In this document: one piece after another, positions 1-64,000 of the stretch
Position numbering within the stretch: position 1 is the stretch's first letter
Layout of the letters: the number at the start of each line of letters is the position of its first letter
NCBI GenBank assembly: GCA_947034885.2
Contig: OX344752.2
Location: forward strand, 12,648,001-12,712,000
Origin: Thuidium tamariscinum
Lineage: Eukaryota; Streptophyta; Bryopsida; Hypnales; Thuidiaceae
DNA: 64,000 nt
Direction: 5' to 3'
The notes under the pieces: model-generated
The model's database searches: none
Seen by the model: the letters and a program-made list of their open reading frames with translations, nothing else
What the model was told of the DNA's origin: nothing
Position numbers and translations under genes: made by a program

Positions 1-230
1 GTGGGAATCAACAATTTAAAAATAAATAAATCCAAAAGCACTCATTGGAAGTCAAAGCACTAAACAAGATCTCCCCTTTTCATTCAAAATTTCAAGGATG
101 AATAGTTGCATTCTTGTCCTACATACAAAGATTCTTTGTCATCCATTAGACTCTATACATCCATGTTGATGTTCAAAAGTTAATGATATTGTAAAAATGC
201 AATATGTAAAGGATAATAACAAACCAAACC
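1..230. repeat. Partial copy of inverted-repeat family L
   Basis: The first ~200 bases match the arms of the inverted repeat at about 11.07-11.47 kb. Shared words include GGGAATCA near the very start, GGAAGTCAAAG, CAAGGATGAA and AAAGATTCTTTGTCAT. Only one arm is inside the window, so this is one half of a copy cut by the window edge or a solo arm. No coding content is seen. Confidence 0.5.
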
Positions 231-277
231 AACATTAAAATTACAAATATCTTACCTTTAAGTTCTTTTGTACCACA

Positions 278-671
278 AGGTGAATGCAAGAAACACTTGT
301 ACTATTTTATATCACACAACATGTGCTGATCTGTTTCTTGGCCATAGCTTTTGCATTTTAACTTGAAATGACTCGAAATTTCTAGGGAAGGTATTTATGA
401 CTATCATACACCTTATGTAATTTTTTCATAATTTTGAAAAATGATTTACTATTTAAATAGTACTAGTGATTGAATTTCTTGAGGTTTGGCACTTCTCAAG
501 TTCTACTACTTAGAGATTTTTTTAACAAATTTCCTTTGGTGGTTTTCTTCATCTTAAAGGTATTTACATTATTCATATTTTAAAATTAAATTTTTTTTTT
601 CTAATTTTAAAGCGCTCCCAAAAAAATCAGCCAAACACAACAAATAGTACAAGTGTTTCTTGCATTCACCC
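278..671. mobile_element. Family A MITE, short form (A1)
   Basis: A 394-bp element begins AGGTGAATGCAAGAAACAC and ends with the inverted counterpart GTGTTTCTTGCATTCACCC. It is flanked by CACA (274-277) and CACA (672-675), a 4-bp target-site duplication. The terminal ~30 bases of each end are near-perfect inverted copies (..CTTGTACTATTT). It is non-coding and is the shortest member of the family in the window. Confidence 0.8.
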
Positions 672-2269
672 CACACCAAGACCTTAATATCCTATATAAA
701 TAAATTCTATGAACTAATCTACCTTCAAAATCAAAGATATTAAGTTTCCATTTTCCAAAGTTGAATTCCTCCATAGTTCAACTTTATATGAAAATATTCT
801 AAATCCTAAATCCTAATAAAAGATTTGGTTTTGAATCCTTTTGGTGCTTGAATGCATGCTCAACTTCAAAGTTTTGTGAATAAAGACATTGTCTTGGAGT
901 TTCATGTCTTCAAAGACAATCAAAGAAGATATCAAAGATAAAACTAAGATGTATATCTAGCTTCTATTATTATAATAGAGAAATTCTACCTAACTTAACA
1001 ATAAACCTTTAATGACTATGAGCTCTCTTACAATATTTTGCACACAATCTACACAAAGTATGTTTTTCATATTGAAGGAAATTGTTGTATAATGTAAGAT
1101 GTGTAAACATCAATAAAACCAAGAAAATATGTTGTTCCATGATGTGTTTGTACTGATTTAGTAGAACAAAAGAAATAATTTGGCAACAAAAGTAATTGCT
1201 ACTTCTACAAGATCCTCTGGTAGCAACACAAGAATACATCAAGTTGAAGGCCAATCTCAAGATCATGCATAATAAAGGACATAGCAAAACAATTTTCTAG
1301 TAGACAGAATTCTAAATCACATGTATGCATATTGGGTCTTTCTTCAGATCTCCTCTTCTTCCTTTTTTGAGAAGACAATTTTGATATCTTTGTCAAATCT
1401 TTACCATAGATTGTATATTAGAGTTTTGTTGTCAACCTTCACAAATTCTGCATTGCATAGACTGATATCATCTTTTCATTATTGTTGATTGGTCATTGCC
1501 ATTACTTACTCTTTGTATTTCTAGAATGGAACTTGCAAACCTCAATTACCCGCTTTGGGGTCCAAAGGAGTGCTTGAAATATTGATGTACCAAAGACTAC
1601 ATCAATATGTCCATGAAGAAGTTTGACTAAGATGCTACATCTATGATTGTATGCAGACCTCGAAAATCTCTCCACCGGAGCTTTTCAGCTTTACTGTACA
1701 CGTTCAAAGGCATTTGGAGAGTACTGTGCAAAACATTCCCTCCTTGAAAACTGGTGGAGAAAGTCAGTCATATTCTCCAAAAGGCTTGAAAATACTCAAA
1801 AACGACGGAAATTGACAGAGTTAGTTAACCGAACTCTGCCACGAAGAAAATTAATAATCATGTCTAGCTTCGAGACCCACTACCGTTGACCCATTCGGCC
1901 AAATCTTCGACCCTCTTCGGTTCCCCACGTCCCTCCAACGCAAACATAAGTGCACTGCAACCTACAGTATCGTCTTGACTTTTGCATTTCATATCAAATC
2001 TTGACAAGCAAGCACTTCCAACTAATCTTTCATTGACAAAGTGAGAACCGTGTCTTCAATTGAGCTTTCGGTGACGTACGAGTAGTCCATTGCAAGCCAG
2101 CCAGAGCAATGGGCGCGCTACCGCATCCAAATTAAGAATCGACATTCTCGAGATGTATGTGAGAGTTTCTGTGTCATCCACTGTATACAATTAAAGTGGC
2201 TTGCGCTGACTGATTTGATCAACAGCGGCATGCAGCTAGGTCTCAATCTCTGGAGCAAGGGTTGTAAGG
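672..2269. other. Unassigned flank upstream of the chitinase pseudogene
   Basis: AT-rich up to about 1.5 kb, then base composition rises towards ordinary plant gene-space values. An 80-codon plus-strand open frame at 1647-1889 resembles nothing I recognise. The stretch next to 2270 is the expected place for the dead promoter and leader of the chitinase, but no TATA box or other site is convincing. Confidence 0.3.
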
Positions 2270-4373
2270 ATGAAGATGTCGTCACCATATATTGTTGTTG
2301 CTGCTGCGGCTGCGCCTGCACACATGCGTTACGTTGGTGTTCCAGAATGTCGAAGCTGTGAAAGGGGGTTACTAGCTGGCTAAGATCGAGGCGAGTCGTT
2401 AGCCAACACTAATTTCCACTTCCAGACACGTACACGTGTTCTACGCCTTGGCCTTGCAGGAGTGGATCCAACGACGCACCAGCTGGTGCCACCGAATTAA
2501 TGCTCCGAGGACAATGGCCAGATTGCAACGTTCGTGGTTTCGATCAGCGAAAAGCTCGATCCAATCGTGCTGTGGTGCCTCTTCTGTCCATTGGGGGAGG
2601 AGACGCAGCACCCGCCACGTTCGGGGACATGGTGAGCATCTCTGCACGCACGGCGGAGCTAAACTGCAAGGAAGTGATTTTTTAATCCTAAAATCACGAA
2701 GGGTTTCCATAAAAACTCGTACATTGCTTCGAATCACTAAGCCTGCTGTTTAGCTCGATTCGAGCTAAACTGCCAGATATACAGTATCTCACCTCCCAAA
2801 GACAAAATTAACATAGCCTTCTAAATTCATAAGAACTTGTTTACATTTAATCTTATGGTCCAGGAAAAATACACGAGATACCTGAGTTCCTTGCGATTCA
2901 GCTCGAATCGAGCTGAATTGACAGTCTATTCATGGAAGTAGTGTTCCCAGATTCCATCGAGAGTAAAGCTTCAAGTGTATTAAAAACGTTCAGTCTAGCA
3001 CTCGAACTTAACTTCTCAAGGTACGTCTTCAGTATTGTGCTGGCCAGGCAGTATGGCTTCGAAGGGTTGAACCTCAATCGCAGCAGGAAATGGAGAATCG
3101 CGTCTGGCGCTCTCGCTAATGGAATGACGCGCCGCTACTATTGTGGAGTCTCAAGCCTCTGAGAAAATTGAGCTTCGATCTCCGGCCTCACGGCACTGCT
3201 TGCGCGTGGGCTTTTCCTCTGGTTTCCTGTTCTCCAATCACTTGAATTAGATAAAGCTGTTGACCAGGGGCCCTGAACATTTATTTCATCAAAGAAATGA
3301 TATTGCTCGTAAAGAAATCAATATGAGAATTGTAGTAACAATCTAATTCGTACGTCAGAAAGCATGCCAGGTTCAAGATCATGCCAGAAAGCCGATCTCA
3401 AAGTTGTTCAATTTGTAGGGTTTCTTGGTAGTCAGCAAGGATTGACAATTGCAAGTCATCAAAGAACTGCTTTATTCGTAAAGAACAAAATGAATAAGAC
3501 ACACACAGAAAAACCCTATACGATTTGACATGAAGTACGTTCGGGAAAGATGCCGAAGGAATCTTACGTACATCTGTTCAATTCGTGAATTATCTTTGTA
3601 ATTATTATTTATTACAGAAAATTGCAACTTCATCTCGATGATATATCTGAGTCTTTTCAATATCAAATAATTTAGTGATTTCATCGAATAGTTAAGGAAT
3701 GACAAAACAATTCTTCTGGCAATGAAAATCCATTGGTATTATTCTTGCAGCTGCTGTGAGTTACCAGTCCATCCTGCTCTTCGACGGCGACGAGAACCGG
3801 ACCTGGCCGATCGATCGACGCATTCCACTTCTACTTGGACTGGACCAACGTGACGAACCGCTCTGACTACCACGACTCATGGGAGCCCACCATCATCGGC
3901 GAACACACGCACAGCCTTGTCTGGACCCCAGCTCTAACCTCAGCACGAACCAGTAAGGAATCTCGAACTGGCTTTAAGCAGGTTTACGAAAACAAATAAT
4001 TGCCCTAGGGCTTGCATCCTACGGAAAGGAGTTGACCCTAACCTTAGCTTAATTACCAGTCTTAATAACACTGGAAGAGGTGCGCCAGCCACGAGCGGTG
4101 GTCACCCCATTTCCTACAAAGATTTTGTGGTATACTAACAATGATGGAGGCGCTATTGTTTTCCAGGATTCCACCACTGTGAGCATCCCACCAAGGTTCG
4201 CTCGGGGGTTTGCTGTGCCAAGAGCAGAGACTTGCTCGGCTTCTTTGCTCGCTTTCTTTGCTTGGGCTCTATATCACGATACGGGAAATTGGTCATTGGA
4301 TTTAGCAGGTGTGTTACTTTCAGCTCGCGCGCCTGGTCCTGTACTTCCTCTATACTCTCGAGAGCAGTTCTAA
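2270..4373 (+). pseudogene. Decayed GH18 (class V) chitinase
   Basis: Conserved blocks of a plant class V chitinase occur in the right order but in shifting frames. A possible start and signal-like segment (MKMSS..IVVAAAAA) begins at 2270. HVFYALA lies at 2433-2453 and LLSIGGG at 2581-2601. ARQYGFEGL lies at ~3043-3069, followed by NLN where the family has DLDWE, so the catalytic acid is gone. A SLMEWRAA-like block near 3113-3136 has Trp replaced by TGA (3125-3127). A good acceptor (TTCTTGCAG, ending 3750) opens a later exon with VSYQSILLFDG, then FHFYLDWTNV, DYHDSWEP, DPSSNLSTNQ, GISNWL, LGLASYGKE, GAPATSGG, NNDGG and FFAWALYHDTGNW (to ~4292). There are frameshifts near 2455, 3080-3115, 3800-3815, 3920 and 4240, and stops at 3954-3956 and 3975-3977. 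Active GH18 enzymes hydrolyse chitin in the apoplast or vacuole. This copy cannot make a functional one. The gap 3200-3750 is probably an intron, perhaps with an insertion. Confidence 0.85.
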
Positions 4374-5496
4374 ACCAAATTGATGTCTAGAATAAATACG
4401 ATGTAGGTCGAGTGTCAAGAACCCAACGGTCAAAAAAGCCGCTCAAATTCAAAAGGCTGACAAACAATTCAATGCTTGAAACGGTACTTCCTGAAAGCGA
4501 CGAAACGAACACCTGCAGTCGAATATATACTGTCCAGAACATATCCGACTTCAAAAGTGAGACGCTTCAAAAAATGGCGACTGAAAGTGATTTCAATTCT
4601 CACCTTTTCAGGGGGGCAAGGATTGATGGCACGTCGATAGTCCAGTTGTAACGAAAAGGTCTAGAATTAGTCAAGGTCAATTTCACATCACGGTTTGTTA
4701 CTGAGTTGCCATACCTGCATGGTTGCAACGGAGACTGATCACCGGTAATTCCTCCTGGTTTCTGAAGCGACAGGGTTCTAGGGTTCTGATCGACAGCTTC
4801 GACAATTTAAGATGAAGACATGTCAAACAACGTACAGCACTAGTACTCAAGCAACGAGACTGACTTTCTGGATAGAATAGTGTTACATCAAAAACTACAT
4901 AAGTTGTAGCAACGCTCGTTATTTCTGGCGATCCACAAAGCAATTGTCAAGCGAACCCTATACGACCTTTAATTTTTCTCACTGATTTCAGCATCTATGT
5001 CTCCCACAGACCAAGTATAGGGCTAACTTATTCAAGCAGACTAGCCAGGAGCTCTGATTGAAAACGCCGTCAACATGTTTTCCACAAATCAAACTAACAG
5101 AGTATCAATTCAACCAAAGCATTTCTCAATACAGAACGGGAAGAGCATGCACACATTCTTGTAATTAACCGGTAAAGTATGGAAGAGGGACGGCCATTGA
5201 TTGGGTATTGTTGTTCTTGGACCAACCCTTGTGAGTGAGCATAGACACCTGCTCTTGATCTCTTGAAAGATATGTACAGGCTGATTGCTACTGTAGTTAA
5301 CGCAAATCTTAGAAATAAATTTAGATTACACCTTCACGCTGATTTTGAGTAAGCAACTACTAAACAAATCACAAAGATCATTAGAAGTCGTTATTTCCTA
5401 ATAGTGAGGACTATTTAATATGTGTTCCCTAACTTTGGTCCAAGGTCACGACTATTCATGTTTCAACATCTCTACCTTTCTTACTTTCTAGCTAAG
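4374..5496. other. Unassigned moderately GC-rich flank
   Basis: Composition resembles the adjacent pseudogene rather than the AT-rich repeat DNA. A 79-codon plus-strand open frame (4412-4651) and an 81-codon minus-strand one (4698-4943) match no family I recognise and may be chance. This is the former 3' flank of the chitinase. Confidence 0.3.
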
Positions 5497-5498
5497 TA

Positions 5499-5771
5499 AG
5501 GTAGGTACACCCAAAAGCGCCCTGATTCTTAAACCGCCATCTACAGTGCACATACATTTTCAAAATCAGTCATGTTCGCAGGCTGTAGATGGCGGTTTCA
5601 GAAACAGACTTTGACTGTGAATAACTTTTGCATACGGTGTCCAAATCCTGCGTTCTTTGGTGCGTTGGAACATGCTTTCACTTGGCCACAAGACTGTATA
5701 AAAATCTGAACTAGCTAATAACAGGAACTAGGCACAGTATGAAAAACTGGCGCTTTTGGGTGTACCTACCT
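5499..5771. mobile_element. TA-flanked MITE (family G), Tc1/mariner-like
   Basis: A 273-bp element begins AGGTAGGTACACCCAAAAG and ends with its exact inverted copy; the inverted ends match for over 20 bases (AGGTAGGTACACCC..GCGCC). Both sides carry TA (5497-5498, 5772-5773), the target duplication typical of Tc1/mariner-type elements. Inside is a second perfect inverted pair, AAACCGCCATCTACAG at 5531-5546 and its complement at 5583-5598, which would fold into a hairpin. Near-identity of the ends suggests a fairly recent insertion. It abuts the outer family H element at 5775. Confidence 0.85.
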
Positions 5772-5774
5772 TAT

Positions 5775-6392
5775 ATGGGAAATTCCATTGAAATGGCAGT
5801 ATTCCATATGTCATTTTTCACACTGTACAATCTGAACTGAAAGTTGACATCTTGGATAGGCAAAGATTTTCATACATTTAGGACACATATAGATTTAAAA
5901 AATATATATGGCCAATTTTGTTAAAATGGCGGTATTCCAAATGCCATTTTTCAAACCGCGCAATCTGAACTGAAAATTGATATCTAAGACTGGTATAGAT
6001 TTTTAGACATCTATGACATATATAGATTTCCAAAATCTATGACAAATTTAGATTTCAGATCGCACGGTCTAAAACATCTTGGACAAGTTTGGATTTTAGA
6101 AATTCACAACACATATAGATTTCAAAAATCTAAGACCGGTATAGATTTCAAACTGTGTGGTTTGAACTGTCAAAAGTGTCAAATTAATGGAATACCGCCA
6201 TTTTAACGAAATTCGCCATATATGACATTTACATTCCAAATTGCACGGTCTGAAACATCTTGGATAGGACAGACATCTATAGAACATATAGATTTTTAAA
6301 ATCTATGGCATATTTAGATTTCAGAGTGTATGGTTTGAACTATAAAAAGTGTCAGAATAATGGAATTTCCCCATTTTGATGAAATTTTCCAT
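5775..6392. mobile_element. Outer family H element (H4), split by H3
   Basis: The left end ATGGGAAATTCCATTGAAATGGC and right end CCCATTTTGATGAAATTTTCCAT are inverted relatives of the family H ends. Between them lies a complete second member (5908-6219), so the outer copy is older. No target-site duplication is visible, and the left edge is within 3 bases of the family G MITE. Internal sequence repeats phrases such as CATATAGATTT many times. Confidence 0.6.
5908..6219. mobile_element. Inner family H MITE (H3)
   Basis: A 312-bp element with ends ATGGCCAATTTTGTTAAAATGGCGG and the inverted CCGCCATTTTAACGAAATTCGCCAT. It is flanked by ATAT on both sides (5904-5907, 6220-6223), which fits the 4-bp duplication of the other H copies, although a low-complexity site is weak evidence on its own. 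Confidence 0.7.
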
Positions 6393-6501
6393 CTGTTGAC
6401 TTTGCAAAGCAATCAACTTGTTTCTTTGAAAGTTGAATAAAACAAGGTTGCAAAATAGAGATACTTGTTAAGTAGTGCATACTTAATAGCCTATGAGGGT
6501 A

Positions 6502-7209
6502 GGGTCATTGCAAGAAACACTGTGTGTTTTCTATATAATTTTGGCATTGGATACTTCTTTTTTTCGAGAAAATTAATTAATTGGAAAAATAAATTTAAAT
6601 AAAAACGAAAAATATGTCCTATACCTTAAAGAAGAAGATATCCTACAGAGGAAAAAGCTTGGGAAAATTCTCTAAGAAGAACTAGAAAAGTGCAAAGTTT
6701 CATAAAAAGGTGCATAATAGGAAAAGGAATTTTTTCAAAATTTCAAAATTTTCCATTTGGGAACAGTTGATGGTGATAAGATTTCACCAAAAGAATAATC
6801 TTAAAACAATCATTAATATTCTAAAATTACATGCAATACAAACAATGTTTGCCCTCATGTAGAGGACATAAAATAATGTGTTTTTAGATTTTCTTTAATA
6901 GAAATATGCTTTCCTACTATGCAAATGTACCATAATATATTTAGCTCTAGATCATTAAAATTTGGAGATTTCTAGAAAGAATTAAACCCCTCTAAACCTC
7001 ACTTTGTGACAAATTAACAAAAATGAATTTTAAATATAAAATTTTTTTTTTTCCTAAAATATAACGAATGTAAGAACCATCAAATTAGAGAGGTCTACAA
7101 ATTATTTCATATTTTTAGATCTCTCTATTCAAAATTAAGTTATAGTAGAAAAGAACAATATCAATCCAATTGTGACAAAGAATAGGACTAGTCTTTCTTG
7201 CAATTACCT
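6502..7209. mobile_element. Family A element, ~0.7-kb form (A2)
   Basis: Begins GGGTCATTGCAAGAAACAC and ends CTTTCTTGCAATTACCT. Flanks are GGTA and AGTA, a 4-bp duplication with one mismatch, so this is an older copy. At 708 bp it belongs with A3, A6 and A12. Only the ends are inverted; there is no full palindrome and no coding frame. Confidence 0.65.
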
Positions 7210-8056
7210 AGTATAAGATTCAAAACTTGTATCAAATTGTATATTCAATTCACAAGTACAATGGGCACCAACTCAAAAAAAGTGTAAGACTTTAGTCCAT
7301 TTCTATTCCTTGTCCAATTGTTGCATTGGAGTTTGTATTAAGTTACCCTCTAAATCTATAGGCTAAAATTACATAGCACAATCTTGCATTTGTTGAGCCA
7401 CTATCCAAGGTTTAAACTAATGATGCTCCAAGCCTTGAGCTAGGTTTCTTGTCCCTATACTACAAATTTCATTTCACTGTTTCATCTATTCTAAACAATT
7501 ATGCTAATAAACACAATTTTTTTCTTGTTCAAATTGAACCAAATTCCTACTTGGTTTTGGAATGGCTAACTTTACTTTAGAACAAGAAGATAAAGAAAAG
7601 GAGATGAAATTAGCAAAAAACATCTTTAAGAGTTCATTTATAAAGTTCACTAGTTTTTGGATGAAGTTTTCTAATAGTAGGTCCTATTATGAATGAGAGT
7701 GTAGACATAATGGATGAATGAATATAATTGGATGATTTTTCTAACCTTCTTGCATCAAAGGATTTGTGGTGGATTGGCCTTTTGTTTAGCCCCTCTAAAT
7801 CATTCCAAAGGTTCAAATAAAAAAAAATAAAAAAAATAATTTTTTGCTTTGTTAATTTACCTCTTAGTTCCCTTACTAAATTTCGGCCTCAAACTGCAAA
7901 TATGAATTTATAATTGCAAATTTTATCATGTATGAAAAATAATAACTTCAACATTTTTCAAAAGGTAAAGTTAGAGGTTCACCATAGCCTTGAAGAGTGC
8001 CTATGGTTCTACAAGCTACCAATACACAAAAAATAAAATTGTTGGTGAGTTAATCC
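7210..8056. other. AT-rich sequence without recognisable genes
   Basis: Nothing coding is seen. Around 7880-7950 the phrase CTGCAAATATGAATTTA matches dispersed relatives near 17.95, 25.88, 26.49 and 47.61 kb, so part of this stretch is an old dispersed repeat. Confidence 0.4.
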
Positions 8057-8793
8057 ATAACCCCTAAAGGACCAAGGCCTTCTTCCCGTAAAAAAACATT
8101 TAAAACTGCCATTTCTATAGCAAAGAGTAAAAGAATCTGAAAACTATTTTTTTTCCCACATCTAACCATAAAATCTTACACTTGACTTTGAACCTCCTTA
8201 ACTTAATTTTTTTGCACTACACACTTTGAACTTTACATCTTTGTGATATATAATTGAGTTGAGACTTTAGGGAAACAAAGAAAAGTACAAAAATTGTAAT
8301 TTTAATCCTTTTAAAAATTATTAAATAGAAGTAGATACAAGATAGAAGGAAAATCTAAATTATTAATATCTCTAAGATGGAATTAAAATGAACTAATCCT
8401 AATGGTCAAATTGTTCTAGTAAGCAAAATAAACCATGTGAAATTTGTTTTTTTGAAAATCTATACAAATTGCATTCAAAATTAAATCATGTAAGTTATTT
8501 TTTCAAGAAGCTTTTTACAAAGACAAAAATATAATCAATGAGAAGGATTTTTTTTCATTTCTTAATACTCAAATTTTGGAATTTTATTTTGCTGCCTAGT
8601 CTCCCCTATTTTGAGTTTATTTGGACATAATTTTTGTTTCCTAGCACCAACTAAAAAAAATTATATTCCCATCAAGCTAATCAAAGTTTCTATCTTTGAA
8701 AAAATTTCAAAAAATCAGAATGAAATTTGTGTTTGTAGATATTGCCCAAAATCCCATTGCCCCTCGAAGGGAAAATGGTCTTTTAGGGGTTAA
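8057..8793. mobile_element. Family C (TTAA-type) MITE, C1
   Basis: Starts CCCCTAAAGGACCAAGG (from 8061) and ends GGTCTTTTAGGGG (to 8789). The flanks are ATAA on the left and TTAA on the right. It is a reverse-orientation relative of C9 (34.7 kb): its left end matches the inverted right end of C9. The interior is AT-rich and non-coding; short open frames such as 8611-8793 are incidental. Confidence 0.7.
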
Positions 8794-8955
8794 AGGATGG
8801 GCTCATGACCATTTTGAACCCACTACCTATTATTTCATTTTTCTGCCATGATTTTGCAACTACGTATAAACAAAAAGATTTGCATGTATTTTTGAAGGAT
8901 AGAGTTATATGTTTACCATAAGCTGTAAAAAAATATTTGAAATTACTATGAGTTT

Positions 8956-9894
8956 TTAATCCCTAAAGGTTTTTGACTATGTTTTCACCAAAACCACTCC
9001 AAAACTATTATTTCTAGGACAACTACCAAACTTTAAGAATAGAACATTTTTGGACAAATGTAACTATAGGGTCTTTTAATACACTAGTTTGAAAAAATGT
9101 GGAAAAAAATTCAGAAATTTTTACCATGTAGATTGCAAGAAGTGACAAAAACCAATTTTTTACTACTACAAAAATTTAGGCAGCTACAATTCAGAAGGCC
9201 TCATTAGTATGAAAAAATGTCCAAAATGATTGTAGCTCTTTGGATTCATTCTTCAAGTCAAATTGGCTGCATGATTAAAAAAATTTCAAATCATTTGGAA
9301 TTGTACAACATGTAGGAAAAAAATAATAAGTAGAAAAAAATAGAGAATGATTCAAAATACTAAATTATTAACAATTTATTTATAGATTTAAAAAAATCCA
9401 ATCCCAATGGTTGTAATGTTGTATTGAACAATCTACACCCAATTTTTAAAAAAGTTTTAATATTTAAAATTGAATTAAATAAAGAATTTCAAACTTTTTT
9501 TTGTAGAGTAGAGATTCTATAACTAGCTACAAACTACCCAAAACTAAAATCCTCGTAACTTTTGACTCATTGATCGAAATGGAATGATTCAAAGCTTTCC
9601 ACTTAGATATAAATCTAATAAACCAATTTCAGAATTTTTTTTAAAAAAAAATTAATTTTTAAAGAAGTTTTTTTTTCTACCCAAACTGCTCGTTGAGGTA
9701 TGAAAACTACATATCAAACAATAACTTTTGAACCATGTAGTCAAAAGTTATGAAAATTGTTGAGCCTTAAAGTTTCAACACAAGAAATTGTTGTGTGAAA
9801 ATTAAAAAAAATAAAAATAAAAACTCCATTCATAGGAACCTGCCCAAAATTGCTATGTTGCTAGAAAAGTGCACTTTAGTCCTTTAGGGGTTAA
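8956..9894. mobile_element. Family C (TTAA-type) MITE, C2
   Basis: Flanked by TTAA at 8956-8959 and 9891-9894. The left end reads TCCCTAAAGG (one change from CCCCTAAAGG) and the right end CCTTTAGGGG. The segment near the right end, AAAATTGCTATGTTGC, is shared with C5 at 22.15 kb. Non-coding. Confidence 0.65.
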
Positions 9895-11067
9895 GAAAAA
9901 AATGAAGAAAATTTATATCAAATATCAAATGTATTTTTAAAGAATCTGACTTTTTTACCATAGATGTATATTATAGTATATAACATCATGGTATAAACCA
10001 AAGTTATTGTTATTCTAAAATTAGATAATCAACAAACCATGGCTATAGGCCTGAAATTCATATTGCTATAAAATATTGAAATTTACAAATTTTTCAAATT
10101 TTTCAATTGGAATAGAGACTAAAACTTGATAATCTTCATTTCATTAGTTGGACTGAAATTCAAAAATATCATTTTTATAGCTAAATTCACATCAAAAGTA
10201 AATAGAAAGAAATGACCAAAATTCACTACAAGTGGTTGAAGCATCTTCTTTAGAAAAATCACTAATTCTATTGATAACAAGAGAATTCCCAATACTATTC
10301 ACTGTAAAAGAAACTCAAAAAATGTCCACAACAAAAAAAACTTGGATGAATTCCCGCCCCCCCCCCCCAATCCATTAGTGATCTGAAAACTGGCTAAATT
10401 TTGCTCATTTTCTACTTAACTTTTTATAATTTTTTTAAAAATCTTCCAAAAATGGACATTTGGCTAAAACCCTTGAATCTGTTCTGAGATCACTGGCCCC
10501 CATCCTACAGCTAAGCGAATGTGGCCCTGACATCCAAAGGATGGAAAACATTTATAGCAAATGGGGCCTGGCTGCCTGTAGCATTGGCAGGTATCCGGTG
10601 GCTGAGCCTCGTTTGAATTTTTTTGAATTTTGAAACCTAATGATTTTGAAAAAAGGTAATCTACGAATGTTCCCAGTGCATTCAACTTAATCCACTGGAT
10701 TTCGTAGATTTATCATGACTTCAGGAGACCAATCACGACTTAACAGGACATCCTGAAAGTCCAAACCCCGAAGACCCTGAAGCATCTGCTGAGTGTACTT
10801 AATGGTGATGAACCACGTCAACGATTCAACAATAATGAAAAAATATTCCAGTTTCACTAACGTACTGTAAGCTTATGCCAGATTGCCAGGTGTTTAAATT
10901 TAAATTTACTTGTTTCCGGCAGGCCACCTGTAACTGCCGGCCTTGTAATTTGATGAAATTCCGTTTCATTTGTTTCAAAAAATAAATAATAAAAAGTTAT
11001 ATGTATAAAATTTTCTAACCCTTGAGGGATGGACCAGTGACCATGGAAATCATGCATTTTGATAGTG
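9895..11067. other. AT-rich repeat DNA with LINE/SINE-like tail
   Basis: Contains a run of C near 10360-10370. Near 10951-10998 lies GATGAAATTCCGTTTCATTTG followed by an A/TAAA-rich run, a typical 3' end of a plant non-LTR retroelement; a second copy lies at ~22.28-22.34 kb. From ~11017 a family C-like end (AACCCTTGAGGGATGGACC) appears without a partner. No gene seen. Confidence 0.4.
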
Positions 11068-11472
11068 TGTGACAACGTCTATTTTGAAAAAGCCAAATAT
11101 ACTCATAGGAAGTCAAAGAACTATAGAAGATCTTCTTTTTCCACCCCTAATACCGAGGATGAAAAGTTGCACTTCTGTCTTAGAAGGAAAGATTCTTTGT
11201 CATTCAAAAGATGCCAAATGTTCGCGGCAATGTTCAAGGGTTAAACAAATGAGCTAGGTGAGCTTTCAAATAAGGTACTATAGGCTGCTCTTAAACCTGT
11301 AAAGACACCACAGACTAGAATGGTCCGATGAATGACAAGGGATTCTCCCATGTAGGACAGAAATGCAATCATTCATCCTCGGTTTTAGGAGTAGAAAGTG
11401 GAGGTCTTCTACAATTCTTTGACTTCAAATGAGTTTTTTTGAATATTTTATTATCAATGATTCCCATGGTTT
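11068..11472. repeat. Inverted-repeat element, family L
   Basis: The left arm (ACTCATAGGAAGTCAAAGAAC, then ACCGAGGATGAAAAGTTGCA) is mirrored on the right (TGCAATCATTCATCCTCGG, then TTCTTTGACTTCAAATGAG). The centre is near 11.27 kb. Ends are approximate and no target-site duplication was found. The short overlapping open frames on the plus strand here belong to the arm and are not a gene. Confidence 0.55.
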
Positions 11473-11628
11473 TAGAAATGTTGAATTCCGCAGGGACCCC
11501 CCATGTCCTTATGAGAGCTTATTGTGTTGAAAAGAAAGTAAAACTCCTTGCAATAGAAACAAATATTTGTAAATTTTCATAGGAAGAAAAATGCTACATT
11601 AAATGTTTTTTCTACTAGTTAGAAGATT

Positions 11629-11827
11629 GCAAGTTTTCGATTGTGGGAACGTTGAAGAATTGTGCCACGCTTGCGATTTGACGTGGCTGAGAGATTGTCA
11701 GATAATAATAATAATAAAATAACAATAATATTTTTTATTTGAAAAATTAAAATTAAAATTATTTTATTATTATTATTTATTCTGACTATTTCCAGCATTG
11801 GGAACAAGCTTAAAACAATCTTCTAAT
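11629..11827. mobile_element. Family D (MULE-like) MITE, short copy D1
   Basis: Ends TTAGAAGATTG and CAATCTTCTAA are inverted. Next to them are the family words GTGGGAACGTTG and CATTGGGAACAAGC, and the interior has the ACGTGGC box shared with D2 and D3. The copy is diverged and no target duplication is clear. Confidence 0.5.
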
Positions 11828-11828
11828 C

Positions 11829-13649
11829 CCTGAAAAAACATCGAATGTTGGCATTGACCTAGGTTTTGTCATATTTTCTAGACCTCTATGGAAATAGTTA
11901 GAAAATTTTGAAGTTGAAATGTAGAAATTTATTGAATGCACACACCTCCTAAAATGTATATTGTTGGTACATTGAAGAAGGCAAAATATACATGTTAGAG
12001 GTCACTTCTAGATTAGGCTACCATACTAAACCTTACAAATACTACAAATTCTTCAAGCCAAAATTTAGATGAATGATGATCATTGATGATATGCCTTGTG
12101 AAGAAGTTAGTAATATCCCAATATATGTAAGCTTCCTTAATATCACATCCTTTGTTCTCATTCATAATATTTTTAATTAGTCTAAACCATTTCTCGTTGT
12201 ATGAGAGATAATACCTCCATAGATGCTTTGAAGGGAATTCAATTAAAATGTTGAAAGGATCATTGGTTGGTTTGGAAGTTGACATGTCTAATTTCTAGGG
12301 GAACAAAAGGGACCCTCCAATGTTAGTTAGCAATAGGGGTAGTCACACCTTTTCCACTGTGCAAAAATTCTCCAAAGAATGAAAATAAAGAGGAATAATG
12401 GGAAGCATGGATTCATGAAAAAGGTGTGACACTCCTCAAAAGTGAAAACTAGAGAATATAGGTTACAAACAACAAAAATCAACCAAAAGCTATGGAGCCA
12501 CGTAATGGAAAGAACCAATGAGCAAGAAAGAGGAGGCAAACATAGTACAAAGAACCAACGAAGAAAAGGGCATTAAAAGTGGTGTAGAATATATTTGTTC
12601 AAAGAACGCTTCACAACATCCATTATTCACTTTTGGTGAATGTTGTGAAGATTTCTTCAAACAAGTATATTTTGTTCCACAAAGCCTGCAGAAAGCCAAT
12701 TTGTGAGGTCCACAACCCCATTCTTCCAAGAATTCTAAAGTCATGAAGGTGTGACTACCGTTAATTTTATGGTTCACAAACAAAAAAAACTTATCTAATA
12801 CCAATACCTACTTCAAAAATCACAATGTACACACTCTCATTGTTACACCAATACTTTGTAATCAAAACATGATCTATCCAAATGTGATAATAGGAATGTT
12901 GACAAGGTGCGATGGAATTGATGAGTGTATTTCATAAAACCCACTTAGAGTGCATATGATCAACTAGCATAGACCTATTGCAATGTAACATTGATTGAAC
13001 TTAGGAGAAAATGGATTGGATGAAATATATTTTGGATGAAAACATGACCATTTTTGTGACATTGGGTCGTGACCATCTCAACTTAATATAATGCACTTAA
13101 TATAATACATGTGAAATTGAGAAACTGTTACTCTAGTATTTAGTTGCAAGGACAATTCTACACCACCTTCTTCTATTGCAACCCCATTCACCTGTTTAGT
13201 GCGATTTTTACATACTAAACAAACATTTATAAAAATGGTGCAAAGTTTCACTTAATCAGCCAGTGCAGTAACGTTAAAGGGGCATGAATTTGCTGTACTG
13301 TACAGTGGTTAAATTTTCACCCCAACTTTCAGCATCCACCAAAGTATGCAAACACAGTACATTGATCTTTATTTCTGTTAAAGATAAGGTTAAATTATTG
13401 CCCCACAGAAATAGAGCGCACAAAACTCCGCAAGAATTCAAAACATCCAACACACCAAAAGCATGACTTTGTGGAGGTCACCTTAAAGAGAATTCAAAAA
13501 CTAGTAATGGCATTACTAATAACAATGCAAAGGAAACCACCGTGTGCCCGCATATGAGACTGTAATTTATTGAGTCATACAAGGGTGCTAATAGGCGACC
13601 AAGCAAAAGACAAAACCTCCTCTTCATGCCATCGAGAGCCGTTTGGCTA
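11829..13649. other. AT-rich DNA with a diverged repeat shared with 23.8-24.0 kb
   Basis: The segment ~12.58-12.76 kb (CATTATTCAC.., CCACAACC.., GAAGGTGTGA) aligns loosely with ~23.84-24.01 kb; both may derive from one retroelement. The 90-codon minus-strand frame at 12013-12285 and the 104-codon one at 12490-12804 match nothing I know. From ~13.2 kb the sequence becomes less repetitive as it approaches the gene. Confidence 0.35.
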
Positions 13650-14174
13650 CATAGTGATGTACAGTACTTTCAAAAGAGAAAGAAAGGCGAATTAATCCGT
13701 ACAATACATTTCAATTCATTGCAGAGAAATTCCATCTCCAAGAATCATAGAACTCACAACAGCATAATCTCCTCTCTCATCTTCTGAAAAGAGTACAGTA
13801 ACGGAATTTGCGATATTCCATCAGCAACAATTGCACTGGTACGAAGAAGGGTACTACTCTATTGATTGGTTTGGAATATTATACAAGTATGTGAACTGGA
13901 GAAAGCGGTGTCACCAAAGCCCAACAAATTGCCGCTTCAGCTAAATCCACTTTTCCCCTGCCGCAAGCATTGATGGGCCGTAAGAATAAGCCACAGTCCT
14001 CATAAAATCCTACCTTGCCTCTACTAAAACAGGAAGAACAAGGTTAATACTGAGTTCGTTGTGTATATACACTCTCGCCCAGCCCCCGATCTATGGGCCG
14101 GGTGGTGGACCGTCTCCCGTGTGGAACATCACCGAATCACCGAATTGCACAAACAGAAACCGTCACCCCGCTTC
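13650..14174 (-). other. Probable 3' UTR of the glutaredoxin-domain gene
   Basis: Lies directly downstream (leftwards) of the stop codon and has intermediate composition, unlike the repeat DNA beyond it. On the minus strand there are AT-rich motifs that could guide polyadenylation (TGTATAATATTCC near 13.88 kb; AATGAATTGAAATGTATTGTA near 13.70 kb). The end point is a guess from composition. Confidence 0.35.
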
Positions 14175-16040
14175 TTAGAAGCACACAGGGCACCGACTCA
14201 ATCCATTTTCGTTGCAATCTGGGCACTGCGTCACCACATTCGCCTCCGTGATGACCTTGCAGCTGCCGCTACACTGCAGGCACGGCACAAAACGCACCCC
14301 ACCACAGCCATCACAGGGCTTTCGGAAGTGCACCACCGGAAGATCTTTCAGCAAATCCCTCAATTTGCCATCCTCATGGAGACGACGCACTTCATCCGAA
14401 CCGCCAATGTAGCGTCCTTTGATGAACACACGCGGGACAATCACAGGTCCACCCACCAGCTCCTTGAGCTCGTTCCGAAAGTCTTGGTGCATGGAGACGT
14501 CGCGCTCGTCTACCCACACGGGGAAACTCTGTAGAATCATGCGCACGCTGTGGCAATCCTCGAACGTTTTGCGGATGCCGCGCAAGCTTGTGAGGTAGAG
14601 GACGACGCGGTCGTCACCACCTGGTGGACACCTCTCTTCGTATTTCATTAGAGGATTCAGCATTGCCTTGAAACGAGGCATGGTGTCCATGGGCGCCACC
14701 TTTGCGAATGACATCCTGCGCGGGCCGTAAGTTCCTGAATGTGAATCCTCCCGAATGGCGTCACAGATATGGCTGGACTGAGCCCACTGAATGGGGCTGT
14801 CGTCACCAGCCGTGCTGCCAGATGTGGAAGCCTCCCGAATGGCGTCGCAGATATGGCTGGACTGAGCCCACTGAATGGGGCTGTCGTCATCAGCCGTGCT
14901 GCCAGATGTGGAAGCCTCCCCGTCAATGTGACACCAATCGTCGTCCGAGGAGACTCGCTCCTCAGAAACCAAGTCTTGGAACGTCGCCAAGATGTCCGGG
15001 TCGAACAAGTTGCTGTCTGAGATGCCCTCGTCAATGGAGCCGTGTCGGGGAAACACGGGCGGGACGTAAGACTCTTGCACTGGGAAGCCCATCACTTGCC
15101 CACTCGGGAGGAGCCCCACGTTACTACTCAGTGGACCACTGAAGCGCTGTGCGAGTTCGGGTGGCATACTGAGGGGCCCGCTGTAATCCACGCGGGTGAA
15201 GTCCATTGGGAAGCCATTGCTGCTGAGCGGGCCACTGTAGCGCTGAGAAAAGTCCATGCTGCCGCGACTGGAGAAATCCATGCTGCCGCGGTTGGAGTGG
15301 AAGCCGTTCTGGGACGAAATTTGCGTGACAGAGGACGTAGAGTCCAAGTCGGGGACAATAATCCCAGCTTGCTTCGCAGTGCGGAGACCGTCTACTGCGG
15401 ACAACGAGCGCGACCGAGAAATCGACTTCGCCGGCGCCGCGTCAGGTAGTTTTCGCAGAGACTCACGTTCTTGGGAAGTGTTCACCGTGGTGGTCGCGAG
15501 TAAGGGGGAGATATGAGGCGCTGCTTGGTCGTCTAACCCCTCCATCAGCTCCCATGTGTTGATCGTCTCAGTTTCCCCACTCGAAGTAGGGGTGGGCAAG
15601 GGCGCTTCCTCGGGGATTTTAGGGTTCAGGGGAAACTTGGCCTCAATTTGGTCCTTCCGGATCTGCTCCAGCTTGAAGCGCGAGGAGCCCTGCATCGCCA
15701 TGTCGGTCCATGTCTTGGGCGGGACCTTCCCGACGGGCATAGACTCGCATTTCTTCATCTTGGAGTAGGCGGGTAAAGCTAAGGTTTCCTTCTCGTCCTG
15801 CTTTCCGCCAATTACAGAAACTAAATGCTCGTTCACATTGTCCGACTCCAGAAGCTTCATAAGCCCGTACGTGCTCGACGTGAGCGCCACCACGTGGTAG
15901 TCGTAGTGGAGGTCGCGGGGCTTGGTGGATCGCAAATGCGTGAAGGAGGAACTCTTGCCGAGCCGACGCATGCTTCCAAGGCGACCCTTGTCGCGACCCT
16001 CGGAGAACATCGAGCCATCCCTCGACGCTGTGCACCCCAT
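14175..16040 (-). CDS. Plant glutaredoxin-domain protein with C-terminal CxxC repeats
   Basis: A 621-residue single-exon protein, complete from ATG (16038-16040) to stop. The N-terminus MGC is a classic myristoylation/palmitoylation signal, suggesting membrane anchoring. Residues ~1-470 are low-complexity and Ser-rich. Near 251-306 the peptides RGSMDFS (twice) and SGPLS (three times) recur. Residues 375-402 and 403-430 are a near-perfect 28-residue tandem duplication. The glutaredoxin fold spans about 477-570, starting RVVLYLTSLRGIRKTFEDC and including VDERDVSMH and the cis-Pro motif VPRVFIKGRYIGG. The CPYC-type active site is absent; TSLRGIRKTFEDC stands in its place, as in the Arabidopsis At5g39865-type proteins. 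Residues 576-620 hold four CxxC pairs (CDGC, CLQC, CPDC, CPVC), probably binding zinc. Family members are poorly characterised; a classical thiol-disulfide role is unlikely. MGC and the flush N-terminus fix the start. No neighbouring gene shares its function. Confidence 0.93.
   Translation of the reverse strand: MGCTASRDGSMFSEGRDKGRLGSMRRLGKSSSFTHLRSTKPRDLHYDYHVVALTSSTYGLMKLLESDNVNEHLVSVIGGKQDEKETLALPAYSKMKKCESMPVGKVPPKTWTDMAMQGSSRFKLEQIRKDQIEAKFPLNPKIPEEAPLPTPTSSGETETINTWELMEGLDDQAAPHISPLLATTTVNTSQERESLRKLPDAAPAKSISRSRSLSAVDGLRTAKQAGIIVPDLDSTSSVTQISSQNGFHSNRGSMDFSSRGSMDFSQRYSGPLSSNGFPMDFTRVDYSGPLSMPPELAQRFSGPLSSNVGLLPSGQVMGFPVQESYVPPVFPRHGSIDEGISDSNLFDPDILATFQDLVSEERVSSDDDWCHIDGEASTSGSTADDDSPIQWAQSSHICDAIREASTSGSTAGDDSPIQWAQSSHICDAIREDSHSGTYGPRRMSFAKVAPMDTMPRFKAMLNPLMKYEERCPPGGDDRVVLYLTSLRGIRKTFEDCHSVRMILQSFPVWVDERDVSMHQDFRNELKELVGGPVIVPRVFIKGRYIGGSDEVRRLHEDGKLRDLLKDLPVVHFRKPCDGCGGVRFVPCLQCSGSCKVITEANVVTQCPDCNENGLSRCPVCF
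14751..14918 (-). repeat. 84-bp in-frame tandem duplication inside the CDS
   Basis: Two 84-bp copies (14835-14918 and 14751-14834) encode residues 375-402 and 403-430, each starting EASTSGSTA and ending SSHICDAIR. They differ at only a few bases (for example GTCATCAGCC against GTCACCAGCC, giving one Asp/Gly change), so the duplication is young. The frame is preserved. It lies in the disordered linker ahead of the glutaredoxin domain. Confidence 0.95.
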
Positions 16041-17700
16041 TGTGCGATCAAAACCTGCTGCCTGGAAACTACAATTCTAAAGGAAACGATGTAGGTGGGA
16101 ATGTCGTCTCCGACACATGAAAAACTAAAGATGAACGCGTGTGACTTAACCAAAGATATGAGAGTGGAGCCCGCCACGTTTCTTCACGCGCTTCGGGCCA
16201 GAAATGATTCATGGGTGTCACCTTGGAGCAGAAATGGTTGCGTACTGAAAAAACACAAACCAAAAGGCACTCACAGTTAGCCTCGGATCCGCTTACGAAA
16301 AACCTAATATGAAACTCCAATTTCCTGCCTACGCTAAAACCAAATAGGACAGACAGCCTAGCGTGAAGAACACACTGCCCAGGTTCAGGATCCACATAAA
16401 GAGACTAAACTTGCGCTGTCAACTATCAAGCCTTAACCCTGGTTTGGCAGAGCACACTCGGAAGATCTGTATAAAGATGACTAGATAACCCTTCACCTCC
16501 AGGACCGCAATGGGTATCACGACCTTCAACTGACCACGGACACTACACCCGGACACTACCCCGAAAATTTCAAATATCCCAGGAAGCACTCACGACTGAA
16601 AGGAGAAGGGATTTAAATCTAACACGGCTGTAAGGCTCAACGCTGGAAGCAGACGTGATTCAAATCAAAGCGCGTACCCCGCACGCAAAAAGACACATCT
16701 TCCTCTTAAAAGGCGCTGTAAGCGTAGAAAAGGTCATACCCAAAGGGTGCCAGACCCGAAAGAAGGGGAACTTCGGCAAAACAAACTTCGGGACGGCAAA
16801 CTACGAGAACGACCAAATCCTCAACCCGCAAAACTCCAACCGCACACATTCAAACACGCAAATTTTCAAAATCCGCGATGCTCAAGCAGGTCAACGGCCA
16901 CTAAAAAACACCCCGCTGACACACTTGTGTCAGAGATCAGAGGATTCAAAACCACTCCAGTTTCACAATTGGCTCACCCCCTTCAATGCACGCAAGAAGG
17001 AGGCGAACAAAGAGAAAACTCCGGAAAACGTCCTGCAACCAAGAGATCCAAGTCCACACGATCCACAAACCTGGAAATCACTCTCTCGCGCCTCTTCCTT
17101 CACGACCATCACCTCCCTTCTTGGTCCTTTGCTTCGAACATCATACTGGAAGCACCCCCTGACACTGACACAGGTCAACCAACATAATAAACGCACGCAC
17201 CCAACACTACCATCACCACGACACCACCCGTACCGCCACCCACCACTTCGTCTCTCACCGTCACCCTGGCTTAGACTCCCACGCAGTCGTAATCCCCTCC
17301 TCCAAATGTCCAACAACAAACAATCCAGAACGCCAGAAGAGATTCCCGACGAAATCAGATCCAAAACAGCCCAGCAGCGGAGAAGACTAAGAAGACCGGC
17401 CACGGAACAAACAAAATGTTCACCCACCGATTCGCCTGAATTCGCAGGAGGAATGCGTGTGGAGCCAGGGAGGACGGAGAAAAATGACTACTGACTGCCT
17501 AATGACTAGGTGGCGAGATTGAGGGAGACTTGAGATTGGGAGATTGGCTGAGAGAATCCAGCGAGGAGGGGCGCTGGGGCCCCAAACGCGACGAGAGCGA
17601 GGAGGAAGAGAACGTCCCGCGGGCCCGCGGCGACTGACGACAGAACACACGGTTTCGGCGGCGGCTTAGCGCGGCAGCACATGGCGCGTGTGGAGCGCTT
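16041..17700 (-). promoter_or_regulatory. GC/CpG-rich 5' leader and promoter region
   Basis: Composition jumps to GC-rich here and is densest in CpG at ~17.57-17.70 kb, then collapses into AT-rich DNA after ~17.7 kb, as expected for an unmethylated plant 5' end. On the minus strand the transcript side has pyrimidine-rich stretches (CTCGCTCTCGTC, TTCTTCCTCC) typical of plant leaders. An intron in the 5' UTR is plausible: a GGTGAG-type donor lies near 17.26 kb, and pyrimidine-rich acceptors (TTTCCTTTAG, TTTCCAGGCAGCAG) lie just before the ATG. There is no clear TATA box. Several ATG-started frames in the leader could act as uORFs (for example 17420-17650, 76 codons). Long open frames on both strands here reflect GC richness, not genes. 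Confidence 0.5.
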
Positions 17701-18742
17701 TCATTTCCCCCTTCCTTCCCCTCCCCAGTCCCCTCCGCATCCTACATTGACTATTCATTGTAGAAACAAAGAATGCACCTATTGGTCTAATAATCAATCA
17801 GAGCATTTTGTGTACATCTTGGTCATGATCCGGGTGGATTGGCTCCCTTGCTCGGCCTTACCATGTTTTACCAGAGGTGCAATCAAAACAAAAAGCCCCC
17901 TAGTTTGGGCCATGATCACCCCTACTTTCTTCACCCCCTAGCTATTTTGGGGTTTCTAATTGCAAATATGAATTCAAAATTTGAAAAAATAAATTGTGTG
18001 AAAAATAAAAAATTACAACATTTTACCCAAGTGGCCGAGCAAGTGGTTAGTTCTCCTTGCCCCTTGGTCATGGGGTCATGTTCATTCACGGTTAAAGTCA
18101 AAAACACAATCATGAGTTGCTATGAAACCAAAAGGAAAAACAATCCTTTTGTTCAAAACATGATTTTAACGCCTCTAGTAAAGAAGACGAACCCAATGTA
18201 ATAACATCTTTCATAGACCTTTAAATTTTGGCCATCCAAACTATTGAAAGATGACCCTCTAAACTAATAAGCATTTGAGGCACGCACAAGAACCATTGTG
18301 GTGTAGTTCAAGGTTGTAACACCTCATTTCATAAAAGGAAGATCAACAAAATTAAGGCACAACAACAGATTTTATAGTGTAAGAAAATCAAGATGCAATC
18401 ATGACAACGTTTTGCTTTGTCTTTTCTTTTTTAATGGCTTGGCAAAGAAAGCCTACATATCACAACAATCATCAAAATTTAACAAACCCACAAAAATAAC
18501 ATACATGTTAGCAAATTAAAATTTATAGTCTTGTCTATGTGGTAGTTTTGTCTACGTGATAGCTATGCCATTGTGATGATTTTTGCCTATGTGGCAATTT
18601 ATGCATTTGAGTTTTGGATATTAAAAAATTTGACTAAATCTTCAAAGACAATCAACATATTTGTATTGATTATTTTTCTGATTGAAGAAGTCCTAACCAA
18701 TATATACAATCAATCTCTCTCCCTAAATTCATTTTCATTATC
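17701..18742. other. AT-rich repeats with a tRNA-like segment
   Basis: At 17.94-17.99 kb is a dispersed phrase (GGGGTTTCTAATTGCAAATATGAATTC) found also near 25.9, 26.5 and 47.6 kb. At ~18030-18050 GTGGCCGAGCAAGTGGTTAG resembles the A box of a Ser/Leu tRNA, so an old tRNA-derived SINE is possible, but no good B box follows. No gene seen. Confidence 0.35.
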
Positions 18743-19589
18743 TTAACCCCTAAAAGCCCAAGGGGTTAGGACAAAACACAAATGTGCTATAAAATATAAG
18801 AATTACAACTTTTTTGAAGTTAGTATCAAAGAAGATAATGTAAAGCACAACAAGTAGAAAGTATCCATACAGTCAAAGTAAAAAAAAAAGTTTTTAGATT
18901 ATTTTTAAATGAATTTTGAAGATATAACTTCAAAAATTCACCAAAAATACAATTTCTATTTTTAGGATTTGAAATTTTTTTTGATTGGTCAAAATTGTGT
19001 TTTTTTATTGATTTATAGAAAAATGCAAAAATATTCAACCTCTAAAAGCCCAAGGGATTAAGACAAAATACAAATGTGTTATAAAATATAAGCTTTACAA
19101 CTTTTTTGAAGTTAGCATCAAAGAAGATAATGTAAAGCACAAAAATTAGAAAGTATACATATGATCAAAATTTAAAAAATATTTATAGATTCTCTTCAAA
19201 TGAATTTTGAAGATATAACTTCAAAAATTCACCAAAAATACAATTTCTATTTTTATGATTTGAATTTTTTTTGATTGGTCAAAATTATGGTTTTTATTGA
19301 ATTGTAAAAAAATAAAAAGTATTTACTAATGAGAGCATCAGTAATTCCCCCAAATAGTAAGTTTTTCAACACTAAGCAATTTTAGACACTTTGTACTATT
19401 TCTCCTTTTTTTTGCTATAACTTTTTTTTGACTGTACTAATCTTAGTTTTGAATATCAATGTTGAAAGAAAACCCAAATTTTTCAAAACTGAAAAAAAAA
19501 AATTTGAAAAAAGTTTTTTTTTTGCTCGAAAATTCTGCCCGAAGTCAGGCAGCGACCAGAAAATGGTCGCTTGAGCGCTTAGGGGTTAA
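18743..19589. mobile_element. Family C (TTAA-type) MITE with internal duplication, C4
   Basis: Flanked by TTAA at 18743-18746 and 19586-19589, with ends CCCCTAAAAGCCCAAGG and GCTTAGGGG. Inside, a ~292-bp unit is repeated head-to-tail: TAAAAGCCCAAGG at 18751 recurs at 19043 and the matching text continues for ~290 bases (for example TATCAAAGAAGATAATGTAAAGCAC). The second unit starts with a degenerate copy of the element's own left end. Confidence 0.7.
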
Positions 19590-20676
19590 AGGAAGGTAGT
19601 GAGACCTTATTGAGCTTGTTGCAAGAGAAAAAAATTACCACCAGAAAAAATGATCAAATGTATTCTATACTATCAATGATTAAGTTTTTAAAATTTTGAA
19701 TTTGTGTATTTTGAAATCAAATAATCATGGACTTAGATTGCCTACTAGGGAAGCTCTATGAGAAGCTCATTGTTCCAATGCAACTCCATCTTCAATTGCC
19801 ATACTTTGTCTAATCATATTTCCTTAGAACCCATAAAATTTATAAGACCATTGCACTAATATGGTCTAAAGGCTATTTATCACAAGGACATACTATTTAA
19901 CACTAGTTGAAGTTGTCCCTTTGTAACATTTTCATGGTATGTAATAATTGCATTGTTAAATTGAGCATCTTAATTCTTATACTAGCTAATTATCCACCTA
20001 TAATAAATAACCATTTTGGTCTAACAACTTCACAGGAAAAAATACAAGATGTTCTATGGAAATTTCCAACATTTGTATTAATTATGTGCATTCAAAATTT
20101 TATGAGTTGAAATAATAAAGAATTTAAACATGGTACTAATAACACTTTCTCTAAATGGAAATTTTTGAAGCATAAAATGTTTCAAGTTCAATTTATTGCT
20201 TCAAAATACTCTTTAGTTTCCATTGTTCTTTTATGAAATTTTATATCAATCTTGAGTCATGTTCATGTCATAAGCCAAAAATGAGGTCTTAGAGCACTCA
20301 GATCGATGCCAAAGGACCCATTAGTGCATTCATTCATTCAAGGGCATGTTTTAGATGTTAGAAATTTTAAAAAAACTAAATAATATAGAATCTTAAACCT
20401 ACTCCTATGGCACTTGTATATATCTCCAACATTGCTACTTTAGCATATAAATAAATAAAATGTAAAGCTAAAGGATTTTCAGTAGACTAGGGTTTGAAGA
20501 TTCACCTTTGACAATGGATTATGATAGTTAATATATTAGACTTGATCCAATCTCATATATATTAAAGAAATACCTTTACCACTAGTACATCTCACAAAGA
20601 CAAAAATAAGATGAATCCAATTATCTTCTTTTAAATTGAATCTTAAGAATGCTAAAGTCATTATTTCTACAACAAT
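19590..20676. other. AT-rich sequence, nothing recognised
   Basis: No inverted ends, tandem repeats or plausible coding frames stand out. The 67-codon frame at 19907-20110 looks incidental. Confidence 0.35.
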
Positions 20677-21023
20677 CACTAGAAGAAAACTACACTATTT
20701 ATGCCCAAAACTGCGTTAAACTTGCCAAACCTGTGTTTTACTTAACAAAGACTGCGTTGGGACTACGTTGCGTTCAACGTAACGTGTGGAGTGGATTGTG
20801 TTGAGTTCTCCCTTCATAATGCAAAATTTTGCGTTTCAACGTGTCAACACAAAATTGAACAAGGAAAATGCAAAATGCAACAAGGAAAATGCAGATTTTG
20901 TGTTAGAATGAAAAATTCCGCACGACAAAGCAAGACTTCAACAAATCCACTCCACGTGTTACGTTGAATGCAACACAGTTTCAACACAACTTTTGTCAAA
21001 TACAACGTAGTTTTCTTCTAGTG
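20677..21023. mobile_element. CACTA-type MITE (B3)
   Basis: A 347-bp element begins CACTAGAAGAAAACTACACT and ends AGTTTTCTTCTAGTG, with AAT duplicated on each side (20674-20676, 21021 onward after GTG). The CACTA end and 3-bp duplication are diagnostic of the CACTA (EnSpm) superfamily. The interior carries partly mirrored sequence (CACGTGTTACGTTGAATGCAAC against CGTTCAACGTAACGTGTGGAG) and no coding frame. Confidence 0.85.
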
Positions 21024-21653
21024 AATATTAGTAGCAAAAAGGTGCAACACTACCACATCTACGATGCCAAGTCTACACACATGTATAAAAATTTATTGTT
21101 TTCTTCATTTCAATCACAAACTTTCAAACAATAATGCATGTAAATGAAACAATTTGTTTCTTCAAGACTATAACATTTTTATGAACTATAGAGAATGTCC
21201 AATTTATATTGAATAAAAATAGATATTCTTCAATCGTTTTTGCTAGCTATATGAAGGTGGCACACACTTATTCAAGAAATTGATTATATGCTTCCACTTT
21301 ATTATCTTTTTTTCTTATTTTTCCTCTCCTATAAGTTAATAAATATCTTGATCCTAAATGACCTTGAAAAGGATTCAAGTTCTTTATCTTTATCTAATGC
21401 CGACTTCTCATATTAGACTCCCAATGATGCCAAAAGCATCATGCCCCCATGTGCCAAATGAATGCACTAATGCACTAATGGGGCATTGGATCACTTTAGA
21501 CTATCAATGATCCAAAGTCTAAATCACTTGGCAAATCCTTGAATGACATGATCCCATTGGAAAAAAAACATTCAAACTATACTTCCTTTACTTGCATTTT
21601 ACTTCTTTTGACTGTTTTGATGAACAAAAATTGTAAGAATATTTATTAAATTT
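21024..21653. other. AT-rich sequence, nothing recognised
   Basis: Contains a local direct repeat (GAATGCACTAATGCACTAATG near 21.46 kb). No gene or element end seen. Confidence 0.3.
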
Positions 21654-22198
21654 TTAACCCCTAAAGGATCAAGTTGCGATTTGGGGCAATATAGCGATTT
21701 TGGGTAGCTTTCTTTGAATGGAATTTTTATATTTTTTCTTTGAAATTTTCACACAACATGTGCCCAAGGAGTAGCTTTAAGGCACAACAATTTTCATAAC
21801 TTTTGACTATATAGTCAAAAAGTTATTGCATGATATGTGATTTTCTTTGATCTTTGGGCAGGCTAGGTGCCGGCTCAAAAACTTTTTTTAAAATCACTTT
21901 CTGAACAAATGAAAAATCGAAACTGATCCTTTAGAATTATATGTATGTGATAAACTTTGAATCATTCAATTTTGATTAATGAGATGAAAGTTATGAGGAA
22001 TCTTAGTTTGTGGGTAGGTATGGAATCTCTAAGAATCATAACTACCCACAAATTAAGACTCCTCATAATTTTCACCTCATTCATCAAAAAAAAATTAAAT
22101 GATGTTTTTGAAGTAAAAATATAAAAACTTCATTTGTAATGAATTGCCCAAAATTGCTATGTTGCCAAAAAAACACAACTTGATTTTTTAGGGGTTAA
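21654..22198. mobile_element. Family C (TTAA-type) foldback MITE, C5
   Basis: Flanked by TTAA at 21654-21657 and 22195-22198. Ends are CCCCTAAAGGATCAAG and TTTTTTAGGGG. The whole element is a rough palindrome; near the middle GAGGAATCTTAGTTTGTGGGTA is mirrored by TACCCACAAATTAAGACTCCTC. Its right-hand text (AAAATTGCTATGTTGC) is shared with C2. Confidence 0.75.
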
Positions 22199-23030
22199 AT
22201 CCTTTCCCCCGTTATTGCCCTCGCTCTGTCAATTGAATGTTTGCTAGGCCGCCTGCCACTGGTTGGTGGCTCTGTATTTTATTTTCTGCGATGAAATTCC
22301 TTTTCATTTTTGCCAAAAATAAATAAATAAAAATTTGGTGAATGTTTTCACTGAGCCATGTACAACCATGGAATCCAGCTCAAAATCACAAGAGACCGTC
22401 AACTCCAATCATGCCTCACTTGGCGTAAACGTTTCCAATGCATGCCATGAGGTTTGTGTTTTTGCAAGCCAGGGTCCATGTTCCTAATGTGATCAGGTGA
22501 GATTGATGTGATATTCTCTCCCCTAAATTAATGTCCTCACGAACCAGGGTTTTTTTTAGTCTTGTGAGGCCTAATTTCCTAAAAAGAAGTCATCAACTTC
22601 AAGCCTATAGAAAAAAAAAAGGAAAATGTGTTAAAAAATGCCAAATAGCAATAATGCCCTTCTACACCGTTGCCACAATGTTTCAAAGTGTTCATTTCAT
22701 CTATTGTGCAAAGTTAGCACATATAAAAATTACATACAAAAATTACATATTCAAAATTACATACTCAAATATGACTTTTTTCAATTCAAGTCCTCCCAAT
22801 TAAGGAGCCACACAACTTAAAACATTCTCAAAAAGAAGGCCACATAACCATTTTGAGGTGAGAAACCCAAAAGGGTGAGATTTTAATAAATAAATGCCCA
22901 AAGGTAGGAAGACACCCAAAGGCGGATCCATGTCCCACGGCAGGAAAATGCCCAGAGGGCTTAAGAGAGGAAAGTACCAGGCAGCACCAGGCAAGCACCT
23001 ATAGGGATGGAAAGAGCGAAAGCCTTAGAG
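22199..23030. other. Non-LTR retroelement tail and unassigned sequence
   Basis: Around 22.28-22.34 kb GATGAAATTCCTTTTCATTTTTGCC is followed by an AAATAAATAAATAAAA run, a 3' tail of a LINE or SINE on the plus strand, related to the one at ~10.95 kb. The remainder has moderate composition and no recognised gene. Confidence 0.45.
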
Positions 23031-23279
23031 GATTTTTGAGGCCATTGGAAGATTGCGGGTTCCCGGATTGTGGGAACGCAGTTTCTACCGCATGAACAAA
23101 AATCTTACGTGGTCGAGAGAGTGCCACATCATTAAAAAAATTGAAATTTTTTGGGGGTTTCTTTTCATATTTCAGGACCCAATTCTTTTTTGAAAAATGT
23201 TGGCTTGACAATGGCCAGTAGTTATGGGAACAGTTTCGGGGAACAATCCTGAAGCGGCCCTTTGGAGGCCTCAAATCCC
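23030..23279. mobile_element. Family D (MULE-like) MITE, D2
   Basis: Left end GATTTTTGAGGCCATTGGAAG followed by ATTGCGGGTTCCCGG; right end GGCCCTTTGGAGGCCTCAAATCC, partly inverted. It shares the boxes GGGAACGCAGTTTCT, ACGTGGTCG and GGGAACAATCC with D3 at 37.5 kb. No unambiguous target duplication. Confidence 0.55.
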
Positions 23280-23440
23280 CTCTAGAGGAAGGGGGGCACA
23301 TGGTAGGAAGCTCAAGGTTCGACTGGAAGAAGCACAACAAATGAACCAAAAGAAAGGAAACACAAACCAAAGAAAGGAAGAACCAACGAAACCACCAGGG
23401 AATGCAGTTAGTGGCATTTACTTTATCAGTGAGATTCACA

Positions 23441-23766
23441 TTTTTTTTTTTTTTTGAACAACTGGACGAGCCATTGCATTAAAAGGAGAACCACAAAACA
23501 AACCGCCAAGCCACAAGGACTGGCACTGAAGAGAGAAGAGCGAAGGAACGAAAACAAAGGAACAACGAGCTAAAGGAACTGGTAGGAAGGCGGACCCTTC
23601 TCACTCCAAATAATCCTATCACCGTCCCTGTAAGCAATGATCGGCGATTGGAGCTAGGTCCTGTCAAACTTAGACCACAAGGAGGAAGCCCTAAGAGGTT
23701 GGGTCCTAGCACTGCTTTGAGTCTTAACAAACGCAGCCCGACCTGCATCAAGAAGCGCATCCCAAA
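23441..23766 (-). mobile_element. 5'-truncated LINE insertion, minus strand
   Basis: A run of T at the left, then the complement of a LINE 3' end (CTTTTAATGCAATGGCTCGTC on the minus strand). It is bounded by the 10-bp direct repeat GAGATTCACA at 23431-23440 and 23767-23776. Poly(A) plus a target-site duplication of this size shows target-primed reverse transcription; the 5' part is missing. The 126-codon minus-strand frame that overlaps it crosses the boundary and is not a gene. Confidence 0.8.
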
Positions 23767-23776
23767 GAGATTCACA

Positions 23777-24354
23777 GCTTCAACGGTGCGATTGGTAGCT
23801 TCCAAAGCAGAAGATTGAAGTTGGGGTAACAACCTTTGCTCGCAAACGATTCTGCACACCCATTATTCACCTTCAAGGCATAATAATGAAAGCTATGAAG
23901 CCTTCGCAAAACAAGAATATTTGTTATCGAGGGCCACGCAAACATCCAACCGTCGAGCGCCACAACCTGATTTTCATGCGAAGTTCAGCATAGCGAAGAA
24001 GGTGTGATGACCCCTAGTGTAGGGATCAAGAAGAAGCACCAAATCTTGGAGAATGGCACGGATAATGATATCAGCTTGAATCTCAGCGGCCTCTAGTGCG
24101 TTGGCGAGATAAACATTTGTCTGAGAACCCCAAAAGAACCTGTCACAAACTCAATTCATCACACTACTAATCAATCAATCACATATTTGGAATCAAAACT
24201 TTTAAATTATCTTGGAAGTTTACTAAACACTCCCACCGCCCTTTCTGGATATCACAACGGAGGGAGGTCAGATTTCCTCATTCTTCACATGAGTGCCTGG
24301 TGTGAGTGATCATGTGATCCCTTTCCATTGTTTTTTTTGTTTTTGTTTTTTTGT
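23777..24354. other. Diverged repeat related to 12.58-12.76 kb, and unassigned sequence
   Basis: The left half aligns loosely with 12.58-12.76 kb (ACCCATTATTCAC.., GCCACAACCTG.., GAAGGTGTGA). The LINE at 23441-23766 landed at its edge. No gene recognised. Confidence 0.35.
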
Positions 24355-24545
24355 TTGACACAAATGAATGCCCTATCCATTGTTTTTTAGTTTTTTTTAA
24401 ATGTTTTTTTGACACAAATGAATGCCCTTTCCATTGTTGTTTTTGTGTTTATATGTTTTTTTTGACACAAATGAATGCCCTTTTCATTGGTTTTTTTGTT
24501 TTCATGTTTTTTTGACACAAATGAATGCCCTTTTCATTGTAATGA
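24325..24545. repeat. Tandem repeat, ~4 copies of a 53-58-bp T-rich unit
   Basis: The core TTGACACAAATGAATGCCC recurs at about 24356, 24409, 24462 and 24515, each followed by CCATTG or TCATTG and a T/G-rich run. The unit length varies because the T tracts differ. The short plus-strand frame through it (24422-24718) arises from the repeat. Confidence 0.85.
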
Positions 24546-25290
24546 CTGGATTCTCATTTCTCAGTAAAGTCCTGGCACCTCACTTCAGTGGTACCAAAGT
24601 ATCAAAGTACCAAGGCATGTCGCGGACACGGTATTCTACAATCATTTTTATTGTTTTTAACATCATTATTATATTCCAGGCTCTGACTTGCAAATGTATA
24701 ATTTTTGGAAAGGAATAGGAAGGTGATTATTTGGGGAAAAAACCCGACATATTGTGCAATCAACCAATCACCATTTTTGTTCCACAGATGAAAAGAAATT
24801 TCATTGCAAACTGAAGAAGAAAGCCCCTGTTTCACTCATGCCAAGTGAGTGAGCCTGCCGAATTTGATGGTGGAAAAAGTGCAAAAAGTTACCAGGGTGA
24901 GCATTTGATGGCAGGGTCGATCCATCGGTCCGCGTCCATCAGTGTTCGCTGGTTCAAACCGCATGGAAATGATGGAGTGGGTGTTTGGTCTCATGTCAGG
25001 GTCCAACTAGGCAGCCCCTTTTTTGCGGCGCAAGAACTCCACAGGTTCTCTTGGAGGACTTCTTAGGAGCTGAACAGAGACCTTTTGACACTATCCACTC
25101 AAAAGATGCAGCCACCTTGGTTTACATTTCCCCCTTCCCCCTTCCCCCCTCCCCCCCTCCCCCCCTCCAAAAATTTACAAGCCATTGATATTTTTAAGAA
25201 GAATGGTGACCTTCAAAATCATCATTGATTTCTCAAAAAAATTACAATTCGTTGATCTCATGAGATTCAATCTCAATTGTCCAAACACGG
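24545..25290. other. Unassigned sequence with C-rich tract
   Basis: A pyrimidine tract of C runs separated by TT or T lies at ~25130-25168. At ~24951 GGTTCAAACC resembles a tRNA B box but no convincing A box precedes it. A 73-codon plus frame (24845-25066) is not recognised. Confidence 0.35.
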
Positions 25291-25515
25291 ATACAGATAT
25301 GGATATAATATTAAATACATATATAGTACACATCCAAATATGGATATAATATTAAATATACATACAATATTAAATATGTATATTGAATACATATACTAAA
25401 TACATATACTGAATATGTGTATTGAATGCATATATTGAAATATACATATAGTAATAAATACATATACTGAATACATATATTGAATGCATATATTGAATGT
25501 GTATACGGGTAAAAT
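25290..25515. repeat. AT-rich minisatellite
   Basis: Irregular head-to-tail repeats of TGAATACATATA and TATTAAATA-like words fill this stretch, for example ATACTGAATACATATATTG. Unit length drifts around 10-14 bases. The frame on the minus strand encodes a Tyr/Ile/Cys-rich repeat and is an artefact of this array. Confidence 0.8.
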
Positions 25516-26365
25516 CCCATATTGATTGTCCATCCTATTACCTTTTGAAAATTATAAGAGGTGGGGGGGGATGCAAATTTTTTTTAAATAATAATAATTA
25601 AATTTTTTTTAAATAGTTTCTTTGGGAAGGGGTTGGGGGGTTGGGTTGAGGCAATAATTTAAAAAATTAATTAATTCAAAATTCTTTTGAGTGGATAGTC
25701 ATGCCTCACTATGCCTATGCACTCAAAAGACAGGTCACAATAGGTTAAAAGACAGGTCACACTGATCAAGGCTGCTAAAGGGGCTGGGGTGAACTGACCC
25801 CCTCGCTAGGTCGCTTGGAAAAACGTTGGAATCTTTTTACTTTTGCAAGTAATTTTTAATTTCCATTTCTGAATTCATATTTGCAATTAAGAGGCCCCTA
25901 ATTAGCTAGATGGTGTGTTTAAGGTCAATTAGGGAAGCACCAAATAAGGGGCTTTTTGTTTTACTTGCACCCCTGGAATTACTTGGAGTGGCTGAGCAAG
26001 GGCCAATTCACCCCAATCCTAAAGGGAGGGGGCCACTGAGAAAAACATTTTATTTTATTTTAAAACACATGGACAATTTCCATTGAATGAGGAACACTGA
26101 GAAAAAAAACTTTCATCAAGTCCTGTGAGGCCGGCATGAATTATCCACCTCAGGAAAACTCTGAATTTTTTTATCTTTCATGCTGGATAAAATTGGCAAA
26201 CTTTGAATTTGTATTTGCTATCAAAGGGCCCAAATTAGCTTAACGTAGTGCACATGGTAAATAAATCGAGAAAGAAATAGGGGGTGTTTTTTTTATTTTT
26301 ATTTACTTACACCCCTGGAAAGAATCTAGGGGCGGAGTGAGGGGGCCAATTCACCTTGCAAGACG
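25516..26365. other. Diverged dispersed repeats, including a micro-LINE insertion
   Basis: G-rich runs lie near 25.56 and 25.63 kb. Two diverged copies of one dispersed unit follow: 25.78-26.03 kb and 26.16-26.36 kb share ATTTGCTATCAAAG/ATTTGCAATTAAGAG, ACACCCCTGGAA and GGGCCAATTCACC. No gene is present. Confidence 0.45.
26046..26094 (-). mobile_element. 49-bp LINE 3'-end insertion (minus)
   Basis: A T-rich run plus AAAACACATGGACAATTTCC, the complement of a LINE 3' terminus, sits between two copies of CACTGAGAAAAA (26034-26045 and 26095-26106). This is a target-primed insertion reduced to the last ~50 bases. Confidence 0.7.
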
Positions 26366-26821
26366 TTAAATCCTACCATCAAAGGCGGGCCCAATAGAGT
26401 AATTTTGGGCTCTCAAGGATAAAAGTGAAAAAGCCCCCTATTTTGTGTTGTGTCTAGGATATGTTGTAGACCTCTCCTAAGTAATTTGGGGTCTCTAATT
26501 GCAAATATGAATTTAGAATTTGCCATAACATTCAGTAGCAACCTGTCACATTGCCTCCCAACGGATGAAATGGTGTGGAATATCCCACACCATTCCATCC
26601 AGGAGATGAAATGGTGTGAAATATTCCACACCATTGAGTAACTACAGTTGCAAACTTCAAAAAATGTCAGATGAAATTAGGTGATGGGGACTTCACAAAG
26701 GGAAAGGCAGTCCTTCTATGGGCTACTGAATGTTGCGGCAACAAAAGAAAAAAATTCCTGCATTTCTATCCGAGGTAAATCCACCATGCTGGGCCCGCCC
26801 ACCTTTGATGGTAGGATTTAA
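26366..26821. mobile_element. MITE with AATCCTACCATCAAAGG ends (family F)
   Basis: Left end TTAAATCCTACCATCAAAGG followed by CGGGCCCA; right end TGGGCCCGCC, then CCTTTGATGGTAGGATTTAA. The right end has a 4-5-base insertion (CCCAC). Inside, AATGGTGTGGAATATCCCACACCATT at ~26570 is a hairpin followed by a near copy 35 bases on; a diverged relative lies at ~35.76-35.83 kb. Confidence 0.65.
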
Positions 26822-27064
26822 TGTCGTCCGTTCACCTTGACCATGCTGTGATACTGTAGTGGGGAGTTCCCATGTCTGTCATGGACAGACGAATCTGCCA
26901 CAAAATCATTTTATTATAATAAGTTCATAAGAAGCAAAAAGCAAGTCAAGTTGCGATGCATTGACAATCCAGGCCCCAGCCGTGCTGATTTCAACGCTTC
27001 ATTGTCATTGTGTGCTGTGCTCTGAGAAACTGACCTTGGACTGCAGTTCCAAAGTTGAGTTTAC
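26822..27064. other. Unassigned sequence
   Basis: Moderate composition, no element ends and no coding frame recognised. Confidence 0.3.
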
Positions 27065-27791
27065 TTAACCCTTGAAGGACGGGTCTATGACCACTGGTTA
27101 GAAGCCCCCTTTCTGGTCACTCAATTTGATACCATTCAGGAACCAATCAAGTATGAAATTTTTTATTTTTATTTTTCAGAGATGGAAGTACACGTCTTCT
27201 GCACTTCACAGAAATTTCAGATTTTTTTAGAGGAAAATTGATTTTTATGAGATTTTTTGAAGAAAAAATGAAGAAAAAATCATAGAAAATTATCTCAAAA
27301 AATTTGAAAATTTCACGATGTGTGTAAATTGTTGTGACAAACATCATGGTGTAAACTCAACGTCCGTGTACACCTATTTATAGGTTGCAGTGGACACCAA
27401 AGATGCAACCAAAATTCAAATTACAATAAAATTTTCAATTTTATAAAATTTTCCAAAATTCCAATTGGAGTAGAAACTAGAAGAAAAGGCCTTCATTTCA
27501 TTACTTGGGTTCAAACTCAAAAAATGTCATTTTCAAGGAGAAATTTCAGATTCATTCAATTTCTCAAAATACACTGAAATGGCAAATTTTGCCATCCATT
27601 TTCTCTAATTACTTCTCAACTACATGAAAAGAAATAGTAGTTAGACTAAAAACTCAATTGGAGACTCTTTACAACTGAACGTGAAAGGTCATTAAAAAAA
27701 GTGGATGAAAAAACTACTATTCACGTCCTCTGCTGCCCCTACAAAGTCATCCAAACACCAAAAAATGGCGTCGGCATTGCTTAGGGGTTAA
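27065..27791. mobile_element. Family C (TTAA-type) MITE, C6
   Basis: Flanked by TTAA at 27065-27068 and 27788-27791, with ends CCCTTGAAGGACGGG and GCTTAGGGG. It is a close relative of C8 at 31.4 kb (shared GGTCTATGACCACTGG and TTCAGAGATG). The sequence to its right is repeated at 29053 without the element, where a single TTAA stands at the same place. Confidence 0.8.
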
Positions 27792-28130
27792 GGGCAAAAC
27801 ACCCATTCCGGTGCCTGTTTCTTGCAATGGATAGTAGATTCACCTAAATGTGTCAGTAGAGTTCCCTTAATGTGTTCGCCACATGTGTGATTGTAATTTG
27901 TTGATACAATTGAAGGAACCTATAGGACGGTTTCACAAGACTAGGGAGCCAAAACTTTGAAAATTTGTAGAAATTACATATTGAATATGAAAAATCTAAT
28001 TTTTTTTAATATTCATGAATTTCACTCACTAATACTAGAAAAATATCATTTTTAGAAAATGTTGCCTCCAATTATGCTGAATTCCTTATTTTGATGGATT
28101 TGGGTGTTTCCACTGTACATGAGGTGAGAA
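27792..28130. repeat. Long direct repeat, copy 1
   Basis: Starts GGGCAAAACACCCATTCC and runs to GGGTGTTTCCACTGTA. It matches 29054-29440 at high identity over its length. It lacks about 50 bases present in copy 2. Confidence 0.8.
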
Positions 28131-29052
28131 AAGCTTACACCCTAAATTGCACCTTGCCTAAAACTGCCATCATCACTCAGTGTACATTTCCAAAACCATT
28201 TGGTACATATGTTGAAGAAATGATTTTAGGACATCTACCAAATGAAAACTTTGACCTTTCCTAATTTAAAGTATGCAATATTTAGATATCCTTGCAATTG
28301 GTATTTGGAATGTGAATCTAGTTCAAAAACAGGTCTAACTTCATCTCCCACATCAATATGAACATGTGTGAAAGAACTCATTTTTGAACCTCTACCAAAA
28401 AACACTTTGCCCCTTCCTTCATAACATTTTGTTTAAGATGGCATTCTTTGGAGCATTGGAACCTCCTCTCTTTTCTTTTTTGAAGCATGAATAATTTCAA
28501 TTGATGAAGGAAACAATACGCCAAACCACAAATGGAACAAGCCCTTGGTAGATTTGTTTTTGGTAGGCTTTTAAAAAAGAGTTCTCGTCTTCTTATTTCT
28601 TTTATCACCAAACTGTTGCAAAACTAACTACAACTAGTTCCAAGCTCCTTGACATTAGAACCTTCTTTCACTCGCCAACTACAAAATATGAAAATTTGAC
28701 CAATCTAAATACAATAACTAGGCACAATATCATACATGTAGGTTAGATTCAGCAACTTACTTCTAAAATATTTTTATTTTAAAATTTCAACAATTGAACA
28801 ATTTGCTTTCTTTTTCTTGGATTTTGGCACTTTATTCTTCCTACTTTTTCAACACTCCCAATTTTGGATTAATTTTTTCTATGCATGTGTCAATGTGTCA
28901 GTTTTCTGAATTTTTGCAAGAATAATGTTTGAATGCTGAAATTTGGCAACAACGAAAATCTTCAGGCATTAAAAAACAATTCTACAACTTTTAAAATTTT
29001 GGACATGTTCCCAAATTTTCTCTAGTTATTTCGGAAACTAACCTACACTTAA
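28131..29052. other. Interior between the two long direct repeats
   Basis: About 0.9 kb of AT-rich sequence. The only long frame (77 codons, 28378-28611, minus) is not recognised. There is no visible primer-binding site or polypurine tract, so an LTR-type origin is unproven. Confidence 0.35.
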
Positions 29053-29440
29053 GGGCAAAACACCCATTCCCGCACCTGTTCTTTGCAGTGGACTGTAGAT
29101 TCACCCAAATGCGTTAGTAGACTTCCCTTAATGTATTCGCTACATGTATGATTGTAATTTGCTGACACAATTGAAGAACATATAGAGAAATTTAGTTGGC
29201 TAAATGCTTATTTTCGCAGGGTTCAGTTTTGGGGGCACCTACAGGACGGTTCTAGAGGTCTAGGGAGCCAACACTTTGAAAATTTGTAGAAATTACATAC
29301 TGTATCCAAAAAATCTAATTTTTTTTTTAATATTCATGATTTTCACTTGCTAATACTTGGAAAATATCATTTTTTACAAAACGTTGCCTCCAACTATGGT
29401 GAATTCCTTATTTAGACAGTTTTGGGTGTTTCCACTGTAT
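29053..29440. repeat. Long direct repeat, copy 2
   Basis: Second copy of the 27792-28130 repeat, again beginning GGGCAAAACACCCATTCC. It keeps a ~50-base segment near 29185-29235 (TTTTCGCAGGGTTCAG within it) that copy 1 lacks. It is preceded by TTAA, the unoccupied version of the C6 site. Confidence 0.8.
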
Positions 29441-29977
29441 GGTAGAAAAAAGTGGCGGTTTGGGGGTAACTCACCCACCTCCTAGACTTCAGTCTGGGAC
29501 CGACATCCCAAAAAATTGAAAAAGCAATGGAATTGGTCCATATGCTTCCAAAAGAATTTTGAAAAATGATCCGAGGTGGCGAAAGGCCAATGGGGGAATG
29601 TAAAAATTGGGGTACTGCCAACAACTGGAACCTCAGTGGCCAGACACGGCTGGGCTTGCTTGTTGGCATCAATGGGGAGATGCCATCTGTCAGTACTTTT
29701 GATTTCTCCGATGCAGTGTCCACCAACACGGGCATGTTCCCCATGCGTACACACTACACACTACTGACGGGAATATAGAATTGTTCGTGGAACTCGCAGT
29801 AATTTCAAAGAAACTGAAAGGAACTACAGTATCTTACTGTATTAATTCTATCTACAGTACAGTACTGTAGTGTACCGGTAGTGTAGGCCACATTCTTTTT
29901 AGGCAATTTACTCACTACGGAGTATTTCCTAGATTTCCTTCAGGACAGGCCCATAACTTTCAGCGAGGTTGCCTTAC
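29441..29977. other. Unassigned sequence running into a duplicated segment
   Basis: Overlapping frames on both strands around 29412-29778 match nothing recognised. From ~29850 the text (CTATCTACAGTACAGTACTG and CACTACGGAGTATTTCC) is repeated near 31.1 and 32.5 kb. Confidence 0.35.
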
Positions 29978-30932
29978 TCAACCCCTAAAGGCCCAAGGCC
30001 TTTTTTGAGCTTCTCTGAATTTGCTTTAAAGTGAAAAAAAAGTCAACTTTTTGATGAGCTTTATCAACTTCTTTTTGAAATGTAACCATACAAATTCAAA
30101 CCAAACATATTAGAGATCATTTAGGAAAATAAAACACAACAATATCACTTATGGATTGAAAGATTATAATGTTTGATTATGAGGGTGTTAAAATTGCAAA
30201 AATGATGTGAAGTCTTGTAATCCTCTTTTCACAAGTCAAATCTATAAAGTTGGTGACCAGAAAAATATGAGGTGAAATGGCCTAATATGCATAGCCCTAA
30301 TCAATTTATAGCTTCTCATAATCTTCTCTACAATTTTTTTAAGTGAATTTCTAATGTGATTTTTTCTCCAAGATCTACTGTATTTAACGCTCATTTTCAA
30401 GAGCCCTCAATACTAGAGAAAGTCAAGATTGCAATGGATACCCTTGTACAAAATGTTGAATAGGAAAATCATAGTCAATCATTTTCAAGATCAGTTTTTT
30501 GATGCTTAAATTAGACTTTAAAATAATTCCTCAAAAATATAAACTACTAAAAATAGCAGCTTGGTTAAATTTTCTTCAAAGTTTTGCAAACACTAAATTT
30601 TGGTGCCTTGGGTACAGTTTTTTTTTTTCATTTCTTGTGAACTGCCAAAGTGGCGATATTGCATTTTACCGTGGAGCTCCAAATCTCAACATTCATCTAT
30701 ATATTGGATAGAAAATATCATATTAGCATATAATACATATGTATCATTGTATTTTCATCCATTATTTGGCGATTTCATCCACTGTTTTAAAAAAATTTGA
30801 AGTTTATTGGTGATTTCATCCAAAATTTTACTGTTTTTTTTCCTATAGGCTAGGTGCCAGGCTAAAAAATTTGGTGCAATTTTGCACCCAATCGCCAGAG
30901 AAAAAAACCCTGCTTGGGCATTTAGGGGTTAA
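29978..30932. mobile_element. Family C (TTAA-type) MITE, C7
   Basis: Left flank TCAA (29978-29981), right flank TTAA (30929-30932). Ends CCCCTAAAGGCCCAAGGCC and CTTGGGCATTTAGGGG. Its interior is the reference form for C10-C12 (for example AGTTTTGCAAACACTAAATTTTGG). It sits within a segment that recurs at ~32.5 kb without it. Confidence 0.75.
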
Positions 30933-30981
30933 GTTCACCCTGCCCCTCTTTGGAGTTCTCATCTACAAAATTTATCCACTC

Positions 30982-31073
30982 TCTTCATTCGTCCCGCTTT
31001 GCCTTGGCTGTATTTGATCCATTTTTTAAAATGCAATGGTTCTCCATTTGTTATTAAAAAAAATCCACTCATC
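30982..31073 (+). mobile_element. 92-bp LINE 3'-end insertion (plus)
   Basis: Ends AAAATGCAATGGTTCTCCATT, then TTGTTATT and eight A. The 7-bp TCCACTC is duplicated at 30975-30981 and 31074-31080. The related segment at ~32.60 kb reads straight through (TTCATCCACTCATCATGAC), giving a paralogous empty site. Confidence 0.75.
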
Positions 31074-31117
31074 ATGACTACATTAAGTTACTATATTGAT
31101 TCTATCTACAGTACAGT

Positions 31118-31347
31118 ACTGTAGTGTATCGGTAGTGTAGGCCACATTCTTTTTAGGCAATTTACTCACTACGGACAGTGTTCTCAAAACTGTTTTTGGA
31201 AATTAGTGCAATATGCTACCTTTCAAGAGAAACTGTAGTGTATCGGTAGTGTAGGCCACATTCTTTTTAGGCAATTTACTCACTACGGACAGTGTTCTCA
31301 AAACTGTTTTTGGAAATTAGTGCAATATGCTACCTTTCAAGAGAAAC
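31118..31347. repeat. 114-bp tandem duplication
   Basis: The unit beginning ACTGTAGTGTATCGG (31118) repeats exactly from 31232. Both copies contain CACTACGGACAGTGTTCTC and end TTTCAAGAGAA. A third, partial relative starts near 29867. Confidence 0.95.
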
Positions 31348-31430
31348 AGGCATCAACTTTGGCTATCTTGAGAATGAGTAGTAGCCGAGTAAAATAAAAA
31401 AGAAAGGATTTTGCAGGTTGTGAAGGATTA

Positions 31431-32165
31431 TTAACCCCTAAACGACGGGCCTATGACCACTGGTTTGAAGACTCCTCTCCCGTCACACAATTTGTTACCG
31501 TTTTAGAACCAGTCATGTCTCGAAAATTTTATTTTTATTTTTCAGAGATGAAAGTACATCTCTTCTATACTTCACAGAAATTTCAGATTTTTTTGAGGAA
31601 AATTGATTTTCATGACAGTTTTTGAAGAAAAAGTGAAGAAAAAATAATAGAAAATAGAAAATAATCTCAAAAAATCTGAAAATTTCACCATGTGTGTACA
31701 TTATAGTGACAAACATTATGGTGTAAACTCAACTTCCGTGTACACCTATTTCTAGGCTCCAGTGGACATTAAAAATCCAGCCAAAATTCAAATTGCTATA
31801 GAACATTCGATTTTACGAATTTTTCCAAAATTCCAATTGCAGTAGAAACTAGAAGTGAGGACCTTCATTTTGTTAGTTGGGCTCAAATTCAGAAAATGTC
31901 ATTTTCAAGGAGAAATTTTTAATTTACTCAATTTCTCAAAATACACTAAAACAACAAATTTTGCCATCTGTTTTTGGTAATTACTTCTCAACCACATGAA
32001 ATCAAACATCAGCCAGACAAAAAACTCAGTTGGACACTCTTCGTAACTCAACATGCAAGGGCATTAAAAAAAATACAGATGAAAAAACTATTGTTCAGCT
32101 CCTCTTCTGGTCCCTTGCAGTCATCCAAAGGCCACGGAATGGCTTCGGCGTCGTTTAAGGGTTAA
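31431..32165. mobile_element. Family C (TTAA-type) MITE, C8
   Basis: TTAA at 31431-31434 and 32162-32165. Ends CCCCTAAACGACGGG and CGTTTAAGGG. Interior closely follows C6. Confidence 0.8.
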
Positions 32166-32642
32166 GAGTACTGTAAGACAAAACTAACTAAATATATGCT
32201 AATTCTACTATAGAAGAAGTTGCAAATTGGCTATCAAATTTTATTGTTTGTTGTAATTTTGACTAAAATGGCTCCATTGAAGGCCCTTTTTTACAGTGTA
32301 ATAGTAGCGCAAGGATTTTTTTGGTAGAAGTGGAGCGAAATTTAGCCAAGTTTGAGAACGCTGCTACAGAGCAGTGATCTCAAGGTTTTTAGTCAAATGT
32401 TCATTTTTGGAAGATTTTTAAAAATTTATACAAAGGGCATGAAAAAATTAAGTAGAAAATGAGCGAAATTTAGCTGGTTTTGGGATCATTGTTACGGAGT
32501 ATTTCCTAGATTTAGTTTCGTACAGGACAGGCAGCAAGGTTGCCTTACTTGAATTCATTTTCCTTTTTGGAGTTCTCATCCACAAAATTCATCCACTCAT
32601 CATGACTATCTATACATTAAATTAGCATGGTATATTCTTTTT
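32166..32642. other. Remainder of the duplicated segment
   Basis: Around 32.50-32.63 kb the text (TTACGGAGTATTTCCTAGATTT, CAGGACAGGC, TTTGGAGTTCTCATC) repeats that at 29.92-29.98 and 30.95-30.98 kb. No gene seen. Confidence 0.5.
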
Positions 32643-33004
32643 CTTTTGTTTGTTTGTTACGTTGAGATCTCCCGGACCGTGAGTCCCCCGGGTGTGTGTT
32701 TGGTACCGTCGGAAAGCCCTCAACAAGGAGGGATGCACGGGCTTTGATTCATGGTATTCCAACCTACAGCATGAAAGTTATTGAATTTTGAAGTTTCTAT
32801 ACATTAAAAAAATTAGAAAATTATGTTTGTTTGTTTGTTACGTTGAGATCTCCCAGACCGTGAGTCCCCCGGGTGCGTATCTGGTACCATCGGAAAGCCC
32901 TTGGCGAGGAGGGGTGCACGGGCTTTGATTCATGGTGTTCCAACCTACAGCATGAAAGTTATTGAATTTTGAAGTTTCTATACATTAAAAAAATTAGAAA
33001 ATTA
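32643..33004 (-). repeat. 181-bp tandem duplication of a SINE-like unit
   Basis: Two copies, starting near 32643 and 32824, with GTTTGTTTGTTACGTTGAGATC, GTGAGTCCCCCGGGTG and GCACGGGCTTTGATTCATGG in the same order. Read on the minus strand, the unit ends in an (AAAC)n-like tail, as SINEs do. A diverged single copy lies at ~42.07-42.24 kb and a remote one at ~62.70-62.86 kb. The pair probably arose by tandem duplication, not two insertions, because the downstream text is also repeated. Confidence 0.7.
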
Positions 33005-33603
33005 TTTATTATGTTGTTTTTCTTTCTTTTAGACCATGGCAACGGCACGGGCCACTCTAGTATATTTGAGATTTGGAATAGTGGTAGTTCATTTATTGTG
33101 TGCTCCAATTTCTTTATGCTAATTCTAGGATTAGATATACTCATCAACAAAAAAATTCTAGGAAAGAAGATATGCCAAAACTTTTAAGAATCTTGGTTGA
33201 GTATTGAATATAATTGAGAAACTGCAACCATTTGATACCAACAACTTAGATTGGATCATTAATAAGCAAGTGAAGATCTTTGTATAGATATGGGGTGGTC
33301 GGAGGTAAAACAAACAATGTGGAATTCATAATGAAAAATTGAAGGAGTTCAGTTAGAGATGATCTTGAACTCCACAAATGATGGCGGAAAGGTATCCAAA
33401 CCGAATAGAGAAGTTGTGGATTTGATACCTAGCGGTGATGGGTGGTTTACCTTGCGTGAAAGCAACCTTTGTTCTTGATGGAAACCCTTGTAGTGTGTTC
33501 TTTAATACATTTGTGTCAAAATAAATAAATAAATAATTAGAATGAGTTCAAATTCTCATAGTTAAGCTAAGAACAAGAATACCTTTTTTAACATTTTCAA
33601 ACA
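33005..33603. other. AT-rich sequence with a possible tRNA-like SINE
   Basis: From ~33380 to 33536 GATGGCGGAAAGG, GTGGATTTGATACC and a final AAATAAATAAATAAATAA tail look like a diverged tRNA-derived SINE on the plus strand. No gene seen. Confidence 0.35.
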
Positions 33604-34337
33604 GGGTGATTGCAAGAAACACCAGTACTATTTCCTGCCACAATTGGAGTTTTATTGTTCTTTTCTACTATAACTTCTGAATAAAAATATTTGAGAATAT
33701 GAAATAATTATTGGAACTCTCTAACTTGATGTTTTTACATCCCTTATTTTTCAAAAATTAAAAAAAAATCATTTTATATTTAAAATTATTTTCTGTTAAT
33801 TTGTCACAAATTGAGGTTTAGGGTTTTTTTACTACGTTAGGAGTACCCAAATTTAATGATCTCAAGTTGAAATTTTCATGGTGCATTTGCATAGTAAGAA
33901 ATCATATTCCTACCAAAGGAAATCTAAAAATACATTATTTTATGTCCTCCACATGTGTGCAAACAGCATTCCAATTGCACAAAATTTTTGACCATTGACA
34001 ATTGTGCTAAGATTATTTTTTTGGTGAAATCTCATAACCATCAATTCTTCCCACATGGAAAATTTTTATATTTGAGAAAAAGAGCTTTTCCTATTTTTTA
34101 CAAATAAAAATGTAAATATGCCCATTTTCATGAGATTTCCCACTTTTGTAGTTCTCCTATTTAGAGAATTTTCCTAAGCTCTTCCTCCATCGGGCACCTT
34201 CTTCTTTAAGGTGTATACATTGTACATATTTTCCATATTTAAAAAAAAATTAATTCTAATTAAATAGTACTCCTACAGAAAAAGGGGGTGTACTGCAAAA
34301 CGCTACAGAAAATGGACAGTGTTTCTTGCAATGACCC
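33604..34337. mobile_element. Family A element, ~0.73-kb form (A3)
   Basis: Begins GGGTGATTGCAAGAAACACC, ends GTGTTTCTTGCAATGACCC. Flanks are AACA and AATA, one mismatch from a perfect 4-bp duplication. Confidence 0.7.
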
Positions 34338-34728
34338 AATACCCTCTCTAAAAATGGTCCATAACTTTTGAGTGGAGACTTCAAATCTCAAATGGATTTT
34401 TGGAAATGAAAGTTAACTTCATTCCCCAACTTTTCTTAGTAACATTTTTCTTTATGAAAAATTATTCTATTGTGCTTAAATGAGGTTTGAAATTGTAATT
34501 TTAACACAATTCTTATTTTTGGCTTAACTATGAGCAATTGACCTCCTTCTAATTTTCATTACAAATCCAACATTGTTTATCTTACCTCCTACCATCCTAT
34601 ATCTATATAAAAAGTTGTTTTTCCAGATGCAATTTCAAACCATGGAGAGATTTCACATCAAAGTTAGGTTAATATTTTCTAGCATTATAAATCTCAAAGA
34701 CCTGAATGCTAGTTGTTGAGAGTTTTAT
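34338..34728. other. AT-rich sequence, nothing recognised
   Basis: Text near 34.37-34.45 kb (AACTTTTGAGTGGAGACTTC, GGATTTTTGGAAATGAAAGT) resembles the arm of the palindrome at 61.5-61.85 kb, so this may be a decayed arm of the same family. Confidence 0.35.
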
Positions 34729-35649
34729 TTAACCCCTAAAGGCCCATTGTCCCCTCGGGCAACAATTTGGAGTTCGGACAGGTTTTGTAGACCTCAATTT
34801 TTAATGAATCTTTTTGAAACTTTCTCATTAGATAGGAAAATTGATTAGCTTTGTGAGAATACAACTATTATTTCAATTGGTGCGCAGGAGCAAAAGTTAT
34901 ACCACAAAAAGCCCAAATTTTAACTCAACAGGTAGAAAAATAAATCCACAAAAACTTGAAATTTATTTTTTAATTTATTTTATCTTATAGATTATATTTT
35001 TGTCTACGTGTGAAGCTTTGATTCATTCCATTTGGATTAGTTATGTGAAAGTTATGAACAATCTTGTTTTCGGGTAGTTTTTGAAAAAATAACTTATAGG
35101 ATTCATTTCTGAATACAATTTTCACAATTTTTCAAAACAAATTGCTAGAAAAGGTTAAATTTTCTTGCTAGAACAATCTCACTTTTGGGATTATTGTGTT
35201 TCAATTCCATCTTAGAGCTATTGACGATTTGATTTTTCTTTCAATCTTGAACCTACCTCTACTTAATAATTTTTTAAAGAATGAAAATCAAGCATTTTTT
35301 TTAAAATTTTTTTTCCTAGACTTTCAACTCAATTCTTAAACACAAATTTTTTTTAGTTCAAAGTCTACAGTGCAAAAAAATTCAACAAATGGCAATCAAA
35401 GTCATCTGAAATTGCAGGATAGTGTTTTAAAAAACTATGTTTTCCAACTTTGAATGCTCATATCTTCCAATCTATACTATCAAACTTCATGAAATTTTTA
35501 CCACATGATCTCAGAAAAAAAAACAGTAGAAAATCCTATGGTTAGATTCTAAAAAAACACTTTTTTTTGTTCTTTTGGATGAACGTAGCAAGAATGGTAG
35601 TTTTGAGTGGTTTTTGACATAAAAATGGCCTTGGGCCTTTATGGGTTAA
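34729..35649. mobile_element. Family C (TTAA-type) MITE, C9
   Basis: TTAA at 34729-34732 and 35646-35649. Ends CCCCTAAAGGCCCATTGTCC and GGCCTTGGGCCTTTATGGG. The subfamily is shared, in opposite orientation, with C1. Confidence 0.75.
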
Positions 35650-37454
35650 AGTTGCTTTGCTTTGTTACTAAATGCAATGTGTGGGTGAGATCCAAACACC
35701 CAAGCCAACACACTTCATTTCTTTGACACATATTGACGTGTGTATTTTAGATACTAGTATCATGTATGATGTGGAATATACTTCATCATTTAACCCATAG
35801 TTGAAATGGTAAGGTATAGTCCACACCATTATGTTCAATGGGGGGCAATCTGACTAACTATTAGTGAATGTTATGGCCATTTGGCCATTCACTAATTGTG
35901 AGTACCTATTTGAAAATATTTTTCAACTTTTGGAGGGAGAGAAGGAAAAAAAAGGAGAGAAGGAAAAAAAAAGGCAAATTCGAAAATTTGAATTTGATTT
36001 TCTTTTACAAAAAGAATTCATAATTTCAAAAAAGGAGTCACAAATATCAATTGCGTAAACATCAAATTTTATCATTAAATAAATTTTGGATAATGAGATG
36101 AAATGGTTATTATTTACACAACATGAATCACATTTGGTCAATTGATATTTATAATAAGCAACAGATTTAATCATAAAATAAGTCATGAGTATTGGATAAC
36201 AATGAGATTAAATGGTCATTATATATACAACATGAGTCACATGTCGTCCGTTGATATTTACAGTTATTACAGTAAAATCATCTGATCACTTATTGTTATA
36301 TGAACTGAATTATAAGTCCATGTGTTCAAAAAAAAAGTAAAGTTGTAAAAAATAAGTTACAAGTAAATTCAACTACTGCACTAAATAATATTGTAGTTTG
36401 TTTACAGTGTTTTTTTTATTGAATTTAACACAATGAGAACCCCTTTATTTTACTGCTAAGTATGTCAAATGTTGTTATTTATATCCAACTCTTGTCCAAA
36501 TTTCATCGAAGTCATTACATTAATTAAATCACATTCAACTTAAATTAGAAAATTTAGTGCAAAGAAGGCTTACACTATTTAAGACTCATTCACCAATTCA
36601 ATTAAATTGTATAGTAGAAAGGTCTTGAAGTACCAAGCTACAAGTAATGAATATGCTACCTCCAAAGAAATACAATTGCACTAATTTTTTAATATAAAAT
36701 ACTACTTTTATACTACCATATTTAAGAAAATACTAACAAACATCATTGAAACATCTATTTAATTATAAACAATCTATTTACTTTTCATTGCATAATTTTT
36801 AAAGATAAAATTTTCATTTATTAAGTCTTTAAGGACAAATTTTTGATTTATTACAAATATGTATTATATTCATTACATTTGAGGATGAAACCAATGCTAC
36901 AATTACATCTTTGTTTGGGGATATTTGATGTTGTGACTAAATGGTGTATGACATCTTGTCTCTGTTTGAGTTGGGCATGTGCAAATATTGAAGGTGAATC
37001 TTTAAAAAAAAATTTGTTATATATATATGTAGAGACACAAGCTAGGCCATGGTGGTGTAAAGTATTCACCAAGCACTTGTCCAAGTATAGAAATGTCTTG
37101 TTTTTTTGTAGAATTATGGTTTTCTTTACTACTTTGTTACAAATCAATATTTACAAATTTTTTTTTTGTTTCTAACAGGAAGAAGAATTTGGTTGTCTTT
37201 ATTGAATTTTTGTAAGGTTTTGTCCTTTTGTATTTGTTTTGATTCTTTTCTACCATATTGTTGTTGTCTTATATAGTAATGAAGTCACTTTCATATTTAG
37301 GATTCCATGTTGACTAATAGACAATTTCACAAAGTCTAATCACTCATCCCTTGTACTTGCAATAGTCTATTATAGGGAGTAGAAATGAATCCTAAACCAT
37401 AACCACGGGGGAGACACTCCTCACGTTTTAGAACCATACATGGGGGGGGGGGAT
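35650..37454. other. AT-rich DNA with a ~120-bp tandem repeat
   Basis: At ~36060-36270 a unit containing GATTAAATGGTCATTAT.., CAACATGAGTCACAT and GTTGATATTTA occurs twice with ~15% divergence. Near 35935-35965 are two copies of GGAGAGAAGGAAAAAAAA. The 110-codon plus frame at 36843 and its mirror on the other strand are not recognised. Confidence 0.45.
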
Positions 37455-37465
37455 GTGTAATACAC

Positions 37466-37998
37466 ATTAGATGAAATTTGAGGGCATTAGGAGACTACGG
37501 GTTCCCGGACTATAGGAACGCAGTTTCTGCCTTGTGAACTTGAATCCTACGTGGTTGCGACCCTGCCACATAATTAATTTTTTTTTCTTTAATTTTTTTT
37601 GGACTTATTTTCATATTTTAAAATCCATTTCTCTTTTTTATTAAAGCATTATATGAAATCTGAGGGCATTACAGGACCGTTTCGGGTCTGTTCCCGAAAC
37701 GGCTCCCAATGCCGCAGATCCCTATCAGGCCAACTTTTATTGGAAAAAAAAAAAAAAAATTGGATCCTGAAATATGAAAATAAGTCCAAAAAAATATTTG
37801 AAAAAAAAAAAAATATTACGTGGCAGTGTCCCGACCACGTAGGATTCGGGTTCACAGGGCAAAAACTGCGTTCCCGCAGTCCGGGAACTCGCAGTCTCCT
37901 AATGCCCTCAAATTTCTTCTAATGTTGGCCTAACAACAGCCAGTGGCTTTGGGAACAAACCCGAAACGGCCCTATAATACCCTTAGATTTCTTCCAAT
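37466..37998. mobile_element. Family D (MULE-like) MITE with second copy inside, D3
   Basis: The 11-bp sequence GTGTAATACAC stands on both sides (37455-37465, 37999-38009). Ends are ATTAGATGAAATTTGAGGGC and the inverted CCCTTAGATTTCTTCCAAT, and the 11-bp duplication suits a Mutator-like element. A second, reversed set of ends (ATGAAATCTGAGGGCATTA near 37656; TAATGCCCTCAAATTTCTTC near 37901) shows another copy nested within. Conserved inner boxes include GGGTTCCCGG and ACGTGG. Confidence 0.75.
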
Positions 37999-38009
37999 GT
38001 GTAATACAC

Positions 38010-39500
38010 CCTAAAATTAAAATTTTTTTCCAAAAAAAACTTATGAAAAGATTGTTTTACTTTAAAATTTTATGTTTTGAATTATTGGTATTTTTTTATG
38101 CTAATAGTAATTACTTATAAATTTTTAAAGAAAAAAGATACATTGTAAAGCTGAAAATAAATTTCACACATCTATATTATATAAGAAAAAAAATTTGAAA
38201 AATGAAAAAAAATTCTATAGAATAGCTTTCTATTGAAAGTTTATTTTGGTTGAATATTGATGCAATAGTCATCTTCATGTGATCTCTATAAATATTTTAG
38301 TTGAAAAACATGTCATTTTAATTCATTTTTCAACCCTTTCGAGACAACATATCTTATGTTATTTGGAGTTGAAGTTTTTGTCAATAGAAACCTTTAGTCA
38401 TTGTCAAACAAAGCTCAAAATTGTAGGATGAAATTATAGTTTATTCCAAAGTAATTAGGGGGTCAAAAAATCACTTCATCGCACTTGGATACCCCAAATA
38501 TACTAAGAGTGTCTTCCCCTAGACCATAACAATGCAACATTGTTGTCTTGTGAAATACATTGCCTACATCCAAAATAGTTGTTACAATAGAAAACTTTGT
38601 CCTTTTCCATTGATGCATTTATAGTATTGAAAAGAATTTGGCTTACTATTATTGAATTGCATTTTTCGTTATTTCCTATTAGGTTCCTAAGCCTTACAAA
38701 AACAAACCAAAAAACATAAGTTTTAAACTAAAAAAGCTATATGAAAAAATTAATAAAAAATTAAAACAAACATGATCTTCATCTTAAAAAATTAGATAAT
38801 AATAGGATACTATAAATCTAGGGACATAAATGTTATATGTACCTCTATAATATCCCCTTCAATGATGCATTTAAATGGAAAAAATAAAATATAATGACCT
38901 CCAAGTATTTTTCTCAATTCCATTTAAAAATAGTAATGTGTGCAAAAATGATGCAATTATAATTTTGATTCAATTTTCCATCAATACTTATACAAAAATC
39001 TAACATGCACCATTCCAATAATTTAAAAGTTATTTGAATTATTGAATAAATGTTGAAACCATTGATAATCAATGGATTGATTATTTTGTGATGTGATGTA
39101 GTGGGGACATAGGTCGTCAAATTAAAATGATTTGCAAATTTATTCTAGAAGATACATTCATGAATAAGACCCTTAAATTCTATAATTATGTTAATTTTTA
39201 AGTTTATTTTTCTACCAATTATCAATTTCCACACCATAAATAATTATCATTTAAAAAATGATTGATTGTAATGCTTATAGTAGACCATGTGATTTTTTAA
39301 GAGAAATTACTTGATTTCCTATGATATAAAATTCTTTATATTAGAAAAACTCCACTATATATAAATAAAATACTCAATATTTTCGTATAGATAATTATTT
39401 TACATTATTATTTTAATTTTTCAAAGATGAATCTTTTGTTTGCTTAAAATTTAAGAGATTTAAAAGAAACATTAGGAATATTTAATTGCAAACTACTATT
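38010..39500. other. AT-rich sequence, nothing recognised
   Basis: About 1.5 kb with no clear ends, tandem repeats or coding frames; the 68-codon minus frame at 38914-39120 is incidental. Confidence 0.35.
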
Positions 39501-40400
39501 GGGAGATTGCAAGAAACATGTACTAATTTTGTTGTGCCTTCATGCTACTTATGTTTAGCATAGGGGGCTTTGAGCCTTTAGAAGACTACAAGTTCACCAA
39601 CATTGGGAACGTTGCCACATCAACAACCTAATATAGTCAAGTGACTACTATGTTAGATAATATTTATTTATTAAATTATTAAATTATTAGATCAATAAGG
39701 GTTGGTCTACAATATTGAAAATGGTTTCAAGGAATGGCCTTGAAACAATCTCTTGGAGGCCAACAACTCCTCTAATGTTTTTTGAAACACTTTAAAATTA
39801 GATTTAAAAAAAATTTAAAAACATAGCCTATATATATACCTTTTAAAAAATTGCACTCTAAAAAGATTAAGTATAGGAAAAATCTCTAGAAAGGAGATTA
39901 GAATAAGAGAAAAATCTTAAGCAAATAAATACTTCATTGTTTTAGTTAGTAGAAAAAAAAATTTAATTTCAAAAGAAAAGAAGGAAATCTACCATTTGTA
40001 GGAACTTCATGTAGATGGTCATTTTCCAAAAGAACCACTAAAACAATATTTCACATATTTTGAAATGCAAGTAAAAAGAAGCTCATTCTGTAGACTTTTA
40101 TAAAACATACAATTAACAATTTTTAGCATTTTTAAAACAACAACTCAAAGTCTACTAGACAATTATAATTTCTTCCAAATTTGAGTTCCAAATTCACTTT
40201 GGAGGGTACCAAACAATTTTAAACCTCTCCAAATTAGTAAGTGTGACAAATTTGAGGCCATTTCTGGATAATATAATATTTTGAAAAATTTAAAAATAAG
40301 CCAAGGTGTACAACATCTATTAAAACCTCTTCAAGTCACTAGTAAGTCAAAATGCAAATATTATTGTCAAAAAACAAATTAGCAAGTAGAATTTGACAAA
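39501..40400. mobile_element. Degenerate family A element (A10)
   Basis: A clear left end, GGGAGATTGCAAGAAACATG, at 39501. The interior from ~39.95 kb (GAAATGCAAGTAAAAAGAAGCTC, AAGTCTACTAGACAATTA) follows the right arm of A4. The right end is too diverged to place. D4 is inserted in it. Confidence 0.45.
39561..39776. mobile_element. Family D (MULE-like) MITE, D4
   Basis: Shares CCTTTAGAAGACTACAAG, TTGGGAACGTTGCCAC and GGCCTTGAAACAATC with the other D copies; the ends are only roughly inverted. It lies inside A10. Confidence 0.45.
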
Positions 40401-40889
40401 AACAATATATTTTTTTCTTGTAATCATCTTAATTCTACAAATGATTTTGTTGAAAAGCTAGATGAATAGCCTATTGTATATCAAAATTTCAAAAAATACC
40501 ATCAAATTTTCATTCATGACTAGAAAATTGCCGAATAATATAAAAGATTGCATTTGTTAAGATATAAATAATTGAATTGCGAATTACTTTCTAATTGATA
40601 TCATTTGGATGTTATTTTTACATCTAATCTTATCATATTCAAATATGACATGATAAATGTAGAATATGTGATCATTTTGGAGTTTTTTACACTAGAAGAA
40701 TCTATTAAGAAGATTCAAATTGCCGGATTGCCAATTTTTACTAAATCCAACAATGTGTATGTACAAACTATATTCTTAATTTATATACTTTTGTATCTAG
40801 TACTATCTAAATTCTAAATTTATGTGGCCAAACCTTTTAGAACTAATAGAAATTTATGCTAACAACATTTGAAAGCACAATCAACAAAT
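40401..40889. other. AT-rich sequence, nothing recognised
   Basis: Short stretch between A10 and A4. The 70-codon plus frame at 40605-40817 has no recognisable features. Confidence 0.3.
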
Positions 40890-41980
40890 GGGTGATTGCA
40901 TGAAACACTTGTACTGTTGTGTTGCATCATGTTTTGTGGTGACTAGTTTTTTAGCCATAACTTTTGTTTTTTAGCTCCAAATGATTCAAATTTTTTTAAA
41001 TGGGTATTCATAACTATTATACATCATTCAGAATTTTTGAGGATTTAAAAAAAATATTTTACTATTTTTAAATAGCCCCCGATTTTTTGTCACACATTCC
41101 AATTTAGGGGTTTTTAGTACTATTTAGAACCCCAAAAAATGGATTTTGAGCTGAAATTTTGAGAGGATGTTTTCTTAGTATAATTAAAGCTGATCTCAAA
41201 AGGAATTTCAAAAATAGTCATTTTCATGTGGTGTAGAAGTCTACAAAGAGACCTTTTTTCTGCTTGCTTTTTGAAACGTGTAAAACATTTTTTTGGTGAT
41301 CTTCTTGGTCAAGCCTTATCACCAAAAAGTCTTCTCAAATGGCCAATTTTTATTTTTATTTTAAAAAATTTATTTTATTTTGTATTAATTAAAACATTGA
41401 AGTATGTATTTTCTTCACTGGAATTCTATGTGTTCAATGTCCAAAATTCTAGTGAAGAAAAATACAACTTTAACATTTTAATTTGTAAAAAATAGAAAAA
41501 ACAAATTTAATAAAATATAAAAATTGGCCATTTGAGAAGACTTTTTGGTGATAAGGCTTGACCAAGAAAATCACGAAAAGAATGTTTTATATGTTTCAAA
41601 AAGCAAGTAGAAAGAAGGTCTCTTTGTGGACTTCTACACATCAAAAAAATGACTATTTTTAAAATTCCTTTGGAGATAAGCTATAAGTCTACTAATAGAA
41701 TATCCACTCAAATATTGAGCTCAAAATTCGGGTTTTTGGGTTCTAAATAGTACTAAAAACCCTACAATGCCAAAGTGTGACAAATTAACAAAATTGAATT
41801 TTAAATATCAAATGATTGTTTTAAATTTGTAAAAAATAAGGATAATAATGTGAGTCAAGATATCTAGGAAGTATTTTTTTATTTTGGGCACTTAGTTTTT
41901 TATTCAAAAGTTAGAGCCATCTTAAAGCAGTCAACCCAAAAAAACGCAACAAATAGTACAGATGTTTCGTGCATTCACCC
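40890..41980. mobile_element. Family A foldback element, ~1.09 kb (A4)
   Basis: Begins GGGTGATTGCATGAAACAC, ends GTTTCGTGCATTCACCC, with AAAT on both sides (40886-40889, 41981-41984). The whole element is an inverted repeat centred near 41435: for example GTAGAAGTCTACAAAGAGACC (41.23 kb) is mirrored by GGTCTCTTTGTGGACTTCTAC (41.62 kb). Its transcript would fold into a ~500-bp hairpin. No transposase is encoded; the frame at 41226-41495 is arm sequence. Confidence 0.85.
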
Positions 41981-42710
41981 AAATGATCTTATTAAAGTAG
42001 GGACTTCTAAAAATCCACTTTTTATGTTAGACCATCTATATTTTTAAGATCCATCTAACCTTTTAGATAGGTTGCTTGTTTGTTTGTTACATTGAAATCT
42101 CTCAAATCATCCACCCTCTACTTGTCTTCTTTGTATGTAAAAAAGTGCTTGGCTTAGAGATGTGCACGAACTTTGTTTTGTGGCATTCTAACTCACGCTG
42201 AGAAGGTTATGGATTTTTGAATTATTTTCGGTTTTATAGAATCAAAAGAGTACTTTTACATTAATTTTGGCTATAGCAATGATACAAGGCACCTTTGTAG
42301 TTAAGGGCACTTTATAATATAGCCAAAGGTCAAGAATTCGTCAATTTTGACCGATTACATTTGAAGAAACCATGAGTTCAACTTGTTGACCCTTCACACT
42401 ATGAAGCATAGTCCAAAGTGCATCAAAATTTGATGTCCTCAAATTGCCTATGTGACAACAAAATTCCTACATGGTGACAAATTATCAACTATAGTTTCAA
42501 TCACCTTTTTTAATTGACCCAAACTATGATCGAGAGCTCCTCAATGTTATTTCAATTTCAATTTCAATTTTTTATTGTCACCATTGGGATTATAAACCAA
42601 GTCTCCACCATTACAATAGGGAATCTTTGCATTCAATGAACCTACTTCCCTTCTATGACCAATGCTACCTTCTTATTCCATGTATGCCTTTCATATTCCT
42701 TGTTTCATTA
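41981..42710 (-). other. SINE-like copy and unassigned sequence
   Basis: From 42072 to ~42240 lies a diverged copy of the unit duplicated at 32.6-33.0 kb (GTTTGTTTGTTACATTGAAATC, GTGCACGAACTTTG). Near 42305 AAGGGCACTTTATAATATAGCC resembles an end of family K. No gene seen. Confidence 0.45.
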
Positions 42711-43053
42711 GGAGAGATTTGAGGGCATTAGAAGACAGTGAGTTATCTTGAGTTTTTGGACTGTAGGACTCAGGGCCACATTAAGAGTCGAACATAGTCG
42801 AAAGATTGCACCATGTCAAAAAATAGTAATTTTAAGATTGTTGTAATTATTTTGTAATTAATTTTTTATTCTGTTCAACTTATTAAAAAAAACAATTTTA
42901 GGTTTTATAACACTTTTTTGAATTTTTTTTTCCTTGAATTTTAGTATTTGAAAATTTTGGAAATTCAGCCATTGTAGGCTAATCTATTGTTGCAAGACAA
43001 CGTAGGAACAAGCAAGGGAATGGCCTTGAAATGGCCCTTGCCCTCAAGTTTAC
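42711..43053. mobile_element. Family D (MULE-like) MITE, D5
   Basis: Left end GAGATTTGAGGGCATTAGAAG, right end AAATGGCCCTTGCCCTCAAGTTT, inverted and like D3. No target duplication identified. Confidence 0.5.
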
Positions 43054-43238
43054 CCTAAAGGATATTAAGAGCATATGTTGTGATTTTTTTTCAAGGCCAT
43101 TTTTTACTCTTTTCACATGTTTGTTTAACTTTTTTGCTTAAGAATATTAACACCCGTGAGAGGCTTCATGAAAAATTTCAGAAATTGAATGGATTAATGT
43201 GGAGAGAGAATGATAGGAGCCCAAAAAATGATGTCAGT

Positions 43239-43281
43239 TTGGACTTTGGCTTTGGACTTTGGCTTTGGACTTTGGCTTTGG
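43239..43281. repeat. 13-bp tandem repeat, 3.3 copies
   Basis: TTGGACTTTGGCT is repeated exactly three times and then begins again. It lies just before a possible family K inverted pair (CTTACACTATGGTTGGCCAAAG at ~43284, CTTTGGACAGTCATAGTGTAAAG at ~43399). Confidence 0.95.
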
Positions 43282-44941
43282 AGGCCTTACACTATGGTTG
43301 GCCAAAGGGTCCAATTCCTAAATTTGTTTGCCTATTTATTGTGCATTTCTTCATACTCTCGCCAAAGTGTTTGGTCATTCAATCCCACAACCTCTCAACT
43401 TTGGACAGTCATAGTGTAAAGTGGCCCTTACTATCATTAGAATCATCAAATTTTTATATTTTTTTGCTTGCAAATACAAGAGGATTTAAAAGCACTGTAA
43501 AACACTCCATTTGAATATTGCACACAAAAATGATAGAGGGTCAAATTTGTTGTGTTCTGAAAACCTTTTCTTCAGTAGATGTAGATATTGATCAGCTGGA
43601 TGTACATTCAGTGAAGATGGCGCTTTGGCGCTTTGAGGCTTTTGAGTCAGAGGCGCATTTGGGAGTCACCACCGCCTTGTACCCTGCAGATAGATTTCAT
43701 TGAAAATGCAAAAGATTGTCCATTTGTTAAAAAGAAAATGAAAAAGATTTCTCTCTGGATCTGTGTACTCTCACTTTCCTTTCAATGGAATTTGTCCATG
43801 ATGTGTTTTAAAAAAAATCAAAAGAAAAAGATTTGGACACTGAATTTGCCCCTGCAACTGAAAGGCGGGAAGGAAGTTTCCGGACACCTTGAACTTCGGA
43901 GAGTTGGAGGGAGAGTCCGTGAATCCTTGAATCCCTGAATCCAGCCAAGCAAGTTTAACTTGGGCGCCCCAATGCTCCGGGCTGTGCTACAGATTCTGGC
44001 ACCTGAATTCCTGAAACAGGCCAACATTGATCCAAGCGGCGCACCGAAATTCCTTAGCCTCCCCTGAATCACCGCCCCAACTTGTGATCGACCATCGATG
44101 AGCTCAGTTGGATCCAGGAAATGGCATCGGAACAAGTGGAAATCGATCGGCACAGGCAGGCCATGGAGAACTTTAATTATTATTATGGGCAAGTCCGTCC
44201 ATAAGTGCTGCGGGAATGGGATGGAAAAGCCTTGCGAGCGTCCATCCGCTGCAAATAGGGAGGCGCCCTCCCAAACTCCCAATCCCGGCATCTGTCAGTT
44301 ATTGGCCGGCAGGATCTCTGCAACTGCCCTACTGATGCCAAGCGACTGCAGTCGCCCGCCTGGAACTGTAATAACAAGCTCTAAATTAAAACTCTAATAT
44401 CGATGGTTTCTATACGCCCCTTTGCACTAAGCTTAGCGGGTCGTTCAAATTTTATCCAAATGTTGGTATCCCGAGAAGTTGAGAGCCTTGCAGTCGATCT
44501 GATCGAATGGAAGGGATGTGGGTCGATCACAACGAGTGCGCCGGGAATCTCCATAATGGATCCGCTTCTAAAGAATATGAGATTCTAAAAGCTTTTGGAG
44601 CTTGTTGGATCGATAGATGAGCTGGTCACGAAGTAGAATTCATTGACCTTGAGCTAGTGAGTGTGGGATTGACGTCAATTGTATTCAGTCATCCGAATGT
44701 GTTGTGCTTTGGAATCATCCACTCCTGTCCGTCTGAATTCATGATCGAGTCACCCGATTTACGTTCTGATTTTGGACTGACGACGCATATCTAGCGACAC
44801 GAAAAGGGGAGGGGGCTCAGGGAAGCTCCGTCAGTCCCATTGCTGAAGTACCGGGTCGCCGCTTAATAATGCTTGTCACGAATTCGGCTGAGATTGATTG
44901 CCACCATGATGGACGGTGATATCACTTTAAAGTTCACTTAG
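43282..44941. other. Moderately GC-rich island with unassigned frames
   Basis: Between ~43.85 and 44.9 kb base composition rises to gene-like values. Open frames exist on both strands (157 codons minus at 43818-44291; 99 codons plus at 44098-44397), but neither shows a family I recognise, a signal peptide or repeated motifs. It could be a decayed gene or an unexpressed exon region. Confidence 0.3.
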
Positions 44942-44951
44942 AGCGATCAGT

Positions 44952-45005
44952 TTTGTTTTTGTTTTTGTTTTTGTTTTTTTTTAACAAATGGAGAACCATT
45001 GCATT
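44952..45005 (-). mobile_element. 54-bp LINE 3'-end insertion (minus)
   Basis: A (GTTTTT)n run followed by AACAAATGGAGAACCATTGC, the complement of a LINE terminus. It is bounded by GAGCGATCAG at 44942-44951 and 45006-45015. The remainder of the LINE is absent. Confidence 0.85.
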
Positions 45006-45454
45006 GAGCGATCAGGTTTTGGCACTTGCTACAGAAATGAGTGATGCGTTTGTATGTGGGCAGTGTTCGGGAAACTTTTGAAAACCCTCCCTCCTTCCAC
45101 GAAAATCAACCGGTTTTTTTTCTAATGGGCACCGCCGTTGCATCCTTTGAATCATGGAAAGTAGTGGTTTATTTCCTTCAATTTCAATTTCTCACCAGTT
45201 AATTTCCTTCAAATTGAAATTGGCATGGACGAAATTGCAAAATTCTTATAATGTAGAGAAAATCAAGTTGAAAATGAAAGTACCAAATAATATTTCATCC
45301 TTGGTACAAATTGAAGGTCAACTTGGATCCTCTCAATCCATGCAATATGGAATTGAGGATGGTCATGAAGAGGTTGCTTAAATAAATAAAAAATTAGGAA
45401 GTATCAATTTCTTTCATAAGATACTACTCTTGCAATCCCTTGCATGGTTTGGGA
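45006..45454. other. Unassigned sequence
   Basis: A 75-codon plus frame at 45154-45381 has no recognisable features. Nothing else seen. Confidence 0.3.
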
Positions 45455-46754
45455 CACTACAAGAGAAAGGGGTGTTTTAAGTATAGTCCTAGAGATAAGA
45501 TTTTAAGTAATAACCTTCTTAGTAGATTTTAAGTAAGAAATATGTGTCTTTCTAGTAAAATTTTACTAGAAAGACACATATTTCTTACTTAAAATCTACT
45601 AAGAAGGTTATTACTTAAAATCTTATCTTTAGGACTGGGTTATTGCAAGAAACACCGACCACTTTTGTAGTGCTTTGTAAAATTTGTTCTTGTCCAATGC
45701 TATAACTTTTGATTGATGAATCCAATGCCCAAACAAATAAATCTATTTCTAAAACTCTTGATTGCAATCATATTTTATATTTTTCAAAAAAATTTAAAAA
45801 TCATTTTATATTTAAAATTTATTTTTGTTAATTTGTCACACTTTCAAGATTAGGGTTTTTTTATACTATTGATTGGTTCAAATTAATGATTTTTGGTTGA
45901 AATTTTTGTGGTATGTTTTTATAGTATGTATACATGCCCCTACCAAAGGGCATCTAAAAAAACATTATTTTATGACCTCTACATTAGTGCAAATAGGCCT
46001 CCCTTGCACGCACACTTCAAAACATTAGAAATGGTTTTGAATTCATTTTTTTAGTCAAACCTCATTACCAAGAAGTCTTCTCAAATGGCCAGTTTTTTGT
46101 TTTGTTCAAAAATGTTTTTCCTATTTTTTACAAATTAAAACATCAATGTATGTATTTTCTTTACTAGAATTCAATGTCCAAGATGATGTCCTAGAAAATA
46201 CATACATTGATGTTTTAATTTGTAAAAAATAGGAAAAACATTTTTGAACAAAACAAAAAATTGACCATTTGAGAAGACTTATTGATAATGAGGTTTGACT
46301 AAAAAAATGAATTCAAAACCATTTCTAATGTTTTGAAGTGTGCGTGCAAGAGAGGCCTGTTTGCACTAATGTAGAGGTCATAAAATAATGTTTTTTTAGA
46401 TGCCCTTTGGTAGGGGCATGTCTACTACATACTATAAAAACATACCACAAAAATTTCAACCAAAAATCATTAATTTGAACCAATCAATAATATGAAAAAA
46501 CTCTAATCTTGAAAGTGTGACAAAATTAACAAAAATAACTTTTAAATATAAAATGATTTTTGAATTTTTTTTGAAAAATATAGAATATGATTGGAATCAA
46601 GAACTTTAGAAATAGATTTTTTGGTTTGGGCATTGAATTCAACAATCAAAAGTTATAGCATTGGACAAGAACAAATTTTGCAAAGCACTACAAAAGTGGT
46701 CGGTGTTTCTGCAATGACCCGACTATACTTAAAACACCCATTTCTCTTATAGTG
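45455..46754. mobile_element. CACTA-type MITE (B1) split by A5
   Basis: Begins CACTACAAGAGAAAGGGGTG, ends CACCCATTTCTCTTATAGTG, flanked by GGA (45452-45454, 46755-46757). It is itself a hairpin: the arms meet at AAAATTTTACTAG near 45568. Without the A5 insertion (1084 bp plus a 4-bp duplication) its length is 212 bp, the same as B2. Non-coding. Confidence 0.85.
45637..46720. mobile_element. Family A foldback element, ~1.08 kb (A5)
   Basis: Begins GGGTTATTGCAAGAAACACC, ends GGTGTTTCTGCAATGACCC, with GACT on both sides (45633-45636, 46721-46724). The B2 copy shows the unoccupied equivalent of this site. The arms are nearly identical along ~500 bp (for example AAGTGGTCGGTGTTTC against GACCACTTTTGTAGTGC), centre ~46178. 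It is the best preserved palindrome in the window, so it is probably young. Confidence 0.9.
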
Positions 46755-46794
46755 GGAGAATTGGCCCTCTTGTTCAATCTTTCCTAGTCATTTT

Positions 46795-47528
46795 GGGTGA
46801 AAGCATGAAAGACTAGTATTATTTTGCATCACACTTGGAATGACGAAGTTGTCATTGACTATAACTTTTAAGGTATGAACCAAATGAACTTGATATTTTG
46901 ATTAGAGATGTCTTATACAACAACAATCAAATTCCTTATTTTTCAGAAATTTTAAAAAATAATTCTATAATTAAATTTTAATTTAGCTAATTTGTCACAC
47001 TTTGAAGTTTAAAGTTTTTTAGTACTATGGAGTATCCAAAACTAATGATCTAAAGCTGAAATTTTTGTGGTTTCTTTCTATACTAGGTAGGCATGTTCTT
47101 GCCATAGAAAATTCAAAAAATAATTCTTTTCTTTCTTCTACATGTGTGCTAATAGGCCTCCCTTGCAGGTGCACTTTTGAACATTCAAGATGCTTTTGAG
47201 ATCATTTTTTTGATGAAATCTCTTCATCATAAAGTCCTTCCAAATTTTCAATTCTTAGTTTTAAAAAAAAATTCTTTTCCCTATTTTTTACAAATTGAAA
47301 TGTCAAAGTACCTATTTTCATGAAATTTTGCACTTTTCTAGTTCTCCTACTTAATGATTTTTTCTACACTTTTCCTTCCTAGGATCTACCTTCTTTTTTA
47401 AGGTATATATATTGAAATTTTTATTTTATTTTATTAAAATTATTTTTCTAATTAAATAGTACTCCCGAAAAATCATAAATACTGTAGAAAACACTACGAA
47501 AAAGGCTTGGTCTTTCATGCTTTCACCC
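46795..47528. mobile_element. Family A element, ~0.73-kb form (A6)
   Basis: Begins GGGTGAAAGCATGAAAGAC, ends GTCTTTCATGCTTTCACCC, flanked by TTTT on both sides. End sequence differs from the majority (AAAGCATGAAAGA instead of ATTGCAAGAAACA), and both ends differ in the same way. Confidence 0.75.
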
Positions 47529-48771
47529 TTTTAGAAATGCAAGTAAAAAAAGTCTTCTATTTGGTGCTTAGTTAATTTATCTAGTACACCCTTCCCTAGC
47601 TACTATGTAGCCTATAATTACAAATATGAATTCAAAATTTCCAAATTTGATCATGTATGGATAATAAAAAACTTTAGCATCCTTCTAAGGAACCAAACAA
47701 GATATTTATTTAACCCTAATCTCTTGCAGCAAGTGGGAGTTTTAGGGGGTCCCTCCAATAGTTGCAAGAGGTGCTCGTGGGAATTTGGGAGGTGGTGGGC
47801 CATTCAACATGTATTCCCTCCCTACCATGTTTTTAAGAAATTAAAAAATTAGTTTTTTAAACAAATGAAGTGAAATTTCATTCCTTGGTGTTGAGTCCTA
47901 AAACCTTGAAATCCCATCTTCAAGATTTATAACCTTCAAGTTTGTTCTAATTTTGTTAGGTATTAACCAATATTAGATATTGCTTGAAGCCATTTAAAAT
48001 CCCCTTGATACCTTTGAGACAATCAAATATCTTGTAATTTTTGAGTGGCACCGGTTGATTTTTGGCCCTTCAAAATTCCCTCTGGTTTTGCATTTGTTGA
48101 TTTTGAAATGCAACCATTTTTTTCCAAATCCATTGGTGGACTTTGAACGAACTGCTCATTTTTTCCGATCATTGTCATTGTATGTGGGTTTCTATGGAAC
48201 TTGCCTAGGGGTAGGGGGAACATGAAAAAGTTAAAAAGTAGGAAAATATTTATTTAATGTGAATGATTAATTGTGGAAACTTTAAATTTATATATGGAAT
48301 GAAACTGGACTTGCTTGGAGAATTCATGGAATTTAAAATTAGTGATTCTACATCAAGGAATAGAATGGCTTTAAGGGGTAGAACAAATTCATTTGGTAGT
48401 ATTCTACTACTTTAGCACTTTTCAAACACAAACCTAAAATTGTCCTTGGTCATTTATTAAGGTATAGTCTTTAGAGTTTTGTATTAGTATGTCACAATTT
48501 TTTTCACATAGATCAAGCCAATTGAACAAAATCAACAATGCAGGCTTTACATTAGGCTCTACATGGTCATATTGTTGGGGGAAATTTGTGTTTTAAAGAT
48601 GGTTCATTGCCCATGTGCAAATCTACATGTCTCTATCACCAAGATTGATATGTCATTGCCTCCGCATACCAATGAGGCATTTTATACCAAATCTTAACAA
48701 AGGATTCATAATTCTATATATGTACCCAAATTTGAGACATGTCCAATATTGAATCTTGTATGGATGATTGC
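47529..48771. other. AT-rich DNA with a LINE-like tail
   Basis: At ~47.58-47.66 kb the dispersed CAAATATGAATTCAAAATTT unit appears. Near 47.85-47.89 kb AACAAATGAAGTGAAATTTC after a T-rich run looks like a minus-strand LINE end. No gene seen. Confidence 0.4.
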
Positions 48772-48900
48772 AGAAAACACTTATACTACTTTACATCATA
48801 CATCTTAGGTCTAAGCTTTTTTCAAGTACAACTTGGGGAGTAATGATCCAATTTGAATGAAATTTCTTGTGGACATGAATATGATCATTTTAATCATTGA
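48772..48900. mobile_element. Left end of a family A element (A8)
   Basis: GGATGATTGCAGAAAACACTT at 48772 matches the family A left end. It is followed within ~130 bases by the nest of family C sequence, and no right end was found, so it is truncated or broken by the later insertions. Confidence 0.5.
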
Positions 48901-49918
48901 ACATCGAAGGGTTTTTTTTAGCTTTTTGAAATTTGCTCTAAATTGAACTAAAAGCCAACATTTTAATAAATTTTATCAATATTTTTTGAAATATAACCAT
49001 ACAATTTCAAACTAGAGATGTTCAAGTAGTGATCACTTTAAAAAAGATAACAAAATAATATCACTCATGGATTGAAAGATTATTATGTTTGATCATGAGG
49101 GTGTCAAAATTGCAAAAGTCAGTTGAAGTCTTTCAATCCTCTTTATACATATTAAATCTGAAAAGTTGGTCACCAAAAAAAATATGAGGTTAAAAGAACT
49201 AACCTACATAACCCCAATGAATTTATGGCTTCTCAAGATCTACTCTACAAATTTTTTAAATGAATTTAAATGTGATTTCCCCTCTAAGATCTAGTGCATT
49301 TGAGACTCATTCCTAGGAGCCTCCAACACTAGAAAATCAAGATTTGTTGTTGGACATCCTTGTATAAAATCTTGAATAGAAAAATCATGATCAATCATTT
49401 TCAAGATTGGATTTTTGATGTTTAAATTAGACTTCAAAAAGAAGTTTAAAAAATATAAATTACTAAAAAAAAGCAATTTGATTAGGGGTCATTGCAATCA
49501 ACACCGGCCATTTCTCTGTTACAATGAGAATGACTTTCTTGTCATCTTCCACAACTTTTGAATAATAAATCCAATGAAGAAACAAAAACTCTATTTCTAG
49601 CTATTTTGATTGTTATTGTATGATTGCATCCCTTATTTTTCAAATTTTTCAAAAAATAATTTTATATCTGAAAGTCAATTTTAATAAATTTTTATATTCT
49701 TGGATTTAGGGTTTTTGACTATGAAAAGTGGTCTGAAATAATTAAGCTGAATTTTTTGTAGTATATTCCTATAATAGGTGGACAATGGACACATTCCTAT
49801 CAAAGGGAATAAAAAATCACATTATTCTATATCCTCTATGTTCATCCAAGTAGGCCTCCTTTGGGCATGTGCTTTTAAATAATAGAAATGGTTTGACCTA
49901 TTTTTTTTGGTCAAATCT

Positions 49919-50770
49919 CACTACAAAGGAAAGGGGTGTTTTAAGTATAGTCCTAAAGATAAGATTTTAAGTAATGACCTTCTTAAGAGATTTTAAATAA
50001 GAAATACTTGTCTTTGTAGTAAAATTTTACTACAAAGACAAGTATTTCTTATTTAAAATCTCCTAAAAAGGTCATTACTTAAAATCTTATCTCTAGGATT
50101 ATACTTAACCCCTAAGTGCCCAAGGCTTGTTTTGAGTGTATTGGAATTTACTCTAAATTGAACAAAATGCCAACATTTTGTTTTTTTGTATCAATTTTTT
50201 TGGAATTGTAACTGTACAAATTCAAACTAGACATATTAAAGATCTCATGGAAAAAGAAAACACAACAATATCACTAACAGAGTGAAAGATTATAATGTTT
50301 GACCATGAAGGTGTTGAAATTGCAAAAAACTTTCAATCTTCTTTTCACAAGTCAAATCTAAAACAATGGTGACCAAAAAAATACGAGGTTAAAGGACCTA
50401 ACATGTATAACCCCAATCAATTTACAGCTTCTTAAAAACTACTCTCTAACTTTCTTAAATGAATTTTGAATGTGATTTTTGATCCAAGATCTAGTGTATT
50501 TGAGGCTCATTTCCAAGAGCTCTCAACACTACATGGAGTTTAGATTGCAATGGGTACCCTTGCACAAAATCTTGTATAGAAAAATCACTATCATTCATTT
50601 TCCAAATTGGATTTTGGACACTAAAACTAGACTTTTAGAAGAACTTTCTCAAAATACAACTACTAAAAATAGAAACTTAATTAGGTTTTATTTAACTTGA
50701 AAGTTTTGCAAACATTAGATTTTGGTGCCTTGGGTAGTTAGGGGTTAAAACACCCCTTTTTCTTGTAGTG
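49919..50770. mobile_element. CACTA-type MITE (B2), third layer of the nest
   Basis: Begins CACTACAAAGGAAAGGGGTG, ends CCTTTTTCTTGTAGTG, with TCT on both sides (49916-49918, 50771-50773). The hairpin centre is AAAATTTTACTAC near 50032. Without C10 and its TTAA duplication it is exactly 212 bp, as is B1. Confidence 0.9.
50105..50748. mobile_element. Family C (TTAA-type) MITE (C10), innermost layer
   Basis: TTAA at 50105-50108 and 50745-50748. Ends CCCCTAAGTGCCCAAGGC and GGTAGTTAGGGG. B1 keeps the single TTAA at the equivalent position (ATACTTAAAACACCC), so insertion with exact TTAA duplication is directly visible. Confidence 0.9.
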
Positions 50771-51449
50771 TCTCATCACTATTAAGTTCTCACAAATGGT
50801 CAATTTTTGTTTTTAAAAAAAATAGTTGATCCTATATTTTGCAAATTAAAACGTCAAAGAAGTTATTTTTTGTGATGTATTCTTGGATATAGAAGTTTGG
50901 ATAGAAAATGGGTATCTTGAGGTTTTAATTTGTAATAAAATAAATAATAATAAGATTTAAAAAATTAAAAATTGTTCATTTGTAAGGACTTGATGAAGAT
51001 GAGATTTGATTCAAGAAATGAGGTTCAAACCATTATTATTAATTGGAATTGCACATGCAACAGAGGCCTACTTGTATGGACATAGAAAACATAAAATAAA
51101 ATAATTTAAAATTCCCTTTAGCAAAAACATGTCTATGTATAGTACAAATACACTTCAAAAATTTCAACTAAATATCATTAATTTAGACCACATTTTGTAT
51201 TCAAAAATTCCAAATTTAAATGAGTGATAAATAAACATAATTTTTTGGAAAATAATGGATAGAATAACAATTAAGACATCCAAAAATAGTTTGTTTTTGT
51301 TTTTGCATTTGGCTCAACATTTCAAAGTTATAGTGTTTTCCAAACCTAGTTTTGGAAAATACTATGCAAAACAGCTAGTGTTTCTAGCCCTTAGGTTTTA
51401 TTTAACTTTAGAATTTTGCAAACACTAGATTTTGGTGCCCCAAGCATTT

Positions 51450-51612
51450 TTTTTTTTGAAACAAATGGACAATTCCCATTGAAATGAAAACAGTACATCG
51501 AACCAAAGGCGAACCCCAGCGGAAATTTTTACGTTTTTACTCTTTTCATTTAAAAAACTAAGTCCAAGAATCCAACCCCAACCGCGACAGTGATAACTAC
51601 CAGTAGGTGAAG
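51450..51612 (-). mobile_element. 163-bp LINE 3'-end insertion (minus)
   Basis: A T run, then GAAACAAATGGACAATTCCC, and the 9-bp CAAGCATTT on both sides (51441-51449, 51613-51621). It lies within the right end of C12. Confidence 0.8.
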
Positions 51613-51640
51613 CAAGCATTTAGGAATCAAACTTATATCC

Positions 51641-52026
51641 AAATTTTTTTAATTAATTTTTTTATAGTAAATACTGATTTTTGAAAACATATTACAATTT
51701 TAGGGATTGGAAGTACTATTATATAATTGTTTTTTAATTTTAAATTTGAACTAAATTTTAAGAGAAATGTTCTTCTGTTAGAATTGTAGCAATTGTTAAA
51801 AATAATTCTACAAAAATTAATTGTATGTTGTATAGGCGTCCATAAAGTGAACTTCATTTCCATATAATTCATTAATACAATTGTAAAGTTATGTTATCCT
51901 TTTCTCGAAAAAAAAGGTGGATGTTTTCAAATTTATTTCATGAACTAAAAAAGTTACAAAAAACAGTATCAATCAAAATTACATTTTCCAATAAAGTATG
52001 AATTCATTTAAAACAATTCTAAGTGT
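51641..52026. other. AT-rich sequence, nothing recognised
   Basis: No element ends or coding frames convincingly recognised; could be the displaced right part of A8. Confidence 0.3.
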
Positions 52027-52824
52027 TTAATCCCTATATGCCCAAGACCATTTTTGAGCTAATTCAAGTTCATTCAAAACTAAATGGATATCCTATATTT
52101 TGATAAGTTTTATTTACATAAAAAATATATAATTGTATAAATTCAAACTACATGTTTATGGACTATATAATAAAATAAAATGAATGATATGGCTTATAGA
52201 TTGAAAGAGTGTAACGTTTGATTTAGGAGTATTTAAAATAATGGAAATGATTCAAAATCTTTCAATCTTTTTTTACATGTCAAATTTAAAATTGAGGTTA
52301 TCAAAATAATATGAAGTTAAAAGACTTAACGTACAAAAATGTAATCAATTTGCAAATTTTCAAAATCTATTGTATAATTTTCTTAAATGAATTTTCAATT
52401 TGATTTTCACCCTAAAATCTAGTGTATTTGAGGCTCATCTCCAAGAGCCTCTAACACATTAGAAAAAAAATGGGGTCTCAAAAGTGCCATAAAAGTCTAA
52501 ATCAACAATACTATATCAACAAATACAAAAAATTATTTTTATTTTTATTTTTGTTTTTGTTTTCTGAATATGCACTATCGGTCTAGATTTGGAGGCCTTC
52601 TTCAAGTCCCAATTTTTTCTAATGATCAATAGATCAAGATGCCTATGTAGGAAATCTTCTTTAAGAAAATTATAAATGATATTTTCAAAATTGAAATTTT
52701 TGATGTTTGAAATAGACTTTCAAGAAATCATCCTATCAAATAAGATATTGAAAATAGTACTTTGATAAAATTTAATGTAACTCCAAAGTTCAAACAATAT
52801 AAAAATGTAGTACCTTCGCATTTT
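52027..52824. mobile_element. Decayed family C element (C11)
   Basis: Left TTAA at 52027-52030, then TCCCTATATGCCCAAGACC, and a C7-like interior (TCTTTCAATC.., AGTGTATTTGAGGCTCATCTCC). The right end has been lost near the A9 end at 52825. The substitution load is higher than in C7 or C10. Confidence 0.55.
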
Positions 52825-52870
52825 GGTGATTGCAAGAAACACTTGTACTATTTGTTGTGTTTTTTTTGTT
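52825..52870. mobile_element. Isolated family A left end (A9)
   Basis: GGTGATTGCAAGAAACACTTG followed by TACTATTTGTTGTG is a good family A left end. No partner was found to the right within 6 kb. Confidence 0.5.
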
Positions 52871-55291
52871 AGTCTTTTTGTATTTTTTGGTACTACCAAT
52901 CACTTTCAATACAATTGTAGTTATGAGATATGAAATTTAGATAGTAGATTGAGTTTCAGATTTATTATTTCGACAACACATGATGTTCATCATTGGATGG
53001 CAAAGATGGATGATTGGATGGCAATACATAATTTACCATAAAAATAGTCTACATTGGCAAATTAGAGGTGTTATAAGCCTCCTACTAGTTGTATTGAGTC
53101 TTTCTTTGCATCTTCAAACACTGTTTTAAACTATAGGCTACAAACTATGCTAGAAAATAAGACTTCCATATTTCTATTTTCAAAAATTACAAAATGCACT
53201 TGAACTTTTTTTTAAACCTTAGCCATTGTTGCCAACTTAATACAAAAGAAAGAAGATTGAAGCTCTACGTAAAAATTCATTTTTAATTCAATATAAATTC
53301 AACTTGAATATAACACACTTTACCCCAATGCAAAACACACTTTGAAAGTTCATCCATGTTTGACATTGTACTCACTTTTAATAATTACAATACTTTCTTG
53401 AAGCCACAGCATGAAAGTCCTTAATGATTATATTTAACAATGGATTAGTAGTTCTAAAAGTTTTAAGATTCACTTACATTGACTTGGAGGACTTTCCATT
53501 TTGCTCATTCAGAATTGTCTTTGACACAAACAAAAATGCCAATTAAGACTTTGATTATGCATAGATAATATTACTCAATCAGTATCCCATATATTGATAG
53601 TACTAGTTTGCATTAATTAAAAAATTATATCCATTAGCAAAATGCAAAATGCAAAAAAAAAAATAATAATATACTAGACAAATATAATAAAGTGTATTTT
53701 TATTATTTTTGTACTATCTCAAGTATTTTGTTTTATTCACCTTTTATATACTTCATCTAAGGTAGGACCATCTATAAGCAATCAACACCCCATCTCCAAC
53801 TTGTAGACTTCATTCATTACCAACTAGGCTTGAACAAATGTTCAACTAAAGCTTGGAATGTGTGTTTTCTTTTTTTCCAAGGTTGGGACTAATAAATTCA
53901 TAACAAATGCCTCAAACCAATAAACAAGAAAATAGGAAGTAATGAACAAAAAAGGAATTCTTTAAAGATCATAATTGAAAGAGTCTAAACATTAGCTATG
54001 GATTTGCATCAATTTTGGCCCTTCAAAATTCATAGTAATTTCAGTGCATACCATAAACTTATCAAGCTTTTTGCAATCCGTGTCGTTTCTATTGTTGAAC
54101 AACTAAAAATATTTTCTTTACCTTGCACCACACTAGATTATGTGTAGAATTCTTAAGTGATTGGTTATAAGTGGTTCTATCAAACTTTTTTTTAGATTTT
54201 TATTTAAAGATAACATTTATTATTGTTTTAGATCAACATATATCTTTTCATTTTTGTATCAATTGTTTTAAATAGTGTTTTTGGTTGTAGTATTGGGAAA
54301 GACTCTCTAAGCAATCTATGTAACCAAAGTCCTAAAGCAATAAAAAAAAATTGTTTAAAGTAGTGCTACCAACTTTTTATAGCTAGTGAAGACTTTTTAT
54401 TCTTACTACATACATAATTAGTTGTAGAAACTATCTTCTATTTTCAGAGTAGTTGGTTTTGTATTTATGACCCAAAATATCTAATTAAGGAACTTTTAAT
54501 CCATTTATAAATTCAACATTTTGATTTTATGTTCTACGATTAATAAATTTTTTGCATTTTTCTTAAGGTAATAATTAAGAAGGAAGCCACCTTCTTGAGG
54601 AATGCTAATTTAGGTTCTACGTCCTCCCCTTGCAATTAAAAAGGGGTAGGTCATCAACATATTACTTCTAATTTTTAACCTCTTAATTCTATGACAAGTC
54701 TTCTAAAAAATGTGTGCATATCAAAATTGTGTGGCTACTAGTAGACCCCCTAACTTCATTTGAGACTTTAAAAAAAATATTAGATCAAAATAGGAAATTA
54801 ATAGTTTCAATCTCTCTCCTTTTTAACTTTTCATTTGAAAAGTTATTGAAATTTAAAGATTCTTAAGAGAGCATTTGTTTTTATTTAGTCTTATTAGATG
54901 AGCATAAATAAAAGGCCCATCTAAAATTTCCCTCAATTGTATAGGTAGGTCAAGACAACTACAAGAAAAATGACTAAGATGGAATTGAGGAATTACATGT
55001 AGTTGTGTTCAATTTAGTAGCTCCTCCTTTGAAGGATTAAGGCAAGAGGTTTATAAATGATTGGACTTTAGAAGTGATATCTATACGAGTAGAGACATGG
55101 TCTTAATTGTAGACTTGACTTTTAAGACCCACCATAAATCAAGTTTGTGATAAAATGACCGTGAACTTGACTCGAGGTGGATCTTGAGTGGAATCTACCA
55201 AGACCATGTTTATATTGGTGCTAATATAGAGGTACATATTTCTTTCTACAATGTACCAATTGCAATCTTGCATGTTCCAATAATAAAACAT
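52871..55291. other. AT-rich sequence, nothing recognised
   Basis: About 2.4 kb with no clear ends, tandem arrays or coding frames. This is the longest stretch in the window for which I can offer no explanation. Confidence 0.35.
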
Positions 55292-55473
55292 AACGGATAT
55301 TTCGTTAAAATGGCAATATACTATAAACTTGGCACTTTTAGGTTTAGACTATGTGGTCTAAACTGTATATCCCTCCTAGATTTTAAGACCCTGAAGTCTA
55401 AAATCTATACTAGTCCTAGAAAATGAACATGAAAATGGCGTAGGAATATTGCCATTTTAACGAAATATCTGTT
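55292..55473. mobile_element. Family H MITE (H1)
   Basis: Begins AACGGATATTTCGTTAAAATGGC and ends GCCATTTTAACGAAATATCTGTT, an almost exact inverted copy. Flanked by ACAT (55288-55291, 55474-55477). 182 bp, non-coding; inner inverted words include TTTAGACTATGTGGTCTAAAC. Confidence 0.85.
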
Positions 55474-56319
55474 ACATACAAAGGTATGGATGCTATTATC
55501 CAGAGCCTTACGTGATTCCAGCTTCAAAATTCATAACTAATACCATGAAGGTTAAAAAAATATGAAACTGCCAAGGTTAGATTCCAATTCTAATCTTTCT
55601 TGAGGAAATTTACTGATTAATATTTCAAGGTCAAACTCTCCAAAATTGCAAGGACAGCAACAGACTTTCGAGCAACAGCTGCATGAAACATAAACTTGCC
55701 AAATAAAAATACACCCGATCCGGCAGAAAACATTGTCCAATGTATTCGTGTCCACAGATGCTTCTGGTGCACTAACTTAATTAGAATGATTGGTATCATG
55801 TCTTGTTTCAAAATATGTATAAAACAGAATCAAAAGGTATCGTATCAATGCGCCGGACTAAGTTAAGTACGTTAGAGAGCGTTGAAGCCAGGTAAGGTAT
55901 TGTGCGTATGATATTAGCAACTCGAAGTTCAACGAGCCGGTGACGGAGATTAATTACAGTAGCTGTTGGTTAATTCGATTAGCTGAATTGCTGAAAGCTT
56001 CAACTATTTCTGTTGAGCTAGGAGAATCTACAGGTAGTACTAAGTTAGCTGTTTGATTCTTTACAGTACCGTTCCATTACAGTAGCAAGTGGAGCAATGA
56101 TAAGTTGACAATTCAAATGAAAAATTAAAAGGATCGAAAATAGCCCAACAATGTGTGAAAATGATAGAGCCGATCACAAGTATTGAAAGAGTCGGTGGTC
56201 AGTCGCTAAGGAACCAGTCTGCTAGCTAGGTCGTGTGTGGTGTTTGGAATCAGTAAATTAATTAAGCAGTTTGTTAATCAGGGATCGAATTGAAGATGCT
56301 CTTCATTCGCTCTTCATTA
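55474..56319. other. Intermediate-GC island, part 1
   Basis: On the minus strand 55617-55811 encodes 64 residues containing a hydrophobic run (SGVFLFGKFMFHAAVA), which could be a membrane segment or an exon fragment. I cannot name a family. Composition resembles single-copy DNA rather than the repeats. Confidence 0.3.
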
Positions 56320-56495
56320 AACGAATATTTCGTTAAATTGGCGCTATGCCACAAACTTGGCATTTTCAGGTTTATGTGGTTTAACTGTATACCGCCCCTA
56401 GATTTTAAGACCTTGACGTCTGAAATCCATACTTGTCTTGGAAAATTAATGGGAGAATGGCGTATGAATACCGCCATTTTAACGAAATATCTGTT
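56320..56495. mobile_element. Family H MITE (H2)
   Basis: Begins AACGAATATTTCGTTAAATTGGC, ends GCCATTTTAACGAAATATCTGTT, flanked by ATTA (56316-56319, 56496-56499). 176 bp. Aligns with H1 along its full length. Confidence 0.85.
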
Positions 56496-57351
56496 ATTAG
56501 AAGTCTTTTCATCGATCGAGGTTCAATCTGTTAACAGTGAGAATGTTCAATCTTAGTCGTCTTCTCCGCTCAGCCTCCTTCTTGATTTTGTAATACGTGA
56601 TCGATAGTCCATAACAGAAATCAATCCTTCCAAAATAGACATACTTTTGGCTTCACGTACATTGTCCATGCTGTAGGTGTGACTCCGATCTTGGACAACT
56701 TCGCATGGTTTGTCAATAATAATAGATGACATTAACGAATTGAAAGCACTGAATGATCGAAACGAAGAGGCCAATTAAGACGCTTCGAAATCAGCCTCTC
56801 ATGACGATCGAATTAAGTTAGGAGAATACTTACTAACCATCTCCGCTTGCTTGACTAGCCACAACAGGCATCCTCACTCAGATGCTGTGTGGGTGAAGAC
56901 TGCAAAGTAAGATATCGATGATTGAGTCTGAGTCTCAGGCTGCGTTTGCAGCTAAGCTTAATTGGTGTAAGGACCACATTACACTATGGTCGTCCAAGTG
57001 AGAGGGTGTGGGAGTGAGTGGCCAAACTTTGTTCAGAGTCCAAAGAAATGGCTTGGGTTAAAAATATGTTTTCAGATTTCCTTATGAATAAAAATTTGAA
57101 GGCCTCTTCATTGTTTTGGAGTTTGGGTTTCCATTCCTATTCAACCCAAACTTCCTTTGAAAATTTATTGCAGGCCTTTGTTCTGAAAGTGCTACCATGA
57201 TGTAGGTAGTACTAGGCATTTTGGAGAGCAATGGCATTGACACTTTGTCTTTGAGTGTGAAAAGTTAAAAGGCCAAATTCTTGCTATCTTGCAATTTGAT
57301 TAGTAGAAATTGACATCTTCTCAACCTTTGGCCTTGCTGTAAAGTGCCCTA
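56496..57351. other. Intermediate-GC island, part 2, with possible family K ends
   Basis: A 73-codon minus-strand frame at 56553-56774 (rich in Ser/Arg, ending SRRRLSGEDD) is not recognised. From ~56970 (GACCACATTACACTATGGTCG) to ~57350 (CTTTGGCCTTGCTGTAAAGTGCCC) loosely inverted ends suggest a MITE related to words at 43.28 and 42.30 kb. Confidence 0.35.
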
Positions 57352-58027
57352 TAAAATAATGGATTTCTTTTTTACAATTCTTGGGTAGAATGCATTCTTG
57401 TTAACTTATGCTAACATGATCAAATGACCATTCAGTGTATGCAATAGATCTTAGGTAGTTAAGGACAAAGTCATAAACTCCTTTGTTTTTAGTTGGATAG
57501 ACCTTTACGATTAATCTTTAAAAGACATCAAAAATCTTGGTGGCATTTGAAAAGTTAAAGTTTTAATATTTTATAGTTCTTGATTTTAATTGTTTTAAAC
57601 TTAACTAGAAAACTTTAGCTCATCTAAACTAAATTTTATTCCATTTGAAATTTTTTCAAAATTTTTTAAATTATAACATGTATAACACGTTGAAGATGGC
57701 ATCTTCAAAGCTCAAATAACACAACTTTTAAAATTTTACAATCAAATTTTTCCTAATATGAGGTAAAGAGTACATCAATTATATATACCCCCAATTATAC
57801 CATCATTTTTGTCACTATTGTTTCTTTTTTAATTAAAAACTTACTACTTTAAGCATTTTTGTAATTGCTATGATTTCTATCAATTTAAAAAAAAAATCCT
57901 ATAAAATTTAATTATAAAAAATGAGATCAAATTTTTAATATATATAACTATAATTATGTGGAAAACATCAAAATTTTGAAAAGTGTATTTTAAAGTAGAA
58001 ATCTTATGAAGCCGTTTGACCAAGGCC
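57352..58027. other. AT-rich sequence, nothing recognised
   Basis: No gene or element ends seen. Confidence 0.3.
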
Positions 58028-59126
58028 GGATGATTGCAAGAAGTACTTAAAGCCTTTTGTCACACCCTAATTTTTGATTTTCTTTTTGCCATAAGTTTTG
58101 TGTTTTAGCTCCAAATGACTCAAAAATTATAGTGAAGATACTCATAGCTATTATGTATCTATAATGAATTTTTCAGATTTTTCAAAAATAATTTATTATT
58201 TTTATATAGCCCCGAAAATTTCTCACAATACTTGATTTAGGGTTTTTTAGCACTGTTTATCTCTAAAAAAACGAATTTTGACCTAAAATTTGGAGAAGAT
58301 GGTCTCTTAGTAGACTTATAGCTATTGTCCAAAGTAATTCTAAAAATACTTATTTTTATGAATTGTAGAAGTCTACAAAGAGAGCTTCATTTTGCATTTT
58401 TTCCCCAAAGGTATAAAACATTATTTTCGTGAGTTTTTTGGTCAAATCTCATCACCAAAAAGTTTTTTCAAATATTTTATTTATTTACATATATGTATAT
58501 ATATACATATTGAATCCTATTTTTTACAAATTAAAATGTGACAAGTTGTATTTTCTTCACTGGAATTCTATAAGAATTGTATGTCCAAAGTTCTAGCGAA
58601 GAAAATACAACTTATGACATTTTAGTTTGTAAAAAAAAAGATTTAAAAAAAATATATATATATAAATAAAATATTTGAAGAAATTTTTTGGTGATGAGAT
58701 TTGACCAAAAATTCACAAAAATAATGTTTTATACCTTTGGGAAAAAAATGCAAAATGAAGCTCTCTTTGTAGACTTTTATAATTCATAAAATAAGTATTT
58801 TTAGAATTACTTTGGACGATAGTTATAAGTCTACTAAGAGACCATCCTCTCCAAATTTTAGGTAAAAATTTGTTTTTTTGGAGATAAACGGTGCTAAAAA
58901 TCCCTAAATCAAGTATTGAGAGAAAATTTTGGGGCTATTTAAAAATAATAAATTATTTTTGAAAGATCTGAAAAATTCATTATAAATATATAGTAGCTAT
59001 GAGTATCTTTACTATAAATTTTGAGTCATTTGGAGCTAAAATACAAAAGTTATAACTAAAAGAAAAGTCAAAAACTAGGGTGTGACAAAACGCAATAAAT
59101 AGTACAAGTGTTTCTTGCAATCACCC
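58028..59126. mobile_element. Family A foldback element, ~1.1 kb (A11)
   Basis: Begins GGATGATTGCAAGAAGTAC, ends GTGTTTCTTGCAATCACCC, flanked by GGCC (58024-58027, 59127-59130). A GC-only duplication in AT-rich DNA is strong support. Arms are mirrored around ~58577, for example GAAGTCTACAAAGAGAGC against GCTCTCTTTGTAGACTTT. Confidence 0.88.
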
Positions 59127-59177
59127 GGCCACAAAAGATTGATCCCCTTATTGCCCCAACCAAGGGTATTTGTAAAA

Positions 59178-60044
59178 GGGCAATTGCAAGAAACACATGT
59201 CCTATTTTTTGTCACACCTAATGTGCTAATTTGTTTATTGGCCATGACTTCTATGTTTTGGCTCCAAATGACTTAATATTTATGGAGAAGGTACTCAAAA
59301 TTATCATACACCTTTTCTAATCTTTTCATAATTTTCAAAAATATTTTACTATCCAAAAATCGAGCCCAATTGAATGTCACACTTGGTAATTAAGGGATTT
59401 TTAGTCACTAAGGAGTACCTTTTCTTTAATGATTTTGAAATGAAATTTCGATGAAATGGTCTTATAGTAGACTTACAGCTCTCCACGTGAGGGATTTTGA
59501 AAAAAGTTATTTTTATGTCACACTTGGTAATTAAGGGATTTTTAGTCACTAAGGAGTACCTTTTCTTTAATGATTTTGAAATGAAATTTCGATGAAATGG
59601 TCTTATAGTAGACTTACAGCTCTCCACGTGAGGGATTTTGAAAAAAGTTATTTTTATGTCGTGTAGAAGTTCACGAAGTTCGCTTCTTCTTGCTTGCATT
59701 TTAAAACCTATAAAGTATTGTTTTAGTGATTTTTTTGAGGAATGACCATCTCTATAAAGTTGTTGCAAATGGCCAATTTTGATTTTGAGAATTTACAAAA
59801 AATTTCTATTTTTCCCTAATTAAAACATCAAGGTAAGTATTTTTCTTGGGACTTGGCACTTTTTTAGTTCTCCTGCTTAGACAATTTTTTTGTACAATTC
59901 CTTCCATAGGAACCTTCATCTTAAATGTGTATACATAAATCTTATTTTTAAATATTTAAAAAAAATTAGTTTTCTATTTTTAAAGTACTCTTGAAAAAAT
60001 CAGCCAAATGCAACAAAATTGGCAAGTGTCTCTTGCAATCATCC
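59178..60044. mobile_element. Family A element with internal duplication (A12)
   Basis: Begins GGGCAATTGCAAGAAACAC, ends GTGTCTCTTGCAATCATCC, flanked by AAAA. Length 867 bp, or 726 bp without one copy of its 141-bp duplication, which places it in the ~0.73-kb class. Confidence 0.75.
59376..59657. repeat. 141-bp tandem duplication inside A12
   Basis: GTCACACTTGGTAATTAAGG at 59376 recurs at 59517 and the following ~120 bases are identical, ending AAAAAAGTTATTTTTAT. The 139-codon minus-strand frame at 59349-59768 is open only because the unit length is divisible by three. Confidence 0.95.
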
Positions 60045-60697
60045 AAAAATTTCCCTCGCCTATACTGGGTTGGATAAAGTTTGTATTTCTTTACATCTCT
60101 TAGTAGAATTGGAACCTTTGAAATTTTATCATGAATGGAAAATAAATAATTTCAATGTTTTCTCTAGAGGTAAAACATGTAAAACACAAAGCAATAAGGG
60201 ATTAAGGAGGTCAACCATCCCTAGCTATTTGATAAAGCTTTGATATGAAATGTCCTTAATTATAAGGAAATTCAAGACTTGTATTCCTAGTAGAACTCTA
60301 ATTGGTGATCACCTAGCTAGTATTGCAAGATCATTGCAAAACATATATAATATGAATGAAAAATGTTGTGTAGCTAGATGAGAATTTTCCTTAGCAAAAC
60401 TGCAATAAGGTAGCAAGTCCAAAAATTGCTCATTTAAAAGTTGGAACCAAACTTTGGAGAGGAGAAACTTCTTGAAACTTTTGTTAGTAATTTTTTCATA
60501 AAAGACAAATAAAATTGGCATCTACACTAGTAGAAAATCTTGTCTAGATCAACAGAAAACCAACTAATTTTAGTTGTTTTTAGTTGTTTTTTGTTGAATG
60601 GAGCATTGCACGGACTATTTGTAAACATCAACAGAACAAGCAATCATTTTTTGTAGATTGAAGTAATGCAATGACCAAATTAACAAAATTTTGTTCT
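60045..60697. other. AT-rich sequence with an unpaired CACTA end
   Basis: CACTAGTAGAAAATCTTG at 60535 matches the left end of B5, but no partner was found before 62 kb. The region otherwise shows nothing. Confidence 0.4.
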
Positions 60698-60915
60698 TTT
60701 GACTCTTTTAGGAATCTTTTAGGAATCTTTATGAATCTTTTATGAATCTGAATGGATCTTTTAGGAACCTTTTAAGGGTCTTCTAGATATCTTCTAGGAA
60801 ATTTTTAGGAATTTCTTAGAAATTTTTTAGGAATCTTTTAGATTGTGATGGAATTTAGTAGAATGTGATGGAATCTAATGGAATGGAATGAATGTGATGG
60901 AATGAAAGTTTATAT
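60698..60915. repeat. Degenerate minisatellite
   Basis: Roughly 10-12-base units such as TTTTAGGAATC and, in the right third, TGATGGAATG recur with many changes. The array probably grew by slippage. Confidence 0.75.
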
Positions 60916-61497
60916 CTTCTTCTAAAATCTTTTATATTTTTTAGGAATTTTTAAATTCTACTTGTCTCATCAATAATAAGTTCAGAATAATTTAAAATGT
61001 TCTAATAATGTAGCAAAATGGAAGGTTAGCACATTGATGTTGATTAACTAATGAATTTCAAAATATTTAAATATGCTTTGAAGCTATTTTCAAGTTTAGA
61101 GTAGGTCTTTTTTGGTGCAATATTTGTTGCATATATCTTTTGTGAAATTTTTACCAAAGTTGTATTCACTTCAAATACTATACACAAAAAATTTCAACCC
61201 AATTGATTCAATTTATAATTAAAAAATTTGTTTTAAGATTTCTATATATTCTTTTGGGTTATAAGTAGTTTGGATAATTGTAGCAAGTAGATTCAATTAA
61301 GTGGTCAAAATTTCTTCATACTACATATTCTAAACTATATTATTACCATAAGCCCAAAATTTGAATTACATAAAAGTATAAATTTTATTTTACTAGCATT
61401 TTGAGAAATATTCAAATTAAAACAATAATATTGAAATTCTATGCAATGAAAGTTTTTTTTTTCAACTTAATCATCTATAATTCAATGTTTTTCTTAA
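60916..61497. other. AT-rich sequence, nothing recognised
   Basis: No gene or element ends seen. Confidence 0.3.
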
Positions 61498-61849
61498 CTC
61501 AGCAGACTTTGGATGTCATTATCACATAGAAAACTAACCTTTTTAAGAAAACTTTGAACTAATAAAAGTTGGGTAATCAAGTTAAATTTCATCTCCAAAA
61601 ATCCGTTTCAGATTTTGAGCCTCTAATCAAAAGTTATGAATAAAGTTCAGAGAGAGGTTGGAAGGAAATGTTTTTTGACATTTTCAAACATCCACTCTGA
61701 ATTTTGTGCATAACTTTTGATTGGAGGCTCAAAATTTGAAACGGATTTTTGGAGATGAAAGTTAACTTGATTGCCCAATTTTTATTAGTTTAAAGTTTTT
61801 TAGAAAAAGTTGATTTTCTATGTGGAAATGACGTCCAAAGTCTGCTCAA
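61498..61849. mobile_element. Foldback element with AGCAGACTTTGGA ends (family I)
   Basis: AGCAGACTTTGGATGTCATT on the left is mirrored by AATGACGTCCAAAGTCTGCT on the right. Inner arms AAATCCGTTTCAGATTTTGAG and CTCAAAATTTGAAACGGATTT also pair. The centre lies near 61.67 kb. No target duplication was identified. Its arm text recurs weakly at ~34.37 kb. Confidence 0.65.
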
Positions 61850-61914
61850 TCTCCGAAACACAAACCGTAAGTGTATAACTAGACTAATGCTCCTAAAGTA
61901 TCACATGAAAGGTA

Positions 61915-62090
61915 ATGAGTGCTGTAGTGGTTAGGCTTGTGTGTATGTAGGTATGAGGTCTTGAGTTTGAACCTCACGGTTGGTAGGTGCTAGTAATTTA
62001 CCATGTTTAGGGTGGTTGCGGGCGGATAGGCTTAAATTTTTTCTCAGCTGCCCGGATGCTTTGATTTTAATTCTGAATTTTTTACTAGTG
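61915..62090 (+). mobile_element. tRNA-derived SINE
   Basis: An A-box-like GTAGTGGTTAGGC (~61925-61937) and a B-box-like GAGTTTGAACCTC (61963-61975) are spaced as in tRNA-derived SINEs. They are followed by a non-tRNA body (GGGTGGTTGCGGGCGG, CAGCTGCCCGGATGC) and a short T-rich end. It does not form a tRNA cloverleaf. Pol III transcription would start just upstream. Confidence 0.7.
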
Positions 62091-62400
62091 CTAGCCCAAG
62101 TCGTTTTATATTTTTTTTGAGCTTGTAGAATTATTGATGAAATTTTGGAGCTGACATGGCATACTTACATTACTTAGGGCTCTAAAATTTCTACCACCTC
62201 TCCAAATGTACATTTTTTGTTTATTGCTAAAGGCTACAAAAAAATAGCATGTACAAATAGTTTACATTTGAAGAGGGTTGGTGGGTGATTTTGGAGCTTG
62301 AGCACTTTTAGAACCCCCTCCTTTACCTTAGTTTCTAATGTTTTTTCCAACAATTTGGCAACAAGCTCAACAAACCAACTTCCAATTTTGTTCTTAAATA
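62091..62400. other. Unassigned sequence
   Basis: An 85-codon minus-strand frame (62234-62491) runs from here into B4 and is not recognised. Nothing else seen. Confidence 0.3.
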
Positions 62401-62628
62401 CACTAGAAGAAAACCATGTTAAAATCCTTAAAAACACGTCATGTAGTTTATGTTGAGTTCTTGTTTCAAAACGCAATGAAAATGCAGTCAAAACACAAAA
62501 AAACGCAAAAAAAGCATTTTTTGCGTTTTTTTGTGTTTTGACTGCATTTTCATTGTGTTTTGAAACAAGAACTCAACATAAACTACATGACGTGTTTTCA
62601 AGGATTTTAACATGGTTTTCTTCTAGTG
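62401..62628. mobile_element. CACTA-type palindromic MITE (B4)
   Basis: Begins CACTAGAAGAAAACCATG and ends CATGGTTTTCTTCTAGTG, flanked by ATA (62398-62400, 62629-62631). All 228 bp form a near-perfect hairpin around GCAAAAAAAGCATTTTTTGC. The few differences between arms suggest recent activity or gene conversion. Confidence 0.9.
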
Positions 62629-63187
62629 ATACTAAGTCTTTACAAAAAATGTCATCCATACCTTTAATTAGGTTGTCTATTTTGTTTTATTTGTTGTAGC
62701 AAAATCTCTATGATCTTGTTCCCTCTAGTTGTGTTCTTAAGATTGTTAAAGGCTCTTTGAGAGGAGGAGAGCACTAGCTTTGTTTTATGGCATTTGGACT
62801 TGCAATGTGAAAGTTATAGAATTTTGAATTTTCATGAATTATGATTATTAAAAAAATTAGAAAATTTCTTTTGCTTTTATTTTATTATAATGCAGCAACC
62901 GCATATTGCAGACTAGTATTATATCCAATAAGGTACGAAGTTTGAAGCTCTATAGTAAACCACCTTCTTAAATGTATACTATATGTAAATGTTTCATTTT
63001 CATAGCCCTTAGCAATGTACAAACAATGTATTGTACATTTTAGGAGATGATTCCTTTTAGGATCCTAAGTATACCATTTCAACTTCAAAATTTTATGACA
63101 AATTCTACAAAGCTCCAAAAAATATGAAACAACTTGAATTGGATGTTAATTACACTTGACTTTCAAGAAAAATTTACTACAAAATAT
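62629..63187. other. AT-rich sequence with a remote SINE-like copy
   Basis: At ~62.70-62.87 kb GAGAGCACTAGCTTTGTTTTATGG, GTGAAAGTTATAGAATTTTGAA and TTAAAAAAATTAGAAAAT follow the unit duplicated at 32.6-33.0 kb, with heavy divergence. No gene seen. Confidence 0.4.
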
Positions 63188-63319
63188 CACTAGTAGAAAA
63201 TCTCTTCGGTTCTGTTGATTTGGTCATGTTGATGATCAACAGATTTCTGTTAATCAACAGAAATCTGTTGATCGCCAACACGACCAAATCAACAGAACCA
63301 GGGAGATTTTCTACTAGTG
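63188..63319. mobile_element. CACTA-type palindromic MITE (B5)
   Basis: Begins CACTAGTAGAAAATCTC and ends GAGATTTTCTACTAGTG, flanked by TAT (63185-63187, 63320-63322). 132 bp; the hairpin includes TGATCAACAGATTTCTGTT. Shares its end with the unpaired one at 60535. Confidence 0.9.
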
Positions 63320-63332
63320 TATTTCAAAATGT

Positions 63333-64000
63333 CATTTTTTTTTTTAAAAACACATGGACAACTTCCATTAATAAGGAAAAAAGTACATAGAACCAGAGGA
63401 AAAAACCTCGACATAAATTTTGTTTGTTTGTTTAATTTTCAGTGTAAACTAGAAAATGAAACGTGATCTACAAAGCGGAGCCGAAGCAAAACCACAACAA
63501 ATAGAAGTTAAGGTAGGAAGCACTAAGAGGGACCAACGCCAACGAGCACTTCTGAACCCAACAACAAGCTCGCTACTTGTGAGGACCAAGTAACTTACAT
63601 ACTAGTTAAAAGTACCCATCTTTGGAAGAGCCAGATTTCAGCTCATCGAGAGATGGGTCGTTACACCAAAGGAGTCAGATTGGAGCTAAATGTTGTTGAA
63701 GTGACGAAGAAATATGTCCTCTTTGTCAAGGTATAGCCCGCACAACTTCGTAGTCTTGAACCACGTAAACTAAGCGTGATCGACGAAGACTTTCCATAGA
63801 AACTATTCAAGTCTTTGGGGTGTCCATGGATCGTTGTTAAAACAGATTACATTATGATCAAGTTAGATAGTTCAAATTACTAAATCCCTGAAGAGTGACC
63901 ACATCGACGCCCTCTGCTTGAATTTTCTTGGTAGTTTTGTGCCCAATATGCATCGCTGTCAAGTAAGAGAGGGCCAACAGCTCGTAGCTCAAGGAATTTG
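63333..64000 (-). mobile_element. LINE-like 3' region on the minus strand, running off the window
   Basis: A T run, then AAAACACATGGACAACTTCC, matches the minus-strand LINE ends at 26.05 and 51.45 kb. To the right composition rises to gene-like values (from ~63.43 kb), as it would in LINE coding or 3' untranslated sequence. I found no reverse transcriptase motif, so the extent is uncertain. The right-hand target duplication would lie outside the window. Confidence 0.45.

Follow-up and report, generated by a model that had tools for sequence, protein, structure and literature searches.

Probable piggyBac-superfamily MITEs and their transposase-encoding relatives in the genome of the moss Thuidium tamariscinum

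Introduction

The closest described relatives of the elements reported here are the piggyBac transposons of animals. The piggyBac element of the moth Trichoplusia ni (PDB 6x67, 6x68) targets TTAA, has ends beginning with CCC and encodes a DDD transposase, all of which recur in the moss elements, whose catalytic aspartates align with those of the moth protein; a palindrome at bp 17-33 of its left end binds the cysteine-rich domain (PMC7351741). The moth element spans 2,472 bp (PMC10803768) and its transposase chain 594 aa. By sequence, the best solved relative is piggyBat of Myotis lucifugus (PDB 9c0f), which differs from the moss elements in host, size and upstream ORF. Among miniature elements, the MITEs of two coral genomes, also from an animal host, appear to have been discussed together with piggyBac and TTAA (PMC2872659).

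Regarding plants, the sources differ. A 2022 review of land-plant transposable elements lists six TIR superfamilies with piggyBac absent (PMC9033089). Conversely, a 2015 survey reports PiggyBac for every group it covers, among them the land plants (PMC4438587); a table for the fern Ceratopteris contains 1,230 PiggyBac fragments, whose share of the genome is given as 0.00% (PMC6890710); the plant superfamilies named in a 2024 review include PiggyBac (PMC10794571); and one abstract counts plants, besides insects and fungi, among the sources from which piggyBac was isolated (PMC10813416). An earlier note on the DNA studied here, which held that the superfamily is not tied to well-described land-plant lineages, is thus fair in the light of the 2022 review and not absolute in the light of the other four sources. 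piggyBac is therefore already known as a kind of element and has been mentioned for land plants, and our non-exhaustive search of the open-access literature found no earlier report of it in a moss, a database-only entry (Repbase, moss repeat libraries) being possible. Further, rice is a plant in which moth piggyBac has already been used (PMC4309413, PMC10905368).

In this work, we analyzed a 64,000-nt stretch of the T. tamariscinum assembly (C4:12648001-12712000, hereafter the window), together with the 363.2 Mb and 19 contigs of the genome searched. We describe the MITEs of the window, their target site, the transposases and full-length elements with comparable ends found elsewhere in the genome, and two features of those elements, namely a palindrome at the 5' end and a conserved upstream ORF.

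Results

Nine MITEs in at least four subfamilies

Nine complete, non-coding elements of 0.5-1 kb (545-955 bp) with CCCCTAAAGG-like ends were identified in the window, all on the + strand, fewer than the minimum of ten copies of a "Family C" that had been counted previously. Sequence comparison also divides this supposed single family into at least four subfamilies with common end tips, which have hardly anything else in common. Subfamily i includes the elements at 8057..8793 (737 bp, between ATAA and TTAA) and 34729..35649 (921 bp, TTAA on both sides); related to it are the elements at 8956..9894 (939 bp) and 21654..22198 (545 bp, a relative of the former), both with TTAA on either side. Subfamily ii is constituted by 27065..27791 (727 bp) and 31431..32165 (735 bp), again bordered by TTAA on both sides, and subfamily iii by 18743..19589 (847 bp). 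Subfamily iv comprises 29978..30932 (955 bp, between TCAA and TTAA) and 50105..50748 (644 bp), which match at 78% over 643 columns. The latter, with ends CCCCTAAGTG and CCCCTAACTA, lies between two copies of TTAA, as the earlier note had described.

CCC starts 17 of the 18 MITE ends in the window, the exception being the left end of the 8956 element, with TCCC. These elements display the characteristics of MITEs: they are short, lack a long open frame (none of the nine frames of at least 150 aa in the window lies inside them), occur in high copy number and, in six of nine cases, have ends resembling those of autonomous elements (at least 25 of 38 positions). When 26 loci carrying an exact CCCCTAAAGG tip were fetched from elsewhere in the genome, the interior of a 932-bp reference element (L002) was matched in only 6.

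Several structural details of the window were also recorded. The 50105 MITE is nested in an older element (49919-50770) with inverted ends CACTACAA...TTGTAGTG, which we take to be CACTA-like; this host element contains an 84-nt inverted repeat, 95% complementary and with no spacer (49941-50024 / 50025-50108). Within the 18743-19589 MITE, a segment of 291 bp is directly duplicated (88%), and another sequence resembling an end lies at 19039. Copies of a repeat of about 115 bp flank the 29978 and 31431 MITEs (29823-31347). Finally, a 633-aa open frame at 14175-16076 on the - strand has a glutaredoxin domain, presumably of the plant type.

Insertion at TTAA

With up to two mismatches, TTAACCCCTAAAGG was found 16 times in the window against 0.57 expected, and none of 100 shuffles reached 16. 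TTAA adjoins 16 of the 18 MITE ends, the remaining two having ATAA (8057) and TCAA (29978), with a background in which TTAA starts at 0.9% of the window positions. Across the genome, exact CCCCTAAAGG occurs 10,070 times, compared with 364 for a reversed-pattern control, and TTAA stands directly before 8,526 of these occurrences (84.7%), compared with 2 for the control. Neither in the window ends nor in the genome-wide tips, then, do most copies lack TTAA, the outcome which had been named beforehand as contrary to a TTAA-duplicating family. Partner ends were assessed at 26 fetched loci with one exact end, the other end being chosen regardless of TTAA: 10 adjoined TTAA directly and 3 after a small indel (by eye), while 2 were one letter off, 4 had another tetramer and 7 loci showed no recognisable partner. 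Ends without TTAA, both in the window and among the fetched partners, would be most simply explained by later mutation. Since 3 of the 18 window ends carry CCCCTAAAGG exactly and 8,526 tips in the genome are preceded by TTAA, a rough guess from this small sample would put the whole genome at about 25,000 elements.

The duplication was further assessed at paralogous empty sites, two of which had been proposed. The first proposal holds: for the 50105 insertion, the sequence at 45450..45636 (- strand) is an empty site that aligns cleanly and without gaps on both sides and contains one TTAA. The other, 27792/29053, was rejected as a full empty site, as the homology begins 2 bp left of the TTAA and the left flank is non-homologous, leaving a one-sided comparison. 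A second two-sided case was found for 29978-30932 at around 32493-32598, with a single TTGA; this one is weaker (77%, two gaps).

piggyBac transposases in the moss genome

The Pfam piggyBac transposase domain (PF13843) matched at least 116 places above the cut-off, out of 658 candidates, located on contigs C1-C10 and with a best E of 5.7e-80; the same search of control genomes gave no match in any of 14. Some of the matching frames contain stops. Thirty transposase loci were fetched and grouped into 14 clusters at 80% identity, with identities down to 37% between clusters, and the catalytic D, D, D are present in all 30, of which 11 are near-identical.

In phmmer comparisons, the 969-aa frame of L040 matched piggyBat at 3.4e-26 and piggyBac at 3.9e-18, and the L038 domain matched them at 5.3e-34 and 9.6e-21, respectively; beyond these two, neither protein matched a solved structure at E 0.01. 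The main stop-to-stop frames of the moss elements reach 1,023-1,127 aa, longer than the moth chain. Candidate cysteine-rich tails, a possible parallel to the T. ni transposase, were recognized by eye in L040 and in L044-type frames, the L040 tail aligning with piggyBat at just -2.9 bits. Upstream of the catalytic domain, the L040, L042 and L044 frames display a common short stretch (approximately "...L.F.DG.I...C.GAV.R"), which has no Pfam match and is possibly a small folded domain. A relative was also sought among IMG/VR viral contigs, where two pattern matches were obtained and none was confirmed.

Full-length elements with ends like those of the MITEs

A TTAACC end was located within 1.5 kb past the transposase domain in 8 of 14 clusters. 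Ten of the at least 14 transposase clusters were extended, and eight of them (L039, L040, L041, L042, L044, L067, L068 and L069) have TTAA and CCC ends on both sides, delimiting elements of 4,896-5,946 bp; in the other two, L070 and L071, extension yielded no paired ends. At 4.9-5.9 kb, these elements are larger than the moth element. All eight start with CCC at both ends. In L039, L040, L042, L044, L067 and L069, the PF13843 domain lies almost entirely within a single open frame, whereas a stop breaks the transposase frame of L041 and L068. The check proposed in the earlier note thus has a positive outcome, as full-length elements with comparable ends and a piggyBac transposase are present, and a partner encoding a different type of transposase, which it had named as the contrary outcome, was not encountered, PF13843 being present in all eight two-ended elements.

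The link between MITEs and full-length elements was evaluated through 288 ungapped comparisons of 38-bp ends with a threshold of 25 matching positions. Most comparisons gave 13-20, and 14 reached 25, covering six of the nine window MITEs. For MITE 18743, the right end agrees with the 5' end of the L039 element (5,946 bp) in 41 of 42 bp, and the left end agrees with the 3' end of that element in 22 of 23. For MITE 34729, the left end matches the L069 5' end at 31/38, and the right end matches the 3' ends of L069 (26/38) and L039 (25). In subfamily ii, MITE 31431 reaches 27/38 between its right end and the 5' ends of L040, L042 and L044, and 25/38 between its left end and the 3' ends of L040 and L042, while the right end of MITE 27065 reaches 29, 27 and 26 of 38 with the 5' ends of L040, L044 and L042, respectively. 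MITE 27065 is matched at this one end alone; the same applies to MITE 8057, through its right end (27/38 to the L069 5' end), and to MITE 50105, through its left end (25/38 to the L069 3' end), its right end giving nothing above background. No full-element end reaches 25/38 for MITEs 8956, 21654 and 29978. In no case did both ends of a MITE match the same kind of end; this consistent polarity is what would be seen if each MITE retains a 5' end on one side and a 3' end on the other.

Two further relationships were considered and rejected. Subfamily i does not appear as an internal-deletion derivative of a full element, as besides the ends just one stretch of 46 bp of MITE 34729 matches L069. 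Further, at L042:1915-7607 a full piggyBac element lies beside a subfamily ii MITE; a single TTAA common to both was discarded, the actual order being TTAA, four bases, TTAA.

A recent burst and an older MITE subfamily

At eleven loci (L020-L030), one element recurs with 99.9-100% identity along some 3,984 bp; no two of the eleven flanks are the same, and all 11 junctions fall exactly at TTAA. In L022, the flank ends in CCTTTAGGG, resembling a MITE end. The element is 5,096 bp long in L044, and the L043 copy differs from it at one position over the 5,013 bp compared. Because eleven near-identical copies occupy eleven different TTAA sites, their sequences indicate a recent burst of one element. 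In comparison, of the 40 best-scored among 7,786 candidate copies of MITE 34729, distributed over C1-C10, 39 are 87-91% identical over nearly the full length and one is partial. Judging from these identities against those of the burst copies, subfamily i is older than the burst element, and not young.

These results bear on the alternative that best survives, namely that the commonest MITEs, with CCCCTAAAGG tips, were made by a piggyBac transposase that is extinct or was not seen, the elements found being its relatives. In its favor, none of the full-length elements obtained carries exact CCCCTAAAGG on both sides, and the age of the 34729 subfamily, whose best-scored copies are 87-91% identical to that MITE, would fit such an origin. 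On the other hand, MITE 34729 has both its ends matched by L069 with consistent polarity, and a closer partner may have been missed, as ten of the at least 14 clusters were extended. We consider this alternative improbable, yet worth retaining, and favor transposases of the kind found here as the source of mobility.

A palindrome at the 5' end and a conserved upstream ORF

A palindrome centered near bp 25 was found in six of eight full-length 5' ends (at least 6 of 9 pairs, a score reached by 7.6% of internal positions) and in one of eight 3' ends. The palindrome was first seen by eye in five elements, and two of three elements fetched later reach the score; three of the six palindrome-bearing 5' ends belong to one clade, so that the number of independent cases is smaller. 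Among 32 ends, 11 score at least 6/9 pairs near bp 25, compared with 13.8% of internal positions; when the palindrome is allowed anywhere in the first 90 bp, these 32 ends show no excess over internal stretches, and the bp 25 position alone stands out. The sequence of the arms differs between groups. In its position, this palindrome resembles that at bp 17-33 of the T. ni left end (PMC7351741), and has no good 3'-end copy in the moss: a spacer-shifted internal repeat of it at the 3' end, sought over the first 400 bp in five elements, was discarded with best matches of 10-11/19 bp.

Seven of the eight full elements differ from moth piggyBac in carrying an upstream ORF, in which some 120 aa are conserved; L069 contains no relative of it at E 1e-3. 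Between groups, most pairs match by phmmer at E 1e-4 to 1e-17 within a set of only seven sequences, with nothing significant between L068 and the L040 group, and no significant relative was found in Pfam or PDB. When one of these ORFs was used as query, 136 genome places were obtained at E 0.001, and for at least 54 of them a PF13843 match follows on the same strand, no more than 5 kb downstream, compared with 0.095 expected from displaced positions and none in another order; conversely, an upstream partner of this kind accompanies at least 54 of the 116 transposase matches listed. In the eleven burst copies, the ORF is 100% identical and lies beside the same eleven transposase matches. We infer that the ORF could be part of the transposition machinery, either as an N-terminal part joined by splicing or as a separate helper.

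Discussion

Taken together, the duplication of TTAA, the CCC ends, the end sequences common to MITEs and full elements with consistent polarity, the DDD transposase and the recent burst lead us to assign the window elements, with high confidence, to the MITEs of the piggyBac superfamily, probably moved in trans by transposases of the same genome. The earlier note had arrived at piggyBac from TTAA and CCC ends, and this reading gains support from full elements with such ends that encode a PF13843 transposase. By analogy with moth piggyBac, a transposase dimer would bind both element ends, hairpins would form at the element tips, and the element would insert into TTAA, with the donor TTAA left restored.

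More tentatively, and with somewhat less than even confidence, we propose that mosses may harbor a piggyBac lineage that is old, diverse and mobile to this day, with an upstream module needed for mobility and asymmetric ends having the palindrome on the 5' side only; this lineage could have seeded tens of thousands of MITEs and might provide a native plant tool. piggyBac is valued as a means of seamless genome engineering, and a lineage native to plants, in which eleven copies are all but identical, might yield a system adapted to plants. Such a lineage would also permit the study of piggyBac silencing and escape in a bryophyte, and would extend the lists of plant DNA transposons that omit piggyBac, while the extra conserved module raises the question of what piggyBac needs in a plant.

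Other superfamilies were weighed against this assignment. Sola3 also uses TTAA. A Sola-type origin has further in its favor that Sola1 is listed for the moss Physcomitrella (PMC9033089); however, in the elements delimited here both the ends and the transposases between them are those of piggyBac, which makes it very unlikely. More improbable still is Kolobok, the other well-known superfamily duplicating TTAA: its termini are given as 5'-RR and YY-3' in the report that describes this duplication (PMC9587614), whereas here they are 5'-CCC or TCC, and the transposases between matching ends in the elements delimited here belong to PF13843. That DNA of an animal or another eukaryote contaminated the assembly, as might be suspected of a superfamily chiefly described from animals, can practically be dismissed, given that the transposase matches lie on C1-C10, that these ten contigs also hold the copies of one MITE, and that the 50105 copy lies within a local repeat. 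The gene content likewise agrees with a moss host. In their first 6 kb, contig C18 (103,123 bp) contains cox1, YMF19 and ATP synthase B genes, and contig C19 contains rps12, rps7 and a gene for NADH dehydrogenase, for which reason we read them as mitochondrion and plastid, respectively. Light-harvesting proteins gave 49 matches in the genome; for one of these, the best solved match is 9vfj, a multi-domain LHC chain, and the best single-domain ones are the Physcomitrium structures 7xqp and 8htu, with a very narrow lead over many others. Concerning the assembly itself, contigs C9 and C19 have round sizes (24,900,000 and 115,000, respectively) and may therefore be cut.
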